NCBI RefSeq assembly: GCF_000427685.1
Contig: NZ_KE386573.1
Coordinates: forward strand, 1,162,938-1,226,937
Length of the DNA: 64,000 nucleotides
DNA from: Haloplanus natans DSM 17983
GTDB taxonomy: Archaea; Halobacteriota; Halobacteria; Halobacteriales; Haloferacaceae
Direction: 5' to 3'
Part shown: positions 1 through 64,000 of the stretch, in pieces
How the letters are laid out: each line of letters starts with the position of its first letter
How positions within the stretch are numbered: the first letter of the stretch is position 1
Made by a program: the position numbers and the translations under genes
Notes under the pieces: model-generated
What the model was told of the DNA's origin: nothing
Seen by the model: only the letters and a program-made list of their open reading frames with translations
Database searches by the model: none

Positions 1-229
1 CGGCGCCGCCCGGACCAGTTGCCGCTTCGCCGTCTTCTGTGTGGGCTGTTGCTGGGCGCTGTTTGCCGTCATGGTCGCCGTCGGCTCGATGAACCTCCTC
101 TGGATGGCGATGCTCACGGTGCTTCTCTCGCTTGAACGCGTGGTGGGCTGGGGCGACCGACTGGCGAGGGGTATCGGCGTCGCCGCCGCCTTCGGGAGCG
201 GTACCCTCCTGCTCGTCGCGGTGACCTGA
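1..229 (+). CDS. DUF2182 family membrane protein, C-terminal part (5' end outside window)
   Basis: The frame is open from base 2 of the window, so only the last 75 or so residues are present. They contain a Cys-Cys-Trp motif followed by a Gly-Ser-Met-Asn-Leu-Leu-Trp-Met hydrophobic helix and a Leu-Glu-Arg-Val turn, then a final membrane segment. That layout matches the C-terminus of DUF2182 integral membrane proteins (predicted metal-binding, sometimes near copper or heme export genes). A GTG at 41 lies inside the conserved helix and is unlikely to be the true start. Function is not established; the family assignment rests on motif memory only. Confidence 0.6.
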   Translation, partial: GAARTSCRFAVFCVGCCWALFAVMVAVGSMNLLWMAMLTVLLSLERVVGWGDRLARGIGVAAAFGSGTLLLVAVT

Positions 230-245
230 GTGACCGCGCCGAGGG

Positions 246-253
246 TTTATTTT
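246..253 (+). promoter_or_regulatory. TATA box for the 276 gene
   Basis: TTTATTTT lies about 25-30 bases before the first plausible ATG (276), the spacing expected for an archaeal TATA box of a leaderless transcript. Confidence 0.5.
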
Positions 254-275
254 CCTCCCCCTCCGGGTGTGTACT

Positions 276-677
276 ATGCGCATGGAACTGCGGGTCTGCA
301 AGCTGTGTCACGAGGGCGAACACGGCAACGAGCACAAGACCGCCGTTACGCGCGATATGGTCCGCTGTGCCCAGCAGATTCGGGAGTACAAGGACCTCAT
401 CGGCCTCGACGAACTCCACATCACGATGGTGCAGGAAGGTGACCCCGGCGGCGCCGAGGCGCTTCCGGTCATCGTCGCGAGCATGGAAGGGGATCAGATC
501 TCGCTCTCCGACACCCAGCTCGTCATGCAGGACGACGACGGCAACTTCCTGGTCTACCCCGAACCGAAGGACATCCTCGAAGTGCTCACGCGCAACATCG
601 ACCAGATGAGCCAGCAGACGCGCCAGGACGTGACGGTCGAACTCTCGACCGAGGGCGCGGAACTCCTCTCCGCCTAA
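276..677 (+). CDS. conserved haloarchaeal protein with N-terminal Cys-x2-Cys-His
   Basis: About 133 residues, soluble, acidic, not recognised. The N-terminus has a Cys-Lys-Leu-Cys-His-Glu-Gly motif that could bind a metal, but no second Cys pair follows, so a full zinc ribbon is not visible. The middle is rich in acidic loops and the C-terminus is helical. ATG 276 or 282 is preferred over GTG 267 because a TATA-like TTTATTTT sits at about -27, implying leaderless translation. It converges on the lipoprotein gene that follows, their stop codons overlapping by 4 nt. No function can be assigned from context. Confidence 0.75.
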   Translation: MRMELRVCKLCHEGEHGNEHKTAVTRDMVRCAQQIREYKDLIGLDELHITMVQEGDPGGAEALPVIVASMEGDQISLSDTQLVMQDDDGNFLVYPEPKDILEVLTRNIDQMSQQTRQDVTVELSTEGAELLSA

Positions 678-1453
678 GACGTCGGCGACGGATACGTCCC
701 CCGCCCGACTTCGGTCGTCCCGTTCGCGACGGCCCAACCGTCCCGTGGCCCGGCGGCGTCGAAATGGACGCGGTCGACGTAGCCATTCCCGGTCCACCCG
801 CCGGCGAACCACTCGTTCGAGCCGTAAACGGCGACGACGCCCGACACCCGCGCCGAATCCGCCGCCTCGTAGGAGAGGTAGATCGGCGCGTCGTACTCGA
901 AACACGCCGTCTCGTCCCGATAGGGGAACGGACAGTCGGTCAGCGCGCGCGTCGCCGCCGGGTAGAACGTCGGCGACTCGCCGACGGGCGTCCGCGTCTC
1001 GATGGGGTAGGTCGCCTCCCGCGTGACACTCACCGTCACCGTCCGCCGTTCGACCCTCTGGTGGTCGGGGTTCGAGGGGTCGTACTCGGATTCATCTATC
1101 TCCTCACGACGACCCAGGCCGTCCTCTTCGACGAACCGGTAGTACCGCGTCTCGACCACGAACTCGTCGGCGGTGAGTTCGAGCGTCGGGCCGTGCTCGG
1201 TTTCGACCACCGCCGCGTCGAACCCCTCGACGGTCCCGTTCGGCCCGACGACGCTCGCGTCGAACGCCGTCTCCCCATCCGCCTGCGGAAGCGGGACGCG
1301 GATCGTCACGTCCTCGAGCGTCCCCGTCGCGTCGATGCCGACGCTGTACTCGTAGCTGCTGGTGTAGCTCTCCGGGTTCGGCGTGAGGAACGAACAGCCG
1401 GCGGTGATCGTGAGGCCGGCGAGGAGGAGAGCGAGAACGGACTGACGGGTCAT
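674..1453 (-). CDS. secreted lipoprotein, unknown function
   Basis: A 259-residue protein with an N-terminal hydrophobic stretch ending in Thr-Ala-Gly-Cys at residues 17-20, a lipobox, so it is probably exported and lipid-anchored on the outer face of the membrane. The mature part is beta-rich and acidic with two pairs of spaced cysteines around residues 174-184 (Cys-Pro-Phe, Ala-Cys-Phe). There is no twin arginine, so export would be by Sec. No enzymatic motif was recognised. It stands alone, convergent with the small gene at 276-677 and transcribed away from the cytochrome b gene. Confidence 0.7.
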   Translation of the reverse strand: MTRQSVLALLLAGLTITAGCSFLTPNPESYTSSYEYSVGIDATGTLEDVTIRVPLPQADGETAFDASVVGPNGTVEGFDAAVVETEHGPTLELTADEFVVETRYYRFVEEDGLGRREEIDESEYDPSNPDHQRVERRTVTVSVTREATYPIETRTPVGESPTFYPAATRALTDCPFPYRDETACFEYDAPIYLSYEAADSARVSGVVAVYGSNEWFAGGWTGNGYVDRVHFDAAGPRDGWAVANGTTEVGRGTYPSPTS

Positions 1454-1501
1454 CGCCGACGATATTGACAGCGAAAAAACAAAACGGTTCCGGGGACGCG
1501 G

Positions 1502-2500
1502 TCAGTCGTCGTCGGAGCCGGTGTGGCCGCCGTCGGCGGCCGCGGTCGGCTGACTCCGCTCCTCTTCGAGCTGGCGCTCCCATCGCACGCGCAGGAGGTT
1601 GCCGTACATCGAGAGGACGAGTCCGACGAAGAGCACGAATATGCCGGCGTTGATACCGAGCGTGAGCAGGAGGTTCTCCGGACCGCCACCGATCGTTATC
1701 TCACGCGGAACCGGATACCCCTCGTCGAACACCGACGCGATCATGACGCTCGTGATGCCCACGACGGTCAGGATGCCCATGACGGTGCTGACCGTGCTCC
1801 ACGACGGGGCGAGGGTGAGATCCTCGATGCCTCCGTCGGCGTGTGTCTCCGGGATCAGCTCCCGGGGGATGAACGCCTTGGGCTCGACGGGGTAGAACGC
1901 CGGATGGAGGCCGTGCTCGAAGATGTGGAGCATGACCCCCATCAGCATGATGACCCCGAGCAGGCCGTGGAAGACGACAAAGCCCATCGCGGCGGTCTTC
2001 GTGCCGAAGTACTGCATCAGACCGGTCTTGCTCCAGATGAGCAGGCCGCTGATCGTCAGCAGGAACAGTTCGGCGGCGAAGATGAACACGACGCCCTTGC
2101 CGATGTACGAGAGCAGCGGAATCTCGTCGGGGTCGCCGCCGGCGAACTGCTTGGCGTTCGGGTGGCGCTCGTCCGCGCTTCCGAGGGCGAACTGCACGTC
2201 CTGGATGAACGCCTTGATGTCCTCGCCGTTGGGCACGATCTCCCGGAAGTTGCTCCGGCCGGTGTCGGTCGTGATCATCAGCGTCGCCCAGAACCCGATG
2301 AGCGCGATCAGGCCGAAGCCGGCCGCACGGTGGAGCGCGGTGACGCTCTGTGGGCCGCCCATCAGCGACAGCAGCCACCAGAGTTCGTCGTTGAACGTCA
2401 GGCTGTACCCCGTGAAAAACAGCAGGAACACGTCGAGTCCCAGCAACGAGTGAAACGTCGTGGTGACGCGCGTGAACTTGCCGTGGTCGAGACTGGTCAT
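1502..2500 (-). CDS. formate dehydrogenase cytochrome b subunit (FdnI-like)
   Basis: A 332-residue integral membrane cytochrome b that would accept electrons from the ferredoxin subunit and pass them to the quinone pool. Four histidines match the FdnI di-heme pattern closely: His17, His57, His178 and His192, with the 14-residue spacing of the last pair conserved and a further His196. Four or five hydrophobic helices are visible, with a long polar loop (about 85-130) and a charged C-terminal tail rich in Glu and Asp. It is the last gene of the minus-strand operon and overlaps the preceding small membrane gene by 4 nt (ATGA), implying translational coupling. Confidence 0.85.
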   Translation of the reverse strand: MTSLDHGKFTRVTTTFHSLLGLDVFLLFFTGYSLTFNDELWWLLSLMGGPQSVTALHRAAGFGLIALIGFWATLMITTDTGRSNFREIVPNGEDIKAFIQDVQFALGSADERHPNAKQFAGGDPDEIPLLSYIGKGVVFIFAAELFLLTISGLLIWSKTGLMQYFGTKTAAMGFVVFHGLLGVIMLMGVMLHIFEHGLHPAFYPVEPKAFIPRELIPETHADGGIEDLTLAPSWSTVSTVMGILTVVGITSVMIASVFDEGYPVPREITIGGGPENLLLTLGINAGIFVLFVGLVLSMYGNLLRVRWERQLEEERSQPTAAADGGHTGSDDD

Positions 2501-2877
2501 TCGGTCTCACCTCCGTCGGTCGCGACGGCCTCCGTCGTCCCCTCGCCGGGCCGTTGCATCTGTCCCGCGAGGCGGCGGAACGCCGCCCAGTGGATGAACA
2601 CCATCAGGAGGATGAAGACCCCCATCAACACGTCGGCCGCGTGGACGAGGGCGACGAGGAAGTCGAGCCACGGGACGGTGTTGCCGACGACCCAGTCGGT
2701 CCCGATACCCCCGCCAGCGACGGTCGGCGAGACGCGGAACAGGCCCTCGTAGAAGACGGCCGTCCCGGCGGCCCACCAGACCGACACCACCGCGAGCGCG
2801 AGGCCGACGATGGCGCTGATGACCACCGACACTTTGCTGTACCCGCTCGTCTCCGGAAGGTCCTCTTGGTAGCTCAT
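2497..2877 (-). CDS. small two-helix membrane protein of the formate dehydrogenase operon
   Basis: A 126-residue protein with one hydrophobic helix near residues 18-40 and a second near 73-98, both rich in Trp, Val and Leu. It is not recognised as a known formate dehydrogenase subunit. It lies between the ferredoxin gene (no gap) and the cytochrome b gene (4-nt overlap), so it is almost certainly made with the complex. The neighbouring ferredoxin subunit lacks the C-terminal membrane anchor that FdnH has, so this protein may supply the missing anchor; that role is inference. Confidence 0.8.
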   Translation of the reverse strand: MSYQEDLPETSGYSKVSVVISAIVGLALAVVSVWWAAGTAVFYEGLFRVSPTVAGGGIGTDWVVGNTVPWLDFLVALVHAADVLMGVFILLMVFIHWAAFRRLAGQMQRPGEGTTEAVATDGGETE

Positions 2878-3540
2878 TTAGAACACCTGGGCCTCCTCTT
2901 CGCCGAAGATGATCTCCATGGCGACGTCGTTGAAGAACGTGCCACTGCCACGACGCTCCAGTTCGGACGAAATCTCGTCGGCGTCGCCGACGAGGATGGC
3001 GTCGGTCGCACACTCCTCGGCACACGCCGGCCCCTTGCCGACGTCCTGGCGCTCCTCGCACATGGTACATTTGTCCATCGTGCCGCCGGACCCGAACAGC
3101 TGTGCCGCCCCCTCGTCCGATTCGGGGAACTGCGGCGCGCCGAACGGGCACGCCGACAGGCAGTACTGACAGCCGACACAGAGGTCGTCGCGGACCTGCA
3201 CGAAGCCGTCTTCCTGCTTGACCAGCGAATCCGTCGGACAGACCGACACACAGGGTGCGTTCTCGCAGTGGTAACACTGCATCGGAACCGCCGTCTCGCC
3301 GGGCGACTGCCCCTGTTCGAGGGCGCGGGCGCTGTGGGCGTTGAGCCCGTCGGCGCCTTCCTGGCCCTCCATCATCGTCGAGATACTGATTCGTTGCTCG
3401 TCCGCTGGCGAGTCCCACGTACGCTTACAGGCGACGACACAGCCACCGCAGTCGATACACGCCTCGACGTCGGGGAAGATTCGGGCGTCCTCGCCCGTGC
3501 TCATCACGCCCTGTCGCATTATTTCTTTGTTGCTTGACAT
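2878..3540 (-). CDS. formate dehydrogenase iron-sulfur subunit (four 4Fe-4S clusters)
   Basis: A 220-residue ferredoxin-type subunit that carries electrons from the molybdenum subunit to the cytochrome. Four Cys clusters are visible in order: Cys28/31/34/38, a Cys-x2-Cys-x4-Cys-x3-Cys near 91-102, Cys-x2-Cys-x2-Cys-x3-Cys near 123-133, and a Cys-x2-Cys...Cys-x3-Cys set near 158-178. This is the FdnH/DmsB arrangement, but with no hydrophobic C-terminal helix. The start is placed at ATG 3540 because a strong GGAGGTGA ribosome site ends 5 nt before it, overlapping the stop codon of the catalytic gene; the in-frame GTG at 3549 lies within that site. Confidence 0.88.
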   Translation of the reverse strand: MSSNKEIMRQGVMSTGEDARIFPDVEACIDCGGCVVACKRTWDSPADEQRISISTMMEGQEGADGLNAHSARALEQGQSPGETAVPMQCYHCENAPCVSVCPTDSLVKQEDGFVQVRDDLCVGCQYCLSACPFGAPQFPESDEGAAQLFGSGGTMDKCTMCEERQDVGKGPACAEECATDAILVGDADEISSELERRGSGTFFNDVAMEIIFGEEEAQVF

Positions 3541-3545
3541 GTTTG

Positions 3546-3553
3546 TCACCTCC
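3546..3553 (-). promoter_or_regulatory. strong Shine-Dalgarno site deciding the start of the iron-sulfur subunit
   Basis: On the minus strand the sequence reads GGAGGTGA, complementary to the 16S rRNA tail, 5 nt before ATG 3540 and touching the TAG stop of the upstream dehydrogenase. It is one of the few clear ribosome sites in a window otherwise full of leaderless starts. Confidence 0.7.
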
Positions 3554-6500
3554 TATTGGACCGTGTTCCGGTCGCGGACGTCGAAGTCTTTCTGCGAGCC
3601 GATGTCGTTGCGGTCCTGCGGGAACTCGAGATCGACGTCCATGTTGAGTTCCTCGAGGAGGCTCTGTGTCGCCGGGCGGACTGCCACCATTCCGACCTTC
3701 GTCTCCTGCATCTGCGTCTCCACGTCGTAGCCTCGCGACGTGATGGCGTTCACCGAGTCGCCGATGGCGTACGGCACCATCCCTTCGGGGTATTTGTCCT
3801 CTAGACTCTGTCCCTTGAAGACGCCACCCCAGTGGTACGGCAGGAAGGTTTCGTCGTCGTTCGGCCGGTCGGTCACCCTCGCTTTCACCAGGATCGATCC
3901 CCGGTCGGTCGAGGAGATGACGACCAGGTCACCGCCGTCGACGCCGAGGCTCTCGGCCTTGTTCGGCGATATCTCGGCGTACATGTGGGGCTGGAGGTCC
4001 GCGTTGTGGATGTTGCTCCGCGTCTCCGCGCCGCCACCCTGGTGTTCGACCTGCCGACCGCTCGTCAGGATGGTGTCGAGCGCCGGTCCGTCGTTGTCGC
4101 CGTGGATGATCTCCATCGCCTTCTCCTGTTCCACGGCGTTGTTCTGGTCGAGACGGTAGAAGTTCCGCTGTTGGCCGTTCGCCGGCCACTCCTCGACGAG
4201 TTCCGGATGCGGACTCTCGAGGGGTTCGCGGTGGACCGGCGTCGTGTCGATGAAGTTCCAGACGACGGCGCGCGCCCGGCCGCGCCCGGTCGGCGCGTCG
4301 GGCTGTTTGAAGTCGTACTGCTCGTAGAACGACGGATCGATGTTCTGGGTTTCCGAGAGATACCGATCGAACTCCGGAATCCCCGTATCGGGGTTCGCGA
4401 GCGCCTGCGCCGCGGTGTACACCGACCGCTGGTTGTCGAGTGCGTGCTGTTGCGGGATGGTGAGTTCGTCGGACTGGGTCGGTTGGTCCGGATCGACCAG
4501 ACTCGCCGGCGGCACCGTCTTCCAGCCCGGATACTCCGGTATCCCGTGGATCATCCCGTCGCTGGCCGTGTCTTCGGTCGACGCCCACTCGGGGTTGTAC
4601 GGCGCCCGCGTCAGGTCGAGGGCGTCCTCGACGCTGTCGTAGCGGTCCCCGACGGCGTCGACCGTGTTCTGGAACGGGTACTCGGCGTCGGTGTTCATCT
4701 GCTCCCACTCGTCGGGGCTGGGCGCGCTGACACCCCATCGCGTCCGGAAGTCCTGTCCCCCGTTATTGGGGTTCATGTCGTCGTTCCAGATGATCGGAGT
4801 CCCGGGGTGACCCTCACCCCAGCACGGCCAGGGGAGCCCCCAGTACTCGCCTTCGACCGGCGAGCCCTCCGCGGCCTTGAGGGTCTCGTGGGAGAACGCG
4901 TAGTCGTACTCGAGATGTTGCTGGAGGCGTTCCGGCGTCTGCCGGTAGCCGATGGTGTTCGTCCCGAGGTTGAACTCCCGGATGACGTTCTCGTAGGTCG
5001 ACTTCCCGTTGTAAATCTCCGGGCCGGTGCCCCAGTCGAAATGCTCGCCGAAGCCGAGTTCGTCGGCCAGTTCCTGCATGATTTGCAGGTCGGGCTTGGA
5101 GTTGTGCGACGGGGGACGGACCGGCTCCGACCACTGGATTGAGCGGTGGGTGTTCGTCAGCGAGCGGTAATGCTCGTACTGACTGCAGGCCGGCAACAGC
5201 AGGACCGGTGGTCCCTCCTCGAAGCTGGGGAGGACGCTCGCCACCGACGGGAACACGTCGATGACCACGAGCAAATCGAGGTTCTCCATCCCCTCTTTCA
5301 TCTGCTCCATCTCGCTGATGGAGTTCGAGGAGTGGCCCCAGAAGATGCCGATCTTCACCTGATCGGGCTGATATATCGGCGTCTCCTGCATCCGATCTTC
5401 CTGATCGAGTGCGCCCTCGAACCAGCGGGCCACCGTCAACCCGTTCTGGAACATCATCGAGTTCGGAGCGGGGTTCGACGGGCCGTACTGGCCCTCGCCG
5501 CTGGCCGACGGAAGTGCGTCCACGTCCTCCGACTCGCTGGCTCTCACGTATTTTTCCGGCGGCATCACCTCGAACCGGTCGTACATATCCCCGAACGAGG
5601 TCGACCCGCTCGTGTACGGGTTCATGTCCCAGACGTCGGCCCACCACGACCAGCCACCGGGCGACAGTCCGTAGTACCCCGGCAGGATGTGACTCGCGAC
5701 GGCGAGGTCGGTCGCCCCTTGGACGTTCGCGTGCCCGCGCATGACCTGGAGCCCGCCACCGCTCCGCGCTGCGCTCCCCGATCCGAGGCTCGCGGCGGCG
5801 TATGATCGGATGTTCTGGGTGCCGTTGTTGTGCTGGGTCCCACCCATCGCCCACTCGATCTGGATGTGCGGGCGGTTCTCGTGGAACATCTCCGCCAGCT
5901 GCTCGATCTCCTCGACCGAGAGCCACGTGATCTCCGAGACGGTCTTCTTGTCGTAGTCGTCGAGGTCGGCGTCGATCTCCTCCCACCCCTGTACGCGGTC
6001 GGTGAGCATATTCTGCCCCGTGTCGTCCGCGTCGGGGTCCATCGCCAGCCCGTACTCGTCGCGAAGCTCCTTGATGATCCCCATCATCAGGGCCACGTCG
6101 GTACCGGGCCGGAACCGCATATACTCGTCGGCGTGGGCCGCCGTTTTCGTAAAGCGCGGGTCGAGACACAGGATCGTCCCGCCGCGTTTCTGCCCCTCGA
6201 GGATGTGCTGCATCGCGATGGGGTGGGCCTCCGCCGGATTCTGACCGATGACGACCAGCAGGTCGAAGTTACGGTAGTCCTGCAGGGTGTTCGTCATCGC
6301 GCCGTAGCCCCACGTGTTCGCCAGGCCGGCGACCGTCGTGGAGTGACAGATCCGGGCCTGGTGGTCGACGTTGTTCGTGCCCATGAAGGCCGCGAGCTTC
6401 CGGATGGCGTAGGACTCCTCGTTGGAGTGGTGGGCACTCCCGAGAATCATGACGCTCTCGCGGCTGGCCTCCTCCTCTACGTCGACGGCCTGATCCGGGG

Positions 6501-6936
6501 ATACGTCCGAGTCCGGCCACAGCGCCTGGATGTCGGTCCCCAGCCGTTCGTAGGCGTCGTCCCACGAGAGCTTTCGCCACGCGCCGTTCTCCCGAACCAT
6601 CGGGTGGCGAACCCGCTTTTCGGAATGTTCGGTCTCGTAGATGCCGGCGCCCTTCGAACAGAGCGACCCCTGGTTGATCGGGTGGTCCTCCCACGGCTCC
6701 ATGCCGACGAACGAGTCGCCGACGCGCTCCCCGTGGAAGCCACACCCGACCGAACAGTAGTTACAGATCGTCTTCGTCAACTCTCCTTCCGTGTCGGCAG
6801 CCGACTCCGATGTCTCGCCCGTCTGGGCGAGCGCCTGCCCCGCGCCGCCGCCACCGAGGGCAACGGCACCTGCAAGCGCGCTCGCCTTCATGAACGAGCG
6901 TCGATCGAGGTCGATTGAAACTGGTTCCGTGCTCAT
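3553..6936 (-). CDS. formate dehydrogenase catalytic subunit, Tat-exported, molybdopterin, Cys form
   Basis: An 1127-residue molybdopterin oxidoreductase that would oxidise formate to CO2 on the outer face of the membrane. A twin-arginine signal (Asp-Arg-Arg-Ser-Phe-Met-Lys, residues 11-17) precedes an Ala-rich h-region. A 4Fe-4S site follows (Cys58, Cys61, Cys65, Cys93). The Ala-Arg-Ile-Cys-His motif at 194-198 aligns with the Sec-His pair of E. coli FdnG (Sec196), so Cys197 is the likely metal ligand and His198 the proton acceptor. The motifs around residues 370-410 (Thr-Gln-His, Gln-Asn-Ile-Arg, Arg-Gly-His-Ala-Asn) also match FdnG. It is about 110 residues longer than FdnG. First gene of the operon; its chaperone is encoded by the divergent gene pair. 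Confidence 0.88.
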   Translation of the reverse strand: MSTEPVSIDLDRRSFMKASALAGAVALGGGGAGQALAQTGETSESAADTEGELTKTICNYCSVGCGFHGERVGDSFVGMEPWEDHPINQGSLCSKGAGIYETEHSEKRVRHPMVRENGAWRKLSWDDAYERLGTDIQALWPDSDVSPDQAVDVEEEASRESVMILGSAHHSNEESYAIRKLAAFMGTNNVDHQARICHSTTVAGLANTWGYGAMTNTLQDYRNFDLLVVIGQNPAEAHPIAMQHILEGQKRGGTILCLDPRFTKTAAHADEYMRFRPGTDVALMMGIIKELRDEYGLAMDPDADDTGQNMLTDRVQGWEEIDADLDDYDKKTVSEITWLSVEEIEQLAEMFHENRPHIQIEWAMGGTQHNNGTQNIRSYAAASLGSGSAARSGGGLQVMRGHANVQGATDLAVASHILPGYYGLSPGGWSWWADVWDMNPYTSGSTSFGDMYDRFEVMPPEKYVRASESEDVDALPSASGEGQYGPSNPAPNSMMFQNGLTVARWFEGALDQEDRMQETPIYQPDQVKIGIFWGHSSNSISEMEQMKEGMENLDLLVVIDVFPSVASVLPSFEEGPPVLLLPACSQYEHYRSLTNTHRSIQWSEPVRPPSHNSKPDLQIMQELADELGFGEHFDWGTGPEIYNGKSTYENVIREFNLGTNTIGYRQTPERLQQHLEYDYAFSHETLKAAEGSPVEGEYWGLPWPCWGEGHPGTPIIWNDDMNPNNGGQDFRTRWGVSAPSPDEWEQMNTDAEYPFQNTVDAVGDRYDSVEDALDLTRAPYNPEWASTEDTASDGMIHGIPEYPGWKTVPPASLVDPDQPTQSDELTIPQQHALDNQRSVYTAAQALANPDTGIPEFDRYLSETQNIDPSFYEQYDFKQPDAPTGRGRARAVVWNFIDTTPVHREPLESPHPELVEEWPANGQQRNFYRLDQNNAVEQEKAMEIIHGDNDGPALDTILTSGRQVEHQGGGAETRSNIHNADLQPHMYAEISPNKAESLGVDGGDLVVISSTDRGSILVKARVTDRPNDDETFLPYHWGGVFKGQSLEDKYPEGMVPYAIGDSVNAITSRGYDVETQMQETKVGMVAVRPATQSLLEELNMDVDLEFPQDRNDIGSQKDFDVRDRNTVQ

Positions 6937-7004
6937 GGTGTGTGATCCCTCGATGTACGCGTGTCACTGGCTTGCACGCGCATGTATAATGACCATGGAC
7001 TGCC

Positions 7005-7016
7005 ATTATATAAATT
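7005..7016 (-). promoter_or_regulatory. TATA box of the formate dehydrogenase operon
   Basis: The AT-rich run ATTATATAAATT (read on either strand) stands out in this GC-rich window. On the minus strand it lies about 70-80 nt before ATG 6936, giving a leader of roughly 45 nt. A second candidate (ATTATAC on the minus strand) is at 6984-6990. The 194-bp divergent region holds no gene. Confidence 0.55.
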
Positions 7017-7100
7017 AATGCTTCTAGGCTGACCTAATTTCACCGTTCGTGATTCAGCCCTCGGGTGATTGAAACTCGAGACGCCTAGCACGAAGCAAGT

Positions 7101-7107
7101 CTTATAT
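7101..7107 (+). promoter_or_regulatory. TATA box of the polyferredoxin-torD operon
   Basis: CTTATAT lies 24-30 nt before ATG 7131, the expected spacing for a leaderless transcript. Confidence 0.55.
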
Positions 7108-7130
7108 CAGTGCTACTATTTATCACGGTC

Positions 7131-9260
7131 ATGAACGTCGGCGCGTTCGTATGCTCCTGTGCAGATACGTGCGATATCGACCTCGAAGGCGTTCGAGACG
7201 GCGTCGGTGACGTCGAGGTGGTCGCCAGTTCGTCACACCTCTGTGACGACGGCCTTCCGGCGATGGCCCACCTCATCGAGGAGTACGACCTCGACCAACT
7301 CCTCGTGACGACGCCCGAGAAACGCTGTCAGGACGCTGTCCGGGAGACGGCCGTCGAAGCGGGACTCCATCCCGAGGCGACTGCCTTCGTCGACCACCGC
7401 GAGGGGGCCGCCTGGGTCCACGACAGCGACGCCGCGACGGAGAAGACCGCCCGCCTGCTGAACGCTCGGCGGGAGGGACTCGACTACGAACCGATTTCGC
7501 GAACCGTCTCCCGCGAGGCGGGCGACGCCGTCGCCGTCGTCGGTGACGCCGAGACGGCCGCGGCCCTCGCCGACACCGCCGACGTGACGCTCGTCGCCAA
7601 CGGCGCGGATTTCGACGACGCCGACGCCGACTTCGACCGCGTCTCCCTCGCCCGGGGCCGTGTCGTCGATGTCGTCGGCGAGTACGGCGATTTCGAACTC
7701 GAACTCAGCGCCCGCGTCACCGAGGACTGCATCTCCTGTATGGACTGCGTGCGCGAGGGTCCGGACGGCATGGTGACGCGTCGCCCCGTCGACATCGACC
7801 CCGACGCCCCCGACGGGGAGTGGGCCGACTGCTGTCCCGTCGACGCCATCGACCTCGACGGCGTGACCCGGACAATCGAGGCCGATCAGGTGATCTTCCC
7901 CGGGGCGACCGGCACGGCCCGCGGTGGACAGATCGGTCTCTACACCGGCCCGGTCGACGGCGCCACCATCGCTGCCGTCGAGGATCTGCTCGGCGGCGTC
8001 CGGAAGCCCCAACATCTCGACCTCGACATGGACGTCTGTGCGTCCGGCGAGTCGAGTCAGATGGGCTGTAACGCCTGCGTCGACGCCTGTCCCCACGACG
8101 CGGTCGACCGACCGTACGTCGACGAGGTGTCGTTCGATCCGGTCGCCTGCCAGGACTGTGGCGCCTGCACGAGTTCCTGCCCCACTGGTGCTGTCCAGCT
8201 TCGCGACGCCTCGAACGAGCGCATCGCCCGCGAAGTCGAGACGCTTCTGGACCCCGGTACCGACGACGGCGGCGGTCTTCTCGGCGGCCTCCGCGACGAC
8301 GCAGCCATCGAGACGCCCGTCGTCGCCTTCGTCTGCTCGGAACGCGCCGACGACGCCCTCCGTCGCTACGGCCGCCTCGCCCGCGAGGACGACGACGTGC
8401 GCTATCCGCCGATCCTCCCGGTCAACGTCAACTGCACCGACACCGTTGGCGAGGCTCACATCATGCACGCCCTCGCCGCGGGCGCCGACGGCGTCGCCAT
8501 CGTCGGCTGTGGTGGCGACTGCCTCCACTCCGGTCCCGATCCGAAGGCCGAACTCGTCCGCCGACTCGACCGCGCGAACGGTGATCTCGGCCTCGGCCAA
8601 CGGGTCACCTTCCTCGCGCCCGACCCCGCCGAGCCGCGGGCGTTCGTCGAGGACCTCTCCCAGTTCGTCGTCGAACTCGATCCGACGCCGGTGCCCGCGG
8701 GCGAACACGAGGCGACCGGCACGGTCCGGGGCGACAAGCCGAACCCGCCGTTCAACAGCCACGACTGGACGCTGGAGAGCGTTCGTGCCCTTCTGGACCA
8801 CGTCGACCCCGACCGCGAGGTGATACGGGGCCTGAAGGACTTCGGCTGGATGGAGGTGTCCGACGCCTGCAACCTCACGCCGACCTGCTCGACCATGTGT
8901 CCCACCGACGCCATCCGCCGGACCGACGACGCGGACCTCCAGTTCAACCACGAGGACTGCGTCAACTGCGGCCTCTGTGAGGAGGGCTGTCCGGAGACGG
9001 CCATCACCATGCACGACGGTCTCGACCTCTCGAAACTCCCCGAAAACCGCGAGGGAGAGCGCTGGGAGACGGTGTACGACGGCGAGATGCGCGCCTGTAT
9101 CCGGTGTGGCAAACCCTTCGCAAGCGAGGGGACCGCGGAACACGTCGCCGGGGAAGTCGGCGGCCTGGTCGAGGGCGTCGCCCCCGAATCCGAACACAGC
9201 GTCTTCGACTACTGCGGGCAGTGTCGTGCCGTACTCCTCTTCGAGGAGGGGGGTCGCTGA
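7131..9260 (+). CDS. polyferredoxin fused to hydrogenase-delta (MvhD/FlpD-like) domain
   Basis: A 709-residue soluble redox protein. An HdrA-like N-terminal part has paired Cys motifs near the start and at about residues 200-205. A double 4Fe-4S domain spans about 315-365 (Cys-Asn-Ala-Cys...Cys-Pro and Cys-Gln-Asp-Cys...Cys-Pro). Next is an MvhD/FlpD-like domain of about 110 residues, with conserved Asn-Cys near 443 and Gly-Cys-Gly-Gly-Asp-Cys near 463, then a second ferredoxin domain (about 578-630) and a C-terminal Cys-x2-Cys...Cys-x2-Cys zinc or cluster site. In methanogens MvhD/FlpD link hydrogenase or formate dehydrogenase to heterodisulfide reductase. Here the gene is divergent from a formate dehydrogenase and overlaps its chaperone gene by 1 nt, suggesting a cytosolic electron carrier for that enzyme. 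Start chosen from the TATA spacing. Confidence 0.75.
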   Translation: MNVGAFVCSCADTCDIDLEGVRDGVGDVEVVASSSHLCDDGLPAMAHLIEEYDLDQLLVTTPEKRCQDAVRETAVEAGLHPEATAFVDHREGAAWVHDSDAATEKTARLLNARREGLDYEPISRTVSREAGDAVAVVGDAETAAALADTADVTLVANGADFDDADADFDRVSLARGRVVDVVGEYGDFELELSARVTEDCISCMDCVREGPDGMVTRRPVDIDPDAPDGEWADCCPVDAIDLDGVTRTIEADQVIFPGATGTARGGQIGLYTGPVDGATIAAVEDLLGGVRKPQHLDLDMDVCASGESSQMGCNACVDACPHDAVDRPYVDEVSFDPVACQDCGACTSSCPTGAVQLRDASNERIAREVETLLDPGTDDGGGLLGGLRDDAAIETPVVAFVCSERADDALRRYGRLAREDDDVRYPPILPVNVNCTDTVGEAHIMHALAAGADGVAIVGCGGDCLHSGPDPKAELVRRLDRANGDLGLGQRVTFLAPDPAEPRAFVEDLSQFVVELDPTPVPAGEHEATGTVRGDKPNPPFNSHDWTLESVRALLDHVDPDREVIRGLKDFGWMEVSDACNLTPTCSTMCPTDAIRRTDDADLQFNHEDCVNCGLCEEGCPETAITMHDGLDLSKLPENREGERWETVYDGEMRACIRCGKPFASEGTAEHVAGEVGGLVEGVAPESEHSVFDYCGQCRAVLLFEEGGR

Positions 9261-9886
9261 TGGACGAACGGGCCCTCTACGAGGCGCGACTGGAGCTCGT
9301 GGACTTCCTCGTCGAGGTGCTTCACGACGTTCCCGACGAGGCGTTCGTCGAGCGCCTGCTCTCCGGCGACGTTCGCACGCCCGACGGCGAGGTGAACGAG
9401 CCGCTCGACCGGGGTTTCGACGCCCTCGACACCTTCGTCGAGGAGCACCAGGGGTACGACGTTTCGGCGGTCCGGGACGCACTCGAACGGGAGTACACGC
9501 GCCTGCTCGTCGGGCCGCGGCCGCCCGTCATCGCCCACGAAACCTACTATCGAGAGGACGCAGACTACCTCGGCGAGGGGGTCGCCGAGGTGGAGGCGAG
9601 CTACGGGGCCGCCGGCTGGGCGCCGCCGGAGGAGTATCCCGAAGAGAACGACTTCGTCGCCGTCGAACTCGCCTTCCTCCGGCACCTGATCGAGGAACAG
9701 CGCCGGGGCGCCGACGAAGCCGTCGGCTTCGAACGCGTCTTCCTCGACGAACACGCGCTGACCTGGGTCGACGCTTTCACCGACGACTTGCGCGAAGGGA
9801 CGGACAGTCGGTTCTACGTGGCTGTCGCCGACATCTACGCGGGAACGCTCCGGTTTGAGGACGAACTCGTCGCCGGACTGCTCTAG
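9260..9886 (+). CDS. TorD/DmsD-family molybdoenzyme chaperone
   Basis: A 208-residue all-helical cytoplasmic chaperone of the TorD/DmsD/NarJ type, which binds Tat signals and helps load the molybdenum cofactor before export. The family signature is seen near residues 130-145 (Pro-Glu-Glu-Asn-Asp-Phe-Val-Ala, then Glu-Leu-Ala-Phe-Leu-Arg-His-Leu), with a Tyr-Tyr-Arg-Glu-Asp loop before it. Its ATG overlaps the stop of the polyferredoxin gene (TGATG). The obvious client is the Tat-exported formate dehydrogenase 2 kb away on the opposite strand. The stop codon overlaps that of the convergent small membrane gene. Confidence 0.85.
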   Translation: MDERALYEARLELVDFLVEVLHDVPDEAFVERLLSGDVRTPDGEVNEPLDRGFDALDTFVEEHQGYDVSAVRDALEREYTRLLVGPRPPVIAHETYYREDADYLGEGVAEVEASYGAAGWAPPEEYPEENDFVAVELAFLRHLIEEQRRGADEAVGFERVFLDEHALTWVDAFTDDLREGTDSRFYVAVADIYAGTLRFEDELVAGLL

Positions 9887-10125
9887 TCACGGGCGGCGAG
9901 CGCGACCATTCCGACCAGTCCGGCCACGAACAGGCCGAGCAGTACGAGCGTCGCGGGCATCGCCAGCGCCATCGCTTGCTCCATCCGGAAATACCAGCGC
10001 CAGGTCTTCGCGAACTCCGCGAGCATGGCGACCGTCGCGGCGCCGAGGACCACAAGCAGGAGGCCGCCGCCCGAGAGAAGCGCCAGTCCGCGCACGACCC
10101 GCGACGGGCTCGGCAGGTCACTCAT
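9883..10125 (-). CDS. small membrane protein, paralogue of the upstream 102-residue protein
   Basis: An 80-residue protein with two hydrophobic helices (about 14-36 and 49-74) joined by a polar loop carrying Ala-Glu-Phe-Ala-Lys-Thr-Trp-Arg-Trp. The same loop pattern (Ala-Glu-x2-x-Thr-Trp-x-Trp, then a Glu) occurs in the gene immediately upstream, so the two look like ancient duplicates that may pair in the membrane. The start overlaps the upstream stop by 8 nt. Function unknown. Confidence 0.7.
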   Translation of the reverse strand: MSDLPSPSRVVRGLALLSGGGLLLVVLGAATVAMLAEFAKTWRWYFRMEQAMALAMPATLVLLGLFVAGLVGMVALAARD

Positions 10126-10426
10126 CGACGACCCTCCGTGCGAGCACCAGCAGCGTCGCCGCGGGAAGCAACAGCACCAATACGCCGGCGACGAAGACCC
10201 CGAGGTAGCTGACCGTCGATTCGAGATGGATGGCCCAGTGCCAGGTCCCTTTGATCTCCGCGATGATCCCGACGGTGCCGACCGCCAACAGCGCGAGCAC
10301 CAACAGCGCTCCCAGCGCGTACGTCGTCCCGCGGAGGTAGCCGAGCGCCCGCACCGACGGCGTGGGGCCGCTCGATCCGGACTCGCCGCCGGCCGCTCTC
10401 ACCCCGCCCGCCTCACCCTCAGCCAT
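10118..10426 (-). CDS. small membrane protein, paralogue of the 80-residue neighbour
   Basis: A 102-residue protein with a Gly/Ser-rich cytoplasmic N-terminus and two hydrophobic helices (about 35-57 and 72-97). The loop between them has Ala-Glu-Ile-Lys-Gly-Thr-Trp-His-Trp, mirrored in the next gene. ATG 10426 is chosen because it overlaps the stop of the 48-residue ORF upstream; longer in-frame extensions run into the divergent promoter. The Trp/His loop could bind a cofactor or a partner subunit, but nothing identifies it. Confidence 0.7.
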   Translation of the reverse strand: MAEGEAGGVRAAGGESGSSGPTPSVRALGYLRGTTYALGALLVLALLAVGTVGIIAEIKGTWHWAIHLESTVSYLGVFVAGVLVLLLPAATLLVLARRVVDE

Positions 10427-10565
10427 TTTCGTCACCTCTCGACGGTGCGTACGTTCGATACATATCGTAGACGACGAACGCTGCAACACCGGCTCCGACC
10501 AGCAGCAACGGGATCGCGAATCGGATCGGGAGTGGGCCGTACGTGGCACCGAAACTCTGGTGCAT
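10419..10565 (-). CDS. 48-residue single-helix membrane protein, first gene of the small-membrane operon
   Basis: An unusually short ORF (48 codons plus stop) reading Met-His-Gln-Ser-Phe-Gly at the start, then one hydrophobic helix (about 16-33) and a charged tail. Its stop overlaps the ATG of the next gene by 8 nt, and a TATA-like AGTATTTG lies about 40 nt before it. Placement, overlap and a membrane-protein composition support a real gene. It resembles the single-helix accessory subunits of membrane complexes; no family recognised. Confidence 0.6.
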   Translation of the reverse strand: MHQSFGATYGPLPIRFAIPLLLVGAGVAAFVVYDMYRTYAPSRGDENG

Positions 10566-10655
10566 GGATCGCCTCGTTGTCTCCCCTTGGGGGATTCAGC
10601 GACAAATACTCTCGGGTCGGATTCGGCCGCGTGACGCCCGTCTACGGAGGCGAGA

Positions 10656-10665
10656 ATCTTATTAC
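10656..10665 (+). promoter_or_regulatory. TATA box of the Dyp-like lipoprotein gene
   Basis: ATCTTATTAC lies 28-37 nt before ATG 10693. The 127-bp divergent region also holds an opposing TATA-like element (AGTATTTGTC on the minus strand, 10601-10610) for the small-membrane operon. Confidence 0.5.
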
Positions 10666-10692
10666 GATCCCAACCGACTGAAGGACAAGACG

Positions 10693-11919
10693 ATGACATC
10701 CCGACGATCGGCACTCGCACGCCTGGGCGCGGTTGCCGGGACGCTCGGGCTTTCGGGGTGTGCGCAGTTTCTCGGCTCCGCCAGCCGTAGCGGAACCGAC
10801 CTCCCGCCGAACCCACACGCCGACGCCCTCCCGAACCGGCAGTTCGTCCAGAACCCGTACCTCGACACCGACGACGCCGGAAACGACCTGCAGGCACGGT
10901 ACCGACGGCTCCTCTTTCTCACCCTCGACGTCGAGCCGTCGTCGTCGGCCGCGCGGACGGTCGAACGCGGTATGCGAACGATCGAAGCGGCCTACGACTG
11001 GCGTGCGGACGGGCTGTTTCACGTCCTCGCCTGGGGCACCGACTACTTCCGCCGGATCGGCAAACTGAACGCGGCTCCCATCTCGAAACCGGAGGTGATC
11101 TCCCGGACCGACGACCCCGACCTCCTCGAGTTCGACGCCGTCCTCGTCCTCGAGAGCGACGTGCCCTCGCAGTTGACCGCCGTCCAGAACGCCATGTTCC
11201 GGTCGAGCGAGACGCTGAACGGCGAACCCGTCGATCATCCCCTCGGCGACGTGTTCCGGATCGCGGAGGTGCGGACGGGCTTTCTCGGCGAGGGCTTGCC
11301 CGCCCGCCACGCCGACGTGGAGGGCATCCCGGCCGGCGCGCTCTCCCAGGACGACCCCACGTTCATGGGCTTTTTTTCCGATCGGCAGGGGACCCAGGCC
11401 AGCGAGGACTTCGTCACCATCCCCGACGGGCGGTTCGCGGGCGGCACGACACTCCACGTCTCACATCTGACACAGAGCCTCGATACGTGGTGGGAGGGAC
11501 TGGACGACGCCGGCCGCGTCGCGCGGATGTTCTCCCCGGAGTTCGACCCCGCCGACATTCCCGACTTCACCGACGACGTCCCCTTCAGCGACGCCGTGCG
11601 CGACCACGCCCGGAAGTTCGGCGTGGTCGGACACCACGAGAAAGTCGCGCAGGTGCGTCGCGACGGCGAGCCGATCATCCTCCGCCGGGATTTCAACACG
11701 ACCGACGGCGACCACGCCGGCGTTCACTTCCTCTCCTTCCAGCGGAGGCTGGCGCATTTCCGTGCCACCCGGCGAGCGATGAACGGGTGGTACGTGCGGG
11801 ACGACAGCGAGGCGATCACCGACCGCGAGAACAACGGCATCCTCAACTTCATCGACGTGCAGTCGCGGGCGAACTTCTACGTTCCCCCGCGTGACCGACG
11901 CGCCTTCCCGCTGTACTGA
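10693..11919 (+). CDS. Tat-exported lipoprotein resembling Dyp-type peroxidase
   Basis: A 408-residue protein with a twin-arginine start (Arg-Arg-Ser-Ala-Leu-Ala-Arg), a hydrophobic stretch and a Ser-Gly-Cys lipobox (Cys about 21), so it is folded in the cytoplasm and anchored outside. The body resembles the Dyp peroxidase/EfeB fold in motif order: Gly-Gly-Thr-Thr-Leu-His-Val-Ser near residue 250, His-Ala-Arg-Lys-Phe-Gly near 305, Arg-Arg-Asp-Phe near 332, then Val-His-Phe-Leu-Ser-Phe-Gln near 343 and a final Asn-Phe-Ile. A canonical GxxDG motif was not found, so heme chemistry is uncertain. ATG 10693 follows the TATA box and gives a proper Tat signal; upstream in-frame codons do not. Confidence 0.65.
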   Translation: MTSRRSALARLGAVAGTLGLSGCAQFLGSASRSGTDLPPNPHADALPNRQFVQNPYLDTDDAGNDLQARYRRLLFLTLDVEPSSSAARTVERGMRTIEAAYDWRADGLFHVLAWGTDYFRRIGKLNAAPISKPEVISRTDDPDLLEFDAVLVLESDVPSQLTAVQNAMFRSSETLNGEPVDHPLGDVFRIAEVRTGFLGEGLPARHADVEGIPAGALSQDDPTFMGFFSDRQGTQASEDFVTIPDGRFAGGTTLHVSHLTQSLDTWWEGLDDAGRVARMFSPEFDPADIPDFTDDVPFSDAVRDHARKFGVVGHHEKVAQVRRDGEPIILRRDFNTTDGDHAGVHFLSFQRRLAHFRATRRAMNGWYVRDDSEAITDRENNGILNFIDVQSRANFYVPPRDRRAFPLY

Positions 11920-11993
11920 TCGGACGCTTCGTAGTCGATGCTCGTCGGACCTTCTCGGCGAGCATCTCCGCCGACTTCCGATTCGCCCGACGG

Positions 11994-12179
11994 TTACAGG
12001 TCGTCTACGTCGACGACGGAGTCCGAGTCCGACGAACCGGTGATGTCCTCGGCCCGGATGTCGCCGTCGACTTCGCCCTCGTTGACCTCGTGCGGGGCGA
12101 CGTTGTACTCCCAGACTTCTCGTCCTCTGTACGTTTCGGCGGCGCCTTCGGGTCGCCAGCCGAGATCCCTCTTTGCCAT
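11994..12179 (-). CDS. small acidic haloarchaeal protein
   Basis: A 61-residue, very acidic protein with a basic N-terminus (Met-Ala-Lys-Arg-Asp-Leu-Gly-Trp-Arg) and a C-terminal half of Asp, Ser and Val that looks disordered. No motif recognised. It has an ATG start and haloarchaeal amino-acid bias, and lies between the Dyp-like gene and the palindromic element at 12245-12327. Confidence 0.5.
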   Translation of the reverse strand: MAKRDLGWRPEGAAETYRGREVWEYNVAPHEVNEGEVDGDIRAEDITGSSDSDSVVDVDDL

Positions 12180-12244
12180 GCAGTAGCATACAATGGAATG
12201 GGAGCTACTAAATCTGTCGCCGCGCCGATGGCCGGCGACGGTTC

Positions 12245-12327
12245 ATACTGATCATTGTAAGTCAGTACCGATGGTTCGCCAGAACGGATCGGCGAACCAC
12301 CGGTAAACAGTTACAATAACACTATCA
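12245..12327 (-). repeat. palindromic stop-codon element, copy A
   Basis: An inverted repeat of two arms of about 36 nt around a 10-nt loop (AGAACGGATC at 12281-12290). Inner arms pair over the block ending GGTTCGCC / starting GGCGAACC; outer arms pair over ATTGTAA / TTACAAT. On the minus strand it begins with TGATA, where TGA is the stop codon of the gene at 12325-12669. Copies B (20591-20676) and C (54661-54744) have the same layout; the loop of copy C is nearly identical (GGAACGGATC). Confidence 0.8.
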
Positions 12328-12669
12328 GACCGGGGGCGCGTTCGGCGGGCGTTCGTCGTCGTCGTCGGTGAAAGCACTGACGAACAGGTCGACGTGGAGG
12401 CGAAGCAGCGTCGCTTCCTCGAGCCCCGTCTCCGCGGCCTGTTCGGCGAGTCGGTCGCCGAGCGCGTCGCTCGGGTCGTAGTGGAGTTTGCCATCCTCGG
12501 GGTCGACCTCGAACGACACCTCCGTGCGCCCCGAGACGAGATACTCGATCTCCAAAAGCGCCTGTTCGGCTTTCGTTTCGATGGCGGTCTCGCGGTCCTC
12601 CAGACGCGCCTCCGCCCACTCGTCGGCGGCGTCGATGAACCGCTGGTTCAGGTCGATGGTGAGCGTCAG
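12325..12669 (-). CDS. conserved acidic helical protein, apparent non-standard CTG start
   Basis: A protein of about 114 residues, mostly helical and acidic (Thr-Ile-Asp-Leu-Asn-Gln-Arg-Phe near the N-terminus, Asp-Asp-Asp-Asp-Glu near the C-terminus); no family recognised. No ATG or GTG lies close to the conserved-looking N-terminus. The nearest canonical in-frame start (GTG 12786) would run through the whole zinc-ribbon gene in another frame. A CTG at 12669 overlaps that gene's stop (CTGA), exactly where an ATGA overlap would be expected, so start by coupling at CTG is the best guess. The stop codon belongs to palindrome copy A. Confidence 0.6.
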   Translation of the reverse strand: MTLTIDLNQRFIDAADEWAEARLEDRETAIETKAEQALLEIEYLVSGRTEVSFEVDPEDGKLHYDPSDALGDRLAEQAAETGLEEATLLRLHVDLFVSAFTDDDDERPPNAPPV

Positions 12670-12806
12670 AACGAGACCCCTTCCCCTTCGAACGCCGGTT
12701 CGAATCGGGCGGACTCCCCGCAGGCCGGGCAGGTCTTGACGACCGAGTCGCGCTCGACCAGACCGAGCCGGGTGAAATGTCCGCACTCGCTACACTCGTA
12801 CTGCAT
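12666..12806 (-). CDS. 46-residue zinc-ribbon protein
   Basis: A short ORF reading Met-Gln-Tyr-Glu-Cys-Ser-Glu-Cys-Gly-His, with a second Cys-Pro-Ala-Cys-Gly pair at 31-35: two Cys-x2-Cys knuckles (5/8 and 31/34) spaced as in a rubredoxin-like zinc ribbon. It ends with a Phe/Gly/Glu tail. It sits 3 nt after the preceding membrane gene and overlaps the start of the next gene, so it is an operon member. It could be an adaptor or nucleic-acid-binding protein; the partner is unknown. Confidence 0.7.
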   Translation of the reverse strand: MQYECSECGHFTRLGLVERDSVVKTCPACGESARFEPAFEGEGVSF

Positions 12807-12809
12807 CGA

Positions 12810-13058
12810 TCACTCCCAGGGTTCGGGCGCCGGATCCATTTCGCTCAGTTCGCCGTAGAGCGCCAGCAGCAGCACCAGGGTTCCCCCGAGGACGACCAGC
12901 CCGACGAGCCCCGAAATCGGTGTCTGTCCGACGCCGCCGCTCGACAGCGGGCCGAGCCGTCCGTACACCTGCAACATCGTCAGGACGATCCAGATGCCCG
13001 CCGCGAAGACTCCGAGCGTGACGATTCCCGACTGTGTGAGCGCCGTTCTGATACCCAT
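12810..13058 (-). CDS. two-helix membrane protein
   Basis: An 82-residue protein with hydrophobic helices at about 12-31 and 49-68, a Gly/Ser-rich loop between them and an acidic tail. No motif recognised. It is the first of three genes (membrane protein, zinc ribbon, acidic helical protein) that are 3 nt apart or overlapping. Small pairs of membrane protein plus zinc ribbon are common in haloarchaea and mostly uncharacterised. Confidence 0.7.
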   Translation of the reverse strand: MGIRTALTQSGIVTLGVFAAGIWIVLTMLQVYGRLGPLSSGGVGQTPISGLVGLVVLGGTLVLLLALYGELSEMDPAPEPWE

Positions 13059-13098
13059 GGTAGCTCACCCCATAGGTTGAGGGGCACGCAATAAAAAT

Positions 13099-13857
13099 TT
13101 ACTCCACGTCGAGGGTCCACCCGGCCTTCTCCGCCGCCTCTTCGAGCGAGACGAACTCCCAGTCCGCCTCGGCGGCGACGCGTTCGTCCTCGCCCGCGAT
13201 TCCGACGACGACCATCCTATTCGCGTAGAACATGGACCGCGGCCCGATTTCGGCCAGTCGCTCGCCCGGGCCGGTGCCCGTCCCGCTGAAGAAGTCGGCG
13301 TCGACGCCGTTCTGTCGCTGGAAGCGGTTGATGACCGGCGTGTCCACGCGGCCGACGATGCCCACCCAGTCCGCCCACGCCCCCGCGTCGGAGAAGGCGG
13401 ACGCCGGATGTGCCAGTCGCTCGGCCGCGCGATAGGTCAGCGCCATCGTCATCTCGTCGGCGTCCTCTCCGTGGGGGGCGGCGCCGGTACTGGGCTGTCG
13501 GGTGTCGTCCTCGTCCGGCACGCCGCCCTCGACGGCGTCCCGGTCCCCGGCGTGTGCCCCGCCTGCCCCGCCGCCCTCGATGGGGATGCCGACGGGCTTG
13601 TCGTCGCTCTGTCGGGGGACCCGCGGCGTCGCCGCGTGGGTCCGGCCGTCGCCGTCGTCGCCATCGTCCCCGTCCCACGCTCCGCTCGTCGGATCGGCCG
13701 CCGCGTCGTCCGCCCGCCCGCCGGCCGTCCCGAACGGGTCGTCCGGTTCCGCGTCGGGGTCGCCCTCGCCCCGCCAGAACCAGTCCCCCCGGTTCGGTTG
13801 GTCGTCCGATTCCCCGTCGTCGGTGTCGATGTCGTCCAGGTCGATGCGGTCGGTCAT
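13099..13857 (-). CDS. haloarchaeal protein with long disordered acidic N-terminus
   Basis: A 252-residue protein. Residues 1-130 are almost entirely Asp, Gly, Ala, Pro and Glu and look disordered. Residues 135-252 form a compact domain with an Ala-Leu-Thr-Tyr-Arg-Ala-Ala helix, Ala-Asp-Trp-Val-Gly-Ile-Val and Phe-Tyr-Ala-Asn-Arg-Met-Val-Val-Val, ending in Trp-Thr-Leu. No enzymatic signature. It is transcribed divergently from the SDR gene at 14011; a TATA-like CTTTTATTG (minus strand, about 13935-13944) gives a leader of roughly 50 nt. Confidence 0.65.
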   Translation of the reverse strand: MTDRIDLDDIDTDDGESDDQPNRGDWFWRGEGDPDAEPDDPFGTAGGRADDAAADPTSGAWDGDDGDDGDGRTHAATPRVPRQSDDKPVGIPIEGGGAGGAHAGDRDAVEGGVPDEDDTRQPSTGAAPHGEDADEMTMALTYRAAERLAHPASAFSDAGAWADWVGIVGRVDTPVINRFQRQNGVDADFFSGTGTGPGERLAEIGPRSMFYANRMVVVGIAGEDERVAAEADWEFVSLEEAAEKAGWTLDVE

Positions 13858-14010
13858 GGGTGCGGCTCTTCCGCTCGCGGCGACGGGTCGCGAGACTCGC
13901 CGCCGAGTAGAGCGAAGTCACGTTACTGTTCCCCACAATAAAAGCTATCGTCGGCCTCCGGCCCGAAGGGCGCGAATAGTTAACAATCCGAACCCCGCAT
14001 TGGTAGGTGT

Positions 14011-14793
14011 ATGTCCGAGACGACCACACGGCTGGAACCCCTCGACCCGCATCCCCTCGCAGACCGAACCTGCCTCGTCACGGGCTCTTCGCGTGGCATC
14101 GGCCGATCCATCGCGCTCGAACTCGCGCGCTGTGGCGCGGACGTGGTCGTAAACTACCGGAGTTCCGATGCCGCGGCCCGTGAAGTCGAATCGATCATCC
14201 GGGAGAACGGCGAGACGGCGATGTGTGCACAGGCCGACGTGGCTGACCCGGCCGAAGTCGAACGGATGGCCGACGAGATTCACGACGAACTCGGCGCGGT
14301 GGACGTGCTGGTCAACAACGCCGGCATCACCATCGACCGCAAGTTCGCGGAGATGACCCACGAGGACTGGCAGACGGTCATCGACGTCAACCTCGGCGGG
14401 ACGTTCAACTGCACCAAGGCCTTCTTCGACGACATCCGCGACGCCGACCACGGACGCCTCATCAACATCTCCAGTGTCGTCGGGCAACAGGGCAACTACG
14501 GTCAGGCCAACTACGCCACCTCCAAGGGCGGGATGTTCGCCTTCACGAGGACGTTGGCGCTCGAACTCGCCGCTCACGGCTCGACGGCCAACTGCGTCGC
14601 GCCGGGCTTCGTCAAAACCGACATGCTGGAGAAGGTGCCCGAACGCGTCCAACAGAAGATCCGGGACAAGATCCCGCTCAATCGCTTCGCAGACCCCGAA
14701 GACATCGTCGGGATGGTTCGGTTCCTTGCCAGCGACCACGCCAGCTACATGACCGGTCAGGTGCTCGGCGTCAACGGCGGTCTGGAGTGGTGA
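14011..14793 (+). CDS. short-chain dehydrogenase, 3-oxoacyl-ACP/acetoacetyl-CoA reductase (FabG/PhaB type)
   Basis: A 260-residue classical SDR. The NADP-binding Thr-Gly-Ser-Ser-Arg-Gly-Ile-Gly is at about 24-31, Asn-Asn-Ala-Gly near 102, the catalytic Ser in Ile-Ser-Ser-Val near 153, and Tyr-x3-Lys (Tyr-Ala-Thr-Ser-Lys) near 167-171. The C-terminus (Val-Asn-Gly-Gly-Leu) is FabG-like. Haloarchaea lack bacterial fatty-acid synthesis, and known haloarchaeal homologues of this type act as PhaB in polyhydroxyalkanoate synthesis, so acetoacetyl-CoA reduction is likely. No phaC or phaE is nearby, so the pathway is inference. The start is about 30 nt after an AGTTAA promoter element. Confidence 0.8.
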   Translation: MSETTTRLEPLDPHPLADRTCLVTGSSRGIGRSIALELARCGADVVVNYRSSDAAAREVESIIRENGETAMCAQADVADPAEVERMADEIHDELGAVDVLVNNAGITIDRKFAEMTHEDWQTVIDVNLGGTFNCTKAFFDDIRDADHGRLINISSVVGQQGNYGQANYATSKGGMFAFTRTLALELAAHGSTANCVAPGFVKTDMLEKVPERVQQKIRDKIPLNRFADPEDIVGMVRFLASDHASYMTGQVLGVNGGLEW

Positions 14794-14803
14794 GGGTGCC
14801 CCC

Positions 14804-15370
14804 ATGACGACCGTCGTCGCCGTCTCCGGCAGCCTCCGCGACCGGAGTTACACCCGGCTTGCGCTCCGCCACGCACTCGCCGCCGCCGCGGACGCCGGGG
14901 CCGACACCGAGTTGCTCGACCTCCGTGCGTTCGACCTGCCCCCGCTCGATCCCGATATGGACGAACAGGGCGACAGCGCGGCGTTCACCCGTCGCGTCCG
15001 CGACGCCGACGCCGTCCTGCTCGGCACGCCCATGTACCACGGCTCCTACGCCGGCGTCCTGAAGAACGCGCTCGATCACTGCGGGTTCGACGAGTTCGAG
15101 GGGAAGACGGTTGGGTTGCTCGGCGTCGCCGGCGGCGCCTTCCCTATCACCGCCCTCGAACACCTGCGCTCCGTGTGTCGCGCTCTCGATGCGTGGGTCC
15201 TGCCACACCAGGCGGCGATTCCGCGGGCGTCGGCGGCGTTCGCCGACGACGCGTTCGTCGACGACGGACTCGAAGAACGGGTCGCCACCCTCGGCCGTCG
15301 GGTCGTCGAGTACGCGACCATCGAACCCGACCCGCGGACGTTCGAGAGCGACCAGAACGTGGGCGGGTAG
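14804..15370 (+). CDS. NAD(P)H-dependent FMN reductase
   Basis: A 188-residue flavodoxin-fold protein of the NADPH-dependent FMN reductase/SsuE-ArsH group. The FMN phosphate loop is Gly-Ser-Leu-Arg-Asp-Arg-Ser (about 9-15). The second signature Gly-Thr-Pro-Met-Tyr-His-Gly-Ser-Tyr-Ala-Gly with Leu-Lys-Asn-Ala-Leu-Asp is near 73-90. It would reduce FMN or quinones with a nicotinamide cofactor in the cytoplasm. It starts 10 nt after the SDR stop and is likely co-transcribed with it. Confidence 0.8.
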   Translation: MTTVVAVSGSLRDRSYTRLALRHALAAAADAGADTELLDLRAFDLPPLDPDMDEQGDSAAFTRRVRDADAVLLGTPMYHGSYAGVLKNALDHCGFDEFEGKTVGLLGVAGGAFPITALEHLRSVCRALDAWVLPHQAAIPRASAAFADDAFVDDGLEERVATLGRRVVEYATIEPDPRTFESDQNVGG

Positions 15371-15442
15371 GTCGGCGACCGTGTGCGGCCGCGGCTACGC
15401 CGGATCGGAAGCCCCTTGCCGACCGCCGCCGCACACACGCCC

Positions 15443-16036
15443 GTGACGACGTGGGTCGAGAATCCCCGTGGCGGTCGGGAGCGCGGAGCGCGCGGCCTCG
15501 CCCGTGCGTGGCTCGAAGTGCTCGTTCGCCCCCGGCGCTTCTTCGAGAACGGTGTCGCGCCCGGCGATCAGGCGCCCGGTCTCGTCTTCGCCGTCGCGAT
15601 GGCCGTCGCGTACGCCGTCCTCCTCGCGGTCCTCGACCCCGCTCGGTTCCCCGCGACCGGTGCCCTCCGGGCCGCCGTGGCCGTCGCCCTCGTCGCCCTC
15701 CTCGTCGCCCCCGCCGTCCTCCACCTCCTCGCGGCGCTCCAGACGCTCACCCTGATGGCCTTCGTCCGCGACCGGGCGGGGGTCAGCGAGACGGTACAGG
15801 TGCTCGCCTACGCCACCGCCCCCTGCCCACTCGCCGCCGTGCCGAGCCCCGAACTCGCCCTGCTCGGCTGTCTCTACGGGAGCGCCCTCCTCGTCGTCGG
15901 CCTCGTCACCGTCCACCGGACGACGACGGGCCGGGCGGTCCTCGCCGCGGCGCTGCCCGGGAGCCTTCTCTTTGGCTACGGCTTCGGCGGCATCGACGCG
16001 CTCACGGCCCTGCTTCGGGCCTGGTACATCATCTAG
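15443..16036 (+). CDS. Yip1-family membrane protein
   Basis: About 197 residues with a short cytoplasmic N-terminus (Thr-Thr-Trp-Val-Glu-Asn-Pro-Arg-Gly-Gly) and five hydrophobic helices, the layout of haloarchaeal Yip1-domain proteins. GTG 15443 is chosen because the residues after it are the typical family beginning; the in-frame extension back to 15383 is basic and unlike a membrane-protein start. The helices include Pro-Cys-Pro and Gly-Tyr-Gly-Phe-Gly-Gly motifs. Function unknown; no operon partner is evident. Confidence 0.65.
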   Translation: MTTWVENPRGGRERGARGLARAWLEVLVRPRRFFENGVAPGDQAPGLVFAVAMAVAYAVLLAVLDPARFPATGALRAAVAVALVALLVAPAVLHLLAALQTLTLMAFVRDRAGVSETVQVLAYATAPCPLAAVPSPELALLGCLYGSALLVVGLVTVHRTTTGRAVLAAALPGSLLFGYGFGGIDALTALLRAWYII

Positions 16037-16089
16037 GCCGTCGAGTAGTTTCGACAATCGTTTTAGGGTGGGGCTGTTGAATTCGCTCA

Positions 16090-18102
16090 ATGGATTGGAT
16101 CACCCACGAAGAAGACGTCTGGTTTGATTTCCGCGGTTCCAGCCCGAACCAACTGGTCTCGGGTCGATACTACAAGGGGACGGTCGACGGCTTCGCCGAC
16201 TTCGGCGTGTTCGTCGACCTCTCGCCCGGCGTGACGGGACTGCTGCACCGTAGCGAACTCGACCGCCGCCTCGAGAGCCTCGACTGGGATCCCGGCGACA
16301 CCGTGTTCGTCCAGGTGAAAAACGTCCGCGACAACGGAAACGTCGACCTCGCGTGGTCGATTCGCCAGACCGGCGACGAGTTCCGCGGGGCACGGATCCA
16401 CGACCCAGACGGCGACGCCGACGGCGAGGCTATCGAGGCCGACGGCGACGACGGCGACGACGACTCCGGCCCCGTCCGACAGACGCCGACGCCCCGCGAC
16501 GAGGCGCTGAACGGTGACGATACGGAACACGGCGACGCCGAAGCGTCGACCACCGACGCCGAAGCGTCGACCACCGACGCCGACGCCGCGGCGGCCGACA
16601 CCGCCGACCTCGATCGTGTCGATGTCGACAGTCTCGACGACCGCGTCGGCGAGACGGTCCGTCTGGAGGGCGAAATCGTCGGTGTCCGGCAGACCAGCGG
16701 CCCGACCGTGTTCGAACTCCGCGACGCGTCGGGCGCCGTCGACTGCGCTGCGTTCGTCGAGGCGGGCGTCCGCGCCTACCCCGATGTCGAAGTCGGGAGC
16801 ATCGTCCGCCTCGACGGCGAGGTCGAACGCCGCTACGACGAACTGCAGGTCGAAACCGAGGCGCTCTCGATCCTCTCCGACGACGAGGCGGCGACCGTCG
16901 AGCGCCGACTGGCCGACGCGCTGACCGCCGAGGCCCGCCCCGAGTCGGTGACGACGCTCGTCGAGAGCGACGCTGTCGACGCCGTGGCCGACGACCTGAT
17001 CGACGCCGCGGAGACGATCCGCCGCGCGGTGCTGGAATCCCGCCCCGTCGTCGTCCGCCACGCCGCGACCGCCGACGGCTACGTCGCCGGCGCGGCCATC
17101 GAGCGGGCCGTCCTCCCGCTGATCCGCGCGGAACACGCCGCCGCCGACGCCGAGTACCACTACTTCACACGGCGACCGCTCGAAGAATCGGTCTACGACA
17201 TGGACGACGCGACCAACGACGTGACGCGGATGCTCCAGGACCGCGACCGCCACGACGAGAAACTGCCGCTCGTCCTCCTCGTCGGCACGGGAAGTACGGT
17301 CGAATCCAGCGACGGCCTGGGGCTGCTCGGCATCTACGGCGCCCGGCGCGTCGTCGTCGACGCCGAGGTGGCCGACGCCGCCGTCGCCGACGACTGTGAG
17401 GCCATCGTCAACCCCGGTCTCGCCGGCGCCGACGCCGCCGACCTCTCGACGGGGACGCTCGCGGCCACCCTCGCCGCGACGGTCGATTCCGACGTTCGTG
17501 ACGACCTCGTTCACCTGCCCGCCGTCTCGTACTGGGGCGACGCCCCCGAGACGTACGTCGACCTCGCCGCCGAGGCCGGCTACGACGCCGACCGAACCCG
17601 CGAACTCCGTGAGGCCATCGCGCTCGAGGCGTACTACCAGTCCTACGAGGACAAGCGCGAACTCATCACGGACCTCCTGTTCGAGGACGCGGGTGGCCTG
17701 GCCGGGCACGTGAGCGAGCAGTTCCGCCAGAAACTCGACGCCGAAGTCGACACCGCGACGGCCAACATCGAGACGCGCGAGGAAGGCGATCTGACGGTCG
17801 AGGTGCTCGACACCGACGCCTACACCCACCGCTTCGACTTCCCGCCGACCGCCCTCCTCCTCGACGAACTCGGCCGCCGCCGCGACGCCGATCTGATCGT
17901 CGGCGTCGGCACCGACGAATGTTACCTGCGCGCCGCGGCCGCTGTCGACGTTCGCGGCGTGGCGAGTGACGCCGCGGACCGCGTCGAGGACGCCGGCATC
18001 ACCGCCGCGAGCGTCCGCGACGGCCGGATCGAGTTCCTCTCGGGTCGCCGTGACGCCGCTGTCGACGCCGTCGTCGCCGCGGCCGCCGACCGACTGGCCT
18101 GA
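16090..18102 (+). CDS. RecJ-like DHH-superfamily protein with N-terminal S1 domain and OB fold
   Basis: A 670-residue protein. An S1 RNA-binding domain (about 22-92: Gly-Thr-Val-Asp-Gly-Phe-Ala-Asp-Phe-Gly-Val-Phe-Val, then Gly-Leu-Leu-His) is followed by a very acidic linker (about 100-175). Next is an OB fold (about 180-260) of the kind found in single-strand binding proteins, and then a RecJ-like region. The expected Asp-His-Asp-Ala-Asp-Gly motif reads His-Ala-Ala-Thr-Ala-Asp-Gly near 320, and no clear Asp-His-His triad follows (Val-Val-Asp-Ala-Glu-Val near 418). It may therefore be a weak or inactive nuclease paralogue, as seen for some archaeal RecJ/Cdc45-type proteins. TATA-like GTTTTAGG lies about 30 nt upstream. 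Confidence 0.7.
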   Translation: MDWITHEEDVWFDFRGSSPNQLVSGRYYKGTVDGFADFGVFVDLSPGVTGLLHRSELDRRLESLDWDPGDTVFVQVKNVRDNGNVDLAWSIRQTGDEFRGARIHDPDGDADGEAIEADGDDGDDDSGPVRQTPTPRDEALNGDDTEHGDAEASTTDAEASTTDADAAAADTADLDRVDVDSLDDRVGETVRLEGEIVGVRQTSGPTVFELRDASGAVDCAAFVEAGVRAYPDVEVGSIVRLDGEVERRYDELQVETEALSILSDDEAATVERRLADALTAEARPESVTTLVESDAVDAVADDLIDAAETIRRAVLESRPVVVRHAATADGYVAGAAIERAVLPLIRAEHAAADAEYHYFTRRPLEESVYDMDDATNDVTRMLQDRDRHDEKLPLVLLVGTGSTVESSDGLGLLGIYGARRVVVDAEVADAAVADDCEAIVNPGLAGADAADLSTGTLAATLAATVDSDVRDDLVHLPAVSYWGDAPETYVDLAAEAGYDADRTRELREAIALEAYYQSYEDKRELITDLLFEDAGGLAGHVSEQFRQKLDAEVDTATANIETREEGDLTVEVLDTDAYTHRFDFPPTALLLDELGRRRDADLIVGVGTDECYLRAAAAVDVRGVASDAADRVEDAGITAASVRDGRIEFLSGRRDAAVDAVVAAAADRLA

Positions 18103-18175
18103 GACGCCCCGATTTCCCCCTTCGCTACCCGACGGAACGACACCCTTAACCCCGCCACCCGACGACACGACGACG

Positions 18176-18202
18176 ATGACCAGCGGGAGGGGCGACTCGT
18201 GA
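18176..18202 (+). CDS. possible 8-codon leader minicistron before elp3
   Basis: ATG 18176 opens an 8-codon frame (Met-Thr-Ser-Gly-Arg-Gly-Asp-Ser) whose TGA overlaps the GTG start of elp3. A TATA-like CCTTAAC is at 18144-18150, so the transcript would begin almost at this ATG. The minicistron also contains GGGAGGGG (18184-18191), a ribosome site placed 7 nt before the elp3 GTG. It may couple leaderless initiation to a second start by reinitiation. Peptide function is unlikely. Confidence 0.35.
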   Translation: MTSGRGDS

Positions 18203-19854
18203 GCGCGGACGCCGAGAGCGAGGCCGACGAGGCGTTCGTCCGGGTGTGCGAGGACCTCGTCGAACGCATTCTGTCCGGCGACGTAGAGCGCGACGACCTC
18301 GAATCGGCGAAACTCGACGCCTGCTCGGAGCACTCGGCGTCGAAGGTGCCGAAAAACGCCGACATCCTCCAGCACGCGCCCGAGGAGCGCCGCGACGAGG
18401 TGCAGGCGGTGGTCCGGCGCAAGCCCGTCCGCACCGCCTCGGGCGTCTCGCCCGTGGCGATCATGACCTCGCCGCATATGTGCCCGCACGGGAAATGCCT
18501 CTACTGCCCCGGCGGCCCCGCCTCGGAGTTCGGCAGCGCACAGAGCTACACGGGCCACGAGCCCGCGGCGGCGCGGGGCGAGCAGAACGACTACGACCCG
18601 TACGGGCAGGTGACCCTGCGGCTCGAACAGCTCAGACACATCGGCCACCCGGTCGACAAGGTGGAGCTGATCCTGATGGGTGGGACCATGACGGCGCGGA
18701 GCCACGACTATCAGGAGTGGTTCGTCAAGCGGGCGCTCGAAGCCCTCAACGACTACGACACCGACGCGAAGCCGGACCCCGCCGAGGGCCGGAGCTTCGC
18801 GGAGAAGGACCCCGATTTCCGGTATCTGGAAGACGTGATCGCGGAGAACGAGACGGCCGACGTGCGGAACATCGGCACCACCTTCGAGACCAAACCCGAC
18901 TGGTGCGATCCGGAACAGATCGACCGAATGTTGCGGTTGGGCGGGACGAAAGTGGAGGTGGGCGTCCAGACCACCTACGAGCGGATCAACCGCGAGATGC
19001 ACCGCGGCCACGGCGTGCAGGCCTCGGTCGACGCCAACCGCCGCCTCCGCGACGCCGCGTTCAAGGTGGGTTTTCACATGATGCCCGGCCAGCCGGGCAT
19101 GACCTACGACATGTGTCTGGAGGATTTCCGCCAGCTCTTTTCGGACCCCCGGTGGCGCCCCGACTACCTCAAGATCTATCCGACACTCGTCGTCCGTGGC
19201 ACCCGCACCTACGACATGTGGCGCCGTGACGACTTCGACCCCCTCGACAACGAGACGGCCGCCGACCTCGTGGCCGAGGTGATGGACCTGATTCCGAAGT
19301 ACACCCGGCTCCAGCGCGTCCAGCGGGACATCCCCGCCGACCACATCGACGCCGGCGTCTGGAAGTCGAACCTCCGGCAGTTGGCGACCCAGCGCGCCGC
19401 GGAGATGGGAATCGAGCCGCGTGATATCCGCGCCCGCGAAGTCGGGCACAACGACGCCGACCCCGATCCGGAGCGGGTCGAACTCGATACGATGACCTAC
19501 GAGGCGGGCGGCGGGACTGAACAGTTCATCAGCTTCGAGGACCCCGTCGCCGACCTGCTGATCGGCTTCTGTCGCCTGCGCTTCCCGAACGACCCCGTGC
19601 GCCGCGAACTGAACGGCGCCGCGTTGGTTCGCGAACTCCACGTCTACGGGAGTGAGGTCGGCCTCCGCGACGACGACGCGGCCGACTGGCAACACCGCGG
19701 CTACGGTCGTCGCCTCCTCGAACGGGCCGAGGCGATGGCGGCCGACGCCGGCTACGACAAGCTGAGCGTCATCAGCGGCATCGGCGTCCGACGGTATTAT
19801 CGCGAGAAACTGGGCTACCACCAAGACGGCCCGTACGTCTCGAAGCGGTTGTAA
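18199..19854 (+). CDS. elp3: tRNA uridine(34) acetyltransferase Elp3 (radical SAM/GNAT)
   Basis: A 551-residue enzyme that makes the cm5 group on wobble uridine of tRNA. The radical SAM cluster motif Cys95-x4-Cys100-x2-Cys103 (in Met-Cys-Pro-His-Gly-Lys-Cys-Leu-Tyr-Cys-Pro-Gly-Gly) follows the conserved N-terminal Ala-Ser-Lys-Val-Pro-Lys-Asn segment that binds acetyl-CoA and tRNA in archaeal Elp3. A GNAT acetyltransferase domain is at about 450-551 (Gln-His-Arg-Gly-Tyr-Gly-Arg-Arg-Leu-Leu). Length and domain order are standard. The start is GTG 18199, preceded by GGGAGGGG; the frame extends upstream only as the overlapping minicistron. Confidence 0.93.
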   Translation: MSADAESEADEAFVRVCEDLVERILSGDVERDDLESAKLDACSEHSASKVPKNADILQHAPEERRDEVQAVVRRKPVRTASGVSPVAIMTSPHMCPHGKCLYCPGGPASEFGSAQSYTGHEPAAARGEQNDYDPYGQVTLRLEQLRHIGHPVDKVELILMGGTMTARSHDYQEWFVKRALEALNDYDTDAKPDPAEGRSFAEKDPDFRYLEDVIAENETADVRNIGTTFETKPDWCDPEQIDRMLRLGGTKVEVGVQTTYERINREMHRGHGVQASVDANRRLRDAAFKVGFHMMPGQPGMTYDMCLEDFRQLFSDPRWRPDYLKIYPTLVVRGTRTYDMWRRDDFDPLDNETAADLVAEVMDLIPKYTRLQRVQRDIPADHIDAGVWKSNLRQLATQRAAEMGIEPRDIRAREVGHNDADPDPERVELDTMTYEAGGGTEQFISFEDPVADLLIGFCRLRFPNDPVRRELNGAALVRELHVYGSEVGLRDDDAADWQHRGYGRRLLERAEAMAADAGYDKLSVISGIGVRRYYREKLGYHQDGPYVSKRL

Positions 19855-19856
19855 CC

Positions 19857-20021
19857 GTGTCGACGGAACGGCTCACCTGGGCGCTGCTTCTCGCCGCCGT
19901 CCCGGCCGCCGTCGCCGTCGCCCTCAGCCCGCCGAACGTCTACGCGCGGGCCATCGTCGGCGTCGGGGCAGTGGTTGCGGCGTTTCCGGCGGCGTATCTG
20001 CTGGCCGGGCTTCGGGTGTAG
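19857..20021 (+). CDS. 54-residue two-helix membrane protein
   Basis: A short ORF that starts with GTG 2 nt after the elp3 stop and encodes Met-Ser-Thr-Glu-Arg-Leu-Thr-Trp, a hydrophobic helix, a Ser-Pro-Pro-Asn-Val-Tyr-Ala-Arg turn and a second hydrophobic helix ending in Leu-Arg-Val. The hairpin-like composition, near-zero spacing from elp3 and compact stop support a real gene. Function unknown. Confidence 0.55.
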   Translation: MSTERLTWALLLAAVPAAVAVALSPPNVYARAIVGVGAVVAAFPAAYLLAGLRV

Positions 20022-20059
20022 GCGGACGGTTTCAAGACGGCGGCCGCCGAAAGCCGAGC

Positions 20060-20593
20060 GTGAGCGATTCGGATTCGGACCCCGACCGCCGACACGACCG
20101 CCTCGACCGCCACCCGACGGTGGGGCCGCGAAACTCGCTGTGGCACTGGCCGGACGCCAAACACCCGTTGCGGGTGATCGTCAACTACCTCGCGGTCTGG
20201 CTGATCCGCGTCTCGCCGAGCCTGCGGGCGAAAAACTGGCTCCTTCGTCGTCTCGGCGCCACCGTCGAGCCGGGCGTCGCGTTCGGTCTGGAGGCGACGC
20301 CAGACGTGTTCTGGCCCGAACACCTGACGATCCGGGCGGACGCCATCGTCGGCTACGACGCGACCCTCCTCTGTCACGAGTTCCTACAGGCGGAGTACCG
20401 GACCGGCGAGGTGGTGGTGGGCGAACGGGCGATGATCGGCGCGGGAGCGGTCGTCCTCCCCGGTGTCGAAATCGGTGCCGACGCCAAGGTGGCGGCCAAC
20501 TCCCTCGTCACCGAGGACGTAGCCCCGGAAACGACCGTCGCCGGCATCCCGGCGCGGCCGGTCGAGGGCGGCGTCGGGTCCGCGGCGGACTGA
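20060..20593 (+). CDS. left-handed beta-helix (hexapeptide-repeat) acyltransferase
   Basis: A 177-residue acyltransferase-like protein. The first 80 residues are basic and aromatic, with a hydrophobic stretch near 38-50. From about 82 on there are hexapeptide turns (Ile/Val-Gly-x-Gly-Ala, Leu-Pro-Gly-Val-Glu-Ile-Gly-Ala-Asp-Ala), ending in the Gly-Ile-Pro-Ala-Arg-Pro common to LacA/MaoA-type O-acetyltransferases. The substrate cannot be read from the sequence. GTG start. Its TGA is the first three bases of palindrome copy B. Confidence 0.75.
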   Translation: MSDSDSDPDRRHDRLDRHPTVGPRNSLWHWPDAKHPLRVIVNYLAVWLIRVSPSLRAKNWLLRRLGATVEPGVAFGLEATPDVFWPEHLTIRADAIVGYDATLLCHEFLQAEYRTGEVVVGERAMIGAGAVVLPGVEIGADAKVAANSLVTEDVAPETTVAGIPARPVEGGVGSAAD

Positions 20594-20676
20594 TACGGTT
20601 TAGTGTAAGTCATTACCGGTGGGTCGCCGACCAGTCCTGGCGACCCACCGGTAAACAGTTACACTAATCCGTATGA
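20591..20676 (+). repeat. palindromic stop-codon element, copy B (best preserved)
   Basis: Two 36-nt arms (20593-20628 and 20639-20674) match at 32 of 36 positions around a 10-nt loop (20629-20638). The arms run from ATACGG through TTACCGGTGGGTCGCC and back out to CCGTAT; the four mismatches lie at one isolated position and in a short internal block (GTCA against TGTT). The element begins with the TGA stop of the acyltransferase gene. In RNA it would form a very stable hairpin at the convergent junction with the histidine kinase gene. Confidence 0.85.
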
Positions 20677-20730
20677 AACGGGTCGTCGTACCGGCGTTTC
20701 GGCCATGTCGACCACGACGGGCCGTCCACC

Positions 20731-22923
20731 TTACGCCGACTCGACGCCGCTGATCTCGAAGCGGGCGCCGCCGCCCTCGCTCTCGGCGATGCGCACGGTC
20801 CAACCGTGGGCGGCGGCGACCTGCGCGACGATGCCGAGGCCGAAGCCGGGCGTCCCCTCGCTCGCCGTCTCGAACGCACGCTCGCGGACGTCCGGCGGGA
20901 TGCCCGGCCCGTCGTCGGCGACGTAGAAGCCGTCGTTCAGGTCGCCGACGGTGATGGAGACGCTCGAGTCGTCCGTCCGGTCGCCCGGGGAGCCGTGTTC
21001 GACCGCGTTTCGGACGAGGTTCTGGAGGAGTTGGCCGAGTCGGCTTCGATCCGCACGGATCGTCCCCGTCGTCTCGACGGCGAGGGTAGCGGTGCCCGTC
21101 TCGACGGTCCGCCAGCAGGCGTCGACGGCGTCCGCGAGCGACACCGACTCGATTTCGTCGGTCCCCCGTCCCTGCCGAGAGAGCGCCAGCAGGTCGCCGA
21201 TCAGCTCCTGGCTTCGGGCGAGTGCGTCGGCCGCGTCGTCGAGATGCACGCTGTCACACTCCTCGGACGCGAGTTCGAGGCGCCCCTGGGCGACGGTGAT
21301 CGGACTCCGAAGGTCGTGACTGACGACACCCGCGAACTGTTCCAGGAGTTCGTTCTGTCGTTCGAGCGTCGTCCGGTACGCCTCCCGTTCCGTGATGTCT
21401 TTCGCGACGCCGAAGACGGCGTTCGGCGGGCCGTCGTCGGTCCCGTCGTGGACCGGCACCTTCGAGGTCAGAAAGGTCCGTTTCTCGCCGTCGACGACGA
21501 TCCGTTCCGTGGTCCGGAGTGGTTCCGCCGCGTCGAGGACGCGCCGATCGTTCGCCCCCACTTCAGCGGCCATCGTCGTCGGGTGAATCTCCGCGTCGGT
21601 GCGTCCGATCACCTCGCTGTCCGACAGTCCGAACAGCCGCCTGTAGTGGTCGTTGACGAGGAGGTAGCGGCCGTCCGCGTCCTTCAGAAACATCGGCGTC
21701 GTCGTGCTTTCGAGGATGCTGTCGAGGCGCCGATTCGTCCGTTCGACCTCCGCCTCGCGGCGCTTGCGGTCGGTGATGTCGTGGTGGATGCCGACCATCC
21801 GCCGGCCCTTCTCGTTGTCGACGACCGTCGCGTGGCTTTCGGTCCACAGCACCGTCCCGTCCGCGCGCCGCATCCGACATTCGATGCGGTAGTCGCCGTC
21901 CGTTTCGAGCGCCCGTTCGAGCCGTCGCTCCACGTCGTCCAGGTCCGCCCGATGGATCCGTGCCGCGAACGCCTCGTAGGTCCCCTCGAACGTCCCGGGT
22001 TCGAGCCCCATCACGCGTTCGAGCGTCTCGTCCCAGACGACGGCATCCGTCTCCAGATCCCACTCCCAGACGCCCGTGTCGGTCGCCTCGAGCGCTAGGT
22101 CGAGGCGGTGTGTCGTCACTTCGAGCCGTCGCTCCTGCGCACGGCGATCGGTCACGTCGACCAGCGAGAAGAGGACGCTCTCGACGGCGCCGTCGTCGTC
22201 GAACGTCGGCGCGCCGTTGACGAGAAGCACCTTCTCGGTGCCGTCCGGCCACCGAATCGTGTGGCGGTAACCGTAGAGGGGCTCGCCAGTCTCGTAGACG
22301 CGCCGAAACGGCAGTTCGGCGTCGGGGATCGGATCGCCGTCGAGGTCCCTGATTCCCCACTCGATGTCGTTGTACGCGCAGTCCGTGAGCGTCGCACGGG
22401 TCAGCCCGAGGACCGCCTTGGCACGCTCGTTGGCGAAGACGAACTGCCCGTCCGCGTCGACCTGAACGACGCAGCCGGGGACCGCCGTGAGGATGCCTTC
22501 GAGCCGCTGGCGTCGGGACTCCGATTCGGCACGCGAGCGGTGAGCCGATACGGCGTTCGAGATGCGGTGTGCGAGTATCGTATAGCGGTCGGTGCCCCGT
22601 CCCTTCTGGAGGTAGTCGGTGACGCCGGCGGAGATGGCCTCGCTCGCAATCTCCTCGCTCCCCTTGCCGGTAAAGAGGACGAACGGGAGGTCGCCGTACC
22701 CCGTCCTGATGGCGTCGAGGAACTCGATGCCGGTGAGTCGATCCATCTCGTAGTCGGAGACGACACAGTCGACGTCGGTCGCCGCCAGCCGATCCAACCC
22801 CGCCTCGACGCTCGTGACCGAGTCGACGACGAACCGATCGTCGGCCCGTTCCAGAAAGGTCGCGGTCAGCTCCGCGAACGCCGGATCGTCGTCGACGTGG
22901 AGGACGTGGATCGGCTCGGTCAT
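20731..22923 (-). CDS. hybrid receiver-PAS-PAS-PAS histidine kinase
   Basis: A 730-residue cytoplasmic sensor kinase. The receiver domain (1-125) has acidic pocket Asp11-Asp13 and phospho-acceptor Asp57. Three PAS-type modules follow at about 145-260, 270-390 and 400-515; the second is PAS/PAC-like with Trp-Glu-Trp-Asp. The HisKA motif Val-Val-Ser-His-Asp-Leu-Arg-Ser-Pro is near 533-541, and the HATPase has an N box (Asn-Leu-Val-Arg-Asn-Ala), Asp-Asp-Gly-Pro-Gly-Ile-Pro and Gly-Phe-Gly-Leu-Gly-Ile. No membrane segment, so the signal is intracellular (redox, light or a ligand). The receiver-first architecture is typical of haloarchaeal bat/hmg-type kinases. It converges on the acyltransferase gene. 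Confidence 0.88.
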   Translation of the reverse strand: MTEPIHVLHVDDDPAFAELTATFLERADDRFVVDSVTSVEAGLDRLAATDVDCVVSDYEMDRLTGIEFLDAIRTGYGDLPFVLFTGKGSEEIASEAISAGVTDYLQKGRGTDRYTILAHRISNAVSAHRSRAESESRRQRLEGILTAVPGCVVQVDADGQFVFANERAKAVLGLTRATLTDCAYNDIEWGIRDLDGDPIPDAELPFRRVYETGEPLYGYRHTIRWPDGTEKVLLVNGAPTFDDDGAVESVLFSLVDVTDRRAQERRLEVTTHRLDLALEATDTGVWEWDLETDAVVWDETLERVMGLEPGTFEGTYEAFAARIHRADLDDVERRLERALETDGDYRIECRMRRADGTVLWTESHATVVDNEKGRRMVGIHHDITDRKRREAEVERTNRRLDSILESTTTPMFLKDADGRYLLVNDHYRRLFGLSDSEVIGRTDAEIHPTTMAAEVGANDRRVLDAAEPLRTTERIVVDGEKRTFLTSKVPVHDGTDDGPPNAVFGVAKDITEREAYRTTLERQNELLEQFAGVVSHDLRSPITVAQGRLELASEECDSVHLDDAADALARSQELIGDLLALSRQGRGTDEIESVSLADAVDACWRTVETGTATLAVETTGTIRADRSRLGQLLQNLVRNAVEHGSPGDRTDDSSVSITVGDLNDGFYVADDGPGIPPDVRERAFETASEGTPGFGLGIVAQVAAAHGWTVRIAESEGGGARFEISGVESA

Positions 22924-22967
22924 GCAACACGTTGACCCCCGGCGTCGAAAACAGTTCCGTACACCGC

Positions 22968-23750
22968 TCAGGATCGAACCCGCACGAAGCCGTCGGAAAA
23001 CACCTTGCTGTTGGGGAAGACGAACTCCTCGCCGTCGGTTTCGACGTGTGTGACGAACAGGTCCATCTCCTGAACGATGCCGCGAACGTCGCCCACCCGA
23101 ATCTCGTCACCGATGGTGTACGGTTGGTTGAGCAGGAGATAGGTTCCGACGGCGCCGGCGGAGAGCAGGTGTCGGAAGGCGATACCGCCGAGAAAGATGA
23201 TTGCGAAGACGTAGGCGGCCAGCAGGACGATGAGCGCCCCGGTGGCGACGCCGACCTGTCCGAGGGCGATGAGCGCGGCCAGATAGAACACGCTGTATTT
23301 CGCCATCAGGGGGAGAACGCCGACCTGCGGAAGCTTCACCCCCCGGAAGCGCTCGGAGACGACGAGTTCCACCTTGTCGCCGAGCAGAACGCCGACGATG
23401 AGGACGATGACGGCGAAAAAGACCTGCGGCAGGAAGCCGGCCACCGCGTTCCAGAACTGGGCCACGTACTGAATCTCGGCGACGGCGACGGCGGCGAAGA
23501 CGGCGATACCGAAGACGAAGTAGCCGGCGATGGCGGCGAGGATGTCGACGGTCGAGGTGCCGAACTCGCGGGCCGTCCGTTCGAAGGCCGTCCCCTCGAT
23601 GGCGCCGGGGACGCCCACCCGTCTGAGCACGCGGCGGGCGACGACCCGTGTCAGCCACCCGAGGACGACGCCGACGGCGAGTGTCGCGAACGCGAACCAG
23701 AACCAGAGGGGAACGGTCTCGGCGACCTCTCGGATCGTACCGCCTTGCAT
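22968..23750 (-). CDS. MscS-family mechanosensitive ion channel
   Basis: A 260-residue membrane protein with helices at about 13-35, 52-75, 84-110, 115-130 and 145-185. A MscS core follows, with a beta domain Ile-Gly-Asp-Glu-Ile-Arg-Val-Gly-Asp-Val-Arg-Gly-Ile-Val-Gln and the Pro-Asn-Ser-Lys-Val signature near 245. It would release solutes on hypo-osmotic shock. It starts 1 nt after the dacZ stop, so both are one operon. c-di-AMP controls osmotic balance in bacteria and in Haloferax, which makes the pairing meaningful. Confidence 0.82.
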   Translation of the reverse strand: MQGGTIREVAETVPLWFWFAFATLAVGVVLGWLTRVVARRVLRRVGVPGAIEGTAFERTAREFGTSTVDILAAIAGYFVFGIAVFAAVAVAEIQYVAQFWNAVAGFLPQVFFAVIVLIVGVLLGDKVELVVSERFRGVKLPQVGVLPLMAKYSVFYLAALIALGQVGVATGALIVLLAAYVFAIIFLGGIAFRHLLSAGAVGTYLLLNQPYTIGDEIRVGDVRGIVQEMDLFVTHVETDGEEFVFPNSKVFSDGFVRVRS

Positions 23751-23751
23751 C

Positions 23752-24567
23752 TCAGTACTCCTCCGGATCGATCTCCAGAATGAGGTCCCCGCCTTTGAAC
23801 GCCCGCACCATCCCGTCCGATTCGGAGAGGACGATGGCGATGGCGTTGGTATCCCGCGTGATGGCGCCGCCGGCCATGTGGCGCGCGCCCAGTCCCTTCG
23901 GGATGTCGACGCCCTCGGCGGACGGCTCCAGATAGCGGTACGCCGAGACGATCTTGCCCGAATCCGAGACGATAAAGGCGCCGTCCAGCCGCGAGAACTC
24001 CTTGAGCATCACGTTCACGATTGGGTCGCCGACGTGGACGTGGGATTTCTCGAAGGGGTTGTAGCTGAGCGGCCGGGACTTGTTCATCACCTTCCCCGCG
24101 TCGCCGACGACGAACAGGGCGCCGACGGGCTTGCCTTTCTGCCCTTTCTTGCCGAGGTCGATCGCCACCTCGAACACGTCCCGGATGACGCCCGGTTCGG
24201 CCCGCGAGTCGGTGAAGAGATCGTAGATGCCGGAACGCATCGATTCCTCGACGCGCACCCGGACAAGACTGTCGGCGTCGCCGCCGTCGTCGAACATCGA
24301 GACGGCGCAGACGACGGTGTCGCCCTCGGCCACGAACCCGTGGTCCATCGCCCCTTCGATGCCGAACTTGATGCGGTCGCGGACGTTGTCGAATCCGAGC
24401 GGAAGTTCGACGAACGAGGCCGCGTCCACGCCGTTCTCGGCGGCGATCACCACCCGGTCGACGTCCGCGGCCGCGAACCGCTCGTAGTACGCTGCCGACG
24501 GCGAAAACAGGAACAGTCCGTCGACGTCGTCCACGAGGCTGCCGAGTGAATCACGTAACGTCGCCAT
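23752..24567 (-). CDS. dacZ: diadenylate cyclase DacZ
   Basis: A 271-residue cytoplasmic enzyme that condenses two ATP into c-di-AMP. The C-terminal DisA_N domain has both catalytic motifs, Asp195-Gly-Ala and Gly-Ala-Arg229-His230-Met-Ala. The N-terminal 120 residues form the alpha/beta domain (Thr-Leu-Arg-Asp-Ser-Leu start) of archaeal DacZ. In Haloferax volcanii DacZ is essential and its level is tightly bounded. Here it is first in an operon with an MscS channel and has its own leaderless promoter (TTTATT at 24591-24600). Confidence 0.92.
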   Translation of the reverse strand: MATLRDSLGSLVDDVDGLFLFSPSAAYYERFAAADVDRVVIAAENGVDAASFVELPLGFDNVRDRIKFGIEGAMDHGFVAEGDTVVCAVSMFDDGGDADSLVRVRVEESMRSGIYDLFTDSRAEPGVIRDVFEVAIDLGKKGQKGKPVGALFVVGDAGKVMNKSRPLSYNPFEKSHVHVGDPIVNVMLKEFSRLDGAFIVSDSGKIVSAYRYLEPSAEGVDIPKGLGARHMAGGAITRDTNAIAIVLSESDGMVRAFKGGDLILEIDPEEY

Positions 24568-24590
24568 TGAGGAATTGTCGAGACGGGGCG

Positions 24591-24600
24591 AAATAAAGGT
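24591..24600 (-). promoter_or_regulatory. TATA box of the dacZ-mscS operon
   Basis: Minus-strand ACCTTTATTT lies 24-33 nt before ATG 24567, the spacing of a leaderless transcript. Confidence 0.55.
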
Positions 24601-24650
24601 TTGTGGCGCGTCACACGCCCGTCATGCGTTTCTCTCGGCGTGGACGGCGA

Positions 24651-25973
24651 TCAGTCCCGCAACTGCGCCACGTGGTCGATCCGTCGCTGCACCAGGTCGG
24701 GCGTCCCGATGTCGTGTCTGATCCGAAGTCCCTCGCCCGCCGCCGCCAGCGCGTCCTCCGCGATGACCTCCGCGTCCGTGATCGTCTCCGCGAGACCGAC
24801 GACGGCGAAAGCCCGCGAGGTAGTAGTGTAGAGGCCGTCCTCGCGGGCGTCGACGCTCGCGTAAAAGAGGAGAGCGTCGCCGTCGTCGGTCGCCGCCCGC
24901 GCGACGCTCGCCTCGTCCACCTCGATCCGTGCGCCGGCCTCGGGGTCGGTCGGGTAGCCCGCCGGCACCGCGTACTTACAGACCGTCGCCTGCGAGTCGA
25001 AGTCGAGTTCGGGAAGGGGGTCGCCGTCCCGCGCCGCCGTCAGCACGTCACAAAACGGCGTCTCGAGGACGGGAAGGGTGTTCATCGCCTCGGGGTCGCC
25101 GAAGCGGGCGTTGAACTCCACCACCCGCACCCCGTCGGCGGTGAGCATGAACTGGCCGTACAGGACGCCCTTGTAGTCCGGGAGGGCGTCGACGGTCGAC
25201 TCCAGCACTTCGACGGCCTCGTCGTAATCGCCCGGGTTCATGAACGGCAGGGTCGACCCGGCGTCGCTGTAACTCCCCATCCCGCCCGTGTTAGGCCCCT
25301 CGTCGCCCTCGTAGGCGCGTTTGTGGTCCTGCACTGCGGGCGTCGTCCGAATCCGCCCCGAGGAGCGTCGCTCCTCGCTCGCCACGAACGCCTGCACGGT
25401 GAACTCCTCGCCGATCAGTCGCTCCTCGAGGACGACGCGGTCGTAGTCGGCGTCGCGGAGATACGCCTTGGCCTCCGCTTTCGTCACCTGGTCGCCGGTG
25501 ACGCGGACGCCCTTCCCGCCGGTCAGACCGGCGGGTTTGACCGCCAGGTCGCCGTCGTACGCGTCGATGTAGTCGCAGGCGGCGTCCATATCCTCGAACG
25601 TCTCGAAGTCGGGACAGCCCGGAATCCCGTGCTCCCGCATGAACCGGCGCTGGTACGCCTTGTCCGTCTCGATGCGGGCCGCCTCGGCCGACGGGCCGAA
25701 TGTGTAGACGCCGGCGTCGTCGAGGGCGTCGGCGACACCCGCCGCGAGCGCCGACTCCGGCCCGACTACGGCGAGGGTGGCGCCCACGTCGTCCGCGAAC
25801 GCGACGATCCCCTCGGCGTCCGTCTCGTCGACGATCCGTGTCTCCGCGGCGAGTTCGGCGATGCCGGGGTTGCGGTTGCTCGCACAGGCGTACAGGTCGG
25901 CGTCGGGTACAACGGCGCGGGCGATGGCGTGTTCCCGCCCGCCGCCGCCGACGAGGAGCACTGTCTCTGACAT
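24651..25973 (-). CDS. purD: phosphoribosylamine-glycine ligase
   Basis: A 440-residue ATP-grasp enzyme of purine synthesis (phosphoribosylamine + glycine + ATP to GAR). The N-domain begins Val-Gly-Gly-Gly-Gly-Arg-Glu-His-Ala, followed by Gly-Pro-Glu-Ser-Ala-Leu-Ala. The ATP-grasp part has Lys-Pro-Ala-Gly-Leu-Thr-Gly-Gly-Lys-Gly-Val near 172-182, Asn-Thr-Gly-Gly-Met-Gly-Ser-Tyr near 261 and Phe-Asn-Ala-Arg-Phe-Gly-Asp-Pro-Glu near 317. Full length, ATG start, stand-alone gene. Confidence 0.93.
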   Translation of the reverse strand: MSETVLLVGGGGREHAIARAVVPDADLYACASNRNPGIAELAAETRIVDETDAEGIVAFADDVGATLAVVGPESALAAGVADALDDAGVYTFGPSAEAARIETDKAYQRRFMREHGIPGCPDFETFEDMDAACDYIDAYDGDLAVKPAGLTGGKGVRVTGDQVTKAEAKAYLRDADYDRVVLEERLIGEEFTVQAFVASEERRSSGRIRTTPAVQDHKRAYEGDEGPNTGGMGSYSDAGSTLPFMNPGDYDEAVEVLESTVDALPDYKGVLYGQFMLTADGVRVVEFNARFGDPEAMNTLPVLETPFCDVLTAARDGDPLPELDFDSQATVCKYAVPAGYPTDPEAGARIEVDEASVARAATDDGDALLFYASVDAREDGLYTTTSRAFAVVGLAETITDAEVIAEDALAAAGEGLRIRHDIGTPDLVQRRIDHVAQLRD

Positions 25974-26012
25974 GGTCGATCCACCCGCCGGAATCGGCCT
26001 AAACGTTGCCCT

Positions 26013-27239
26013 TTAGGGCTCGCCCGCCGTCGCGGCGACGACGCCCGCCCGCCCGCCGACGGCGGCGACGAGGCCCACGGCGACCAGCATCGCGCCGACG
26101 CCACCCAGCGCCAGGGGGAGTTCGTACCCCACATCGAGGCGGGTCGCCGGCAGGGTAAACAGGGGCGGGCCGACCGCCTGCGCGCCCAGTACGACGCTCG
26201 TCCGCAGGCTCATGACGCCGCCGCGGAACTCCGGCCCGGCGAGTTCCGACAGCGCCGACGCCGCCGAGGGGAGGAGGAGTCCGTGTCCGACCCCGAACAC
26301 CCCGAGGGTGAGGAGCACGCCCGTCGCCGAGGTGGTAGCCCACACGCCGACGAGGCCGGCGGCGTAGCCGACGAACCCGGCCGCGATCAGCCCGAGGTTC
26401 GACAGGTGGCGCGCGAACCGACCGTTGAGGACGGCCACCACCGCCGCGGGCATCGTCGCCCCCGTCACGAGCGCGCCGACCCGCCCCGACGCCAGTCCGT
26501 ACGTTCCCTCTAGCAGGAAGGGGACGGCGGTCAGAACGCCACCGAAAAAGAGGACGAAGCCGCCGAACGTCGCCCCGTAGACGAGGAGGGCCTCTCGGGC
26601 CGGGAGCGACGCCGCCGCGTCCCGCAGGTACGACCACGACCCCTCGCGGTCGGTCGCGCCACCGATCGGCGGCGGATCGAGGAACCAGTACACCGCGGCG
26701 GCGACGACGACGCTCGTCCCGTAGAGGTAGAAGGGGCCGTCCCACGACCGGGCGGCGAGGACGCCCCCGAGCACCGGCCCGGCCGCGGCGCTGAAGGAGA
26801 TGCCCGCGCTGACGACGCCCATCACCGCGTTGCGCTGCGGGCCGTCGTAGTAGTCACCGACGAGCGCCAGCGTCAGCGAGGCGAGGATGCTCCCCCCGAC
26901 GCTCCCCTGCACCGCTCGGAGGGCGAGCACCTGCCAGAGGTCGGTCGCGAGCGTCACCGCCAGCCCCGCGACGCCGTAGACCAGCAGGCACGGGACCACG
27001 ACCCGCCGCCGGCCGAACCGGTCGGCGTACATCCCGACGACCGGGGCGAGGACCGCCCCCGGTGCGGCGAAGGCGGTAATTACCAGCCCGCTCCGCGCGC
27101 TCGACACCTCGAACGCGTCGGCGATGGCGGGGAGCGCCGGGCCGACGACCGTCACGTCGAGAGGCGCCACCGCCGCCGTCGCGAGGAGGAGATACAGCCG
27201 TGGCGACCGCCACGGGACGCCGACGTCGGAGTCCGCCAT
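26013..27239 (-). CDS. MFS-family transporter (probable drug or metabolite exporter)
   Basis: A 408-residue permease with about 12 hydrophobic helices. The MFS motif A Gly-Met-Tyr-Ala-Asp-Arg-Phe-Gly-Arg-Arg-Arg is near 67-77, and an exporter-like Gly-Pro-Val-Leu-Gly-Gly motif near 153-158 (motif C) indicates the drug/H+ antiporter side of the superfamily. The substrate is unknown. The Lrp-TRASH regulator gene lies just upstream on the same strand (24 nt apart), so the transporter may answer to the metal sensed by that protein. Confidence 0.82.
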   Translation of the reverse strand: MADSDVGVPWRSPRLYLLLATAAVAPLDVTVVGPALPAIADAFEVSSARSGLVITAFAAPGAVLAPVVGMYADRFGRRRVVVPCLLVYGVAGLAVTLATDLWQVLALRAVQGSVGGSILASLTLALVGDYYDGPQRNAVMGVVSAGISFSAAAGPVLGGVLAARSWDGPFYLYGTSVVVAAAVYWFLDPPPIGGATDREGSWSYLRDAAASLPAREALLVYGATFGGFVLFFGGVLTAVPFLLEGTYGLASGRVGALVTGATMPAAVVAVLNGRFARHLSNLGLIAAGFVGYAAGLVGVWATTSATGVLLTLGVFGVGHGLLLPSAASALSELAGPEFRGGVMSLRTSVVLGAQAVGPPLFTLPATRLDVGYELPLALGGVGAMLVAVGLVAAVGGRAGVVAATAGEP

Positions 27240-27263
27240 CGCTCGGGCCGAGGCACGGGACGG

Positions 27264-27881
27264 TTAAGAATCCGGCCGTTCGGCGTCCGCCGACGCGCCG
27301 GCTTCGAATCGCTCGTACCGCGCCTCGAACTGCGCCTCGCAGGACGGACAGCAGAACTGGTGTATCTCGCCGCCGATGCGGGCCGTCGTTCCCTCGCTCG
27401 TCACCGTGTTGCTGCACTCGGCACACGTCAGCGCGAAGCCGGTGCCGCCGACGCTCGGCGTCCACTCGCCGCCCGTGAGAAGCGTCACCTCGTAGTCGGC
27501 GACGACGCCGTCGTCGACGGTGCGGGCGAGCCAGCGCCGTACGTCGCCGTCGGGGATTCGGGCGTAACAGACCACGTCTCCCTCGGCGGTGGTGAAGAGA
27601 TGTTCGACGGCCTCGGCCGCACGAAACGCCTCGCGGCAGTCGTCGACGGCGTCGCGTCCGGGTTCGACCGTCACCAGCACCGGTACGCCCTCTCGGAGCT
27701 TCGAGCGATCCACGTCCAGCGTGAACCGCCGGATCACGCCCAGTTCCTGGAGGCGGTCGACGCGGTCCGACACCGCGGGCGGCGAGAGGTCGACCGTCTC
27801 GGCGATGTCGGCCCACGGCCGACGAGCGTCGTTCATCAACGCCTGCAGGATCGCGAGGTCCGTCTCGTCCAGGTCGCGCAT
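27264..27881 (-). CDS. Lrp/AsnC-family regulator with C-terminal TRASH metal-binding domain
   Basis: A 205-residue regulator. The Lrp-type helix-turn-helix spans 1-55 (Asp-Leu-Asp-Glu-Thr-Asp-Leu-Ala-Ile-Leu, then Ser-Pro-Pro-Ala-Val-Ser-Asp-Arg-Val). A ligand-binding-like alpha/beta part covers 60-135. The C-terminal TRASH motif has Cys153, Cys156, Cys177, Cys178 and Cys181. Similar Lrp-TRASH proteins in Halobacterium sense copper and control a copper P-type ATPase gene; the metal here is unproven. It precedes the MFS gene and may regulate it. Confidence 0.85.
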   Translation of the reverse strand: MRDLDETDLAILQALMNDARRPWADIAETVDLSPPAVSDRVDRLQELGVIRRFTLDVDRSKLREGVPVLVTVEPGRDAVDDCREAFRAAEAVEHLFTTAEGDVVCYARIPDGDVRRWLARTVDDGVVADYEVTLLTGGEWTPSVGGTGFALTCAECSNTVTSEGTTARIGGEIHQFCCPSCEAQFEARYERFEAGASADAERPDS

Positions 27882-27936
27882 GCGAACACGGAGGCACGCC
27901 GAAAAGATGTACCTTCGGTTGCCCGGCGGCCGCTCT

Positions 27937-27995
27937 CCGGTCGTACACCGGGGGTTCGCCAGGACGGGTTGCCGTACGACGAACCGTACCGGTCA
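27937..27995 (-). repeat. degenerate relative of the palindromic stop-codon element
   Basis: The plus strand contains CACCGGGGGTTCGCCAGGACGG and then GACGAACCGTACCGGTCA, which echo the inner arms and loop of copies A and C (ACCGATGGTTCGCCAGAACGG, GGCGAACCACCGGT) with gaps. As in the intact copies it ends on the stop codon (TCA, 27993-27995) of the adjacent minus-strand gene. The pairing is broken, so this is an eroded copy at best. Confidence 0.3.
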
Positions 27996-28352
27996 CGACC
28001 GCTCGTCGTCCGATGGCCGGAGGTCGTCCGGGCGTCGGTGGAACCGGTCTTTCGCCAGATGGCTCCGGATGCGATCGAGGTCGTCCGCGGTGAGTCGCGA
28101 TTTTCCCGACCGGTCGGCGTCCCAGCCCTCGGCCGGCGCGTCGTCGACCGACTTCTCGTCGCCCGCCGCCCCGTCGGCCGTCTCGGCAACCGAGGCCGCG
28201 TCGTCGACGGCGTCCACCTCCGTGTCAGTCCCGTCGACACCCGGAGCGGGCGGGAGCACGCCGATGGCCACCGCGCCGACGCGTGCCGTTACGAACGCCA
28301 CGGCGGCGACGAGGACGACGAAACCGACGGTCAGGAACGTGTGGGGGTCCAT
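27993..28352 (-). CDS. membrane-anchored haloarchaeal protein, unknown function
   Basis: A 119-residue protein with one N-terminal hydrophobic helix (about 8-33), a disordered acidic middle (Asp, Ala, Gly, Val) and a C-terminal basic helix with Leu-Asp-Arg-Ile-Arg-Ser-His-Leu. No motif recognised. Monocistronic by position. The 176-bp stretch between it and the aglJ-like stop holds no recognisable gene. Confidence 0.6.
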   Translation of the reverse strand: MDPHTFLTVGFVVLVAAVAFVTARVGAVAIGVLPPAPGVDGTDTEVDAVDDAASVAETADGAAGDEKSVDDAPAEGWDADRSGKSRLTADDLDRIRSHLAKDRFHRRPDDLRPSDDERS

Positions 28353-28528
28353 GTGTGGGCGGCGCCTTCCCTCATTCTGTCAGCGTAATCAAACGTGGTG
28401 ACGCGAAAGTCGAATCCGTCCAGCTTAATCCGACTTAAGCGCGAGGACGTGGCAGTAGGCACCCATTTCCGGTCCGGGTGGCGTCCCGTTTGGCTCCGTC
28501 TCCACGTTTCGAGGCCGGGGACTCCGTC

Positions 28529-29434
28529 TCACTCCCGTTCCCGTAACTGCTCGCGGTGCAGGGAGAGGATCAGGTCGGCGAGCACCCCGAACATCAGCAG
28601 TTGAACGCCGACGAGAATGGCGAAGCCGGCGACGACGGCGAGCACCTCGTGGGAGATTCGCTGTGTCACCCACTCGATCCCGACGTAGACGGCGATAAAA
28701 AAGCCCGTCGCGGTCGACACCGTGCCCAGGCTCCCGAAATAAAACAGGGGGTTGTTCGTCTTCGCGCGGCGGTAGAGTTCGAGGAAGATGATCCCGCCGT
28801 CGCGGACTGGGTGGAGGTTGGTGTTCGACCCCGCCGGGCGCGGGTAGTACGTGATGGGAACGACTCTCGTCGAAATTCCGCGCTTCGCACATTCGACGGC
28901 CATCTCCGTCTCGATGCCGAAGCCGTCCGCCGTGAGATGCATCCGCTCGAACGACTCGCGGGTGAACGCCCGGTAGCCCGAGAGGATGTCGTCGAACGAC
29001 TCGCCGTGGATGAGGCTGAAAGCGCCGTTGATGAGGCGGTTACCGAGGCGGTTCAGCGCCGTCATCGCCCCCGAGCGCATGTCGGCGAAGCGGTTCCCGA
29101 TGACGTGTTCCGCCTCGCCCGAACGGAGGGGGTCGAGCATCGCTTCGGCGTCGTCGGCGCTGTAGGTGCCGTCGCCGTCGAGCATGAGGACGTATTCGGC
29201 GTCGATATGTTCCCGGACCGCTTCACGGACCGCCTGTCCCTTGCCCTCACCCGTCTGTTCGACGACGCGGGCCCCGGCGTCGCGAGCGACCGACCGGGTA
29301 TCGTCCGTGGAGCCGCCATCGACGACGAGGATGTCGGCGAAGCCGGCCGCGCTGAAGTCCGCGACCACGTCGCCGATGGTCTCGGCTTCGTCGAGGGTGG
29401 GGACGAGGATACAGACGTCCGCGGACGGAGCCAT
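28529..29434 (-). CDS. aglJ: AglJ-like dolichol-phosphate hexosyltransferase (first sugar of the N-glycan)
   Basis: A 301-residue GT2 enzyme. The N-terminal catalytic domain has Val-Pro-Thr-Leu-Asp-Glu-Ala-Glu-Thr-Ile-Gly, Val-Val-Asp-Gly-Gly-Ser-Thr-Asp-Asp-Thr and Met-Leu-Asp-Gly-Asp-Gly-Thr-Tyr (DxD, about 90-98). Two C-terminal membrane helices lie at about 224-280. In Haloferax volcanii AglJ adds the first hexose to dolichol phosphate, and this protein matches that family in length, motifs and C-terminal helices. It marks the left edge of the glycosylation island, divergent from the epimerase gene. ATG 29434 is preferred over a basic N-extension. Confidence 0.8.
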   Translation of the reverse strand: MAPSADVCILVPTLDEAETIGDVVADFSAAGFADILVVDGGSTDDTRSVARDAGARVVEQTGEGKGQAVREAVREHIDAEYVLMLDGDGTYSADDAEAMLDPLRSGEAEHVIGNRFADMRSGAMTALNRLGNRLINGAFSLIHGESFDDILSGYRAFTRESFERMHLTADGFGIETEMAVECAKRGISTRVVPITYYPRPAGSNTNLHPVRDGGIIFLELYRRAKTNNPLFYFGSLGTVSTATGFFIAVYVGIEWVTQRISHEVLAVVAGFAILVGVQLLMFGVLADLILSLHREQLRERE

Positions 29435-29523
29435 TGCCGGGGTATCGGCGAGGCGATACAAAAGGACTCTGCAACTCGGGCGGTTCCGTGACGGAGTTGT
29501 GTGCCCATTCCCGTTTGAGTGGA

Positions 29524-29532
29524 TTGATATAG
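29524..29532 (+). promoter_or_regulatory. TATA box of the epimerase-ubiA-PHP operon
   Basis: TTGATATAG lies 23-31 nt before ATG 29555, which supports that ATG over the one at 29543. Confidence 0.5.
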
Positions 29533-29554
29533 CTGCGTCTGTATGCGGTTTCGC

Positions 29555-30553
29555 ATGGAAGTCCTCATCACGGGTGCCCCTGGATGGCTGGGGACCGAAC
29601 TCGTCCGGCGGCTCGACGACTCGGAACACACCATTCGCTGTCTCACGTTAGCCGGCGTCGATACGTCCGAACTTGATCCGTACGACGTAGAGACGTATCC
29701 GGGAGACATCCGACAGCTGGACACCATTGTCGACGCGTTCGACGACTCTGTCGATATCGTGTTCCACTGTGCTGGGATCATTCACCCGTCCAGTCTGTTT
29801 GGTGCCGACCAGTTTTTCAAGATCAACGCCAACGGCACGCTGAACATGCTGAAGGCAGCACGAAAGCATGACATCGACCATTTCGTCTACGTCTCCTCGA
29901 ACGCCGCTCAAGGATTCAACGACTCGCCGAACGAACTCATGACCGAGGAGATGCCGTGTCAGCCGGAGAGCAACTACGGGGAGTCGAAGTACATGGCTGA
30001 ACAGCACGTCCGTCGGTACAACCAAGAGTACGGACTCGATTTCACCATCGTGCGGCCATGTTGGTACTACGGCCCCCGACAGCCCGAACGCATGAATAGA
30101 CTGATGCGGATGATTGAGGGTGGGAAACCGATCGTGTTTGGCAACGGAATGAACCTCCGGAGCATGACGTACGTCCCGAGCCTGGTCGATGCCCTAGTTT
30201 CCGTGATGGAGCGGCCGTCGGTGTCAACCGGTGAGACGTACTGGATCGCCGACGAACGACCCTACACAACGAACTACATCTATCGGACCATCGCGGATCT
30301 CCTCGGAGTCTCCGAGAATCTCCAGCCGATCTACGTCCCCACACCCATTTCCCGGATCATGGAGATTGCCGATGTCACTCTCGGCAATCTCGGTATCTAC
30401 GAACAGAATGTCCATGTCGCCGGCGAAATGTCGAGAAATATCGCCTGTGACCCCTCGAAGGCGATTTCCGACCTCGACTGGGAGCCCCCGACCGACCTCG
30501 TCGAAGGGATGCGAGCCGGCGTCCAATGGGCGCGGGAACACGACGCTATCTGA
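29555..30553 (+). CDS. NAD-dependent sugar epimerase/dehydratase
   Basis: A 332-residue extended SDR that modifies a nucleotide- or lipid-linked sugar. The Rossmann motif Thr-Gly-Ala-Pro-Gly-Trp-Leu-Gly is near the N-terminus; the catalytic Ser-Ser and Tyr-Gly-Glu-Ser-Lys lie near 114 and 143. The C-terminal half has Arg-Pro-Cys-Trp-Tyr-Tyr-Gly-Pro-Arg and Tyr-Val-Pro-Ser-Leu-Val-Asp, typical of epimerases. It is first in a four-gene run (epimerase, UbiA, PHP, flippase-like) with near-zero spacing, so it probably acts on the lipid-linked sugar made there. In-frame ATG 29543 is the alternative start. Confidence 0.8.
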   Translation: MEVLITGAPGWLGTELVRRLDDSEHTIRCLTLAGVDTSELDPYDVETYPGDIRQLDTIVDAFDDSVDIVFHCAGIIHPSSLFGADQFFKINANGTLNMLKAARKHDIDHFVYVSSNAAQGFNDSPNELMTEEMPCQPESNYGESKYMAEQHVRRYNQEYGLDFTIVRPCWYYGPRQPERMNRLMRMIEGGKPIVFGNGMNLRSMTYVPSLVDALVSVMERPSVSTGETYWIADERPYTTNYIYRTIADLLGVSENLQPIYVPTPISRIMEIADVTLGNLGIYEQNVHVAGEMSRNIACDPSKAISDLDWEPPTDLVEGMRAGVQWAREHDAI

Positions 30554-30563
30554 GGCGACGAGA

Positions 30564-31466
30564 TTGCTCTCCACAGATATCGAATCGGCCGGTACGTCCA
30601 CGATACGGGGCCTCGTCTACGAACTGCGCCCGTGGCAGTGGTACAAACAATTCATCCTTTATTTGGCCGTGGTTTTTTCGGGCGCTGCGGGGCAGATCGA
30701 TGTCTGGTTGCGTGTCACCGCTGGTGCCCTCCTGTTCTCGACGGTCGCCGGGAGTACCTACGTGTTGAACGACGTGAGCGACGTGGAGGCGGATCGCAGG
30801 CACCCACGAAAGCGTCATCGCCCGATCGCCAGCGAACAAGTGTCGATCCCTATTGCGGTCGTGGCCGCTGTCTCGCTGTACGTCCTGTCCGGGGTGTTAT
30901 CGTGGCTTCTGGACCCGATTTTTTTGGGGCTCCTCCTCCTGTACGTTGGGCAGAACGTCCTTTACAGCCTCCATCTGAAGCAGTACCTCTTCGTCGACCT
31001 GTTTAGCATCAGTGCCGGGTTCGTCATCAGAGCTGTTGCAGGGGTCGTCCTGGTTGGGTCGCCGCTGAGCCCGTGGTTGCTCCTCTGTACGTTCCTAACC
31101 GCGCTGATGCTCGGCGTCAGCAAACGCTGGGGGGAACTGACTGAGACTGCAGAGCCGACGGCGGTGCGCGAGACGTTCGAGGGCTACTCAACGCCGATGT
31201 TGCAGTTCTTACTCGGTAGCGTCGCGACGACGCTGTTGATGTCATACTCGATGTACACGTTCTTCGCACGAAGTCTCGCGATGATGCTCACCATCCCCTT
31301 CGCGTTCTTCGCCGTCTTTCGGTTCGTACACAACACCTTCCGTCATGAGGGGAGTAGCGAACCTCACATGCTGTTGCTGGACCGACCGTTGCTGACGAAT
31401 TTCTTGGCCTGGGGGGCCGTCGCGCTCGCGGTGCTCTACTGGCCGGTTTCGGAGGTATTCCTATGA
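30564..31466 (+). CDS. UbiA-family prenyltransferase, probable polyprenyl-phosphate phosphoribosyltransferase
   Basis: A 300-residue integral membrane enzyme with about eight helices. The key motif Asn-Asp-Val-Ser-Asp-Val-Glu-Ala-Asp with His-Pro-Arg-Lys-Arg-His-Arg-Pro-Ile-Ala (about 70-93) is the form seen in decaprenyl-phosphate phosphoribosyltransferase (mycobacterial Rv3806c), rather than in ubiquinone or archaeal-lipid prenyltransferases. It would transfer phosphoribose from PRPP to a dolichyl-type phosphate. The start is TTG 30564, 10 nt after the epimerase stop, because no ATG or GTG begins in front of the conserved Arg-Pro-Trp-Gln-Trp. It overlaps the PHP gene by 4 nt. Confidence 0.78.
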   Translation: MLSTDIESAGTSTIRGLVYELRPWQWYKQFILYLAVVFSGAAGQIDVWLRVTAGALLFSTVAGSTYVLNDVSDVEADRRHPRKRHRPIASEQVSIPIAVVAAVSLYVLSGVLSWLLDPIFLGLLLLYVGQNVLYSLHLKQYLFVDLFSISAGFVIRAVAGVVLVGSPLSPWLLLCTFLTALMLGVSKRWGELTETAEPTAVRETFEGYSTPMLQFLLGSVATTLLMSYSMYTFFARSLAMMLTIPFAFFAVFRFVHNTFRHEGSSEPHMLLLDRPLLTNFLAWGAVALAVLYWPVSEVFL

Positions 31467-32164
31467 TCCTCGACATCGACCTGCAGACGCACACCCGTTT
31501 CTCCCAAGAATGTGGCTGGGTTCCGCCGGAAACCCTGATTCGGCGGGCGAAGCGGGTCGGTCTCGATGGGGTGGCCATCACCGACCACAACACGATGGAT
31601 GGGATCGACCCCGCACGGCTGGCAGCCGACGACGGGTTCCTAATCATCCCGGCGGAGGAAATCGACACTACCGAAGGACAGATCATCGGTCTCTTTCTGA
31701 CGGAGCCGATCGACCCTTGGCAGCCCCCAGCCGAGGTCCTCAACACGATCCACCGACAAGGCGGACTCGCCCTCGCGCCGCACCCGTTCGACAACCTCCG
31801 CGACGGACTCGAAACCATCGCGTCACACGCGGACCACATCGACGCCGTCGAAGTGCTGAACTCCCGCTGTATCCGTGACGCCTATAACGCCCGTGCGAGG
31901 ACGTTCGCCGAATCCCACCGCCTGCCGATGACGGGCGGGAGCGACGCGCATTTCGCTCGCGAACTCGGTCGGGCCTACACCCGCGTGGCGGTTCGATCGC
32001 CGCCCGACCGAGACGGATCGTCACAGTATCACGAGCCGATGCTCGGCGCCGTACGGCGGGCCATCGAGGACGGAGATATCAAGCCCGCAGGCGGCCGTGG
32101 GACTCTGGCCGTCCACGCCGGCACTAAGATGGTAAAACTGCTCAATCGGCTCCGCAACGCATGA
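31463..32164 (+). CDS. PHP-domain phosphoesterase
   Basis: A 233-residue protein of the PHP superfamily. Metal-binding motifs are visible in order: Asp-Leu-Gln-Thr-His-Thr (about 6-11), Ile-Thr-Asp-His-Asn (about 39-43), Glu-Glu (about 66), His-Pro-Phe (about 112) and Gly-Ser-Asp-Ala-His (about 168-172). PHP enzymes hydrolyse phosphomonoesters such as histidinol phosphate. Overlap with ubiA (ATGA) and with the next membrane gene suggests it removes the 5-phosphate from polyprenyl-phosphoryl-phosphoribose, the step that follows the UbiA reaction in mycobacteria; that role is inferred. Confidence 0.75.
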   Translation: MILDIDLQTHTRFSQECGWVPPETLIRRAKRVGLDGVAITDHNTMDGIDPARLAADDGFLIIPAEEIDTTEGQIIGLFLTEPIDPWQPPAEVLNTIHRQGGLALAPHPFDNLRDGLETIASHADHIDAVEVLNSRCIRDAYNARARTFAESHRLPMTGGSDAHFARELGRAYTRVAVRSPPDRDGSSQYHEPMLGAVRRAIEDGDIKPAGGRGTLAVHAGTKMVKLLNRLRNA

Positions 32165-33108
32165 ACCTCCGAAAGAACCTGTGGGAGTTCGTCGTTATCG
32201 GACTCGCCGTCACGCTCGCGCTCAGCGTCTACGCCGAGTTCGACTCGCTCATCCGTGCGCTGTCCGGGTTCGACTGGTGGCTCCTCCCGGTCGTTCTGGG
32301 ATTGACGCTCCTCAATCAACTCCTTCGGTTCGTCAAGTGGGAGTATCTACTCCGGCGGATCGATGTTCGGCTCCCACCGGTGACGAGCCTCGGAATCTTC
32401 GGAAGTGGTCTGATCATGATACTGACGCCCGGTAAACTGGGTGAAGTGTGGAAATCCTGGTTGATTCGCGACGTGACCGGATCGCCGGTGAGTGCGACAC
32501 TCCCGGTCGTCGCCACAGAACGGATCACCGACCTGCTGGGAGTCGTAACGATCAGCACCCTCGGCGTTGTCGCCTTCGACTACTCCCCCGTCTTCCTGCT
32601 CGTGGTCCTACTCCCCGTGCTCGGTGGTATCGGTTTTTTGCAGTACGAACGGGGGTGTCTTCGGCTCATCACCGCGCTGGAGGGCATTCCGGTCGTGTGC
32701 CGCCGGATCGACGACGTTCGCACCCTCTACCTGAGTTCCCAGGACCTGCTTCGCCCGCGGCCACTCGCCGTGACGACGCTTCTCAGCACGGTCTCCTGGG
32801 GAATGGAGTGTTTCGCGCTCTGGGTCGTCCTCTCGGGCTTCGGCGCGGAGGTTCGTGTCACCGTCGCCGCCTTCGTCTTCGCGGTATCGAGTATCCTCGG
32901 CGCCCTCAGTCTCCTTCCGGGTGGCCTCGGTGTTACCGAGGGTTCGATGACCGGCCTCCTGCTGCTGTTCGACGTGCCGCGGGTCACCGCGGTCAGCGCC
33001 ACGCTGATCACGCGTGCGGCGACGCTCTGGTTCTCGGCCGGGCTCGCGCTGCTAGTGTATGTGACCTTTCAGTGGCAGACGATGGTGGACGGTGTGTCCT
33101 CGGATTGA
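32161..33108 (+). CDS. LPG_synthase_TM (UPF0104) membrane protein, possible flippase-like role
   Basis: A 315-residue protein with about eight hydrophobic helices. It carries the family hallmarks Arg-Phe-Val-Lys-Trp-Glu-Tyr-Leu-Leu-Arg, Leu-Thr-Pro-Gly-Lys-Leu-Gly-Glu-Val (about 88-96), Glu-Arg-Ile-Thr-Asp-Leu-Leu and Leu-Pro-Gly-Gly-Leu-Gly-Val-Thr-Glu-Gly (about 252-261). Members include the C-terminal part of AglD and bacterial MprF; some act on lipid-linked sugars. It overlaps the PHP gene by 4 nt, so the epimerase-UbiA-PHP-membrane protein run is one transcription unit. Confidence 0.78.
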   Translation: MNLRKNLWEFVVIGLAVTLALSVYAEFDSLIRALSGFDWWLLPVVLGLTLLNQLLRFVKWEYLLRRIDVRLPPVTSLGIFGSGLIMILTPGKLGEVWKSWLIRDVTGSPVSATLPVVATERITDLLGVVTISTLGVVAFDYSPVFLLVVLLPVLGGIGFLQYERGCLRLITALEGIPVVCRRIDDVRTLYLSSQDLLRPRPLAVTTLLSTVSWGMECFALWVVLSGFGAEVRVTVAAFVFAVSSILGALSLLPGGLGVTEGSMTGLLLLFDVPRVTAVSATLITRAATLWFSAGLALLVYVTFQWQTMVDGVSSD

Positions 33109-33117
33109 TGAGTCGTC

Positions 33118-34578
33118 TCACCACAGGTAGTTCCCGAACAACTGCATGCACACTGCCTGTAGCCAGACCAGTGCAGCCAGTTGTTTGCCTTCGGTGAAAG
33201 ACAAGTTCCGGTGATGAAAGTAGTTCCCGACAAAAAGCAGAAGGAACGGAAGCAAGAAGAGACATATACGCGCCGTTTCACCGGTTCTCGGCGTCCCTGC
33301 AAGGAACAGGACAACTATTGTCAGCATCCCGTACCAGCCGAAGTCGGTGATCCCGTTCGTCGGCAATCTTGCCCCCTTGTACGCTATGTACCCACAGTAC
33401 GGACCAAAAAATAGCACGATTCCCAACACATTCTCAATCCTCGTTGTAACGTACGACACCGGCGCGGTCGTTGCGTAGAACCCGCCGCCGTACTTCGCAC
33501 TCTCGATGGCCGATGCGGTGAGGAAGGACGTGACGTAATTAAACCCCGTCAGTAGATAGATGGCTCCCATCGCAGCCGCGATCGGCAGAGTGAATAGTGA
33601 TAGTTGCCGGACAAAATTGAGCGTGGTTCCGTCCCGCAACCGATCCAGTTGGTGTAGACCGACAACGCCGAGCACAAACACGCTTAAAAAAGTGATCGAA
33701 AACAGCATGATGGTGGCTAGTACCGCGGCCACGTAGTGGAGGAGGTTATCATCGGACTGCCACCTCACGTAGTGATATACTGTGACGATGACGAGACATG
33801 CGACGACGGCGTCCAGTGTCGTGTAAAAATACACCTGAACGGCAGGCAAGAGCACGAAAACCGACGCCATCATGATCCCAATCTCGTGATTAAACTGCTC
33901 CTCTAACAGTAGGTACGTGTAAACCGAACTGACGGCTGCCACCAGCAGGATTACCAATCCAGTGAATACCGGATGGGAAATCACCTGTCTTGGGACATAG
34001 TAGAGGAGGACAGCTCCGGGGGGATGGCCCCGTGCGTGGATGAACAGGTCCGGTTGGATGCGATTGAAATTCGCTACGAACCCATACGCTGATTCCACGG
34101 TCGCGGCGTCCTGAAAGTAGTGTGTCTCGCGGCCGTTCCGCAACCCTGTCAGGGGATACAGGAACCCAAGCTTGAATCCCTGAATGAGCGTCGTCAAGAC
34201 CGTTGAACTAACACAGAGGAGGTACACATGAACCCACTCGAAGCGTTCTAGGTTGGATACCGCACCCAGCACTACGACCCAGGCTATCACCGCGATAACG
34301 GCGTGTTTCGGTGTGAACAGGACCTCATGGTACCGAGGAAACGGGTCGAACGCAGGAAACAGGAACGCCAGCACACTCGGGAAACGCATCACACCAACAC
34401 CTACCGGAAAGAACATCCGTCCAAGATCCGCCTCGGGCAACACCAGCCGTGCGAGTACAAACCGAGTCCAGTTCAGGAATACGAATACCACCGCGAACGT
34501 ACTACCGATGCCGATGAGGTTCTGTTGGTCAAACAGTTCCGTTGATGAGCAGAAGCCCAGTAGGAATCTCCTAAACAT
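33118..34578 (-). CDS. GT-C type membrane glycosyltransferase, lower GC than its neighbours
   Basis: A 486-residue polytopic protein of 11-13 helices. A large luminal loop after about residue 130 carries Arg-Glu-Thr-His-Tyr-Phe, and near 190 is Ala-Arg-Gly-His-Pro-Pro-Gly, as in GT-C transferases that use polyprenyl-phosphate sugars (ArnT/PMT-like). The lower GC, more AT-rich codons and even spread of helices set it apart from adjacent genes and suggest recent transfer. It runs opposite to the UbiA operon, 10 nt from its last stop, and is followed upstream by an epimerase gene on the same strand. It could add the pentose made by that operon to the glycan outside the membrane. Confidence 0.7.
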   Translation of the reverse strand: MFRRFLLGFCSSTELFDQQNLIGIGSTFAVVFVFLNWTRFVLARLVLPEADLGRMFFPVGVGVMRFPSVLAFLFPAFDPFPRYHEVLFTPKHAVIAVIAWVVVLGAVSNLERFEWVHVYLLCVSSTVLTTLIQGFKLGFLYPLTGLRNGRETHYFQDAATVESAYGFVANFNRIQPDLFIHARGHPPGAVLLYYVPRQVISHPVFTGLVILLVAAVSSVYTYLLLEEQFNHEIGIMMASVFVLLPAVQVYFYTTLDAVVACLVIVTVYHYVRWQSDDNLLHYVAAVLATIMLFSITFLSVFVLGVVGLHQLDRLRDGTTLNFVRQLSLFTLPIAAAMGAIYLLTGFNYVTSFLTASAIESAKYGGGFYATTAPVSYVTTRIENVLGIVLFFGPYCGYIAYKGARLPTNGITDFGWYGMLTIVVLFLAGTPRTGETARICLFLLPFLLLFVGNYFHHRNLSFTEGKQLAALVWLQAVCMQLFGNYLW

Positions 34579-34583
34579 CAGAC

Positions 34584-35624
34584 TCAGGAGAATTGACGTA
34601 ACAGTCTGAGGATCTTCTGTTTCGGTGCGGTTCGATGGACACTCCCCTCCGCCCCCGTCGCCTCAATGTCGTTCGCTCGGTACCAGTCGTACGCGCGCTC
34701 GAACATGTCGAAATTGCTGTCGGTTGGGGTCCACCCCAGCATCTCCGTCGCTTTCGTGATGTCGAAGTAGTAGTCCTTGAATACGGTCTTGTAGTGCCAC
34801 GGGGCGAGCGGCGAGAGACGCAGCGTGTCGAGCGTCTGGAGGACGAGGCTCACGGGGCGGGCCGGAACCCAGAGTACGTCGGATTCCGACTCCCCGTAGT
34901 CGATCAGGTGGCGAAGGTCGGTTCCAAGCGTGTTGTAGTCCGTGTTACCGATGTTGAACACTTCGCCAGAGAACTCCGCTGTCGCAGCCAGATATGATGC
35001 ATCGGCCAGATCATGCGCGCTCACCAGCTGAAACTTGTTTTCGCCATCGCCGAGCATGTAGATTAGTTTATTATGTTCCACCCAGTCGAAGAGTATCTGG
35101 TAGATGCCGGCCCGTCGTTCGTCGAGTACCGTCCGTGGCCGGAGAATATTGACTGGCAACCCGAGATCGGCGTAGTTGAGTGCGATCCGATCGCCTGCCA
35201 ACTTCGACCGCCCGTATCGACCGATCGGATCGAGCGATGTGGACTCGGTTACCGGCATCGTCGAAAGATCGTACACAGCACTCGACGAGATGTGTGTCAC
35301 TCCGTCCACCTCGGCTTCTAGGGCGGTTTGCATCACGTTTCTGGTACCGTACAGGTTGACCTCACGGAAGGTGTCCCCCGCCTTCGTGAGCGGAACCAGC
35401 GCGACGTTGTGATGGACGTAATCGACATCCGCCATGGCACCTGCGAGCGCCTGTCGATTTCGAACGTCGCCCTCGACATAATCGACTCGTTCCATCAATT
35501 CGATTCCCGGAATGTCGGGCGGCGTAATGTCAAATATCTTGACGCTTTCGCCGCGGTTGAGAAGATATTCGGTTGTGTGGCTCCCGACGAATCCAGACCC
35601 CCCTGTCACGAGGTGTGTCGCCAT
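34584..35624 (-). CDS. NAD-dependent epimerase/3-beta-HSD-like sugar dehydrogenase
   Basis: A 346-residue extended SDR with the Thr-Gly-Gly-Ser-Gly-Phe-Val-Gly motif at 7-14, Ile-Ser-Ser-Ser-Ala-Val-Tyr near 112, catalytic Tyr-Gly-Arg-Ser-Lys near 137 and an Arg-Pro-Arg-Thr-Val motif near 162. It would act on a nucleotide-sugar or lipid-linked sugar, as epimerase or oxidoreductase. It is the first gene of a two-gene unit with the GT-C gene (5-nt gap). It is not close in sequence to the epimerase at 29555. Confidence 0.75.
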   Translation of the reverse strand: MATHLVTGGSGFVGSHTTEYLLNRGESVKIFDITPPDIPGIELMERVDYVEGDVRNRQALAGAMADVDYVHHNVALVPLTKAGDTFREVNLYGTRNVMQTALEAEVDGVTHISSSAVYDLSTMPVTESTSLDPIGRYGRSKLAGDRIALNYADLGLPVNILRPRTVLDERRAGIYQILFDWVEHNKLIYMLGDGENKFQLVSAHDLADASYLAATAEFSGEVFNIGNTDYNTLGTDLRHLIDYGESESDVLWVPARPVSLVLQTLDTLRLSPLAPWHYKTVFKDYYFDITKATEMLGWTPTDSNFDMFERAYDWYRANDIEATGAEGSVHRTAPKQKILRLLRQFS

Positions 35625-35899
35625 TGTAAACCCCTTCTGGAGAAACGGACTTGATGATTTCGGTTATCTGTCGCCGAATTGGCCCATCTCTCGGCTAGAT
35701 GTCCGTCGATAGCCGCTTCATAGGGGAGTCCGGGCGGTCCGGGCGAACGATGCCGATTGACCGTCGTCAGCGTATGCAACTCGACTGTTACACCATCCCG
35801 GCGGCCGTTCCGGCACGGACCAAGTGTGGAGTGTTGATGGGTGTATACGGCCAGTCGGAAGTGACATCCTTTATTACTGCCGGGGGTTTCTGGCCAACC
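35625..35899. other. 275-bp divergent spacer between epimerase and sat
   Basis: The largest gap in the window. A frame runs into sat from 35699, but its codons are basic and the sat promoter lies inside it, so it is not coding. The sat TATA box is at 35869-35877. Nothing else is recognisable. Confidence 0.5.
35869..35877 (+). promoter_or_regulatory. TATA box of the sat-cysC operon
   Basis: CTTTATTAC lies 23-31 nt before ATG 35900, fixing the start of sat as a leaderless ATG. Confidence 0.6.
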
Positions 35900-37054
35900 A
35901 TGCTCGAGCCCCACGGCGGCAGGCTCGTCGATCGAGTTTTGGAGGGTCGATCCGCTTCGGAGTTGGACGATGTCCCCTCCATCACGCTCACTCCGCCGCA
36001 GTTTCAGGAAGCCGTTAGCATCGCTACTGGACGGTTGAGTCCTCTCGAAGGCTTTCTCAACAAAAACGACTTTTTGAAAGTCGTTCACGATATGACGCTC
36101 GAAGACGGGACGACCTGGCCGCTTCCGGTCGTCCTCGATGTCGACGGTGAGGCCGCCTCCGAGATCGTGCCCGGAGAACGGGTTCGACTCGACCGACCCG
36201 ACGGCACGCCAGTGGGGTACATCGACGCCGAAGAGGTGTACAAACACAACAAGACCGAGACGGTGAAGCACGTCTTCGGCACCGACGACGACTCCCACCC
36301 GGGCGTTCGGAACTATCTGGACCGCGACGACTTCCTCGTCGGCGGTCCCATCTCCCTCTTCTCGGAGGTCCGACACGGCGATTACGACCTCTTCCCGAAG
36401 GAGACACGAGTACTGTTCAACCATCGAAACTGGGACACCGTCGTCGGGTTCCAGACCCGCAACGCTCCCCATCGCGCCCACGAGTACATCCAAAAATCCG
36501 CGCTCGAACAGGTCGACGGCCTCCTCGTCCAGCCGAAAATCGGGGCGAAGAAGGCGGGCGATTACACCGACCGGACGATCATCGACGCCTACGGGGCGCT
36601 CATCGAACACTACTACCCACACGAGAACGTGTCACTGTCGGTGTTCCCGAGCAAGATGCGATACGCTGGCCCCCGCGAGGCGATCTTCGACGCCCTCGTC
36701 CGCAAGAATCAGGGCTGTACACACTTCGTGGTCGGCCGCGACCACGCCGGCGTGAAGGACTTCTACGACGGGTTCGACGCGCACACGATCTTCGACGAGA
36801 TCGACGACATCGGGATCGAGCCGCTGTTTTACAACTACTCGTTTTATTGTACGGTCTGTGACGGCATGGTGTCACAGAAGATCTGCCCCCATAGCGACGA
36901 CGAACAGATCCATCCGAGCGGGAGCAAGATCCGCGAGATGATTCGTTCGGGAACCCACCCCTCGGAAAAGATGATGCGTCCGGAGGTTGCAGACGTGATC
37001 ATGGACGCCGAACAACCGTTCGTGACCGCGGACGAGGGGGAGGAGTCGACATGA
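35900..37054 (+). CDS. sat: sulfate adenylyltransferase (ATP sulfurylase)
   Basis: A 384-residue enzyme making adenylylsulfate (APS) from sulfate and ATP. A PUA-like N-domain (about 1-160) precedes the nucleotidyl transferase core with Gln-Thr-Arg-Asn-Ala-Pro-His-Arg-Ala-His-Glu (the HxxH motif, about 187-197) and Gly-Arg-Asp-His-Ala-Gly near 275. Single-domain, no fused kinase, full length. It overlaps cysC by 4 nt. In this island the product probably feeds PAPS synthesis for glycan sulfation, since no APS or PAPS reductase is nearby. Confidence 0.92.
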   Translation: MLEPHGGRLVDRVLEGRSASELDDVPSITLTPPQFQEAVSIATGRLSPLEGFLNKNDFLKVVHDMTLEDGTTWPLPVVLDVDGEAASEIVPGERVRLDRPDGTPVGYIDAEEVYKHNKTETVKHVFGTDDDSHPGVRNYLDRDDFLVGGPISLFSEVRHGDYDLFPKETRVLFNHRNWDTVVGFQTRNAPHRAHEYIQKSALEQVDGLLVQPKIGAKKAGDYTDRTIIDAYGALIEHYYPHENVSLSVFPSKMRYAGPREAIFDALVRKNQGCTHFVVGRDHAGVKDFYDGFDAHTIFDEIDDIGIEPLFYNYSFYCTVCDGMVSQKICPHSDDEQIHPSGSKIREMIRSGTHPSEKMMRPEVADVIMDAEQPFVTADEGEEST

Positions 37055-37674
37055 GCTTCACCATCTGGTTCATGGGGCGCCCGGCCGCCGGCAAGTCGAC
37101 GCTCGCGAAACGCGTCGAGAACATCCTCCGCGAACAGGGCCACCACATCGAGAACCTCGACGGAGACGAGATTCGCAAGAACCTCTATCCGGACCTCGGA
37201 TTCACGCGGGAAGACCGAGCGACGAACAACCGCAGGACAGCGTTCATCTGCAAATTGTTGAACCGCAACGACATCTCGGTTGTCACGGGGATGATCACGC
37301 CGTTCCGTGACGCACAACAGCAGGCCCGTGAAATAATCGAATCCGAGGGCGAGTTCGTCCTCGTCTACGTGAAATGTTCCGTCGAGGAGGCTGCGCGTCG
37401 CGATCCGAAGAACCTCTATCAGCAGGCGCAGGAAGGGAACATCGAGAACTTCACCGGCGTCAACCACCCATTCCAGGAGCCACACAACCCCGACATCGTC
37501 GTCGATAGCGAGGCACAGTCGGTCGACGAGTCGGTCGCGTACGTCCTCCACCGACTCGAAGAGCTCGGTGTCCTCGAGACGGAGTACAGTTCGGAGTACG
37601 ACTTCGACCTGACGGTCGAGGAGGAAGACGAAATCAAGGGCCGACTGGACGATCTCGGCTACCTCGACGACTGA
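37051..37674 (+). CDS. cysC: adenylylsulfate kinase
   Basis: A 207-residue kinase that phosphorylates APS to PAPS. The P-loop Gly-Arg-Pro-Ala-Ala-Gly-Lys-Ser-Thr is at 9-17, the Asp-Gly-Asp motif near 38-40, and Gly-Phe-Thr-Arg-Glu-Asp-Arg (about 50-56) with Asn-Asn-Arg-Arg matches the APS-binding region. The C-terminal 40 residues form an acidic tail not seen in bacterial CysC. ATGA overlap with sat shows coupling. PAPS is the donor for the sulfotransferase at 40006. Confidence 0.9.
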   Translation: MSFTIWFMGRPAAGKSTLAKRVENILREQGHHIENLDGDEIRKNLYPDLGFTREDRATNNRRTAFICKLLNRNDISVVTGMITPFRDAQQQAREIIESEGEFVLVYVKCSVEEAARRDPKNLYQQAQEGNIENFTGVNHPFQEPHNPDIVVDSEAQSVDESVAYVLHRLEELGVLETEYSSEYDFDLTVEEEDEIKGRLDDLGYLDD

Positions 37675-37729
37675 TGAGACGGGACTCACACAAGACCGCC
37701 CCCGTCTACCACGGGGTTCGAACCGCTGG

Positions 37730-38515
37730 ATGACCGACCCGCGGGTCTCGGTCGTCGTTCCGTACAGTCCGGCACACACGCCGGAAGCGATGCTTGAGGA
37801 AGCGCTGGCGTCCGCCGAGACGCAGTCCGTCCCCACCGAGCCTATGGTCGTGACCGACGAGAAGGAGCGAGGACCGGCGTGGGCGCGCAACCGTGGTCTG
37901 GAGCGAGTGGACACACGGTTCGTGGCCTTTCTCGACGCAGACGACCTGTGGAAGCCCGGAAAGCTGGAGCGACAACTCGACGCCATCGAGGAGACGGGCG
38001 CGGCAATCTGTGTCGAGGGGCGGTCCCGCTCGACCGAGGCGTTCGTTCGCGACCTGTTTCTCGGACGAATCGACTCTCTCACGTCCTCGGTGCTACTGGA
38101 CACGTCGGCGGTCGAACTTCGGTTCGTCGAAGCACTCGAACGCCGTGAGGATCACCTCTTCATCCTCGAAGCGGCAGCGGCCGGCGGGGTCTGTTTCCGT
38201 GAGGATCTCGTCACAATCCGGAAACAGCCTGACGGACTGTCGGCCCGGAACTCGCCGGAACTTCGCGTCCGGGCGAACGAGCGATTCGCCGAACTGTTCG
38301 CGGAGCGTGTCTCCCCGGAACTTGCCGATCGATACGCCGATGCGTTCTACCACAAACTGTATCACGGGGTCGGGCGGGCCGCACACCGGAACGGGGAGTA
38401 CAAACAGGCGATCGGCTACTTCAGACGCGCGCTCGCACACGACGTGACGCCCCGGACGGTGGCAGCGACGTGTCTGAGTGCCGTCGGGTATGCCGTCGGG
38501 ACGGTCCGGAAATAA
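37730..38515 (+). CDS. family 2 glycosyltransferase
   Basis: A 261-residue GT-A enzyme. The N-terminus has Ser-Val-Val-Val-Pro-Tyr-Ser and Arg-Asn-Arg-Gly-Leu; the Phe-Leu-Asp-Ala-Asp-Asp-Leu-Trp motif near 65-72 is the DxD metal site. No membrane helix. The C-terminal 80 residues are helical with Asn-Gly-Glu-Tyr-Lys-Gln-Ala, as in many GT2 capsule or glycan enzymes. Its stop overlaps the flippase start by 1 nt. Confidence 0.8.
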   Translation: MTDPRVSVVVPYSPAHTPEAMLEEALASAETQSVPTEPMVVTDEKERGPAWARNRGLERVDTRFVAFLDADDLWKPGKLERQLDAIEETGAAICVEGRSRSTEAFVRDLFLGRIDSLTSSVLLDTSAVELRFVEALERREDHLFILEAAAAGGVCFREDLVTIRKQPDGLSARNSPELRVRANERFAELFAERVSPELADRYADAFYHKLYHGVGRAAHRNGEYKQAIGYFRRALAHDVTPRTVAATCLSAVGYAVGTVRK

Positions 38516-39930
38516 TGGGCGCTGCGTCGAAGTATCTCCGTGGCAGCGCCGTCGGTGCCGTCGGCAAACTCTCCACACTCGTCGGTGGTTACGGAACCCT
38601 CTGGTTGCTCACACACACTCTGAGCAAGAGCGACTACGGGGCCTACGTCACTGGGTTCACCGTCGCGACTCTGATTGCTCTGGTCAGTCAGATCGGTCTC
38701 CGTGAAGTGACGATCCAGCACGTCTCTGAACTCGACGTGTCCGACATCGACGAGCGAATCAACCGCTTCGCCGGCGCGGCGCTCGGGTGGACCGCGCTCG
38801 TCAGCCTGGCCGCGGCCGCGGTGGTGTGGGGTCTGGCCCCGCTGGCTACCGCCGTCGTCGAGGACCCGATGGTCGTCGAGTGGGTGCGGCTGCTCGCCCT
38901 GCTGATTCCGGGGATGGCGCTTTTGCCGATCACCAGCGGGGTGCTCCGCGGACTCGAACGTGTCCCGACGGCGATCGCGCTCGAACAGATCACCAGCGAA
39001 GTGCTCCGTCTCGGCGGTATGGCCGCCGTCTACCTGTTCGTCCCGCGGCCGTGGGCCATCGCCGCCGCGATCGGCCTGTCGTTTTATCTGCCACTCGTCG
39101 GGTTCACCATCGTCTCGAAGGGGTGGCAGTACCTGAACCTCAGCGCCATCTCCCGTGAACAGTTCCAGTTCTCGACCGTCCTCCTCTTGAATTCCATCGG
39201 AAGCAAGTTGATGAAAAACGTCGACGTGTTGCTCCTGACGACGCTCGCCTCCACGGCGTCGACGGGAGGGTACGACGTAGCGTGGAAAGTCGCCTCCGTA
39301 CTTCGATACGGCGAGCAGGTCCTGAGCAACGTGTTGCAACCCCGTATCTCGAAGTTCCTAGCCGAGGATCAGGTCGACTTTCTCCTCGCCGAGTACAATT
39401 TCGTTCGTGATATCTCGGTCGCCTCGACGCTTGGTGGGCTGTTTGTCCTCCTCCTCTTCGGCCGAGAACTGTTGGGTCTGTTCGGTGCGTACGCTGGACA
39501 GTACGACTTGTTGCTCGTGCTCGGCGCCGGCATGGTGATAAACACCTCCTTCGGGAAGATCGGACAAATCCTGCTGATGGGCAAGCAGGGCCGATTCATC
39601 CTCCTCAACACGATACTCAATCTCGTCGGGAATATTGGCCTGAACGCCGTGCTCATCCTGCGGTACGACGCGATCGGGGCGGCTATCGCGACGACGATCA
39701 CGGTGTTTTTTTTCACGAACGCGCTCGGAGTGTGGCAGGTCGACTACGCCTTCGATATCGATACCACGGACTGGCCGGTGTTCGGGCTGACAGCCGCCTC
39801 CATTGGGGTCGTCGCCGGTTCCGTCCTCGGATACGTGCCGGCTACGCTCGCCGCGGCGGCGATCCTGCCTGTGAGCGGCTATCTCCTGTTCCGGAACGTG
39901 GATACCATTCTCGACCACCTTCGCGACTGA
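38515..39930 (+). CDS. Wzx/AglR-type polysaccharide flippase
   Basis: A 471-residue membrane protein with 14 predicted hydrophobic helices, of the MOP/polysaccharide transport group. It begins Leu-Arg-Gly-Ser-Ala-Val-Gly-Ala-Val-Gly-Lys-Leu, has Lys-Asn-Val-Asp-Val-Leu-Leu-Leu near 240 and Gly-Lys-Ile-Gly-Gln-Ile-Leu near 347. It would move the lipid-linked glycan across the membrane before AglB transfers it; AglR has this role in Haloferax. ATG 38515 overlaps the previous stop (TAATG). Confidence 0.85.
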   Translation: MGAASKYLRGSAVGAVGKLSTLVGGYGTLWLLTHTLSKSDYGAYVTGFTVATLIALVSQIGLREVTIQHVSELDVSDIDERINRFAGAALGWTALVSLAAAAVVWGLAPLATAVVEDPMVVEWVRLLALLIPGMALLPITSGVLRGLERVPTAIALEQITSEVLRLGGMAAVYLFVPRPWAIAAAIGLSFYLPLVGFTIVSKGWQYLNLSAISREQFQFSTVLLLNSIGSKLMKNVDVLLLTTLASTASTGGYDVAWKVASVLRYGEQVLSNVLQPRISKFLAEDQVDFLLAEYNFVRDISVASTLGGLFVLLLFGRELLGLFGAYAGQYDLLLVLGAGMVINTSFGKIGQILLMGKQGRFILLNTILNLVGNIGLNAVLILRYDAIGAAIATTITVFFFTNALGVWQVDYAFDIDTTDWPVFGLTAASIGVVAGSVLGYVPATLAAAAILPVSGYLLFRNVDTILDHLRD

Positions 39931-39964
39931 TCGTGGACCGATAGGCTCCGGCGTTGCGATGGGG

Positions 39965-39971
39965 TTATATC
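39965..39971 (+). promoter_or_regulatory. TATA box of the sulfotransferase gene
   Basis: TTATATC lies 35-41 nt before ATG 40006, giving a short leader of about 10 nt. Confidence 0.45.
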
Positions 39972-40005
39972 CTCAGACGAGCCATACCCCATCCGAACAC
40001 TGATA

Positions 40006-40857
40006 ATGTCGCCTCCGCTCCCTGATTTCGTCATCGCGGGCCCACAGAAGTGTGCGACGACGTGGCTGTACGAATGCCTGCGCGAACACCCAGACGTCCT
40101 TCTGCCGGACACCGACTCCGTTCACTACTTCGATATGCACTACTCGCGGGGCGACGAGTGGTATCGCGACCACTTCAAGACATACGACGGCGAGGCGATG
40201 GTGGGCGAGGAGACTCCATCGTATATCCGTGACGACGTGGCGCCGAAGCGCATCTCTCGGACTATTCCGAACGCCAAGGTCCTCTTCGTCCTCCGCAATC
40301 CCGTCGACCGGGCGTTCTCCCACTACTGGCACGAGAAGAGCAAGGACAAGATGTCCTTCGAGTTCTCGGAGGTCTTCGAGAACTACGACCTCTTTTCCGA
40401 CTGGGTGGTGCCCGGCCTCTACAATCGCCACATCGAGCGCTATCTGAAACACATCCCGTCGGAAAACCTGAAACTGTGCTTTTTCCACGATTTGGTCGAC
40501 GACGACTGGAGCTATCTGCAGGACGTGTGCGAGTTCCTCGACATCGATCCGACCTACAAACCGTCAGTTCTCGATTCGAAGGTGAATGAAGGAAAAGTTC
40601 GCGGTCTCAAGAGCAACCCGCTCTATCGCTTCGCGGTGCACTCGTATAGCAAGTGCGCTCCACAGTTCGCCATCGAAGCCGTTCGCCCCGCTCACGACGC
40701 CGTTCAGAACCTACTCACCTCGCAAAACGAGTACGAACGGGGGATGCGGTCCGAGGATCGGAAACGCCTAGAAGCGCTGATCGTCGACGACATCCGGGAA
40801 CTCGATACCATGGTCGACCGGTCGCTGTCCCACTGGTTCGAGTACGAGACTCTGTAG
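40006..40857 (+). CDS. PAPS-dependent sulfotransferase
   Basis: A 283-residue cytoplasmic sulfotransferase. The 5-phosphosulfate loop reads Ala-Gly-Pro-Gln-Lys-Cys-Ala-Thr-Thr-Trp-Leu (about 11-21), a variant of Gly-x2-Lys-x-Gly-Thr. The 3-phosphate site is Leu-Arg-Asn-Pro-Val-Asp-Arg-Ala-Phe-Ser-His-Tyr (about 97-108). The fold resembles the heparan N-sulfotransferase side of the family, so the substrate is probably a sugar on the N-glycan lipid. PAPS comes from sat-cysC 3-4 kb upstream. It has its own promoter and ATG start. Confidence 0.87.
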   Translation: MSPPLPDFVIAGPQKCATTWLYECLREHPDVLLPDTDSVHYFDMHYSRGDEWYRDHFKTYDGEAMVGEETPSYIRDDVAPKRISRTIPNAKVLFVLRNPVDRAFSHYWHEKSKDKMSFEFSEVFENYDLFSDWVVPGLYNRHIERYLKHIPSENLKLCFFHDLVDDDWSYLQDVCEFLDIDPTYKPSVLDSKVNEGKVRGLKSNPLYRFAVHSYSKCAPQFAIEAVRPAHDAVQNLLTSQNEYERGMRSEDRKRLEALIVDDIRELDTMVDRSLSHWFEYETL

Positions 40858-40978
40858 CGATGGTGCCGGAACACTGCTCACGAGGATCGAATATCTACCG
40901 AGGACGCCCTTGGAACGTGCTCGGATTCGTCTCGCTTACCGCTACTTCTCCGGGGAACTGTCCGATTCATCTCACCCG

Positions 40979-41932
40979 ATGATCGATCAGCTTTCCCGCG
41001 TTGTCGCGGGCTACGCCGCCGACATCGGGGGAGTCCTCCGAGCCGGGCGATGGCCCTCGAACTTCCCGGCGGTGTTCATGTACCACCATGCCGGATCAAA
41101 AGAAGGGAACGTCGGCCCGGAGGCGTACACAGTCTCGCCGACTCAACTCGCAGCCGATCTCGAACGGCTGACGACACATGCGACGGTCGTGCCGATGGAT
41201 CGATTGATCGACTGGCTCACTGGGGACGCGACACTCCCACCCGACGCGGTCGTGGTGACGTTCGACGACGGCTATCGCGATGTCGATTCGACGGTCGTCC
41301 CGCTTCTCGAACGATTCGAGACTCCGGCGACGGTATATGTTTCGACCGGCTGTGTGGCGGACCGCAAATCGCCGTTCGCGTTCCGACTACTGGATGCGCT
41401 TCGGCGGCGCGATCACGTTTCCATCCAACTGGCCGACTCGCGAATCAAGACGGACGTTTCGACGACGGGTGATCTGCAGACCGTCTACGACCGACTGTAC
41501 ACCGCCAGCAAGTGGGCCACCCCGGAGGAGCGATCCCGACTCCTCGACCGCCTCGGCGCGGACGATCCGGAACCGATTCCGATGTTGCGGCCGGAGGAGG
41601 TCGCATCGCTCTCGGCGTCCGAGTTGGTGACCGTTGGATCGCATGGCCATCGGCACGTCCCGCTCGCGGGGTACGACGAGTCGACAGTGCGACGTGACCT
41701 CGAGGAAGCCGACCGGCTGTTGACCGAGTGGACGGGAACGACACCCGACCACTTCTCTTATCCATACGGCTCGGCGGGACCGGCTGTACGGCGCGGCGGG
41801 CCCCGCCGATACGCGAGCGCCGTCGGTACGGACGCCCGGCGCGTCCGCCCCCGTGACTGGCGTCGACCACACGAACTGCCGCGATTCGACGGCGCCGACA
41901 GGGCGTGGCCCGACGACGTTGGCTTAGAGTGA
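40979..41932 (+). CDS. polysaccharide deacetylase (NodB-domain)
   Basis: About 317 residues. The NodB motifs are present: Val-Val-Val-Thr-Phe-Asp-Asp-Gly-Tyr (about 89-97, catalytic Asp and metal Asp), Ser-His-Gly-His-Arg-His (about 221-226, metal His) and Phe-Ser-Tyr-Pro-Tyr-Gly. It would remove N-acetyl groups from an amino sugar of the glycan. The ATG 40979 start is chosen over the in-frame TTG 40910 because it gives the family-like N-terminus with no extra basic leader. An Arg-rich stretch near 279-299 may have diverged. Confidence 0.78.
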   Translation: MIDQLSRVVAGYAADIGGVLRAGRWPSNFPAVFMYHHAGSKEGNVGPEAYTVSPTQLAADLERLTTHATVVPMDRLIDWLTGDATLPPDAVVVTFDDGYRDVDSTVVPLLERFETPATVYVSTGCVADRKSPFAFRLLDALRRRDHVSIQLADSRIKTDVSTTGDLQTVYDRLYTASKWATPEERSRLLDRLGADDPEPIPMLRPEEVASLSASELVTVGSHGHRHVPLAGYDESTVRRDLEEADRLLTEWTGTTPDHFSYPYGSAGPAVRRGGPRRYASAVGTDARRVRPRDWRRPHELPRFDGADRAWPDDVGLE

Positions 41933-41978
41933 GCCTCGACCCTTGGATCTTAGTAGCCACTACGAGTATCCGTCGGCA

Positions 41979-42851
41979 ATGGCAGAATCAATCTCGTCCG
42001 ATCTCCATCTCCACACACTCGCTTCGGACGGCACCGACTCGGTCACTCGCCGGATCGAGCAGGCACGAACCCGTGGCCTCGAGACCATCGCGATCACGGA
42101 TCACGACACGATCACCGACGAGCTGACCGATCGTATCGAACGGCGTGGCGACCTCGGGGTGGTGACGGGAGTCGAGGTTCGGGCGGACTGCTTCGACACC
42201 AAAGTCGAGATTCTCGGCTACTACGTCGATCCGACGGACGAAGCCCTCGGGGAGTTGCTGGCGACCGCCCGGGGATACCGCCGGGAACGCAACGCAACCC
42301 TCGTCGACCGACTTCGGGAGGCGACGGGGTTCGATGCGACCGTCGACGAACTCCGGGCGGAGAGCGACGGAATTCTCGGACGACCGCATCTCGCGCGGCG
42401 CATGGTCGACGAAGGCATCATCGCGTCGGTCGGCGCGGCGTTCGACGAGTACCTCGCAGAGGACGGCGCCTGCTACGTGCCGATGCGGCGGATCCCCGCG
42501 GAGCGTGTCTTGCGAACGATCCGGGAGGCGGGGGGCGTCGCATCGCTGGCCCACCCGGGTCGCATCGCCGCCCCGGGGGAGACGGTTGCGGAGATGGTCG
42601 AGGAGTTGGCCGCACACGGACTCGACGGGATCGAGGTACCGTACCCCTACGGCGAGGCCGACGACCGATACGCCGATATCGGCGTCGCGGACGCGGCTCG
42701 GCTGGCCGAGACGCACGGTCTCGTCGAAACCGGCGGATCGGACTGTCACGGCAGCGGGTCCGGGAAGTTTCGGATCGGCAGCGTCGGGCTCGATTCGGCG
42801 TCGTTGGCCACGGTCGAACGACTGGCGGACGACCGCTGGCCGCTTCCGTAG
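41979..42851 (+). CDS. PHP-domain phosphoesterase (YciV/RNase AM-like)
   Basis: A 290-residue PHP enzyme, larger than the one at 31463. Metal motifs: Asp-Leu-His-Leu-His-Thr (about 8-13), Ile-Thr-Asp-His-Asp-Thr (about 39-44), Gly-Val-Glu-Val (about 66) and Gly-Ser-Asp-Cys-His-Gly (about 253-258), plus His-Pro-Gly near 195. YciV-type relatives cleave 3-phosphates of nucleotides or short RNA. Its link to the glycan genes is only positional. ATG 41979 is about 28 nt after a TATA-like CTTAGTAG. Confidence 0.75.
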   Translation: MAESISSDLHLHTLASDGTDSVTRRIEQARTRGLETIAITDHDTITDELTDRIERRGDLGVVTGVEVRADCFDTKVEILGYYVDPTDEALGELLATARGYRRERNATLVDRLREATGFDATVDELRAESDGILGRPHLARRMVDEGIIASVGAAFDEYLAEDGACYVPMRRIPAERVLRTIREAGGVASLAHPGRIAAPGETVAEMVEELAAHGLDGIEVPYPYGEADDRYADIGVADAARLAETHGLVETGGSDCHGSGSGKFRIGSVGLDSASLATVERLADDRWPLP

Positions 42852-42899
42852 TTCGACTCCGGTCCTTTATCAACGAGCCGTCGCGTACGGCCGGTATCG

Positions 42900-44018
42900 A
42901 TGGTCCACGTCTGTTTCGTCTCGCCGAAGATTCACAACTTCCTCGGGACCGGGGAGGAAACGGGCGCCGGCGGCGCCGAACGCCAGCAGTACCTCCTCGC
43001 CTGCGCGCTCCGTGACCGTGGCCACGACGTCTCCCTGCTCACCCGCAACTACGACGACGGTGCACGGTACGAACGCCGCGATGGCCTCGGCGTCTGGAAG
43101 TGGATTCCGGACGTTCGCGGCGTCACCGGGGCACCGTTGAAAACGTCGGCCGTCTGGTACGCTCTCGCCCGCATCGACGCCGACGTGTACTACGTCCGCG
43201 GCAACGACTTCCTCTGTATGGCTGTGGCGAACTACTGTCGGCTCACGGACGCGGCGTTCGTCTACGCCGTCTCCAGTGACGCGGACGTAGAGCCGTCGTA
43301 TCTCGCCGACTACCACCCGCTTCGGCGGCAACTCTACGTCGAGTCGATCCGGTCGGCCGACGCCGTGGCGGCACAGACCCATCACCAGCAGCGGATACTC
43401 GCGGAGGCCCACGGTATCGACTCGACGATACTCGCGAACGGGTACGACCTCCCCGACGAGGCCGACGTACCCTCCCACGAGGACCGCGAATTCGTCCTGT
43501 GGGTGGGTCGGATCGCCCGCGAGCAGAAACGGCCCGAACTGTTCCTCGACTTGGCGCGAGCCCTCCCGGAGGTGCAGTTCGTCATGGTCGGCCCGCCCAA
43601 CGACGACGAGGAGGCGTACTTCGAGGAGGTTCGTACGAAAGCGGCCGACATCGACAATCTTCGCTTCGAGGGATTCGTCGAGCCGTCGGCCATCGACGAG
43701 TACTACCGACGCGCCATCGCCCTCGTCAACACCTCGACGTACGAGGGGCTCCCGAACGTCTTTCTGGAGGCGTGGCGCTACGCGACGCCGGTCGTCTCGC
43801 TCGACTACGACCTCGACGGCGACCTGCGGACGGAGCCGATCGGCCGTCACTCGGGATCGATGGACGCGCTCGTTGCGGACGTGGCGTCACTGGTCGACGA
43901 CGTCGAGTGCCGGGCCGACCTCGGGTGGAGCGGGCGGGACTATCTGGACCGCAACTACTCCATGCGCCGGCTGGTCGAGCGATACGAGGAACTGTTCGCG
44001 GGTGTTCACGAGGGCTGA
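42900..44018 (+). CDS. family 4 glycosyltransferase
   Basis: A 372-residue GT-B enzyme. The N-domain has Gly-Ala-Gly-Gly-Ala-Glu-Arg-Gln (about 22-29), and the C-domain begins with Leu-Trp-Val-Gly-Arg-Ile-Ala-Arg-Glu-Gln-Lys-Arg-Pro (about 200). It contains the GT4 signature Asn-Thr-Ser-Thr-Tyr-Glu-Gly-Leu-Pro-Asn-Val-Phe-Leu-Glu-Ala (about 277-291). No membrane helix. Donor and acceptor cannot be read. It faces the next GT4 gene tail to tail, 20 nt apart. Confidence 0.85.
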   Translation: MVHVCFVSPKIHNFLGTGEETGAGGAERQQYLLACALRDRGHDVSLLTRNYDDGARYERRDGLGVWKWIPDVRGVTGAPLKTSAVWYALARIDADVYYVRGNDFLCMAVANYCRLTDAAFVYAVSSDADVEPSYLADYHPLRRQLYVESIRSADAVAAQTHHQQRILAEAHGIDSTILANGYDLPDEADVPSHEDREFVLWVGRIAREQKRPELFLDLARALPEVQFVMVGPPNDDEEAYFEEVRTKAADIDNLRFEGFVEPSAIDEYYRRAIALVNTSTYEGLPNVFLEAWRYATPVVSLDYDLDGDLRTEPIGRHSGSMDALVADVASLVDDVECRADLGWSGRDYLDRNYSMRRLVERYEELFAGVHEG

Positions 44019-44038
44019 CTCCGATCGTCGGGGCGTCG

Positions 44039-45253
44039 TCACTCCCCGCCCGTGTACAACCGTTCGAGCCGCTCGGTCACCGTGTCGACGGAGTGGACCT
44101 CCTCGACGTACCGCCGTCCGTTCCGGCCCATCTCGCTCCAGAGTTCCGGGTGATCGAAGAGCGTCCGTAGTTTTCGGGCGAGCGCGTCCACGTCGCGTTC
44201 GGGGGCGAGGAGACCGCTCCGTCCGTCGGCGACGATTTCCGGGATTCCGGAGTGGTAGGTCGAAACGATGGGCAGTCCACGGGCCTGTGCTTCGAGGAGT
44301 ACCGTGGGCGTTCCCTCCTCGTCACCGCTTCGAGCCGTGACGCTCGGTAGGAGGAAGACGTCGCCCTCCGCGAGGAGCTCACTCACCGCCGTTTGCTCGA
44401 CCCACCCGAGGAGTTCGACCTGCTCGCCGAGACCACGCGCCCGAATCCGCTCTTCTAAGTCCGACCGAAGATCACCGTCGCCGGCAATCCGGTAGCGCAC
44501 GTCGTACTCATCGGCGAGTTGGGCGACGGCGTCGATCGCGTACGCGAGCCCCTTCTTCTCGACGAGTCGAGCGACCGAGACGAGTTCGATCCGGTCGTCC
44601 GTCTCCCCCATCCGTTCGGAGAAGGTGAACGTCGAGGTGTCGACACAGAGCGGGATCTTGGTCGTCTTCGACGGCGGACAGCCCGCATCTTCGACCTTCT
44701 CGCGCATGTCCTCGCTGAGGACTGTCACCGCGTCGGCGGCGTCGAAGAGGGGCCCGTACCGCCGCGGATGTTTGCCGAGCGCTTCCTTGACGTCGTAGCC
44801 ATAAAACGAGACGATGAAGGGAGCGTCGGTCCGCTCGGCGAGAAATCGGAATCCGTTCCCGATCGGGCCGAAATGTGCGTGGATGGCGTCGTAGCCGTCG
44901 AGACGGTCGAGGAGCGGCGACGCGACGGGGCGGAAGGCGTCGGTCAGCCGAACCGCATCCCGTCGGTGGGAGAGGACCCGACCGAGCTGTGCCGGATCAC
45001 GGACGACGTCGACCAGGGCCCGGTAGGCAATTGGCGGGGCGACCCGGAGCCAATCGGCGCCCTCGACGGAGAGATACGTGGTTCGGTCGAGGAGGTCGTA
45101 GTCGGCGATTCGTGCGTGTGTTAGATCCTCGTCGGTTCGCTGTATCGCGTATATATCCACGCTGTGACCGTCGTCGACGAGACCGGTGATCTGGTTGAGC
45201 AGGAACGTCTCCGACAGTTTCGGGAAGGCGTTGACCAGAAACGCGACACGCAT
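44039..45253 (-). CDS. family 4 glycosyltransferase (AmsK/WcaL-like)
   Basis: A 404-residue GT-B enzyme. It begins Met-Arg-Val-Ala-Phe-Leu-Val-Asn-Ala-Phe-Pro-Lys-Leu-Ser-Glu-Thr-Phe, a start typical of colanic-acid type transferases. Later it has Ser-Val-Ala-Arg-Leu-Val-Glu-Lys-Lys-Gly-Leu and Glu-Gly-Thr-Pro-Thr-Val-Leu-Leu-Glu-Ala. ATG 45253 is chosen because this start is conserved; 20 upstream in-frame residues are basic and overlap the divergent promoter. It is divergent from the epimerase at 45342. Confidence 0.83.
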   Translation of the reverse strand: MRVAFLVNAFPKLSETFLLNQITGLVDDGHSVDIYAIQRTDEDLTHARIADYDLLDRTTYLSVEGADWLRVAPPIAYRALVDVVRDPAQLGRVLSHRRDAVRLTDAFRPVASPLLDRLDGYDAIHAHFGPIGNGFRFLAERTDAPFIVSFYGYDVKEALGKHPRRYGPLFDAADAVTVLSEDMREKVEDAGCPPSKTTKIPLCVDTSTFTFSERMGETDDRIELVSVARLVEKKGLAYAIDAVAQLADEYDVRYRIAGDGDLRSDLEERIRARGLGEQVELLGWVEQTAVSELLAEGDVFLLPSVTARSGDEEGTPTVLLEAQARGLPIVSTYHSGIPEIVADGRSGLLAPERDVDALARKLRTLFDHPELWSEMGRNGRRYVEEVHSVDTVTERLERLYTGGE

Positions 45254-45341
45254 CGTTTCCGGGTCGGCGTGCGCCCTCAAATGCGTTGCTGTCCGCTTTC
45301 GATTGGGAAGCATTTTGGTGTGGCCTCCGCAGAACTATGCT

Positions 45342-46280
45342 ATGACAGCCAAGTCAGTCCTCGTCACCGGTGCCAGCGGGATGATCGGAACGGCGCTGAT
45401 CGAGCGGCTACACGGCGACGGCTACGACGTCACCGGCGTCGACATCGAACCGAACCGGTGGAGCGATGTCGTCTCGGATCTCACGGTTCGTGCCGACCTC
45501 CTCGACGACGCCGTTGGCGACGCTCTCCCGACGGATATCGACATTCTCGTCCACCTCGCGGCTAACGCGCGCGTCCATCGACTCGTGAAGAATCCCCGGC
45601 GGGCACGCGACAACTTCGAGATGACATTCAACGTCCTCGAGTACGCCCGGCAGTCCGGCGTCTCACGAGTGATCTTCGGTAGCAGTCGCGAGGTGTACGG
45701 AAACAAAGGGAAGATCGTCTACAGCGAGGAGGACACGTACGTCGACGAGTGTGAGAGCCCCTACACTGCAAGCAAGGTCGGCGGGGAGGCGATGCTGAAG
45801 GCGTACGAACAGTGTTACGATCTGGAGGCGTCTATCCTGCGGTTCTCGAACGTCTACGGCCGGTTCGACGTTTCGGACCGCGTGCTCCCGCTGTTCATCG
45901 CGCAGGCACACGACGGGCAGGATCTGACCGTCTACGGCGACGACAAGGTGCTCGATTTCACGTATCTCGACGACTGCGTCGAGGGAATCGTCCGCGTCAT
46001 CGAGAAGTTCCACAAGGCGAAGGGGACGACGTTCAACATCGCCTCCGGCGAGGGAACCTCACTGATCGAACTCGCCGAGGAGATCGCCCGCCGAGTCGAC
46101 ACCGATGTCGACATCCACGTCGAACCGAACCGAACGGGCGAGGTCGGTCGCTACGTGGCCGATATCTCGAAGGCCAATAAGGTACTGAACTACGACCCCG
46201 TGTACTCCTTCGACGAGGGACTCGACGCGGCCGTCGACTGGTACACCGGGAATCCGCGTTTCTTCGACGAGATTCGCTGA
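45342..46280 (+). CDS. NAD-dependent nucleotide-sugar epimerase
   Basis: A 312-residue GalE-type SDR: Thr-Gly-Ala-Ser-Gly-Met-Ile-Gly near 9-16, Phe-Gly-Ser-Ser-Arg-Glu-Val-Tyr-Gly near 113, catalytic Tyr-Thr-Ala-Ser-Lys near 141-145 and Phe-Ser-Asn-Val-Tyr-Gly near 172. The C-terminus has Leu-Asp-Phe-Thr-Tyr-Leu-Asp-Asp-Cys, the usual substrate-binding helix. It would interconvert UDP-sugars for the glycan. ATG 45342 lies 88 bp from the divergent GT4 start. Confidence 0.83.
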   Translation: MTAKSVLVTGASGMIGTALIERLHGDGYDVTGVDIEPNRWSDVVSDLTVRADLLDDAVGDALPTDIDILVHLAANARVHRLVKNPRRARDNFEMTFNVLEYARQSGVSRVIFGSSREVYGNKGKIVYSEEDTYVDECESPYTASKVGGEAMLKAYEQCYDLEASILRFSNVYGRFDVSDRVLPLFIAQAHDGQDLTVYGDDKVLDFTYLDDCVEGIVRVIEKFHKAKGTTFNIASGEGTSLIELAEEIARRVDTDVDIHVEPNRTGEVGRYVADISKANKVLNYDPVYSFDEGLDAAVDWYTGNPRFFDEIR

Positions 46281-46293
46281 ACGCTTCCTCAAA

Positions 46294-46301
46294 GTATTTA
46301 T
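46294..46301 (+). promoter_or_regulatory. TATA box of the aglF-like gene
   Basis: GTATTTAT lies 24-31 nt before ATG 46325, the standard leaderless spacing. Confidence 0.6.
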
Positions 46302-46324
46302 CTCGCACCGGAGTAGCTTGCTCC

Positions 46325-47047
46325 ATGCAGGCAGTCGTACTCGCCGCCGGCGAGGGGACCCGCCTCCGCCCGCTCACCGAGGACAAACCGAAAGGGATGG
46401 TCGAAGTCGCCGGGAAACCCATTCTCACGCACTGCTTCGAACAGCTCGTCGACCTCGGCGCCGAGGAACTCGTCGTCGTCGTCGGCTACCGCAAACAGGA
46501 CATCATCAGCCACTACGGCGACGAGTACGAGGGCGTTCCGATCACCTACACCCACCAGCGCGAGCAGAAGGGGTTGGCCCACGCCCTCCTCACCGTCGAG
46601 GAACACGTCGACGACGACTTCATGCTGATGCTCGGGGACAACGTCTTCCGCGCGAACCTCGGCGACGTGGTGAACCGCCAGCGCGAGGACCGCGCCGACG
46701 CGGCCTTCCTCGTCGAGGAGGTGCCGTGGGAGGAGGCCTCCCGCTACGGCGTCTGCGTCACCAACGACTACGGCGAGATCACGGAGGTGGTCGAGAAGCC
46801 GGACGACCCACCTTCGAACCTCGTGATGACCGGCTTCTACACGTTCACGCCCGCTATCTTCCACGCCTGCGAACTCGTCCAACCCTCCAACCGCGGCGAG
46901 TACGAGATCAGCGAGGCCATCGACCTGCTCATCCGGTCGGGGCGGACCATCGACGCCATCGGCATCGAGGGCTGGCGGATCGACATTGGCTACCCCGAGG
47001 ACCGCGAGGAGGCCGAGCGGCGGATCGAAGACGAACGTGACGGGTAG
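46325..47047 (+). CDS. aglF: AglF-like sugar-1-phosphate nucleotidyltransferase
   Basis: A 240-residue nucleotidyltransferase that activates glucose-1-phosphate to a UDP- or dTDP-sugar. The N-terminal Leu-Ala-Ala-Gly-Glu-Gly-Thr-Arg-Leu-Arg-Pro-Leu-Thr is at 6-18, with Lys-Pro-Lys-Gly-Met after it. The metal site Met-Leu-Gly-Asp-Asn is near 102 and Glu-Lys-Pro near 160. Length and context match AglF of Haloferax, which makes UDP-glucose for its N-glycan. Nucleotide specificity is not proven. Confidence 0.72.
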   Translation: MQAVVLAAGEGTRLRPLTEDKPKGMVEVAGKPILTHCFEQLVDLGAEELVVVVGYRKQDIISHYGDEYEGVPITYTHQREQKGLAHALLTVEEHVDDDFMLMLGDNVFRANLGDVVNRQREDRADAAFLVEEVPWEEASRYGVCVTNDYGEITEVVEKPDDPPSNLVMTGFYTFTPAIFHACELVQPSNRGEYEISEAIDLLIRSGRTIDAIGIEGWRIDIGYPEDREEAERRIEDERDG

Positions 47048-47065
47048 TCGCCCCGCCCACGAAGT

Positions 47066-47073
47066 GTTTTTAC
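47066..47073 (+). promoter_or_regulatory. TATA box of the vapBC pair
   Basis: GTTTTTAC lies 24-31 nt before ATG 47097; a run of ACAC repeats follows it. Confidence 0.5.
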
Positions 47074-47096
47074 ACACACAACACACACAGTATAGT

Positions 47097-47321
47097 ATGG
47101 GCAGCAAGAACATCTCGATCCCGGAGGACGTCTACGAGAAGCTCCGCGAGGAGCGACGGGGCGACGAGAGCTTCGGGGAGACCATCGACCGCCTGCTCGG
47201 TCGCCGCCCGCTGTCCGAGTTCTGGGGGGATTGGAGCGGGGACACGACGGCGCGTGCGCGAAACGCCATCGAGGCGGGACGCGAGCGGAACGCCGACCGA
47301 CTCGACCGGCTGTACGACTGA
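47097..47321 (+). CDS. vapB: VapB-type antitoxin
   Basis: A 74-residue protein with a ribbon-helix-helix-like N-terminus (Ser-Lys-Asn-Ile-Ser-Ile-Pro-Glu-Asp-Val-Tyr-Glu-Lys-Leu) and a charged helical C-terminal tail that would wrap the toxin. Its TGA overlaps the toxin ATG by 1 nt, the usual layout of a VapBC pair. It would bind its own promoter (TATA at 47066) and neutralise VapC. Confidence 0.82.
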   Translation: MGSKNISIPEDVYEKLREERRGDESFGETIDRLLGRRPLSEFWGDWSGDTTARARNAIEAGRERNADRLDRLYD

Positions 47322-47707
47322 TGGCCTGTCTCGACACCTCCTTTCTGATCGACGTACTGGACGGCAACGAGGCGGCCCGCGAGACGATGGCCGACCTCGA
47401 CGAGCGTGACGAGCGCCACGCGGTTGCGCCGGTCACCGCGGCGGAACTGTGGATCGGCGCGAACCTCGGATCGGCTCGGGAGTTTCGACGAACCGAGGAA
47501 CTCGTGGAGTCGTTGCTCTGGCTCGAATTCGACCGCAACTGTGCCCGGCGCACCGGGCGGTTACAGGCGGAACTGATGGAGGCGGGCGCTCCACTCGGGT
47601 TCAACGACTGTGTGATCGCCGCGACGGCCCTCGAGTACGGACGGGAACTCGTCACCGGCGACGCCGACTTCGAGGCTGTCCCCGACCTTCGGGTGTCGAC
47701 GTACTGA
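47321..47707 (+). CDS. vapC: VapC-type PIN-domain toxin
   Basis: A 128-residue PIN ribonuclease. All acidic active-site positions are present: Asp5, Glu42, Asp96 and Asp114/Asp116 in the motifs Leu-Asp-Thr-Ser-Phe-Leu-Ile, Ala-Ala-Glu-Leu, Phe-Asn-Asp-Cys and Thr-Gly-Asp-Ala-Asp-Phe. It would cleave tRNA or rRNA when free of VapB. It lies inside the glycosylation island, facing the AglG-like gene tail to tail. Confidence 0.85.
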   Translation: MACLDTSFLIDVLDGNEAARETMADLDERDERHAVAPVTAAELWIGANLGSAREFRRTEELVESLLWLEFDRNCARRTGRLQAELMEAGAPLGFNDCVIAATALEYGRELVTGDADFEAVPDLRVSTY

Positions 47708-47708
47708 C

Positions 47709-48656
47709 CTACCCCTCGACCGTCTCCACCTTCTCCAGCAACCCAGGCGTCGCCAGCGCGTACAGATACCCCAGCCCAACCGCCCCGGTGAACACGAGGA
47801 TGGTCAGTACCTGCAACACCGCCGCTACGGACGGCTTCGTCACACAGCCTTTCACCCGCCGTGGCACCCGATCCAGAAGCAGGTAGCGGAGGTAGTCGGT
47901 CTCCTCGCCGTCCTCGTCGGGATACAGCAACTCCATTACCCGCTTCGAGTAGCCCTGCCAAAAGGATCGAAAGACGAGCCAGGTGAACTCCCCCCGATAA
48001 TCGAACAGCTTGTGATCCACCACCGCGTCGTCGGTGTAGATCACGCCCTTCCCCGTCAGCTCCCGAATCCGAATGCAGACGGGGGCCTCGTGGGCCTGGA
48101 TGTGTTTGTCGCCGCGGCGGCCGGTGTGGGTGTCGTAGCCGCCGGCCTCCAGAAACACGTCGCGCCGGAAGGAGATGTTCGACCCGTAGCCGTTGCGGAT
48201 TTCCTCGCCGTCGTCCGCGAAGCCGGGTTCGACGCAGCCGACGAGCCAGTAGAACTCCTCGGGGAAGAACTTCGGTCGCTCCGTCTGCCAGTCGGGGCGC
48301 ACGTCGCCGGCGACGGCGACGGCGTCGGTTTCCTCGTACACTGCGACGAGGTTCTCGATCCAATCGTCGTGCGCGACGGCGTCGTCGTCGATCATCGCCA
48401 CCACCTCGCCGCTGGCGAGTTCGGCGCCTTTCGTCCGCGAGTAGGAGATGCCGCGGTTCTCCTCGTTGTCGTGGCAGACGACGGGTTCGAGTCCACCGAA
48501 GTCTTCCTGGACCCGTTCGTAGACCTCGTCGTTGCCGTCGACGACGAGGACGACCTCTAGGGGGTCGTACGTCTGTGCGAGCGCGCTCTCGACGGCTTCG
48601 GTGAACGCGTCGTACCGATCCATCGCGTACGTACAGACGACGACCGACACCTGCAT
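47709..48656 (-). CDS. aglG: AglG-like dolichol-phosphate-glycan glucuronosyltransferase
   Basis: A 315-residue GT2 enzyme that probably adds the second sugar to the lipid-linked chain. It starts Met-Gln-Val-Ser-Val-Val-Val-Cys-Thr-Tyr and has Gly-Ile-Ser-Tyr-Ser-Arg-Thr-Lys-Gly and Met-Ile-Asp-Asp-Asp-Ala (DxD, about 88-93). The AglG-like Phe-Pro-Glu-Glu-Phe-Tyr-Trp-Leu-Val-Gly is near 131-140. One C-terminal membrane helix is at about 280-303. AglG of Haloferax is a glucuronosyltransferase acting on the AglJ product. ATG 48656 is chosen from the TATA box (GCTTATTC, minus strand, 48681-48690). Confidence 0.75.
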   Translation of the reverse strand: MQVSVVVCTYAMDRYDAFTEAVESALAQTYDPLEVVLVVDGNDEVYERVQEDFGGLEPVVCHDNEENRGISYSRTKGAELASGEVVAMIDDDAVAHDDWIENLVAVYEETDAVAVAGDVRPDWQTERPKFFPEEFYWLVGCVEPGFADDGEEIRNGYGSNISFRRDVFLEAGGYDTHTGRRGDKHIQAHEAPVCIRIRELTGKGVIYTDDAVVDHKLFDYRGEFTWLVFRSFWQGYSKRVMELLYPDEDGEETDYLRYLLLDRVPRRVKGCVTKPSVAAVLQVLTILVFTGAVGLGYLYALATPGLLEKVETVEG

Positions 48657-48754
48657 CGGTCCGACGTTCCGCCGAGGCGCGAATAAGCGTTTTCGTTGGC
48701 GTTCGGGACGCGTGCCGTCGTCCTCGGAACGCTGGAAAACCGTTCCGGCCACCG

Positions 48755-48900
48755 GTGACATCCTCCTCCCGGTAAACGGCGAGGCTTCCCGTCCCGCATT
48801 TGGGATATTTGCCGGTCTACGACACAACCTGTTCTCTCGTATGAAACATCCCGCTCTCGCGGTCGAACAAGTATGTCGATGGCTGTGCCACGCAGCCGTT
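48755..48900 (-). ncRNA. probable omega RNA (sotRNA) of TnpB-1
   Basis: TnpB guide RNAs arise from the 3' end of tnpB and the right end of the element. Here the minus strand forms a hairpin (CCTC-g-CCG / CGG-g-GAGG, 48765-48785) at the end of the element, and GGAGGATGTCAC marks the probable junction with the guide. Similar sense-overlapping RNAs are known from IS1341-type genes of Halobacterium. Confidence 0.4.
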
Positions 48901-50067
48901 ACTCCTATTCTCACCGTGAGGACTCGGAGTTATCTTCTGACGCATATTCTCCGCGCCGTTACAATCCGCGTTCCCGACTAACCCACACGACGAACAGACG
49001 TACAAGCCCCGCTCGACACGGTTCGACTTCGTGTCGTCACCACACTTCGAGCAGGTTTTCGACGTATCCCACTCGTTTTCCTTCAGTACCTTGACGCCAC
49101 GTTCTTCGCCTTTGTATTCGAGGTACTGGTAGAGACGGTTGAACGCCCACGAGTGCAGCTTCTTGTTACCAGTCTTACCCCAATCTGACTCACGCACGTC
49201 TTCAGGCCAGCTCACGGCGAGCGTGCCAACCCCGCGTTCGACACATTCTGTGATGATGGCGTCTGTCAGAGCGTGGTAGAAGTGAGTTTCACGATCTGCG
49301 AGTTTTTGACGTGCCCACATCGACTGCTCTGACGGCCCATTCTTTCCTTCGGTGTCGTACTCAGTACGTGTGAAGTAGTGTTTGTCTTCTTTGAGCGAGT
49401 TACCGGGGTACAGCACGTATTCGTCGGGGAACGCGACCGTGGCGATATTTGTGATGCCGAGGTCGATTCCTGCGACGCCGTCACCAGCCGAATCTGCTGT
49501 TTCGAGTTCGACTTTACAGACGAAGTGGAGTTCCCATTTCCCACCAGTCCAGACTGCCCGAACGTTCTGTACACTGTTGACTTCTGAGAGTGTAACATCC
49601 GGGCGAGTCTGGTACTCACACAAGAGAAAGTCTGAACGACCGTTTTTCAGGTTCTTGCCCTTCGAAAGTCGGACACGATTGTTTTCGGGGTCGTGCTTGA
49701 ACCCATCTTCTTTGAACGTGACCGTGGAACGTGGTCGGGTGTCACCGTGTTTGCGGTAGCCGGGCGGATTCGCCTCATCAGACTTGTGTCGCAGATCGAA
49801 CCACGTCTGGAAAGCGCCAGAAAGTTCTTCAATGACTTTCTGACTTGACTGTGCGTTCAAGTCTTTCCAGCACGGCTGGTTCTTCATGTACGATTTCAGC
49901 GTTCCTGCATCTGGAATTTCGCCAGTTGCGTCCCAGATACGGTCAGCTGTCCATCGTGCGACGTTCCAGATCTTTGAGGCGGAGTCTCCGAGCGAATCAA
50001 GGCCACCGCAGACCTGCTGGTGGTTCTGGATGGAACCAACGTAGGTGCGCGTGACCTTAATCGCCAT
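48817..50067 (-). CDS. tnpB: RNA-guided DNA endonuclease TnpB (IS1341-type)
   Basis: A 416-residue TnpB. RuvC residues are present: Asp202 in Gly-Ile-Asp-Leu-Gly-Ile-Thr, Glu289 in Trp-Pro-Glu-Asp-Val-Arg-Glu, and Asp368 in Asn-Ala-Asp-Cys-Asn-Gly-Ala-Glu-Asn. A Cys4 zinc ribbon (Cys-Ser-Lys-Cys-Gly near 339 and Cys-Ser-Ser-Cys-Gly near 358) precedes the last Asp. With an omega RNA it would cut DNA next to a short motif, preserving the element. Its GC content is lower than its neighbours'. It is clearly a different branch from the TnpB at 57256. The promoter (AATATAC, 50101-50107) gives a short leader. Confidence 0.9.
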   Translation of the reverse strand: MAIKVTRTYVGSIQNHQQVCGGLDSLGDSASKIWNVARWTADRIWDATGEIPDAGTLKSYMKNQPCWKDLNAQSSQKVIEELSGAFQTWFDLRHKSDEANPPGYRKHGDTRPRSTVTFKEDGFKHDPENNRVRLSKGKNLKNGRSDFLLCEYQTRPDVTLSEVNSVQNVRAVWTGGKWELHFVCKVELETADSAGDGVAGIDLGITNIATVAFPDEYVLYPGNSLKEDKHYFTRTEYDTEGKNGPSEQSMWARQKLADRETHFYHALTDAIITECVERGVGTLAVSWPEDVRESDWGKTGNKKLHSWAFNRLYQYLEYKGEERGVKVLKENEWDTSKTCSKCGDDTKSNRVERGLYVCSSCGLVGNADCNGAENMRQKITPSPHGENRSNGCVAQPSTYLFDRESGMFHTREQVVS

Positions 50068-50080
50068 ACATAGCCTATGT
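50068..50080. repeat. left-end palindrome of TnpB-1
   Basis: ACATAG-C-CTATGT is a perfect 6-bp inverted repeat with a single central base, directly against the tnpB ATG (50067). It may be the single-strand hairpin recognised by a TnpA transposase at the left end. Confidence 0.5.
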
Positions 50081-50190
50081 AGACAAACTTACTTAATGGT
50101 GTATATTGGCATGGAATATCCAGTCTGCCGCCGGTGATGGATTGTGTCAACGTTGTCGGATTCACTCCTCGTAGAAAGATAGATAACAAG

Positions 50191-50198
50191 GTTTATGA
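50191..50198 (+). promoter_or_regulatory. TATA box of the aglB operon
   Basis: GTTTATGA lies 25-32 nt before ATG 50223. Confidence 0.6.
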
Positions 50199-50222
50199 CC
50201 ATAATCCCAGTCCGTTCGGCCA

Positions 50223-53200
50223 ATGAGCGACGATCAGAGTCAGGGGTCCTCGTCGGTCGTAGACCTCTTTTTCGACTGGTATCATATACCCGTGCTCGTG
50301 CTCGTCGTTGCGGCGATGCTCGCCATCCGTCTCCAGGAGTACGGCACATTCATCCGGGACGGAACGGTGTACTTCTCCGGCAACGACGCCTGGTATCACC
50401 TCCGCCAGGTCGAGTACACGGTGCGTCACTGGCCCTTCACGATGCCGTACGATCCGTGGACGTACTTTCCGTACGGGACGAACGCCGCCCAGTTCGGCAC
50501 GCTGTACGACCAGTTCGTCGCGACGGCGGCGCTGGTCGTCGGTCTCGGGAGTCCGTCGAGCGATCTGATCGCCAAGACGCTGCTCGTCGCCCCCGCGGTG
50601 TTCGGCGCGCTGGTCGCGGTGCCCGTCTACTACGTCGGCAAGCGTCTCGCCGGCCGCATCGCCGGCCTCTTCGGCGCCGTCGTCCTCATGCTCCTGCCGG
50701 GCCAGTTCCTCCAGCGCGGTCTCGTCGGCTTCGCCGACCACAACATCGCCGAGCCGCTCTTCCAGACTATCGCCGTCCTCGGTCTGATGGTCGCCCTCGC
50801 GGTGGCCACGCGCGAGAAGCCCGTCTGGGAACTCGTCCTCGACCGGGACGTGGAGGCACTCCGGACGCCGCTCGTCTGGAGCGCGCTCGCCGGCGTCGCC
50901 GTTGCCCTCTACATGTGGGTGTGGCCCCCCGGCGTCCTGCTGGTCGGCGTCTTCGGCACCTACCTCGTCTACCAGCTCGTCAGCGACTACGTCACCGGCG
51001 GCACGCCGGAACCGGTCGCGTTCGTCGGCGTCGTGTCGATGGTCGTGGCCGCGCTGTTGATGCTCCTCCAGTTCGAGCAGGCGACGTTCAGCCCGACCGA
51101 CTTCGGCCTCCTCCAGCCCGCCGTCGCCCTCGGCGTCGCCGTCGGTGCGGCGTTCATGGCCGGGCTCGCACGGTTGTTCGACGACCGGGGGCTCGACCGC
51201 TCGCTCTACCCGGTCGCCATCGTCGGCCTCGTCGCCGTCGGTGCCGGCGTCGTCGCCGTTGCGCTCCCCGACCTGTTCCGGACCATCCAGACGAACTCCC
51301 TCCGCTTCATCGGGTTCAGTGCCGGCGCGGCGACGCGTACCATCTCGGAGGCCCAGCCGTACCTCTCGCCGACCGCCCTCAGGCAGAACGCGACGGACGC
51401 GACCGGGCGGATCCTGCTTGATTACGGGTTCACCCTGTTTACCGGCGTCGTGGCCGTTATCTGGCTGATCGCGAAGCCGCTGGTCGAGGACGGCGAGACC
51501 GAACGCGTCGGCTACGCCGTCGGGTCGCTCGCGCTCCTCGGACTGCTCTTCCTGATTCCCGGCCCCTTCCGAGCGATCGGTGACGCGTTCGGCATCGTCT
51601 CCGAACTCGTCGGCGTCGCGCTGGTGGCGCTGATCCTGCTGGGAGCGGTCCTCCAGACCAACTACGACGCGGAGAAACTGCTGTTCGTGATCTGGGCGGC
51701 GTTCATGACATCGGCCGCGTTCACGCAGGTCCGGTTCAACTACTACCTCGCCCCGGTCGTCGCTATCGCGAACGCCTACCTGATCGGGCAGGTCCTCGCG
51801 TATCTGGACCTCGACGGGGCCTCGATCGAATCCTCGATGGCGTCCCTGCGCGACCTGCAGGGCTATCAGGTGATCGCGGTGGTCGCGGCCGCTATGCTGA
51901 TCGTCACGCCGGTGTTGCTCGTGCCGATGAACGTCCGCAACACCGGGAACCCACAGTTCGATCGGAGTAACACGGCCTGGGAGGCGGCCGGGAACACCGG
52001 CCCCGGTGCCGTCACGGAGTGGGACGGCTCGCTCCAGTGGGTGGAGGCCAACACCCCGACGCCGGGAACGTTCGGCGGCGCGAACAACGGGATGGCGTAT
52101 TACGGCAGCTACGAGTTGACGAACGACTACGACTATCCCGCCGGCGCCTACGGCGTCCAGTCGTGGTGGGACTACGGCCACTGGATCACGGTCCGCGGGC
52201 ACCGCATCCCGAACGCCAACCCGTTCCAGCAGGGGGCGACCGGCGCCGCGAACTACCTGCTGGCGCCGAACGAGTCGGCCGCCCAGAGCGCTCTGGGTGA
52301 GCGGGATACGGAGGCCGCGGGCACCCGTTACGTGATGGTCGACTGGCAGATGGTCAATCCCAACTCGAAGTTCGGCGCTCCGGTCGTCTTCTACGACGCC
52401 TCGAACGTCTCCGCCTCGGACTTCTACGGGCCGGTGTACACCAGCAGCCTCCGCGGGAGCTTCCAGCTCCGCGAGCAGCGGTACTACGACAGCCTGATGG
52501 TGCGCCTGTACGCCTACCACGGGAGCGCGATGGAGCCCCAGCCTATCGTCGTCGACTGGGAGCGCAGACAGGCCCAGACCCAAAGTGGGCGGACCATCAC
52601 CGTCCGCACGGGTCCGCAGGGTAACCGGCCGCTAGTCCGGCAGTTAGACAATCTCTCCGCCGCCCGGGCGTACGTCGCCAACGACAGCACCGCCCAGATC
52701 GGCGGCGTCGGTCACTACCCAACCGAGCGGGTGCCCGCGCTCGAACATTACCGGCTGGTGAAGGTGAGCGAGTCGTCGGCCAACCAGTCGCGGTCGTATC
52801 GGGCGGCCACACGCCGTACCTTCGCCGTCACCGGAGTGCCGCCGTCGTCACAGACGGTCAATCGCCCCGCGTTCGTGAAGACGTTCGAGAAGGTACCCGG
52901 GGCGACCGTCACGAGCACCGGCTTGCCGCCGAACACGTCCGTCCGTGCGACGGTGCCGATGCGGGTGCCCACCTCCGGCGAGACGTTCACGTACACCCAA
53001 GAGACCCGGACCTCCCAGAACGGAACGCTGACCATGACGCTCCCCTACGCTACGACGGGCTACGACGAGTACGGCCCGTCGAACGGCTACACGAACGTGA
53101 GCGTCCGGGCGACCGGTCCCTACGTCATCGAGTCGGCACTCGCCGCTCAGAACGGGTCGATCGTCCAGTACCGCTCGGAGGTGCAGATCCGCGAGGGTCG

Positions 53201-53414
53201 CGTCAACGGCGACGTGACGGGCGAGCGGCAGGTGACGCTGAATCGGACCAACCCGTTCCAGAACCTGACGCTCGGCGGCGGTAACAGCTCCGAATCGCTC
53301 ACTCCGGTCGATCCGGCCGACGGCGCGACCGACGACGGCACGAGCGACGGATCGAGTGACGCGACGGCGACGGCCTCGGCCCTCCACGCCGACGTCGCTG
53401 TCGCCCGCAGCTAA
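50223..53414 (+). CDS. aglB: dolichyl-phosphooligosaccharide--protein glycotransferase AglB
   Basis: A 1063-residue STT3-family oligosaccharyltransferase that moves the lipid-linked glycan to Asn-x-Ser/Thr of exported proteins such as the S-layer. About 13 N-terminal helices carry the first external-loop metal site (Gly-Asn-Asp-Ala-Trp-Tyr-His-Leu-Arg near 53-61) and Asp-His-Asn near 173. The catalytic Trp-Trp-Asp-Tyr-Gly is near 647-651 at the start of the large extracellular globular domain. The C-terminal part is rich in Asn-x-Thr sites and acidic residues. Full length. Next gene downstream is DUF368, 5 nt after its stop. Confidence 0.95.
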   Translation: MSDDQSQGSSSVVDLFFDWYHIPVLVLVVAAMLAIRLQEYGTFIRDGTVYFSGNDAWYHLRQVEYTVRHWPFTMPYDPWTYFPYGTNAAQFGTLYDQFVATAALVVGLGSPSSDLIAKTLLVAPAVFGALVAVPVYYVGKRLAGRIAGLFGAVVLMLLPGQFLQRGLVGFADHNIAEPLFQTIAVLGLMVALAVATREKPVWELVLDRDVEALRTPLVWSALAGVAVALYMWVWPPGVLLVGVFGTYLVYQLVSDYVTGGTPEPVAFVGVVSMVVAALLMLLQFEQATFSPTDFGLLQPAVALGVAVGAAFMAGLARLFDDRGLDRSLYPVAIVGLVAVGAGVVAVALPDLFRTIQTNSLRFIGFSAGAATRTISEAQPYLSPTALRQNATDATGRILLDYGFTLFTGVVAVIWLIAKPLVEDGETERVGYAVGSLALLGLLFLIPGPFRAIGDAFGIVSELVGVALVALILLGAVLQTNYDAEKLLFVIWAAFMTSAAFTQVRFNYYLAPVVAIANAYLIGQVLAYLDLDGASIESSMASLRDLQGYQVIAVVAAAMLIVTPVLLVPMNVRNTGNPQFDRSNTAWEAAGNTGPGAVTEWDGSLQWVEANTPTPGTFGGANNGMAYYGSYELTNDYDYPAGAYGVQSWWDYGHWITVRGHRIPNANPFQQGATGAANYLLAPNESAAQSALGERDTEAAGTRYVMVDWQMVNPNSKFGAPVVFYDASNVSASDFYGPVYTSSLRGSFQLREQRYYDSLMVRLYAYHGSAMEPQPIVVDWERRQAQTQSGRTITVRTGPQGNRPLVRQLDNLSAARAYVANDSTAQIGGVGHYPTERVPALEHYRLVKVSESSANQSRSYRAATRRTFAVTGVPPSSQTVNRPAFVKTFEKVPGATVTSTGLPPNTSVRATVPMRVPTSGETFTYTQETRTSQNGTLTMTLPYATTGYDEYGPSNGYTNVSVRATGPYVIESALAAQNGSIVQYRSEVQIREGRVNGDVTGERQVTLNRTNPFQNLTLGGGNSSESLTPVDPADGATDDGTSDGSSDATATASALHADVAVARS

Positions 53415-53419
53415 CCCCG

Positions 53420-54358
53420 ATGCGGCCCCTCCGATCCCTGCTGATCGTCTACTGCAAGGGCGTCTGCATGGGGGCGGCCGACGCCGTCCCCGGCGTCTCG
53501 GGGGGCACCATCGCGCTCATCACGGGCATCTACGAACGCCTGATCGCCGCTATCACAGCCGTCACGCCGACCCGAATCGTCGAGGTGCTGGCCGCTCCGC
53601 TCCCCGGTCGGCGCGACGACGCCCGCACGGCCTTTCTCGCCGTCGACGGCCCCTTCCTCCTCGCCCTCGGCGCCGGCGTCCTCTCCGCCGTCCTGGTCGC
53701 GACGCGCCTCCTCCACGTCGCGCTCGAATCGGAGCCCATCGTCACTTTCGGCTTCTTTTTCGGCCTGATCGCCGCGTCGGCCGTCGTCCTCCGGACGCAG
53801 GCGTCGCTCGACACGCCGGGACGGGTCGGCGCCGCCGTCGCCGGCTTCCTGCTTGCCTTCCTCTCGGCCGGCCGGGCCGCCGCCGCCCTCCCCGCCTCGC
53901 CAGTCGTCACCGTCGCCGTCGGCGCCGTCGCCATCAGTGCGATGGTGCTTCCCGGCATCTCCGGGTCGCTCATCCTCGTCATTCTCGGGCAGTACGAATT
54001 CCTCGTCTCCCGGCTGACGGCCTTCGTCGACGGCCTCCTCGGCCTCCTGGTCGGCGGGTCGGTCGAGGCGGTGCTCGACCCCGCGACGACGGTGGTTGCC
54101 TTCCTCGTCGGCGCCGTCGTCGGTCTCTTTACCGTCGCCCACGCCGTCCGCTGGGCGCTCGTCCACTACCGCTACGCGACGCTCGCCTTTCTGGTGAGTC
54201 TGGTCGTCGGCGGTCTACGCGCCCCCGTGGTGAAAGCGGGCGAGAACTTGTCGGCCGGGTGGACGGCCGACGCCCTCCTCGCGTTCGGCCTCGCGGCCGT
54301 CGTCGGTGCCGTCCTCGTCGGCGTCCTCGAGTATTACACCGACAGCATCGAAATCTGA
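53420..54358 (+). CDS. DUF368 membrane protein, probable polyprenyl/dolichyl-phosphate translocase (PopT-like)
   Basis: A 312-residue protein with about nine helices. The DUF368 hallmark is at the N-terminus: Lys-Gly-x3-Met-Gly-Ala-Ala-Asp-Ala-Val-Pro-Gly-Val-Ser-Gly-Gly-Thr, repeated in part near 173-181 as Leu-Pro-Gly-Ile-Ser-Gly-Ser (an inverted-repeat fold). In bacteria DUF368 (PopT) returns undecaprenyl phosphate to the inner leaflet. Here it lies 5 nt after aglB, the enzyme that releases dolichyl phosphate outside, so recycling of that carrier is a strong inference for this gene. Confidence 0.85.
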   Translation: MRPLRSLLIVYCKGVCMGAADAVPGVSGGTIALITGIYERLIAAITAVTPTRIVEVLAAPLPGRRDDARTAFLAVDGPFLLALGAGVLSAVLVATRLLHVALESEPIVTFGFFFGLIAASAVVLRTQASLDTPGRVGAAVAGFLLAFLSAGRAAAALPASPVVTVAVGAVAISAMVLPGISGSLILVILGQYEFLVSRLTAFVDGLLGLLVGGSVEAVLDPATTVVAFLVGAVVGLFTVAHAVRWALVHYRYATLAFLVSLVVGGLRAPVVKAGENLSAGWTADALLAFGLAAVVGAVLVGVLEYYTDSIEI

Positions 54359-54414
54359 GCTGGGGCCGCGCTGCCCGCGTGCCGCCCCCGCCGGCACCGA
54401 CGGACCGCTCCCGG

Positions 54415-54564
54415 TCACTCCCTCGATACGGCGATGTTTCGCACGTCGCCCCCACACGCCGAACACGCCGTCAGCCGGGTTTCGCTCGCCTCGCGATGTG
54501 TACAGGCGCGGCACTCGTAGTACCCTTGGCCCGGACTGTACGGGTCTATGAGATTGTGTCGCAT
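54415..54564 (-). CDS. rubrerythrin-like small zinc-ribbon protein
   Basis: A 49-residue protein with Tyr-Glu-Cys-Arg-Ala-Cys (Cys17, Cys20) and Cys-Ser-Ala-Cys-Gly-Gly (Cys34, Cys37): two Cys-x2-Cys pairs spaced as in haloarchaeal rubrerythrin-like ribbons. It ends Arg-Asn-Ile-Ala-Val-Ser-Arg-Glu. ATG 54564 gives the expected family length. Metal is probably zinc; partner unknown. Confidence 0.72.
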   Translation of the reverse strand: MRHNLIDPYSPGQGYYECRACTHREASETRLTACSACGGDVRNIAVSRE

Positions 54565-54660
54565 ACTCACGATGATCGTACACCGTTCACCTAAATTACT
54601 GTTTCGCTCGGCGGAGAATCGGCCCGTACGGTGTTCATGTGGACTACGACGCTCGGTCCC

Positions 54661-54744
54661 GTCCGGCTTGCTGTAGGTCAGCACCGGCGGTTCGCCGGAA
54701 CGGATCGGCGGCCCACCGGCACACAGTCACGGCAATCCGTATCA
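54661..54744 (-). repeat. palindromic stop-codon element, copy C
   Basis: Inner arms GCACCGGCGGTTCGCC and GGCGGCCCACCGGC pair around the 10-nt loop GGAACGGATC (54697-54706). On the minus strand the element begins TGATACGGATT, where TGA (54742-54744) is the stop codon of the methyltransferase gene. Outer arms are less well matched than in copy B. Confidence 0.75.
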
Positions 54745-55305
54745 GTCGGCCAACCGGGCGACGGTGACGAACGTCTCCGGTCGGCGCTCGGCGCGTTCGA
54801 CGAGCAATCCCGCGTCGGTCTGGAGAGCCACGGCGTCGTCGAGAGCGTACGTCTCGTCGCGAGGCGGCCCGGCGTCGCCGGCGCCGTCGTGGTCCCAGTC
54901 GACGGTGATCAGGCGCCCGCCCGGCCGGAGGACCCGTGCCACCTCCGCCAGCGCCCTCGCGTCCGCGAACTCGTGGAAGGTCATCGTCGAGAACGCGGCG
55001 TCGAGGTCGTTCGCCCCGAACGGCAGGTCGGCCGCGTCGGCCTCGACGAGTTCGACGGTCTCCGGCAGGCCCTTCTCGCGGTACTGTTCGTGCATGGTGG
55101 CCTGCACGTCGACGGCGTACACCGTCCCGACGTGCGGGGCGAGGTCGTCGGTGTAGAAGCCGGTGCCGCTTCCGAGGTCTGCGAGGCGCATCTCGGCGTG
55201 GGGCGCCACGAGGCCGTGGAGTTCCTCCCGCGAACAGTAGCGATACCGCTCGGCGGCGTCTTCCAGTCGCTTCGCCCGGTCGCTGTCGAAGGTGTGAAAT
55301 CCCAT
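54742..55305 (-). CDS. class I SAM-dependent methyltransferase
   Basis: A 187-residue methyltransferase with motif I Leu-Ala-Asp-Leu-Gly-Ser-Gly-Thr-Gly-Phe-Tyr (about 41-51), Ala-Val-Asp-Val at strand 2 and Phe-Ser-Thr-Met-Thr-Phe-His-Glu-Phe near 105. Motif Val-Leu-Arg-Pro-Gly-Gly-Arg-Leu is near 125. The group resembles UbiE/MenG or arsenite-methyltransferase-like enzymes; substrate unknown. Its stop is part of palindrome copy C. A divergent promoter separates it from the HEWD gene. Confidence 0.8.
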   Translation of the reverse strand: MGFHTFDSDRAKRLEDAAERYRYCSREELHGLVAPHAEMRLADLGSGTGFYTDDLAPHVGTVYAVDVQATMHEQYREKGLPETVELVEADAADLPFGANDLDAAFSTMTFHEFADARALAEVARVLRPGGRLITVDWDHDGAGDAGPPRDETYALDDAVALQTDAGLLVERAERRPETFVTVARLAD

Positions 55306-55328
55306 GTGGTCCCCTGCCGCCGCGTGGC

Positions 55329-55360
55329 CATAAGTGCCGCGCGACGGGTAGGGTTAAATC
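55329..55360. promoter_or_regulatory. divergent promoters for methyltransferase and HEWD genes
   Basis: CATAAGTG at 55329-55336 reads CACTTATG on the minus strand, 24-31 nt before ATG 55305. GGGTTAAATC at 55351-55360 is 23-32 nt before ATG 55383. Both imply leaderless transcripts. Confidence 0.5.
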
Positions 55361-55382
55361 CCCGGCCGGTGCTACTCGATCC

Positions 55383-55595
55383 ATGGGCGTCACGATCAGA
55401 AAGCCGACCGCCCGGCAGTGCGAGGACTGCGGGCGGCGGGAGGTCTGGAACGACGCGACGAGCACCTGGCAGATCGCGCGCGACGACGACGGCGAACGCG
55501 TCGTCGGCGAGGTGTACTGTATCCACGAGTGGGACATCAATGGGACGTTCGTCCCCATTGAACGGGACGGCAACGGCGGCGTGGCCGACGCGTAA
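55383..55595 (+). CDS. HEWD family small protein
   Basis: A 70-residue haloarchaeal protein with the namesake His-Glu-Trp-Asp at 48-51. Cys13 and Cys16 (in Cys-Glu-Asp-Cys-Gly) and Cys46 (Tyr-Cys-Ile-His) may bind a metal. Function is unknown. It is 5 nt before the cutA start, so both are one unit. Confidence 0.78.
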   Translation: MGVTIRKPTARQCEDCGRREVWNDATSTWQIARDDDGERVVGEVYCIHEWDINGTFVPIERDGNGGVADA

Positions 55596-55600
55596 GGCGG

Positions 55601-55939
55601 ATGCCCGATTCCGTCCTCGACGCCGCCCCGGCCCCGGTGACCGCCTACGTCACCGCTCCGCCGGCGGCGGCGTCCGACCTCGCGCGCCGCCTCGTCGACG
55701 CGCGACTCGCCGCCTGCGTCAACGTGGTCGACTGTACCTCCACGTATCGCTGGGACGATGCGATTCACGAGGACGCGGAGTCGATTCTGCTGGCGAAGAC
55801 GACCGCCGACCGCTACGACGAGTTGGTCGATCGGATCGTCGACTGGCATCCCCACGACGTCCCCTGCGTCGAACGGATCGACGCCCGGGACGCGTACGGG
55901 CCGTTCGCGGCGTGGTGTGCCGACGCCGTCTCGGATTAA
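55601..55939 (+). CDS. cutA: divalent-cation tolerance protein CutA
   Basis: A 112-residue CutA1-family protein, normally a trimer of ferredoxin-like folds that binds copper or other divalent ions. Typical segments: Ala-Tyr-Val-Thr-Ala-Pro-Pro (strand 1), Leu-Val-Asp-Ala-Arg-Leu-Ala-Ala-Cys-Val-Asn-Val-Val (about 31-43), Tyr-Arg-Trp-Asp-Asp (near 49) and Trp-His-Pro-His-Asp-Val-Pro. ATG start 5 nt after the HEWD stop; stop overlaps the convergent HPP gene. Confidence 0.88.
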   Translation: MPDSVLDAAPAPVTAYVTAPPAAASDLARRLVDARLAACVNVVDCTSTYRWDDAIHEDAESILLAKTTADRYDELVDRIVDWHPHDVPCVERIDARDAYGPFAAWCADAVSD

Positions 55940-56442
55940 TCCGAGTTTCGGGTCCGTGCCGACCCCCGGACGCGCTCGCTCCCCGCCACGACGGTGCCGT
56001 GGACGGCGACGAGGACGACGACGCTCCCGACGATGATGCCGACCTGGATCGGCGTCGAGAGGAGTCCGAGCGAGACGATGAGCGTCGTCGCACACGCCGG
56101 TGCATGGGTCGCGTCGGCGGCGATCATTCCCCAACTCGTCAGCACGACCGAACAGATGCCGCTGGCGACGAGGTGGAGGCCGGCGGCCGACCCCGGCGGC
56201 GGCGTCGCCGTCAGCGTCACGCCCGCGCCGAGGGCGGCGTACGCGAGGAGGCCGGCGACGCCGCCGATGGCGTGGCTGGCGACGACGCGGGAGAGTCGCT
56301 CTCGACTCCCCCTCCGTTCGAACGCGAGGAGAAACGCCGATGGTCCGAGACTCGGAAAGACGAACGGCTGGCCGCTGAGCCACCCGATGGCGCCGAGGAC
56401 CGCAAGCAGGACCCCGCATAGAGGCTCGTGGTGACGGCTCAC
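55936..56442 (-). CDS. HPP-family membrane protein
   Basis: A 168-residue protein with four hydrophobic helices and the HPP signature (Phe-Pro-Ser-Leu-Gly-Pro-Ser-Ala-Phe near 28-36, His-Ala-Ile-Gly-Gly-Val-Ala-Gly near 57-64, and His-Ala-Pro-Ala near 113). Some bacterial and plant HPP proteins transport nitrite. The GTG start overlaps the upstream phosphatase stop by 4 nt (GTGA). Confidence 0.78.
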   Translation of the reverse strand: MSRHHEPLCGVLLAVLGAIGWLSGQPFVFPSLGPSAFLLAFERRGSRERLSRVVASHAIGGVAGLLAYAALGAGVTLTATPPPGSAAGLHLVASGICSVVLTSWGMIAADATHAPACATTLIVSLGLLSTPIQVGIIVGSVVVLVAVHGTVVAGSERVRGSARTRNSD

Positions 56443-57104
56443 CGGAGCGACGCGAGCGCTTCGAGCGTGCCGTCCATGTGCGCCTCCTCGGTGACGTGGT
56501 CGGCGGCGGCGCGCGCTCGGTCGTCCGCGTTCGCGACGGCGAAGGACTCGCCGGCCACCGCGAACGTCGACACGTCGTTCTCGCTGTCGCCGACGGCGAC
56601 GAAGTCGGCGGGGTCGACCCCGAGCGCCGCCGCCACCGACCGCAACCCGTCGCCTTTCTCCACGCCCGGCGTCACGAGGTGGTAGGCGTAGCCCGTATCC
56701 ACCACGTCGAGGTCGAACTCCTCGGCGACGGCACGGAGGAGGGCCTCGTCCGCGTCGAGACTGATCGCAACCTCCGTCTCCCGCCAGCGGTTGACGGTGT
56801 CGGCCGCCCCCCAGCCCAGATCGCCACCCCGGTCGAGAAACGCCTCGGCCGCCGCCCACGGGCGCTCGGAGTCGACCGTCACCCGAACCTCGTCGTCGGC
56901 GTAGACGACGCCGCCGTGTTCGGCGATGACGCGTTCGGGGAGATGGAGGAAGTGACAGAGCGCGACCGGATACGGAAACGCCTTGCCCGTCGCGAGGACG
57001 ACCGGGGCGTCCCACGCCGGCAACGCCTCGAAGACCCGGGGGTCGATCCCGCCCGACGACTGCGTCAGCGTTCCGTCGATGTCGAGCACCAGCGGCGGCA
57101 CCAT
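56439..57104 (-). CDS. phosphoglycolate phosphatase (archaeal HAD type)
   Basis: A 221-residue HAD phosphatase. Motif I Leu-Asp-Ile-Asp-Gly-Thr-Leu-Thr (about 7-14), motif II Ala-Thr-Gly-Lys near 38-41, motif III Lys near 152 in Gly-Val-Glu-Lys-Gly-Asp-Gly, and motif IV Gly-Asp-Ser-Glu-Asn-Asp near 171-176. The cap domain is the small archaeal C2 type seen in TA0175-like enzymes. It probably removes phosphate from phosphoglycolate or another sugar phosphate. First gene of a two-gene unit. Confidence 0.85.
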   Translation of the reverse strand: MVPPLVLDIDGTLTQSSGGIDPRVFEALPAWDAPVVLATGKAFPYPVALCHFLHLPERVIAEHGGVVYADDEVRVTVDSERPWAAAEAFLDRGGDLGWGAADTVNRWRETEVAISLDADEALLRAVAEEFDLDVVDTGYAYHLVTPGVEKGDGLRSVAAALGVDPADFVAVGDSENDVSTFAVAGESFAVANADDRARAAADHVTEEAHMDGTLEALASLR

Positions 57105-57185
57105 ACCCGACCCAGCGGCGCGAGGGTCATAAACGGCGCGTCACGGGGCGAGCGCCGGTCCCGACGACCGTGCAGTAAACTACCC

Positions 57186-57330
57186 TACCCTACTTCGCTC
57201 ACCACATACCGGGTTCGCTCGTTGGGGGTAGGGTTTTGATGTGGACTCCCGGTAATCAGTCGCCAGCAAGAGGCTGGTGACTCTCACCGCTCAATATCCC
57301 ACCATTCACACGCACGTCTACTTGTGCGTC
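57186..57330 (-). ncRNA. probable omega RNA of TnpB-2
   Basis: The 3' end of tnpB and the right-end hairpin (57188-57233) together have the layout of a TnpB guide RNA. The guide would be the flanking DNA beyond about 57186, between the element and the phosphatase gene. Confidence 0.35.
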
Positions 57331-58503
57331 TCCGCTCCCCGACTTGGGCGAGGAACGGAGTTTGTGTTGCCGCTTCCGAGCGTACCGCACGCCAATATTC
57401 TTTGCAGCGTTATAATCCGCGTTCACTTCATACCCACACTTCTGGCACTCGAACTGTTCGCCGTGCCGGTTGCCCTCGTGCGTAAAGCCACAGTCCGTCC
57501 GGGAACACCGTTGGGATGTCTGGCTCGGCTCGACCTGCTCCACGGAGACCCCCCGTTCAGGGGCCTTGTAGGAGACGTATTCAAACAGGCGTCGGAACGC
57601 CCAGACGTGGTGCCACTTCGCGTCCGGAAGCCGCTCACGGATGTCCGTTAGGTCCTCGAACGCGATCACATCGCAGTCGTGTTCGACGGCTTCCGAGACG
57701 AGTTCGTTGGCGATCGTATGGCTGTACTGTTTGCGCCAGGCTTCCTCTCGCTTCCCGAGGCGAAGCAGGGCCTTGTGTGCGGCCTGCGTGCCGCGTTGTT
57801 GCATCTCACCACGCCGCTTCTCGAACTCACGACACCAGTGGTCGTAGTCGTCCCCCTGCCAAAACGTGCCAGTTGAGGACACAGCGAGGCTGTTGACGCC
57901 GAGGTCGATACCGAGGACCGTTTGCTCGGAGTGCCCGGTATCTTCCGAAACCCCATCGTCACCGTCTGTCCGCCGCGTCGAAATGTTGAGGTAGAACTCG
58001 TCAGTGGCCGCGTCGTACCGAAGCGTACTCTCGCGGAACTCGTAGTTCTCGGAGAGTACGTACCGCTCGTAGGGCGTCGGACTGTCTGCCGGGAGAACGA
58101 ACGACGGTTCGACTCGGTCCTCAACAGTTGCCAGCGACACCTTGTTCCGGTAGAACGTCGCGCTTCGCGTGTCGTAGTCCATCGTTTCAGCGGTGAACGT
58201 CGGTTGAGAGACACGCTGTCCCTTTTTCCACCGTTCGACACACGCTTTGATGGCTTCGACAGCGCGTTTGATGGCGGCTTGGACGAGTTGGGCCTGTAGG
58301 TCCGTCTCCTCTCGAAGTTCGGCGTAGAGCGCGTCACGAACCTCTCGCTTGTTGGTCTTACACTCGGCGTAGGAGGTGTCGGACCAACAGTAGTCGGCGG
58401 TTTGGTTCGCGCAGTACAGGTATTGCTCGGCGGTTCGGTGGAGTGCGTCGCGTTGCTCGTCGGAAACGGCGAGTTTCACGACGGCGGTTCGACGCACACC
58501 CAT
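57256..58503 (-). CDS. tnpB: RNA-guided DNA endonuclease TnpB, catalytic residues intact
   Basis: A 415-residue TnpB of the classical subtype. Asp200 (Gly-Ile-Asp-Leu-Gly-Val-Asn), Glu283 (Ala-Phe-Glu-Asp-Leu) and Asp363 (Asn-Ala-Asp-Tyr-Asn-Ala-Ala-Lys-Asn) give a complete RuvC site. The zinc ribbon is Cys-Ser-Arg-Thr-Asp-Cys-Gly (near 333) and Cys-Gln-Lys-Cys-Gly (near 353). ATG 58503 is preferred over 58530 because the minus-strand TATA (GTATATG, about 58528-58534) covers the latter. No tnpA is present. It lies between the phosphatase gene and the GlpA-like gene. Confidence 0.9.
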   Translation of the reverse strand: MGVRRTAVVKLAVSDEQRDALHRTAEQYLYCANQTADYCWSDTSYAECKTNKREVRDALYAELREETDLQAQLVQAAIKRAVEAIKACVERWKKGQRVSQPTFTAETMDYDTRSATFYRNKVSLATVEDRVEPSFVLPADSPTPYERYVLSENYEFRESTLRYDAATDEFYLNISTRRTDGDDGVSEDTGHSEQTVLGIDLGVNSLAVSSTGTFWQGDDYDHWCREFEKRRGEMQQRGTQAAHKALLRLGKREEAWRKQYSHTIANELVSEAVEHDCDVIAFEDLTDIRERLPDAKWHHVWAFRRLFEYVSYKAPERGVSVEQVEPSQTSQRCSRTDCGFTHEGNRHGEQFECQKCGYEVNADYNAAKNIGVRYARKRQHKLRSSPKSGSGDAQVDVRVNGGILSGESHQPLAGD

Positions 58504-58514
58504 AGTTTCAGAGA

Positions 58515-58528
58515 GTACCCGACGGTAC
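58515..58528. repeat. hairpin next to the TnpB-2 start
   Basis: GTACC-CGAC-GGTAC is a perfect 5-bp stem with a 4-nt loop, 11 nt upstream of the tnpB ATG and partly within its promoter. Compare the palindrome that touches the ATG of TnpB-1. Confidence 0.4.
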
Positions 58529-58679
58529 ATATACGCTTGGGAGTCAGTCGATCGCTGTGTGGCGGTTGTGTCCTCCCTTGTCGGTTTCCTCCCTGACCTA
58601 CTCGCTCACTCCGTTCGCTCCTTGAGGTCGGGGGCTCTACTTCGAAAATGCTGAAGTGATCCGCCCGCCATCCTCGCCC

Positions 58680-59867
58680 ATGCAGACGACCGTCCTCGTG
58701 ATCGGCGGCGGCGCGACCGGCGTCGGCGTCGCCCGCGACCTGGCGCTCCGTGGCGTCGAGGTGGCGCTCGTCGACCGCGGCCGCCTCGCCGCCGGTACCA
58801 CCGGTCGCTCGCACGGCGTCCTCCACAGCGGCGCCCGGTACGCCGAGGCCGACGCCGACGACGCGGCGGCCTGCCTCGCGGAAAACCGGATCCTTCGGGG
58901 GATTGCCACGGCCTGTATCGAGGAGACGGGTGGCTACTTCCTCCAGCTCGACGACGACGACCCCGACTACTTCGAGCGCAAGCGCGCGGCCTGTGAGGGC
59001 GTGGGGATGTCCGTCGAGACGCTCTCGGGCGCCGAATGCCGCGAACGCGTCCCCGCGGCTGCCGAGGCCGTCGAGCGCGCCCTCGCCGTTCCGGACGCCG
59101 TGGTGTCGCCGTCGCGGCTCGTCGTCGCGAACGCCGCCGCCGCACGCGAGGCGGGGGCGACCATCCACCAGCGGGCGCCGGTCGAGGACATCCACGTCGC
59201 GGAGGGCACCGTGGCCGGCGTCGATATCGGCGGGAATCTCGACACGACGATCCGTGCCGACGCCGTGGTGAACGCCACTGGCCCGTGGGCCGGGCGGTGT
59301 GCGGCGCTCGCGGGCGTCTCGGTCCCCATGCGCCCCACGCGGGGCGTGATGGTCGGCGTGTCGAACCCCGGCGTCGACGCGGTGCTCAACCGGTGTCGGC
59401 CGCCCGCCGACGGCGACATCGTCGTCCCCCGCGGCGACGAGGCGGTGCTCGGCACGACGAGCGTCGCCGTCGACGACCCCGACGACTTCGAGCGGAGCGA
59501 GGCGGAGGTGGAACGGACCGTCGCGGAGTGTGCCGCGATGGTACCCGGCGCCGACCGGCCCGTCCGGCGCACGTACTGGGGCGTCCGCCCGCTCTACGCG
59601 CCGGACGAGGCCGACGACGCCCGCGCCATCTCCCGCAACTTCGCCCTCCTCGACCACGGGGACGACGCCGACGGTCTGTTCACCATCGTCGGCGGCAAAC
59701 TCACCACGTACCGGCGGATGGCCGAGGCGACGGCGGACCGGGTGTGTGACCGCCTCGGGGTCTCGAAGCCCTGTCGAACCGCCGACCGGCCGCTCCCCGG
59801 CGCCGAGGACCCGGCGCGTCTCGACGCGCTGGTCGACGAGTTCGGCGTCGACGCGCCGGCCCGCTAG
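58680..59867 (+). CDS. FAD-dependent oxidoreductase, GlpA-like glycerol-3-phosphate dehydrogenase domain
   Basis: A 395-residue flavoprotein. The FAD-binding Val-Ile-Gly-Gly-Gly-Ala-Thr-Gly-Val-Gly-Val-Ala is at about 6-17, then Leu-Val-Asp-Arg and Gly-Arg-Ser-His-Gly-Val-Leu-His-Ser-Gly-Ala-Arg-Tyr near 40-52, a GlpA/GlpD hallmark. The C-terminal FAD motif Thr-Ile-Val-Gly-Gly-Lys-Leu-Thr-Thr-Tyr-Arg is near 337-347. It stops soon after, lacking the C-terminal domain of GlpA/GlpD (500-580 residues). It could be a short family member or a shortened copy. The TnpB-2 element lies just upstream. Confidence 0.75.
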   Translation: MQTTVLVIGGGATGVGVARDLALRGVEVALVDRGRLAAGTTGRSHGVLHSGARYAEADADDAAACLAENRILRGIATACIEETGGYFLQLDDDDPDYFERKRAACEGVGMSVETLSGAECRERVPAAAEAVERALAVPDAVVSPSRLVVANAAAAREAGATIHQRAPVEDIHVAEGTVAGVDIGGNLDTTIRADAVVNATGPWAGRCAALAGVSVPMRPTRGVMVGVSNPGVDAVLNRCRPPADGDIVVPRGDEAVLGTTSVAVDDPDDFERSEAEVERTVAECAAMVPGADRPVRRTYWGVRPLYAPDEADDARAISRNFALLDHGDDADGLFTIVGGKLTTYRRMAEATADRVCDRLGVSKPCRTADRPLPGAEDPARLDALVDEFGVDAPAR

Positions 59868-61048
59868 CGGTCGCGGTCCCGCCGTACCGTCTCACCCGGC
59901 TCCGTCCGCGCGCCGGTGCCGAGGACGACGCCGGCGTTCAGCGCCGTATCGATGCCCGTCTTCACCGTATCGCCACAGACGACGCCGAACTTGCGTCGCC
60001 CCGTCGAGGTCGGCTTGCCTTTCACCCGCACGATAACCGGCTCGTCGTCGTGGCGGAGGTTCGCGACGGTCGTCCCCGCACCGAAGTTCACGTCGCGCCC
60101 GAGGACGCTGTCGCCGACGTAGGAGAGGTGGCCGACCGTCGCGCCCGCCATCAGGATGCTGTTTTTGATCTCGACGGCGTGACCCACCGTCGCCTCCTCG
60201 CCCACGAGCGTCGCGCCGCGGACGTAGGCGTTCGGGCCGACGCTCGCGCCCGAGCGGACGAGCGCCGGCCCCTCGATCACGACGCCGGCGTCGACCGTCG
60301 CGCCCGCCTCGACGACGACCGATCCGCGGCAGTCGGCGTCCGGGTGCACCTCGCCGTCGAGCCGACGCTTCAGGTCGCCCAGCTTCCACTCGCTGGCGGC
60401 GAGGAGCTCCCACGGACGGCCCACGTCGAGCCACCGGTCCACGGTCACCGCCCGCACGTCCATCGTCTCGCAGGTCCGTTCCAGTACGTCGGTGAGTTCG
60501 TACTCGCCGCGGTCGCTCTTGCCCACGTCCAGCCAGTCCCGCGCCGCCGCGGGGAAGACGTACGCGCCGGCGTTGACGAGGTTCGAGGCCGGGTCCGCGG
60601 GCTTCTCGACGACGCCGCGGACGTGATCCCCGTCCGCGTCCGTCTCCAGCACCCCGTAGTTCTCGGGGTCGTCGACGCGACAGGCGCCGACGGCGGGGCC
60701 GCCCTCGTAGAGGGCGGCGAGCGAGTCCCGGTCGTAGAGCACGTCGCCGTTCAGGACGGCGAAGGGGGCGTCGTCGAGACACTCACGCGCCGCCCGCACG
60801 GCGTCGGCGGTGCCGCGCTGGCGCTCCTGGACGGCGAACTCCACGTCCCGGTCGTCGAGGGCGTCGCGGACGCCGTCGGCGGCGTAGCCCACGACGACGA
60901 CGACGCGGCTCGCTCCCGCCGCGCGGGCGCCATCGACGACGTGTTCGACGAGCGTCCGGTCCGCGACGGGGAGGGTCGGCTTCGGTCGACGGTCGGTGAG
61001 CGGGCGCATCCGCGTCCCCTCCCCGGCCGCGAGCACGACGGTCTGCAT
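59864..61048 (-). CDS. bifunctional sugar-1-phosphate nucleotidyl/acetyltransferase (GlmU-like)
   Basis: A 394-residue protein of the archaeal GlmU-like group that makes UDP-GlcNAc from GlcN-1-P. The N-domain has Leu-Ala-Ala-Gly-Glu-Gly-Thr-Arg-Met-Arg-Pro-Leu-Thr (6-18), Arg-Pro-Lys-Pro, Asn-Gly-Asp-Val near 95 and Glu-Lys-Pro near 137. The C-domain (about 230-394) has left-handed helix turns (Gly-Ala-Ser-Val-Gly-Pro-Asn-Ala). Either domain may use glucose- or glucosamine-phosphates. It overlaps the GlpA-like stop by 4 nt on the opposite strand. Confidence 0.8.
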   Translation of the reverse strand: MQTVVLAAGEGTRMRPLTDRRPKPTLPVADRTLVEHVVDGARAAGASRVVVVVGYAADGVRDALDDRDVEFAVQERQRGTADAVRAARECLDDAPFAVLNGDVLYDRDSLAALYEGGPAVGACRVDDPENYGVLETDADGDHVRGVVEKPADPASNLVNAGAYVFPAAARDWLDVGKSDRGEYELTDVLERTCETMDVRAVTVDRWLDVGRPWELLAASEWKLGDLKRRLDGEVHPDADCRGSVVVEAGATVDAGVVIEGPALVRSGASVGPNAYVRGATLVGEEATVGHAVEIKNSILMAGATVGHLSYVGDSVLGRDVNFGAGTTVANLRHDDEPVIVRVKGKPTSTGRRKFGVVCGDTVKTGIDTALNAGVVLGTGARTEPGETVRRDRDR

Positions 61049-61087
61049 AGTGGGGACGTGAACGAGCGCCGACAAAGCCGTTGCGGG

Positions 61088-61924
61088 CTACGATCCGTCG
61101 ACCAGCACCGCCCACCAGCCGTCGATGGCCCCGTCGAACATGTGTTCCGGGACGAGCGGTGCGGGGACGGGCCGGAAGCCGCCGTCGCGCATCGCCCCGA
61201 TGCCGGTGTAGCGCTGGACCGGCCGCCCGGCGAAGTCGACGACGCGGATCTGTTTGTCCCCGTCGCGTCGGTAGGCGTACGGGAACCGCGCCCGGGGCGG
61301 ACAGCCGAGCCCGTCGACGCCGTCGAGGCGAGCCACCACCGACCCGTCGGCACGCAGGTCCAGCCACGGCCCTACCGTTTCATCGGCAGCGGTGCCACTC
61401 CCATCCGCACCGCGCTCCACCGTGAGCCCGACTGCCTCCCGCGGCGTCTCGGATTCGCGCCACTCCAGCTCCGTCCCCACCGGCACGGCGGCGTACCCGC
61501 CCTCGGCCAGCGACACGCGGTCCGGCCCGGCGTGGAACGTCCGGCCCTCAGCGTCGACGGCGCGGACGCCGACCGGCGGCGCGAGCAGCGTCTCGATCCG
61601 GTCGGCCGTTTCGCGGTCGGGGACGACGAACAGCGCCGCTCGACCGTTGTTCCGGTCGTTCCACAGTCGGGAGAGCACGAGCGTCGGGTCGGCCTCCCGA
61701 ACCCCTTCGATGGCGACCGATCGGCCACTCGACAGGAGCGCCGACACCGACGGCGAGTCCACGGACTCGGTGCGCTCCGGCTCGAACGGCCGGCTGTCGT
61801 CGTCGTGCGACGGCGATTCGGGTCGGGCGACGCCCGGAGGCTCCGCGGAACTCTCCGGGCGCGTGACGGTCAACCCCGCCCGGCGACAGCGGGCGACGCC
61901 GGCTTCCAGCAGGCTGTCGGTCAT
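61088..61924 (-). CDS. haloarchaeal protein of unknown function in the amino-sugar cluster
   Basis: A 278-residue protein with a helical N-terminus (Leu-Leu-Glu-Ala-Gly-Val-Ala-Arg-Cys-Arg-Arg-Ala-Gly), a disordered linker (about 25-60) and a C-terminal beta-rich region ending in Trp-Trp-Ala-Val-Leu-Val-Asp-Gly-Ser. No motif recognised. ATG 61924 is preferred over the TTG at 61951. It lies between two sugar genes on the same strand, which may be chance. Confidence 0.6.
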   Translation of the reverse strand: MTDSLLEAGVARCRRAGLTVTRPESSAEPPGVARPESPSHDDDSRPFEPERTESVDSPSVSALLSSGRSVAIEGVREADPTLVLSRLWNDRNNGRAALFVVPDRETADRIETLLAPPVGVRAVDAEGRTFHAGPDRVSLAEGGYAAVPVGTELEWRESETPREAVGLTVERGADGSGTAADETVGPWLDLRADGSVVARLDGVDGLGCPPRARFPYAYRRDGDKQIRVVDFAGRPVQRYTGIGAMRDGGFRPVPAPLVPEHMFDGAIDGWWAVLVDGS

Positions 61925-61970
61925 CACGGTCGGTACGGTTCGGTCGATCAAGTGGATTCCGCCCCTGCCC

Positions 61971-63776
61971 TCATTCTACCGTTACGCTCTTGGCCAGATT
62001 CCGCGGCTTGTCTATTGATCTCCCCAACCGCGCGGCCATGTGGTAGGCGACGAGCTGGAGCTGGACGTTCGCCAGTAGCGGCGCCAGCCGTTCGTCGGTC
62101 GTCGGGACGTCGAGGACGTAATCGGCGTACCGTCCGGCATCGGCGACGCCGTCGGTGACGACGACCACCGGCGCGTCCCGCGCTTCGACCTCTTTGACGT
62201 TGCCGATGGTCTTCCGGGCCGCCTCGCCCTCGCCGGTGACGACGGCGAACACCGGCGTGTCCGCGGTGACGAGCGCGAGCGGGCCGTGTTTCAACTCGCC
62301 CGCCGCGAACCCCTCGGCGTGTTCGTAGGTGATCTCCTTGAACTTCAGTGCTCCCTCGAGCGCGACGGGGTAGTCGAATCCCCGTCCGAGGAAAAAGAAG
62401 GCGTCGGCGTCGACGAACGTCTCGACCACGTCGGCGGCGGTCGACTCGTCGAGGACCGCCTGCACGTCGCTCGCCACCCCCCGGAGCTCGTCGACCAGTC
62501 GGCGCTCGGTGCCCCCGTCGGTGAGGTAGGCGGTGAGCAGGTTCAGTCCGACGAGCTGTGAGGAGAAGGTCTTGGTCGCGGCGACGCCGATCTCCGGCCC
62601 GGCGCGAATGTAGAGGACGTGATCGCTCTCGCGAGCGGCGGTGCTGCCGACGACGTTCGTGAGCGCGAGCGTCTCTGCGCCCCGCCCGCTCGCCTCCCGG
62701 AGCGCGCTCAGGGTGTCCGCCGTCTCGCCGCTCTGGGTGATGCCGACCACGAGGTCGTCGCCCGAGAGGGGCGCCGGCGCCGTCGCGTACTCGTGAGCGT
62801 AGTACGCGTTCGCCGAGACGCCGGCCGCCCGGAGCAACTGCGCCCCGTAGAGCGCGGCGTGATACGAGGTGCCACAGGCGACGAACTGCACCGTCTCGGG
62901 GCTGCCCAAATCGTCGAGTTCCTCGACCGTGACCCGGCCGTCGAGTTCGTCGACCCGGCCGCTGATGCACTGGCGGAGCGAGACGGGCTGTTCGTGGATC
63001 TCTTTCAGCATGTAGTGGTCGTAGCCGCTCTTGCCGGTCTGTTCGGCCTCCCACTCGACCGTCCGTACGTCCTTGTCCACTACGTCGCCGTCGGCGTCGG
63101 TGACGGTCCAGCCCGTGGCGTCGAGACGGACGAACTCGTCGTCGTCGAGGTAGATCACGTCGCGCGTGCGTTCGAGGAAGGCGGGCACGTCGCTGGCGAC
63201 GAACGACTCGCCCTCGCCGACACCGAGGACGAGCGGCGAGTCGTGGCGGACGGCAAAGAGGGCGTCCGTCCCCGCGACGACGACGGCGAGGGCGTAGCTC
63301 CCCGCCAGGCGCTCGGTCGCCGTGCGCACCGCCGCCTCGGGCGCCCGGCCCGCACGGAGTTCGCGGGCCACCAGATGTGGCACCACCTCGGTGTCCGTCT
63401 CGGAGGTGAAGGCGACGCCCTCGGCTTCGAGTTCGTCGCGGAGTTCGCGGTAGTTCTCGATGATGCCGTTGTGGACGACGGCGACCCGCCCCGTCTCGTC
63501 GGTGTGGGGGTGGGCGTTTTCGTCCGTCGGCGGGCCGTGCGTGCTCCATCGGGTGTGGGCGACCCCGACTGGGCCGTCGATGGCGTCGCCCGTCTCGCCG
63601 TCGAGTGCCGTCTGCAACGCGTCGAGCTCTCCGGCCCGCTTCTCGACCCGGAGGCCGTCGCCGCCGACGGCGATTCCCGCGGAGTCGTAGCCGCGGTACT
63701 CCAGGTTCGAGAGCCCGTCGAGCAGGACCGAGAGCGTCTCGTCGGCGTCGCCGACGTAGCCGATGATGCCACACAT
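61971..63776 (-). CDS. glmS: glutamine--fructose-6-phosphate aminotransferase (isomerising)
   Basis: A 601-residue enzyme making glucosamine-6-phosphate from fructose-6-phosphate and glutamine. The class II glutamine amidotransferase domain starts with the Cys2 nucleophile (Met-Cys-Gly-Ile-Ile-Gly-Tyr-Val-Gly). Two SIS domains follow, with Ala-Cys-Gly-Thr-Ser-Tyr-His-Ala near 300, Gln-Ser-Gly-Glu-Thr-Ala-Asp-Thr near 345, and Ser-Val-Thr-Val-Glu at the C-terminus. It is standard in length. Its ATG overlaps the stop of the next-upstream GlmU-like gene by 1 nt. Confidence 0.94.
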   Translation of the reverse strand: MCGIIGYVGDADETLSVLLDGLSNLEYRGYDSAGIAVGGDGLRVEKRAGELDALQTALDGETGDAIDGPVGVAHTRWSTHGPPTDENAHPHTDETGRVAVVHNGIIENYRELRDELEAEGVAFTSETDTEVVPHLVARELRAGRAPEAAVRTATERLAGSYALAVVVAGTDALFAVRHDSPLVLGVGEGESFVASDVPAFLERTRDVIYLDDDEFVRLDATGWTVTDADGDVVDKDVRTVEWEAEQTGKSGYDHYMLKEIHEQPVSLRQCISGRVDELDGRVTVEELDDLGSPETVQFVACGTSYHAALYGAQLLRAAGVSANAYYAHEYATAPAPLSGDDLVVGITQSGETADTLSALREASGRGAETLALTNVVGSTAARESDHVLYIRAGPEIGVAATKTFSSQLVGLNLLTAYLTDGGTERRLVDELRGVASDVQAVLDESTAADVVETFVDADAFFFLGRGFDYPVALEGALKFKEITYEHAEGFAAGELKHGPLALVTADTPVFAVVTGEGEAARKTIGNVKEVEARDAPVVVVTDGVADAGRYADYVLDVPTTDERLAPLLANVQLQLVAYHMAARLGRSIDKPRNLAKSVTVE

Positions 63777-64000
63777 CAGCGACGCACCTCCGCGCCCTCG
63801 GGGACGATGTCGTCGGCGTACGCCCCCGTCTCCACGCTCGCGTCCGGGCCGATCAGGGTGCCGGGCTCGACGGCCGCGCCGCCGCCGATCGTCGCGCGGT
63901 CCGCGGCGATACAGCCGAGGCGACGCCCTTCGTGGATCGTCGTCCCCACGCGCACGTCGGCCTCACCGCCGGGGATCGTCGCCCCCGGGCCGACGGTCAC
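63776..64000 (-). CDS. second GlmU-like sugar nucleotidyl/acetyltransferase, C-terminal part (start outside window)
   Basis: The last 74 residues of a protein made of left-handed beta-helix turns (Val-Gly-Pro-Gly-Ala-Thr-Ile-Pro-Gly, Ile-Gly-Gly-Gly-Ala-Ala, Leu-Ile-Gly-Pro-Asp-Ala-Ser-Val), as in GlmU acetyltransferase domains. It precedes glmS with a 1-nt stop/start overlap. With the GlmU-like gene at 59864 this gives two paralogues around glmS. The nucleotidyl half lies beyond position 64000. Confidence 0.7.
   Translation of the reverse strand: MTVGPGATIPGGEADVRVGTTIHEGRRLGCIAADRATIGGGAAVEPGTLIGPDASVETGAYADDIVPEGAEVRR

Follow-up and report, generated by a model that had tools for sequence, protein, structure and literature searches.

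Linkage of a DUF368/PopT-family gene to aglB in Halobacteria and its candidate role in dolichyl-phosphate return

A gene for a DUF368/PopT-family membrane protein follows the oligosaccharyltransferase gene aglB in Haloplanus natans DSM 17983, and this arrangement is conserved in most Halobacteria and recurs in a second archaeal phylum. The two genes probably form an N-glycosylation operon, in which an archaeal PopT returns the dolichyl phosphate that AglB leaves in the outer leaflet to the cytoplasmic leaflet. The substrate, the direction of transport and the role in glycosylation are deduced, inward return of dolichyl phosphate being the best reading of the conserved coupling to aglB. That DUF368 proteins serve archaeal polyprenyl or dolichol phosphate is not a new idea. 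In Vibrio and Staphylococcus the loss of DUF368 disturbs the recycling of undecaprenyl phosphate, a DUF368 protein of Haloferax volcanii partly rescues a Vibrio DUF368 mutant, and the authors of that study extended the idea to dolichol phosphate (PMC9876793). New in this analysis are the linkage counts, the recurrence of the linkage in a second phylum, and a haloarchaeal clade of paralogues that is never linked to aglB (36/36). A literature search found no paper joining DUF368 with AglB; an earlier report of synteny with aglB is possible, as the companion PopT paper by Roney and Rudner, which lay outside this search, reportedly mentions syntenic analyses in its abstract.

The aglB-DUF368 locus of Haloplanus natans

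The window analyzed is the whole stretch of 64,000 nucleotides, to which all coordinates refer. The aglB gene (50223 to 53414, forward strand) encodes an archaeal oligosaccharyltransferase of the STT3 family with 1063 amino acids, which matches the Pfam profiles STT3 (PF02516, 4.2e-24), AglB_core (PF22627, 2.9e-20) and AglB_L1 (PF18079, 1.7e-12), scores 924 bits against the archaeal STT3 model TIGR04154 (cut-off 450) and carries the catalytic WWDYG motif at residue 648. Five nucleotides (53415 to 53419) separate its stop codon from the ATG of the DUF368 gene (53420 to 54358, same strand), a gap that, as read from the sequence, implies co-transcription. The product of the latter gene, a membrane protein of 312 amino acids, matches PF04018 over residues 17 to 268 (5.7e-59, 200 bits, cut-off 26), and its tree placement assigns it to the aglB-linked type described below. 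A genome-wide profile search identified it as the only PF04018 protein of this strain. Both reading frames thus lie exactly where the original prediction had placed them, 5 nt apart, and their domains were confirmed.

Divergent from aglB, a glycosyltransferase of the GT2 family is encoded at 47709 to 48914 on the reverse strand (PF00535, 1.3e-23). Between the two lies a TnpB-type ORF of the IS200/IS605 group (48817 to 50067, reverse strand; PF07282, 4.2e-20; PF01385, 1.9e-13), which is outside the aglB-DUF368 system. The GT2 gene is a frequent companion of aglB in relatives. Together with a second ORF of this type at 57256 to 58530, the TnpB-type ORF flanks the region. Further upstream, at 42900 to 47047, are genes for two GT4 glycosyltransferases, an NAD-dependent epimerase and a sugar nucleotidyltransferase, which probably belong together with aglB to one glycosylation gene island. 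This island also contains a PIN-domain protein (47231 to 47707; PF01850, 5.2e-20), whose gene is overlapped by an upstream ORF (46986 to 47321) with resemblance to VapB antitoxins, the two likely forming a VapBC pair.

The DUF368 protein and its proposed function

The family membership of the protein is supported by several features. It contains the two PG[VI]SG motifs, namely, PGVSG at position 24 and PGISG at position 178, and with them keeps the residues that are invariant from Vibrio to archaea; an alignment of 48 sequences with two Vibrio rows has 25 invariant columns. The AlphaFold2 model built on this 48-row alignment (mean pLDDT 93, pTM 0.86) is polytopic, and its helices 4-22/28-34 and 161-176/182-188 are interrupted at these motifs, where they may be re-entrant. 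A search for solved structural relatives gave none by sequence or by fold, the best fold hit having an E value of 0.08 and a TM score of about 0.17. Scores against the NCBIfam equivalogs NF052564 and NF052563 were 175 and 81 bits, far below the cut-off of 400 for each; by its sequence, the protein is thus a member of the DUF368/PopT family but no equivalog under the NCBI rule.

With the bacterial PopT proteins VCA0040 of Vibrio cholerae and SAOUHSC_00846 of Staphylococcus aureus it shares the family over nearly the whole length, both motifs and a single membrane domain. Bacterial PopT acts on the polyprenyl phosphate left outside the membrane, and by analogy the same action is proposed here. 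Unlike its bacterial counterparts, the H. natans gene shares a predicted operon with an oligosaccharyltransferase, and its natural carrier would be the saturated dolichyl phosphate rather than undecaprenyl phosphate. An experimental parallel is another haloarchaeal DUF368 protein, HVO_RS12060 of H. volcanii, whose partial complementation concerned a bacterial mutant and not dolichyl phosphate or N-glycosylation (PMC9876793).

In the established part of the pathway, AglB takes the glycan off dolichyl phosphate and attaches it to asparagine at the outer membrane face, and dolichyl phosphate stays behind in the outer leaflet. The DUF368 protein would then bind the phosphate head group of this lipid and bring it back to the cytoplasmic leaflet, where glycosyltransferases would reload it. 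Since archaeal N-glycans are mostly built on and delivered from dolichyl monophosphate (PMC4476749), the product of AglB would be a direct substrate for a PopT-type protein. The original prediction had left it open whether AglB releases dolichyl phosphate or pyrophosphate; in haloarchaea it is mainly the monophosphate, whereas Halobacterium salinarum was proposed to use both (PMC4476749), so that the alternative may hold there as well. As mainly monophosphate is left, no phosphatase would be needed in the simple case.

Conservation of the linkage in Halobacteria

The linkage was analyzed in 194 genomes of Halobacteria with a completeness of at least 90%. Profile searches detected DUF368 in 192 of them and the AglB core domain likewise in 192, with both present in 191. 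Hits were placed by a script for 121 of these genomes, and the other 70 were judged by eye. In 125 of the 191 genomes, belonging to 43 genera and 9 families, DUF368 is the next gene downstream of aglB and has the same orientation; 8 genomes have it, likewise on that strand but not adjacent, no more than about 3.5 kb away from the AglB core domain, and in 58 the two genes are apart or on separate contigs, although some of the latter cases, such as that of genome G178, may reflect contig breaks. The original prediction had called for such a count and would have been undermined by adjacency due to chance in few genomes; the opposite was found. Chance adjacency was ruled out, because two genes placed at random among some 3,500 would be expected to end up adjacent in well under one case overall, an estimate that, the genomes being related, is not a formal probability.

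Of 23 haloarchaeal loci with the adjacent pair that were inspected in full, 15 have an intergenic gap of at most 7 nt, and the whole range is -1 to 103 nt. Six loci in which the pair is near but interrupted were inspected: the intervening gene encodes a UDP-glucose dehydrogenase in four and a nucleotidyltransferase in one, with no assignment in the sixth. UDP-glucose dehydrogenase and sugar nucleotidyltransferase activities, of the AglM and AglF type, belong to N-glycosylation in haloarchaea. The most common other neighbor of the pair is the GT2 homologue, which 11 of 21 adjacent loci carry in the corresponding divergent position, and in the family of H. natans the methyltransferase and HAD genes downstream of the pair are also conserved. 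In one genus of this family, g6, DUF368 retains these usual downstream neighbors and aglB is located elsewhere. In two genomes (G094 and G108) an additional partial PF04018 match, covering profile positions of about 179 to 229, follows the intact gene and is perhaps a decayed duplicate.

DUF368 and AglB in other archaea

Among the 123 genomes sampled from the phylum outside Halobacteria, DUF368 was found in 21 and STT3 in 117, and none of the 21 genomes with DUF368 from these non-haloarchaeal Halobacteriota has the two genes adjacent; in three genera of family f33 they are 14 to 15 kb apart on the same strand. Since 96 of the 102 genomes lacking DUF368 possess STT3, the N-glycosylation pathway can operate without this protein. 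Most STT3-bearing methanogen genomes lack DUF368, and a general archaeal requirement for it was therefore rejected. In several methanogen loci (L010, L011 and L064, and the 20-kb loci L004 to L006) DUF368 is often beside or near a gene whose product starts with MFIGIDHGTT and resembles a methanogenesis marker protein, with an epimerase and a GDGMADEP-type phosphoglycerate mutase also nearby and no AglB adjoining.

A different picture emerges in Thermoplasmatota, the phylum of the Thermoplasmata MAG L067, in which 34 of 196 genomes contain DUF368. All seven intact loci of one lineage have the order AglB, AMMECR1, amidohydrolase, DUF368 and inositol-monophosphatase family on one strand, mostly with short gaps (AMMECR1 was not called in L180); the remaining DUF368 genes are cut by contig ends (four loci) or belong to divergent types without AglB nearby. 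The AglB proteins of seven loci (L175, L177 to L181 and L192) have about 1290 amino acids, and C-terminal carboxypeptidase-regulatory-like beta domains were observed in those of L067 and L177. A tree that included bacterial outgroups places the linked DUF368 proteins of Thermoplasmatota with those of Methanobrevibacter and other methanogens (SH-aLRT 86) and unites the haloarchaeal ones in a clade by themselves (SH-aLRT 100). Because the linked proteins of the two phyla fall into different groups, the tree points, with modest support, to separate origins of the association in Halobacteria and Thermoplasmatota.

Linked and free-standing DUF368 types

In a tree built from 81 DUF368 proteins of haloarchaea, 36 sequences from three families (f4, f5 and f7) form a clade (SH-aLRT 91), and all of them are unlinked to aglB; the support for this clade was 96/95 in a smaller, more careful tree. 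Outside the clade, 37 of 45 examined sequences are linked. Some genomes, among them G031, G049, G159, G196 and G021, have one protein of each type, and those with only the unlinked type retain AglB. Given that the unlinked sequences form a clade of their own, that most of the others are linked and that genus g6 retains the downstream neighbors, the main haloarchaeal type appears to have been linked ancestrally, and a distinct, free-standing type seems to have taken its place in several lineages. In addition, the complete (100%) haloarchaeal genome G136 (locus L217) has no STT3/AglB match, and its sole DUF368 protein is of the free-standing type, a single case that suggests other clients for this type.

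These observations bear on the most serious competing explanation, according to which DUF368 is a general polyprenyl-phosphate transporter that also serves exopolysaccharide, S-layer glycans or other glycosylation, and that stands beside aglB as its main consumer or by ancestral order without being dedicated to N-glycosylation. This explanation has a substantial, if clearly minor, chance of being correct. It accounts for the free-standing clade, for its retention in G136 and for the presence of AglB where only the unlinked type occurs, and it agrees with the finding that bacterial PopT serves a shared undecaprenyl-phosphate pool (PMC9876793). It is less compatible with the persistence of the linked type a few nucleotides away from aglB across nine families, where other neighbors were lost more often, a comparison biased by the choice of loci for their adjacency, and with the recurrence of the pairing in another phylum. 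Tentatively, the PopT proteins of haloarchaea may fall into two lineages split in function: one coupled to aglB, whose protein would be a physical or kinetic partner of AglB and receive dolichyl phosphate straight from it, and a stand-alone paralogue that would serve other carrier pathways and would have supplanted the coupled one in several lineages.

Alternative flippases and gene order

The DedA/UptA family (PF09335), the other known family of undecaprenyl-phosphate flippases, is also present in haloarchaea. It differs in sequence from the DUF368 protein of the window, which matches PF04018 alone and not PF09335. All 25 haloarchaea in the phylum sample have one to four DedA matches (four in H. 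natans), so that redundancy with DUF368 is likely. DedA proteins might therefore recycle the carrier in haloarchaea, with DUF368 acting only under special conditions such as high salt or alkaline pH, in line with the conditional phenotypes of the Vibrio and Staphylococcus mutants (PMC9876793). This is considered unlikely: DUF368 is near-universal in Halobacteria, above any other archaeal group tested here, and 55 of the 123 non-haloarchaeal genomes have neither family. A complementary distribution of the two families outside Halobacteria was rejected, as mutual exclusion was not significant (DedA in 6/21 genomes with DUF368 versus 47/102 without; Fisher p = 0.16). DUF368 is consequently one answer to carrier recycling rather than the answer of archaea in general. 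The original prediction of a dolichyl-phosphate recycler accordingly holds in part: it fits the linkage in two phyla, the PopT motifs and fold and the published partial complementation, but its extension to archaea in general fails, given the distribution of DUF368 and STT3 and the DedA alternatives.

It is very doubtful that the adjacency is an inherited gene order devoid of functional meaning. The haloarchaeal linkage is indeed mostly a single inherited state with some losses, amounting to about six changes on the tree, and in the family of H. natans conservation extends to the methyltransferase and HAD genes behind the pair. However, overlapping or nearly overlapping reading frames have been maintained across deeply divergent haloarchaea, the genes found between the pair are mostly pathway genes, and the Thermoplasmatota linkage is separate and has a different gene order. 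Finally, a role of the DUF368 protein as outward flippase for glycan-charged dolichyl phosphate instead of inward carrier of the empty lipid, as might be expected of a lipid-phosphate transporter family encoded beside the enzyme that consumes the flipped glycolipid, and on whose direction linkage alone is silent, is highly improbable, as bacteria use other families for glycan-loaded carriers. Free undecaprenyl phosphate is what the bacterial family handles (PMC9876793).

Implications

The recycling of the carrier is a step still lacking in the picture of both archaeal N-glycosylation and eukaryotic dolichol biology. For the proposed return of dolichyl phosphate, the linkage to aglB offers a candidate gene that is open to genetic work in haloarchaea. 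The places to look for function are marked by the linked and unlinked paralogues, together with the archaea that have neither DUF368 nor DedA and in which another flippase must exist. If the division into two PopT lineages is true, the coupled protein would be the first dedicated carrier-recycling component in an archaeal N-glycosylation operon.
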